Shown here: positions 1-6,953 of the stretch, piece by piece
Layout of the letters: the number at the start of each line of letters is the position of its first letter
How positions within the stretch are numbered: position 1 is the first letter of the stretch
Assembly (NCBI GenBank): GCA_030698575.1
Contig: JAUYMQ010000067.1
Span: 1-6,953 of the forward strand
Length of the DNA: 6,953 nt
Origin: Deltaproteobacteria bacterium
GTDB lineage: Bacteria > JAUYMQ01
Direction: 5' to 3'
Position numbers and translations under genes: made by a program
The notes under the pieces: model-generated
The model's input: the letters and a program-made list of their open reading frames with translations, nothing else
What the model was told of the DNA's origin: nothing
Databases searched by the model: none

Positions 1-2
1 AC

Positions 3-500
3 CAGCAGGCGCGGGACGGCTTCTCTTACGATACCGACAATTACGACGCGCCGGGCCCGAAACTGCCGTCCATGCGCTCGCCGGTTGCGGGAACCGTGCC
101 GATCGACGGCGGAGATTTCCCCGTCACGCTGCTCGACGCCGACATGTTCATCCGAAATCCGCGGCCGGGGGATCCCGCCTCGATCGAGCGTGGCAAGGTG
201 AATTTCACGACCTTCTGTGTCCCCTGCCACGGGGCGGATGGGCTGGGCAAGGGGCTCGTGGGGCAGAAGTTCCCGATCGTGCTGAGCCTGGTCACCGATC
301 AGGCGAAGGGATACAGCGATCAGTACCTCTTCGCGATGGTGCGAAACGGCCGGGGGCTCATGCCCTCCTACGGCGACCGCGTGATCATCGATGAGCGCTG
401 GGACATCGTGAATTACCTGAGAGATCTGCAGAGAGCCCCGAACCGCGACACCCCGGCGGCGCCGCCCCCGGTCCCCGCGGCGCAGGCCGCCGCTCCCTGA
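3..500 (+). CDS. actE: Alternative complex III monohaem cytochrome c subunit ActE (3' part; 5' end outside window)
   Basis: This is the C-terminal 165 residues of a class I cytochrome c. The frame is open to the window edge, so the true start lies upstream. The visible part begins with a linker containing RSPVAGTV, a segment typical of ActE before the haem domain. The haem-binding motif CVPCH (Cys72, Cys75, His76 counted from base 3) is followed by GLMPSYG, whose Met120 is the likely sixth iron ligand. The fold ends with a YLRDLQ helix, and an Ala/Pro-rich tail closes the protein. In the family, ActE is membrane-attached through its N terminus and faces the periplasm, passing electrons from the quinol-oxidising complex to an acceptor. 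The identification rests on this motif layout and on actF directly downstream. An unrelated membrane-bound cytochrome c is the less likely alternative. Confidence 0.88.
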   Translation, partial: QQARDGFSYDTDNYDAPGPKLPSMRSPVAGTVPIDGGDFPVTLLDADMFIRNPRPGDPASIERGKVNFTTFCVPCHGADGLGKGLVGQKFPIVLSLVTDQAKGYSDQYLFAMVRNGRGLMPSYGDRVIIDERWDIVNYLRDLQRAPNRDTPAAPPPVPAAQAAAP

Positions 501-581
501 GTCTGGCGGGCCCCCGGGCGCGCGGGGCGATGGAATCACCCAGCCGTGGGCACGGCGGATCGATCCAAGGGAAGAGAGACA
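501..581 (+). other. Structured actE-actF intercistronic spacer
   Basis: The 81-bp gap holds three dyads: a GC-rich stem GCCCC (510-514) with GGGGC (524-528), a tight hairpin GCCGT (543-547) with ACGGC (552-556) and a 4-nt loop, and the palindrome GGATCGATCC (557-566). No T-tract follows any of them, so termination is unlikely. They could protect mRNA ends or adjust the actE:actF ratio, which is inference. A purine-rich ribosome-binding stretch (567-578, AAGGGAAGAGAG) follows and serves actF. Confidence 0.5.
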
Positions 582-1862
582 ATGTCAGAGCAGAACATCC
601 GGCTTGATCTTTTCGATCGGATCGACAAGCCCGTCAACAAGGGCTTCGTCGCGATCCTCGCGCTGCTTGCGCTTGCGGGCGCGGCGGCCTTCGTCTCGAT
701 GATCTCCGGAGAGGATCCGTCGCGAGGCTGGATCATCTTCCACGTCAACTTCCTGGTGTTCACCGGCATCTCGCTGGGCGCGATCATCTTCACTGCGGCG
801 GCCTTTCTCTCCAAGGCCGGCTGGCACGGTCCGCTTCGACGCTTTGCCGAGGGTTTCGTCTTTTTCCTCCCGGTCTCCTACCTCTTCTACTGGATCATCG
901 TTCTTTTCGGGAAGGACTACATCTTCCCCTGGATCGGCTCGCACGATCCGCTCGTCGAGGCCAAGCGCGGCTACCTGAACATGCCCTTCCTGACCTTCCG
1001 GGGCGGCTTCGGGCTGCTGGTGCTCTACGTGACCTCCTGGGCATTTGTCCGGACTTCGCTGCGGCCCGATCTGAGGAAGATCAAGGATCGCCTCACCGGC
1101 TTCCGCAAGAGCATGGCCGAGCGCATCTCGGCGGGATGGCGCGGCGACGAGGCGGAGGCAACGGCCCTTCACCGCACGCGCTCGCGGCTCGCGCCCTCGC
1201 TGGTGCTCATCTACGTCGTGGTCGTCACCATCCTCTCCATTGATCTGGTGATGTCGCTGGCCCCGACCTGGTTCAGCACGCTTTTCGGCGCATACTTCTT
1301 CATGGGCGCCTTCCTCTCGGGCTTGGCGGCGACGGCAATCGCAACCGTGCTCCTGACCCGGCGCTACGGCCTCGACGACGTGGTGACGAAATCGCAGTAC
1401 CACGATCTCGGAAAGCTCATGTTCGGCTTTTCGGTTTTCTGGGCCTACCTCTTCTGGTCGCAATTCCTGGTGGTCTGGTACGGCAACCTGCCGCTCGAGA
1501 CGCAGTTCATCGTCGTCCGGAAGTTCCCTATCTGGCAGAACCTTTCGATCGCCGTGTTCCTCTGCCTGTTCCTCATTCCGTTCTGGGGGCTCATTACCCG
1601 CTTCGCCAAGATGACGCCGGCGACGCACATGCTCTTTGCCGTGGTGATCAGCTTCGGCTTCTTCATCGAGCGCTTCGACCTCGTCGTGCCCTCGCTCAAC
1701 CCGACGCCCGACGCATTTCCCTTCGGAATCGGCGAGCTGCTGGTCACGCTGGGCTATCTCTCGATCTTCCTGCTCTGCTACATCGCGTTCATGCGCACCT
1801 TCCCCATCGTGCCCATCGTGGGGCTGAAGCGTAAAGCCGAGCACGCCAGCGGAAACGCCTGA
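582..1862 (+). CDS. actF: Alternative complex III integral membrane subunit ActF (NrfD/PsrC-like, quinone-site subunit)
   Basis: The 426-residue protein is strongly hydrophobic, with about ten predicted membrane segments (roughly residues 20-41, 51-76, 92-112, 135-157, 205-226, 233-257, 277-300, 319-340, 347-367 and 384-406). The stretch from about 274 to 306 carries the ActC/ActF signature, with HDLGKLMFGF followed by WAYLFWSQ and WYGNLP. ActF is a paralogue of ActC, and both resemble NrfD-type subunits that bind quinol in the membrane; together with the haem and Fe-S subunits they form a complex that replaces the bc1 complex. The ATG at 582 is chosen because a purine-rich ribosome-binding stretch precedes it. 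A GTG at 546 is in frame but sits inside a hairpin and would add 12 unrelated residues. It is the last gene of the operon: a terminator follows and no cytochrome oxidase genes are present here. Confidence 0.9.
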   Translation: MSEQNIRLDLFDRIDKPVNKGFVAILALLALAGAAAFVSMISGEDPSRGWIIFHVNFLVFTGISLGAIIFTAAAFLSKAGWHGPLRRFAEGFVFFLPVSYLFYWIIVLFGKDYIFPWIGSHDPLVEAKRGYLNMPFLTFRGGFGLLVLYVTSWAFVRTSLRPDLRKIKDRLTGFRKSMAERISAGWRGDEAEATALHRTRSRLAPSLVLIYVVVVTILSIDLVMSLAPTWFSTLFGAYFFMGAFLSGLAATAIATVLLTRRYGLDDVVTKSQYHDLGKLMFGFSVFWAYLFWSQFLVVWYGNLPLETQFIVVRKFPIWQNLSIAVFLCLFLIPFWGLITRFAKMTPATHMLFAVVISFGFFIERFDLVVPSLNPTPDAFPFGIGELLVTLGYLSIFLLCYIAFMRTFPIVPIVGLKRKAEHASGNA

Positions 1863-1893
1863 GCCCGGCGACCCCCATTGTGCTTCGAACGAA

Positions 1894-1928
1894 TCCGTCC
1901 CCTGCCTGCGCGGGGGACGGAGCTTTTT
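1894..1928 (+). terminator. Rho-independent terminator of the act operon
   Basis: A perfect 9-bp stem (1894-1902 paired with 1913-1921, core CCGTCCCC/GGGGACGG) has a 10-nt loop and is followed two bases later by TTTTT (1924-1928). It lies 31 bases after the actF stop. Stem strength, loop size and T-run all fit an intrinsic terminator on the + strand. The T-run is short, so some read-through into the next gene is possible. Confidence 0.8.
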
Positions 1929-1998
1929 GGGGACGTTCACCATTTTCACCGTCTCCCCACGACCGGGGCGCTGGTCCCGAAAATGGTGAACGTCCCCA
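1928..1998. repeat. 71-bp element with perfect 20-bp inverted repeats (REP/MITE-like)
   Basis: Arms at 1928-1947 and 1979-1998 are exact reverse complements, with core GGGGACGTTCACC on the left and GGTGAACGTCCCC on the right. The 31-bp centre contains smaller dyads (GACC 1961-1964 with GGTC 1973-1976; alternatively CCCC 1955-1958 with GGGG 1965-1968). It abuts the act terminator and ends 50 bp before the next start codon. No T-run follows the right arm, and no target duplication is evident. Its length, perfect symmetry and intergenic site fit a dispersed REP or MITE-type element, perhaps moved in trans by a Y1 transposase. I recall similar GGGGACGTTCACC palindromes scattered in other high-GC genomes, but this is unchecked. 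A regulatory stem-loop or operator is the alternative. Confidence 0.75.
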
Positions 1999-2034
1999 TT
2001 ATCCGGTATCCTCGGTGGAAGGGCGCCAAACGAG

Positions 2035-2039
2035 AGGAG
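2035..2039 (+). promoter_or_regulatory. Shine-Dalgarno AGGAG that fixes the GTG start at 2048
   Basis: AGGAG within GAGAGGAG lies 8 bases before GTG 2048. The competing in-frame GTG codons in the tandem repeat (2072 onward) and the ATG pair at 2129 and 2132 lack any comparable site. This decides the start of the TPR gene and keeps a positively charged N terminus on the signal peptide. Confidence 0.75.
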
Positions 2040-2047
2040 CGCACAAG

Positions 2048-2980
2048 GTGCGAGGCCGGCTGAGCGGGCAGGTGCTGTGTGCCCGGGTGCTATGCGCCCG
2101 GGTGCTGTGCGCCCAAGTGTTATGCGCAATGATGTGCACTCTTCTTGCCGCGCCGCCGGCGGGGGCCGCGCCGGCCGCGCCGGAAGGGTGGCGCGTTGCG
2201 AAGGCCGTCCCGGAGCAGCTCCCGACGGCCGACGCGCCGACGATCGAGGAGCTCACGCAACGGGCGGACCGATTCGCCGCGGAAGGGAAGTACGCCGAAG
2301 CGGAGGCCTACTACCGTCAGGCGCTCACGCGCATGGAGGGATCGGTCGGCGGAACCCATCCGAACGTCGCCGGTCTGATCCACAATGTGGGCGTGGCTTG
2401 CCAGAATCAGGCCAAGAATCGCGAAGCGGAGGCGCTCTACCGGCGAGTACTGGAGATTCTTGCGGCCGTCTACGGGGGTGATCACCCTTCGATGTCGCCA
2501 ACGCTCACCAACCTCGGCACCCTTTACCTTTCTGAAGCGCGATACCCGGAGGCCGAGCCGCTCCTCAATCGGGCCGTTGCGATCACGGAGAAGGCGAAGG
2601 GGAAGGATCATCCCGATGTGGCTGATCCGCTGACCGCGCTGGCCGACCTGTACCGCGAGCGAGCCGAGTACGATCGCGCCGCGAAGCTCTATGAACGGGC
2701 GCTGAAGCTCATCGAAAAAGGGCGCGGCAAGGATCACCTGGATCTGGTTGTCGTGCTCAACAGCTACTCGATGAACGAGTACGAGCTGGGCAACTATGGC
2801 AGCGCCGAAGAGAAACTCGAGCGCTCGCTCGCGCTCGCTGAAAAGATCCATGGCCCCGGCCATCCCCGCGTGACAATGATCGTGACCAATCTGATGGCCC
2901 TTTACGAGAAGCAGGGAAAGGACGAGGAGGCCCGGGCGCTGGCCAGGAAATACACCGGGGCCGGCGTCGGCGCGCCTTGA
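2048..2980 (+). CDS. Exported tetratricopeptide-repeat protein (kinesin-light-chain-type TPRs)
   Basis: The 310-residue product begins at GTG 2048. Residues 1-41 look like a Sec signal peptide: arginines at 2 and 4, a hydrophobic stretch, and an Ala-rich end (PPAGAA) that suits signal peptidase I cleavage near residue 41. About six TPR units follow with a 42-residue period (near 66-99, 108-141, 150-183, 192-225, 234-267 and 276-302). The linkers carry the GxDHP-like motif of kinesin-light-chain repeats (GGTHP, GGDHP, GKDHP, GKDHL, GPGHP), and helices show the A/Y pattern, as in YAEAEAYYRQAL. Such arrays bind proteins or peptides and have no catalytic role; the partner is unknown. The product is probably periplasmic or surface-exposed. 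The gene for a membrane protease starts 22 bp downstream, so the two are probably co-transcribed. No clear promoter is seen ahead of it. Confidence 0.85.
   Translation: MRGRLSGQVLCARVLCARVLCAQVLCAMMCTLLAAPPAGAAPAAPEGWRVAKAVPEQLPTADAPTIEELTQRADRFAAEGKYAEAEAYYRQALTRMEGSVGGTHPNVAGLIHNVGVACQNQAKNREAEALYRRVLEILAAVYGGDHPSMSPTLTNLGTLYLSEARYPEAEPLLNRAVAITEKAKGKDHPDVADPLTALADLYRERAEYDRAAKLYERALKLIEKGRGKDHLDLVVVLNSYSMNEYELGNYGSAEEKLERSLALAEKIHGPGHPRVTMIVTNLMALYEKQGKDEEARALARKYTGAGVGAP
2072..2131 (+). repeat. 15-bp in-frame tandem repeat (about four copies) in the signal-peptide region
   Basis: The units start at 2072, 2087, 2102 and 2117, with consensus GTGCTRTGYGCCCRR; the last unit is degenerate after GTGTTATGCGCA. 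Each unit encodes V-L-C-A plus Arg, Gln or Met, giving cysteines at residues 11, 16, 21 and 26. Because the period is five codons, gain or loss of a unit would keep the reading frame and only change the length of the N-terminal region. Confidence 0.85.
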
Positions 2981-3002
2981 ACCCTTTCGCTGACGAGACG
3001 AT

Positions 3003-4088
3003 ATGAAGTGGTCCTTCACCATCGCGCGGATCGCGGGAATTCCCATCAAGATCCACGCCACATTCTTCCTCCTGCTGCTCTTCGTGGCGATTGTCCACGC
3101 GGGAGAGGGGGGGCAGGGGATCTTTCTCGGCCTGATCTTCATCCTGGCGCTCTTCGCCTGCGTCGTCCTTCACGAGCTCGGTCACAGCCTGGTCGCCATG
3201 CAGTACGGCATCAAGGTGCGCGACATCACACTCCTGCCCATCGGCGGCGTGGCGGCGCTCGAGAGGATGCCCGAGAATCCGCGGCATGAGTTCCTTGTCG
3301 CGGTGGCCGGGCCGCTTGTGAACCTCGCGATCGCGGCGGGGCTCTATGTGATCCTCAGCTCTTTTGGGACGCTTGTTCCCATTGGCTCCCTGAGCGTGAC
3401 GGAAGGATCCCTTTTTGAGCGCCTGATGGTTGTCAACGTATTCCTGGCCGCGTTCAACATGCTTCCCGCCTTCCCGATGGACGGCGGGCGCATGCTGCGC
3501 GCCCTCATGGCGCACCGGATGGACTACACCCGGGCGACGCAACTGGCCGCGCGCATCGGGCAGGGGATGGCGCTCTTCTTCGGGCTCGTGGGGCTGCTCT
3601 TCAACCCGTTCCTGATCTTCATCGCGCTGTTCGTCTACATCGGCGCGGAACAGGAAGCCGCGATGGTCACCATGCGCGCGGCCTTCCGTGGCGGGCCGGT
3701 GAGAGACGCCATGATCCGTGATTTTCGCAGCCTGCACTTCCATGATCCGCTGACTTTCGCGGTGCAGTATCTGCTCGAGGGAAGCCAGCAGGACTTTCCC
3801 GTGCTCGACGACTCCGAGAATGTCATGGGGGTGCTCACGCGGGCCGATCTGCTCGCGGGATTGAGTCGCGGGAACGATCGGGCGCCCGTGGGAGCGCTCG
3901 TGCGCGCCGACGTCGGCACCCTCTCGCCGGGCGACACCCTCGACGACAGCTTTGCCCGGCTCCAGCGCGCCGGCACCACGGCGCTGCCGGTCGTCGACAA
4001 AGGCCGCCTCGTGGGCTTGCTCACACTCGAGAACATCAGCGAGTATGTGATGATCCACAACGCGCGCCTGCGCAGCCGGCGCGATTGA
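3003..4088 (+). CDS. Site-2 protease family (M50) intramembrane zinc metalloprotease with two CBS domains (Rip3-like)
   Basis: The 361-residue protein has a membrane-embedded catalytic half and a cytosolic tail. The zinc motif HELGH (His57, Glu58, His61) lies in a hydrophobic helix, and the second conserved motif, FNMLPAFPMDGG, supplies the third zinc ligand Asp160. Other hydrophobic segments lie near 17-31, 38-56, 98-120, 140-158 and 186-213. Two CBS domains follow (about 234-287 and 296-350), each with the usual pattern of a conserved start, FPVLD or LPVVD, and G-V/L-L-T. The family cuts transmembrane segments of substrates such as anti-sigma factors or membrane-bound regulators, and CBS pairs often sense adenine nucleotides. 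The substrate here is unknown. The ATG at 3003 follows the TPR gene by 22 bp with only a weak purine-rich site (GACGAGA), so translation may depend on the upstream gene. Length and domain order match the SpoIVFB/Rip3 group; no PDZ domain is seen. Confidence 0.92.
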   Translation: MKWSFTIARIAGIPIKIHATFFLLLLFVAIVHAGEGGQGIFLGLIFILALFACVVLHELGHSLVAMQYGIKVRDITLLPIGGVAALERMPENPRHEFLVAVAGPLVNLAIAAGLYVILSSFGTLVPIGSLSVTEGSLFERLMVVNVFLAAFNMLPAFPMDGGRMLRALMAHRMDYTRATQLAARIGQGMALFFGLVGLLFNPFLIFIALFVYIGAEQEAAMVTMRAAFRGGPVRDAMIRDFRSLHFHDPLTFAVQYLLEGSQQDFPVLDDSENVMGVLTRADLLAGLSRGNDRAPVGALVRADVGTLSPGDTLDDSFARLQRAGTTALPVVDKGRLVGLLTLENISEYVMIHNARLRSRRD

Positions 4089-4161
4089 GCACCGGGGCGG
4101 GGCGCGATCGGCCGGCCGCGGTTTTGAGCCCCAACCGCTTGAAACAATGAGGGTTTTCGGG

Positions 4162-4192
4162 TTGACCGGGGTATGCTTTCGGGCTATATGAT
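4162..4192 (+). promoter_or_regulatory. Candidate sigma-70 promoter for the acyl-CoA dehydrogenase gene
   Basis: TTGACC (4162-4167) matches the -35 consensus at five of six bases. TATATG (4185-4190) follows with a 17-bp spacer, or TATGAT (4187-4192, five of six) with 19 bp. The stretch is AT-richer than its surroundings and lies 77 bp ahead of ATG 4269, so a leader of about 70 nt would result. The octamer GGTTGACC that includes the -35 box occurs again at 4236-4243, which may be chance. Confidence 0.5.
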
Positions 4193-4227
4193 GGGCCCTT
4201 TCCGGCTCCCAGACCTTCCAACCGCCG

Positions 4228-4251
4228 GCGCGCCAGGTTGACCCGGCGCGC
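4228..4251 (+). promoter_or_regulatory. Strong GC hairpin in the dehydrogenase leader, just before the ribosome-binding site
   Basis: GCGCGCC (4228-4234) pairs perfectly with GGCGCGC (4245-4251) around a 10-base loop containing GGTTGACC. The same region shows a 9-bp direct repeat, CCGGCGCGC, at 4225 and 4243. The stem ends five bases before AGGA (4257-4260), the likely ribosome-binding site, so it could affect translation or be a protein-binding site. No function is shown. Confidence 0.4.
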
Positions 4252-4268
4252 TCCCCAGGACTGAACCC

Positions 4269-5921
4269 ATGTCGACTGAACCGACCCTGGAACAAGGCAA
4301 GCAGATCGCCGCGGCGCTGCGCGCGTTCACCGACGCCGCGGTGGCCGAGGCGTCCAAGAAAACCGAAGGCGGCAAGCGCATCGATGATCACCAGGTGCAC
4401 GCCGAACGCATAGCGCAACTCGCCACCGAGCTGCGCGCGGTCGAGGAGTTCCTCGCCTACGCCGAGCGGGTCGCCGGTGAAGCGAGCGCCGATCCCCTCA
4501 TCGACAGCATGGTGATCGCCTTTGCGGGAGAGATCGCGGCCAAGAGCCTGGCCAGCGCGAGCGCGGCGCTCGACGACTACGGCATCAGCGAGGACGCGCT
4601 CGGCAAGACGCTCGGCGCGGCGGACGTCCAGAAGCTCGTGCGGGCGGCGATGCATGAGTCGCGCTTCCGCGAGATCGGCCGGAAGGTGGCGGAGCAGGGG
4701 GGTGAGAACAACATCTGGCTGGGCGACGACATCCTGAACGCCACCCGCGATTCGGTGCGAAATTTCGCCCGCAACGAGGTGGCGCCGGGCGCCGAGAAGC
4801 TCCATCGCAATGACGATCTGGTCACCGACGAGTTGATCTCGAAAATGGCCGAGCAGGGCTACTTCGGCCTTTCGATCCCCGAGGCCTGGGGCGGAAGCGA
4901 ATTCGGCAACCAGGCGATGATCATCACGACCGAGGAGCTCTCGGCGGCCTCGCTGGCGGGCGCCGGAAGCCTCATCACGCGGCCCGAAATTCTCGCCAAG
5001 GCGCTGCTTCAGGGCGGGACGGAGGACCAGAAGAAGAAGTGGCTTCCGCCCATCGCCTCCGGCGAGCTGATGGTGGCCGTCGCGGTGACGGAGCCCAATA
5101 TCGGAAGCGACGTGGCGGGCGTGGCCTGCTCGGCCGAGCGCGGCGCGCAGGACGGCGTCGACGGCTGGTTCATCACCGGGCCCAAGGCCTGGTGCACCTT
5201 CGCCGGGCGCGCCAACGTGCTGGCCCTTCTCGTGCGCACCGATCCTGATCGAAAGCTCGGCGCCAAGGGACTCTCGCTGCTGATCGTTCCGAAGGATCCC
5301 TTCACGGGCCACAGTTTCGAGATGAAGCAGCCTGGCGGCGGATCCATGGTGGGCAAGGCAGACGCCACGCCCGGCTACCGCGGCATGCACTCCTACACCC
5401 TGCAGCTCGATCGTTACTTCGTTCCCGCCGAGAATCTTGTGGGCGAGCAGGCGGGCGAGGGGAAGGGCTTTTACCTTCAGATGGCGGGCTTCGCGGCCGG
5501 ACGGTTGCAGACCGGCGGGCGCGCCTGCGGCGTCATGCAGGCGGCGCTGCAAACGACGGCCGCCTACGTGACCTCGCGCGCGCAGTTCGGGAAGCCGCTG
5601 ATCGACTACCAGCTCACTCAGTACAAGCTCGGGCGCATGGCCACGCACCTGAATGCCGCGCGGCAGATCACCTATGCCGCGGCGCGGGTCATGGACGAGA
5701 AGGGGGGCGAGGCCGCGCTGGAGCCGGCGCAGGCCAAGCTCTTCGCGAGCGACACCGCGGTCTGGACGAGCCAGGAAGGGCAGCTGCTGCACGGCGGGTG
5801 GGGCTACGCCGAGGAGTACGCGATCAGCCGGTACGTGGTCGACGCGCAGGTGCTTCCCATTTTCGAGGGCGTGAAGCCCATCCTCGAGCTCAAGGTCATC
5901 GCGCGGAACCTGCTCAGGTAG
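4269..5921 (+). CDS. Acyl-CoA dehydrogenase with N-terminal extension, (2S)-methylsuccinyl-CoA dehydrogenase-like
   Basis: The 550-residue flavoprotein has an acyl-CoA dehydrogenase core from about 150 to the end, after an extra mainly helical domain of roughly 150 residues. Visible core marks are VTEPNIGSD (273-281) at the flavin site, RAQFGKPL (437-444), the HGGWGYAEEY stretch (508-517) and IFEG with Glu533, the expected catalytic base. The extension, the total length, GSLITRPEI (233-241) and GYRGMHSY (369-376) match the pattern I recall for methylsuccinyl-CoA dehydrogenase, which makes mesaconyl-CoA in the ethylmalonyl-CoA pathway of acetate assimilation. No other gene of that pathway (such as crotonyl-CoA carboxylase/reductase) is in the window, so the substrate stays an inference; another branched or dicarboxylic acyl-CoA is possible. 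It is cytoplasmic, and electrons would go to ETF. The segment after the catalytic Glu (GVKPILEL) differs from the usual G-x-x-E-I-Q. ATG 4269 is 8 bases after AGGA. Confidence 0.9.
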   Translation: MSTEPTLEQGKQIAAALRAFTDAAVAEASKKTEGGKRIDDHQVHAERIAQLATELRAVEEFLAYAERVAGEASADPLIDSMVIAFAGEIAAKSLASASAALDDYGISEDALGKTLGAADVQKLVRAAMHESRFREIGRKVAEQGGENNIWLGDDILNATRDSVRNFARNEVAPGAEKLHRNDDLVTDELISKMAEQGYFGLSIPEAWGGSEFGNQAMIITTEELSAASLAGAGSLITRPEILAKALLQGGTEDQKKKWLPPIASGELMVAVAVTEPNIGSDVAGVACSAERGAQDGVDGWFITGPKAWCTFAGRANVLALLVRTDPDRKLGAKGLSLLIVPKDPFTGHSFEMKQPGGGSMVGKADATPGYRGMHSYTLQLDRYFVPAENLVGEQAGEGKGFYLQMAGFAAGRLQTGGRACGVMQAALQTTAAYVTSRAQFGKPLIDYQLTQYKLGRMATHLNAARQITYAAARVMDEKGGEAALEPAQAKLFASDTAVWTSQEGQLLHGGWGYAEEYAISRYVVDAQVLPIFEGVKPILELKVIARNLLR

Positions 5922-5945
5922 GGGGCCCGGGCGTCGCGAGCAGCC

Positions 5946-6953
5946 ATGCTTCCCGATCCCAACCCGCAAGAGCGTCGCTGGTGGGGAGCCGCGGTTTCGG
6001 CCCTGACGTTGATGCTCGCTCTTGTCCGGCTGGGCCAGTCGAGCCTCTGGGCCGATGAGTCCTACACCGCGAACATCGGGCTCCAGGTTCTGAAATTCGG
6101 TCTGCCGCGAATGGAGGGCAGCCTGTTCGTCCCCGAATCGATTGAGTGGGGCGTCCGGGGAGGGATCTGGATCTGGGACGGCTGGCTGCAGTACTACATC
6201 TCCGCGGCCGGGGAAGCGATCTTCGGTCAAACGGCGTTCGGCGCCCGTTTCTTCCACACTCTGGCGGGCGCCCTCGTTCCCTGGGCCGCGTACCCTCTGT
6301 TTCGGGCCATCGCTTCGAGGCGCGGCGTCGCGGAGTCCGCAACGCTGCTGACGGGCCTGTCGGTCCAGTTCCTGGTCGCCATCCGCCAGGCGCGCTACTA
6401 TCCGGAAGGCATCCTCCTCACGGTCCTGCTGCTCCGCGCCTATCAGGGGGGACTTGTCGGCCGGCCTCGCGCCGCCTGGATGCTTGCTCTCTGGTCGGTC
6501 TTCCTTTTCTACACGAACTTCGTCTGGTTCAGCCTCCTCGGAGTCACGCTATTGATCCATTTGGCGCTCGTCCGGCCGCCCCTCGGCGTGTCGGCTCGGA
6601 TGGCGGCCGCGGGCCTCAGCGCGCTTGTGACAATCCTGCCCTTTGCACTCTGGAGCCGTGTGTGGGACCGCCGATGGGGGACGTCGATCTCCAGCCAGGA
6701 TCCCTACATTGCGCTTTCCGCCATCAGGTATTACCTGCTAGAGATCAATCTCCACGGGGCGCCGATGCTGCTCCTCTTCGGGGCGGCCGCGTATGCCGCG
6801 GGTCGAGCCCATCCCGTGAGGGCAGTGCTGTGCCTTCTCGGCGCCGTGCTCTTTCCGGCTGTGCTCCCTCAGAGCTACACGCCGTTAGCGACATGGGTCT
6901 TCGCGGTTCTTCTCGTCGTCTTCGGAGGCGTCGGCGTCGCCATGATCGCGTCG
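5946..6953 (+). CDS. GT-C membrane glycosyltransferase, PMT/ArnT-like (5' part; runs off window)
   Basis: The frame is open from ATG 5946 to the window end (336 codons, no stop). A short charged N terminus (RR at 10-11) precedes a first membrane helix (about 13-31), then LWADESY with Asp37-Glu38, the acidic motif that GT-C enzymes of the GT39/GT83 type carry in their first periplasmic loop as catalytic acid/base or metal-binding residues. A second family mark, QARYYPEG (148-155), follows, and the rest is strings of hydrophobic helices (about 100-120, 155-166, 178-208, 218-236, 273-285, 290-306 and 314-334). These enzymes move a sugar from a polyprenyl-phosphate donor to lipid, protein or glycan on the periplasmic side; donor and acceptor cannot be told here. 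Full members are usually 450-600 residues, so roughly the last third is missing. It starts 24 bp after the dehydrogenase stop and lacks a good ribosome-binding site, so read-through transcription and weak or coupled translation are possible. Confidence 0.82.
   Translation, partial: MLPDPNPQERRWWGAAVSALTLMLALVRLGQSSLWADESYTANIGLQVLKFGLPRMEGSLFVPESIEWGVRGGIWIWDGWLQYYISAAGEAIFGQTAFGARFFHTLAGALVPWAAYPLFRAIASRRGVAESATLLTGLSVQFLVAIRQARYYPEGILLTVLLLRAYQGGLVGRPRAAWMLALWSVFLFYTNFVWFSLLGVTLLIHLALVRPPLGVSARMAAAGLSALVTILPFALWSRVWDRRWGTSISSQDPYIALSAIRYYLLEINLHGAPMLLLFGAAAYAAGRAHPVRAVLCLLGAVLFPAVLPQSYTPLATWVFAVLLVVFGGVGVAMIAS

Follow-up and report, generated by a model that had tools for sequence, protein, structure and literature searches.

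The 71-bp palindromic, non-coding unit at positions 1928-1998 of the window (the whole stretch of 6,953 nucleotides that was analysed), directly behind the terminator of an act operon, is very probably a REPIN-like doublet: a non-autonomous element of the terminal-repeat kind associated with TIRYT-class (TnpA-Y1, HUH) transposases. Such a doublet would comprise two hairpin-forming repeats (consensus TAATGGGGACGTTCACCATTTTC) in inverted orientation, separated by about 31 nt of spacer that varies between copies. A Y1 transposase would recognise the hairpins in single-stranded DNA at the replication fork and cut near the GGGG border, and the doublet would be copied or moved into intergenic gaps, with single arms representing decayed doublets. 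For the copy in the window, the point of insertion would have been the T-run of the actF terminator.

Structure of the element

The features that bear on the element and its left-hand neighbour are as follows.

546-1862: actF-like protein; no Pfam match, the name coming from an earlier note and from reading of the sequence
1894-1928, plus strand: intrinsic terminator of the act operon, a 12-pair stem (1894-1921) followed by GCTTTTT, from a terminator scan and the sequence
1928-1947, plus strand: left arm, TGGGGACGTTCACCATTTTC
1948-1978, plus strand: spacer with a small inner stem (CCCC at 1955-1958, GGGG at 1965-1968), unlike the spacers of other copies
1979-1998, minus strand: right arm, inverted
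1999-2003, plus strand: right border flank (ATTATC when position 1998 is included), common to the copy on contig C612 (ATTATCC) and in part to that on C119 (ATTAAT)

A sequence-only reading had described perfect 20-bp inverted arms, starting at the final T of the terminator behind actF, and both observations hold: the arms are 100% complementary across a 31-nt spacer, and the left arm, which abuts the T-run, starts on that T. By simple arithmetic, the chance expectation for a perfect 20-bp repeat at such spacing in 7 kb is about 1e-6. When single-stranded, the element has a folding energy of -27.7 kcal/mol (z = -7.7; 0 shuffles equal to it), and the fold retains a z of -5.8 when wider flanks are included. 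Judged by copy C119 (TAATGGGG.../...CCCCATTA), the complete arm has about 3 additional nt, and in the window the terminator T-run stands in place of this extension of the left arm. The right arm together with the flanking ATT reads AATGGGGACGTTCACCATT on the minus strand (1982-2000) and forms a weak REP-like hairpin. In each arm, a small hairpin can form from AATGG, a G/A mismatch and then a short inner stem; it is repeated among the arms and weak, between 0 and about -4 kcal/mol.

Copies in the same genome

The same reading had proposed a dispersed REP/MITE-type element and had suggested a genome search with the arm, in which a palindrome found only once, and conserved at that locus in relatives, would point to a local regulatory site. 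Rather than being confined to one locus, the arm GGGGACGTTCACCATTTTC is found again at 5-6 further sites in this genome, with unrelated surroundings and differing spacers, and the proposal of a dispersed element is supported. Genome-wide statistics on the arm were obtained by pattern searches. Exact matches to the core GGGGACGTTCACC number five (from two doublets and one single arm), against 0 for its reversed pattern; four further arms carry one or two mismatches, and copy number is low, with about nine good arms (about ten per genome). Matches at three mismatches are mostly like chance (57 in total vs 21 for the reversed pattern), and a candidate arm at C376:4254 was likewise judged to be a chance match.

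C580 (the window): doublet, 69 bp between the GGGG ends
C119:128-198: doublet, 71 bp, directly behind tRNA-Leu
C612:22048-22113: doublet, 66 bp, upstream of an MBL-fold-like gene
C107:1714: single arm, between convergent gene ends
C110:570: single arm
C268:2561: single arm
C565:620-689: possible decayed doublet, its fold no better than shuffles (z -0.6) and counted as a possible remnant only

The doublets are 66-71 bp long, and their spacers have diverged to the point of being unlike each other in sequence. In C612, CACT/AGTG replaces CACC/GGTG in both arms, by which the long hairpin is kept, and in its left arm a G-C pair of the small hairpin has turned to A-T (AATAGGG...CACTATT). With three doublets, this matched change between arms is suggestive and not statistical. 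Recent spread, which had been raised on account of the perfect symmetry, is plausible for the two perfect doublets, if undated. No empty site or movement of the element was seen.

A size of about 70 bp and perfect terminal repeats would also fit a classical MITE derived from a DDE insertion sequence, mobilised by cut-and-paste; the arms would then be the terminal repeats of an insertion sequence that has been lost or was left unassembled. We nevertheless consider this origin improbable: a target-site duplication is absent from the flanks of all three doublets, the doublet spacers are unrelated in sequence, single arms occur alone, and the arm ends match TIRYT-type repeats. REPINs (Bertels and Rainey, 2011, PMC3116915) are inverted doublets of about 70 bp, built of two hairpin-forming repeats with a variable spacer that folds with them into one long hairpin, an arrangement found here along with singlets as likely remnants and a matched change between arms; unlike REPINs, the window family has no GTAG-type tag and very few copies. 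CGTC-tagged REPs, reported with no link to transposases (PMC3733652), resemble the element in that CGTC lies inside the window arm and in forming inverted dimers, but inspection by eye did not match the element to the 8-9 bp stems, 4-5 nt loops or CCA tails described for them.

Genomic neighbourhood

The gap between actF and the TPR gene spans about 185 nt, from the actF stop (1862) to a likely GTG start at 2048 behind GAGAGGAG, as judged by reading of the sequence. This was earlier called the only long non-coding gap after actF; that is correct near actF but not across the window, where a gap of similar length lies at 4089-4268. In the mechanical list of open reading frames, the TPR frame crosses the element and reaches as far back as 1880, an extension that is regarded as chance. 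Further neighbours of the element are the TPR protein itself, an M50 protease with CBS domains, and an acyl-CoA dehydrogenase. At its start, the TPR gene contains a 15-bp tandem repeat (2071-2127, about 3.7 copies) that gives VLCAR-type repeats in an apparent signal peptide. The acyl-CoA dehydrogenase (4269-5921) has a long N-terminal extension and is, we presume, reminiscent of methylsuccinyl-CoA dehydrogenase.

Placement right behind the terminator and a strong fold might be expected of a locally selected regulatory hairpin, serving as punctuation or as an mRNA stabiliser behind actF, a second barrier past the terminator, and other copies also lie at gene ends, including the one behind tRNA-Leu. 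The same sequence is, however, found in unrelated places, one of them in front of a gene, the element hairpin is followed by no T-run, and no Rfam family was found for it. Any regulation may be a side effect and leaves the dispersion unexplained; local selection is a very unlikely origin. Less credible still is a dispersed operator, that is, a site for a dyad-recognising regulator and not a mobile element. Palindromic symmetry and about ten arms per genome would suit it, yet spacing is variable, singlets occur, and the change between the C612 arms is matched to the hairpin; moreover, no promoter-like sites were found near the window copy and the neighbouring genes look functionally unrelated. 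Under the REPIN-like reading, the association with the act operon is probably incidental and any effect of the element on act or TPR genes would be secondary. A stem-loop role in read-through RNA from act into the TPR gene, as earlier envisaged, is possible.

Y1 transposases of the genome and their repeats

The assembly encodes three Y1_Tnp genes. A Y1/REP-associated transposase flanked by the same arms, for which the sequence-only reading had advised looking, is not among them, since 0 of the 3 carry the arm. The assembly yielded no cognate transposase, no RAYT with the same REP and no adjacent RAYT with the arm; because the assembly is 91.6% complete and in 653 contigs, the cognate gene may be missing from it. 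Two TIRYT genes with GGGGTCAG-type terminal repeats are present.

L007, G000:C110:10821-11903: Y1 with a C-terminal HTH, between 34-bp repeats CTTAAATAATGGGGTCAGACCCCTTTATTTAAGC
L008, G000:C244:1-1250: Y1 with Bac_DnaA_C (a C-terminal DnaA-type HTH), with GGGGTCAGGCTTGACTT-type repeats

TIRYTs largely match TnpA-Y1 subclass 2.1, which has C-terminal HTH/DnaA domains (PMC6006769), and the HTH of L007 and the Bac_DnaA_C of L008 are traits of TIRYT/subclass 2.1 (PMC3733652, PMC6006769). The flanking repeats of L008 read GGGGTCAGGC-TTGACTT-TTGACTTGTT. Around a short Y1 gene (L006, 1200-1920, G000:C176), an unrelated repeat of about 50 bp (TTTATCCGTGCCCTAAAGGGCCGGCTCGG...GTCCTGAAGGACG) is present in several copies.

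The core of the L007 repeat, GGGGTCAGACCCC, is itself dispersed at about 25 sites (C25, C169, C447, C498, C605, C622 and others), often in inverted pairs framed by AATAATGGGG...TTTATTT. The window arm has a like frame, with AATAATGGGG (in copy C119), a 5-nt middle, CACC and an A/T-rich end, and differs from the L007 repeat in its middle. A third palindrome, GGGGACTGTCCCC, was observed at about seven sites (C268:285, C401:190, C446:53 and 79, C498:2393, C581:3065, C600:4176). One survey reported that REP-like repeats are absent next to subclass 2.1 genes (PMC6006769); in contrast, the repeat of the TIRYT-like L007 described here is dispersed through the genome in about two dozen hairpin copies.

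The repeats of TIRYTs conform to the consensus GGGGWSAS, and their families are single, dimeric or grouped (Di Nocera et al., 2013, PMC3733652). The window family resembles these in its GGGG[AT]C head, in its dispersed inverted doublets and singlets (3 doublets, 3 singlets and 1 possible decayed doublet), in its low to moderate copy number, in its mostly extragenic position, and in the presence of TIRYT genes in the host genome. It differs in that the resident TIRYTs have GGGGTCAG-type repeats and no cognate gene was found. Within the arm GGGGACGT, GGGGAC fits positions 1-6 of the consensus, while GT departs from AS at positions 7 and 8. Although the element looks to work like a REPIN/TIRYT-type repeat, its formal membership is incomplete, because no transposase bearing the repeat was detected in the assembly and GGGGACGT is off GGGGWSAS at two positions. 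The GGGGACGTTCACC doublets may have no transposase of their own and might be mobilised in trans by the GGGGTCAG-type TIRYT of this genome, or they might have persisted beyond the loss of their transposase as a useful gene-end hairpin, a scenario that we deem rather unlikely.

Related Y1 loci

Starting from the L007 protein, 90 related Y1 (HUH) loci were examined, with a flanking inverted repeat counted at a score of at least 13. Such repeats flank 70 of the 90 loci, vs 7 in a direct-repeat control and 0 in a shuffled control, and the repeats of 51 loci contain GGGGTC. Three of the surveyed TIRYT genes carry (G)GGGACGTTGTTA / (G)GGGACGTT, the start of which, GGGGACGTT, is common to the arm.

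L243 and L244 (one genus): repeats GGGGACGTTGTTA
L252 (another genus): (G)GGGACGTTGTTA at one flank, GGGGACGTTGTTA at the opposite flank

Five more copies of this string are found elsewhere in one genome (G115). Because these three TIRYT genes share the start GGGGACGTT, there is an existing TIRYT subtype whose terminal repeat opens as the window arm does. The Y1/RAYT link that was proposed from the sequence alone thus stands at the level of class, related Y1 genes elsewhere being flanked by GGGG[AT]C inverted repeats, but does not extend to the three Y1 genes found in this genome, none of which has these arms.

Distribution and implications

An exact scan with an 18-base stretch of the arm across about 85,000 species, a set from which near relatives may be missing, detected no such repeat family elsewhere, which suggests that the arm family is lineage-specific. 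Among named genomes, the arm 18-mer gave 12 single matches, many of them in Massilia, and no repeat family; viral contigs gave one match, and arm matches across about 190 unrelated genomes resemble chance background. Close relatives were sought by arm, RNase R and ActF and none was found in the genome set searched, the best identities being about 42-45% for ActF and 47% for RNase R; an RNase R tree gave no placement of the genome. The exact arm strings did not occur in the set of papers searched. From these sequence comparisons, the arm family appears to be confined to this lineage.

The element type itself is ordinary and well documented; what is added is a lineage-specific repeat family in the little-studied TIRYT class. 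These transposases are commonly surrounded by terminal repeats of the GGGG[T/A]C type, among which there is a GGGGACGTT subtype. The findings also advise caution, in that palindromes beside terminators should not be taken as gene-specific regulators.
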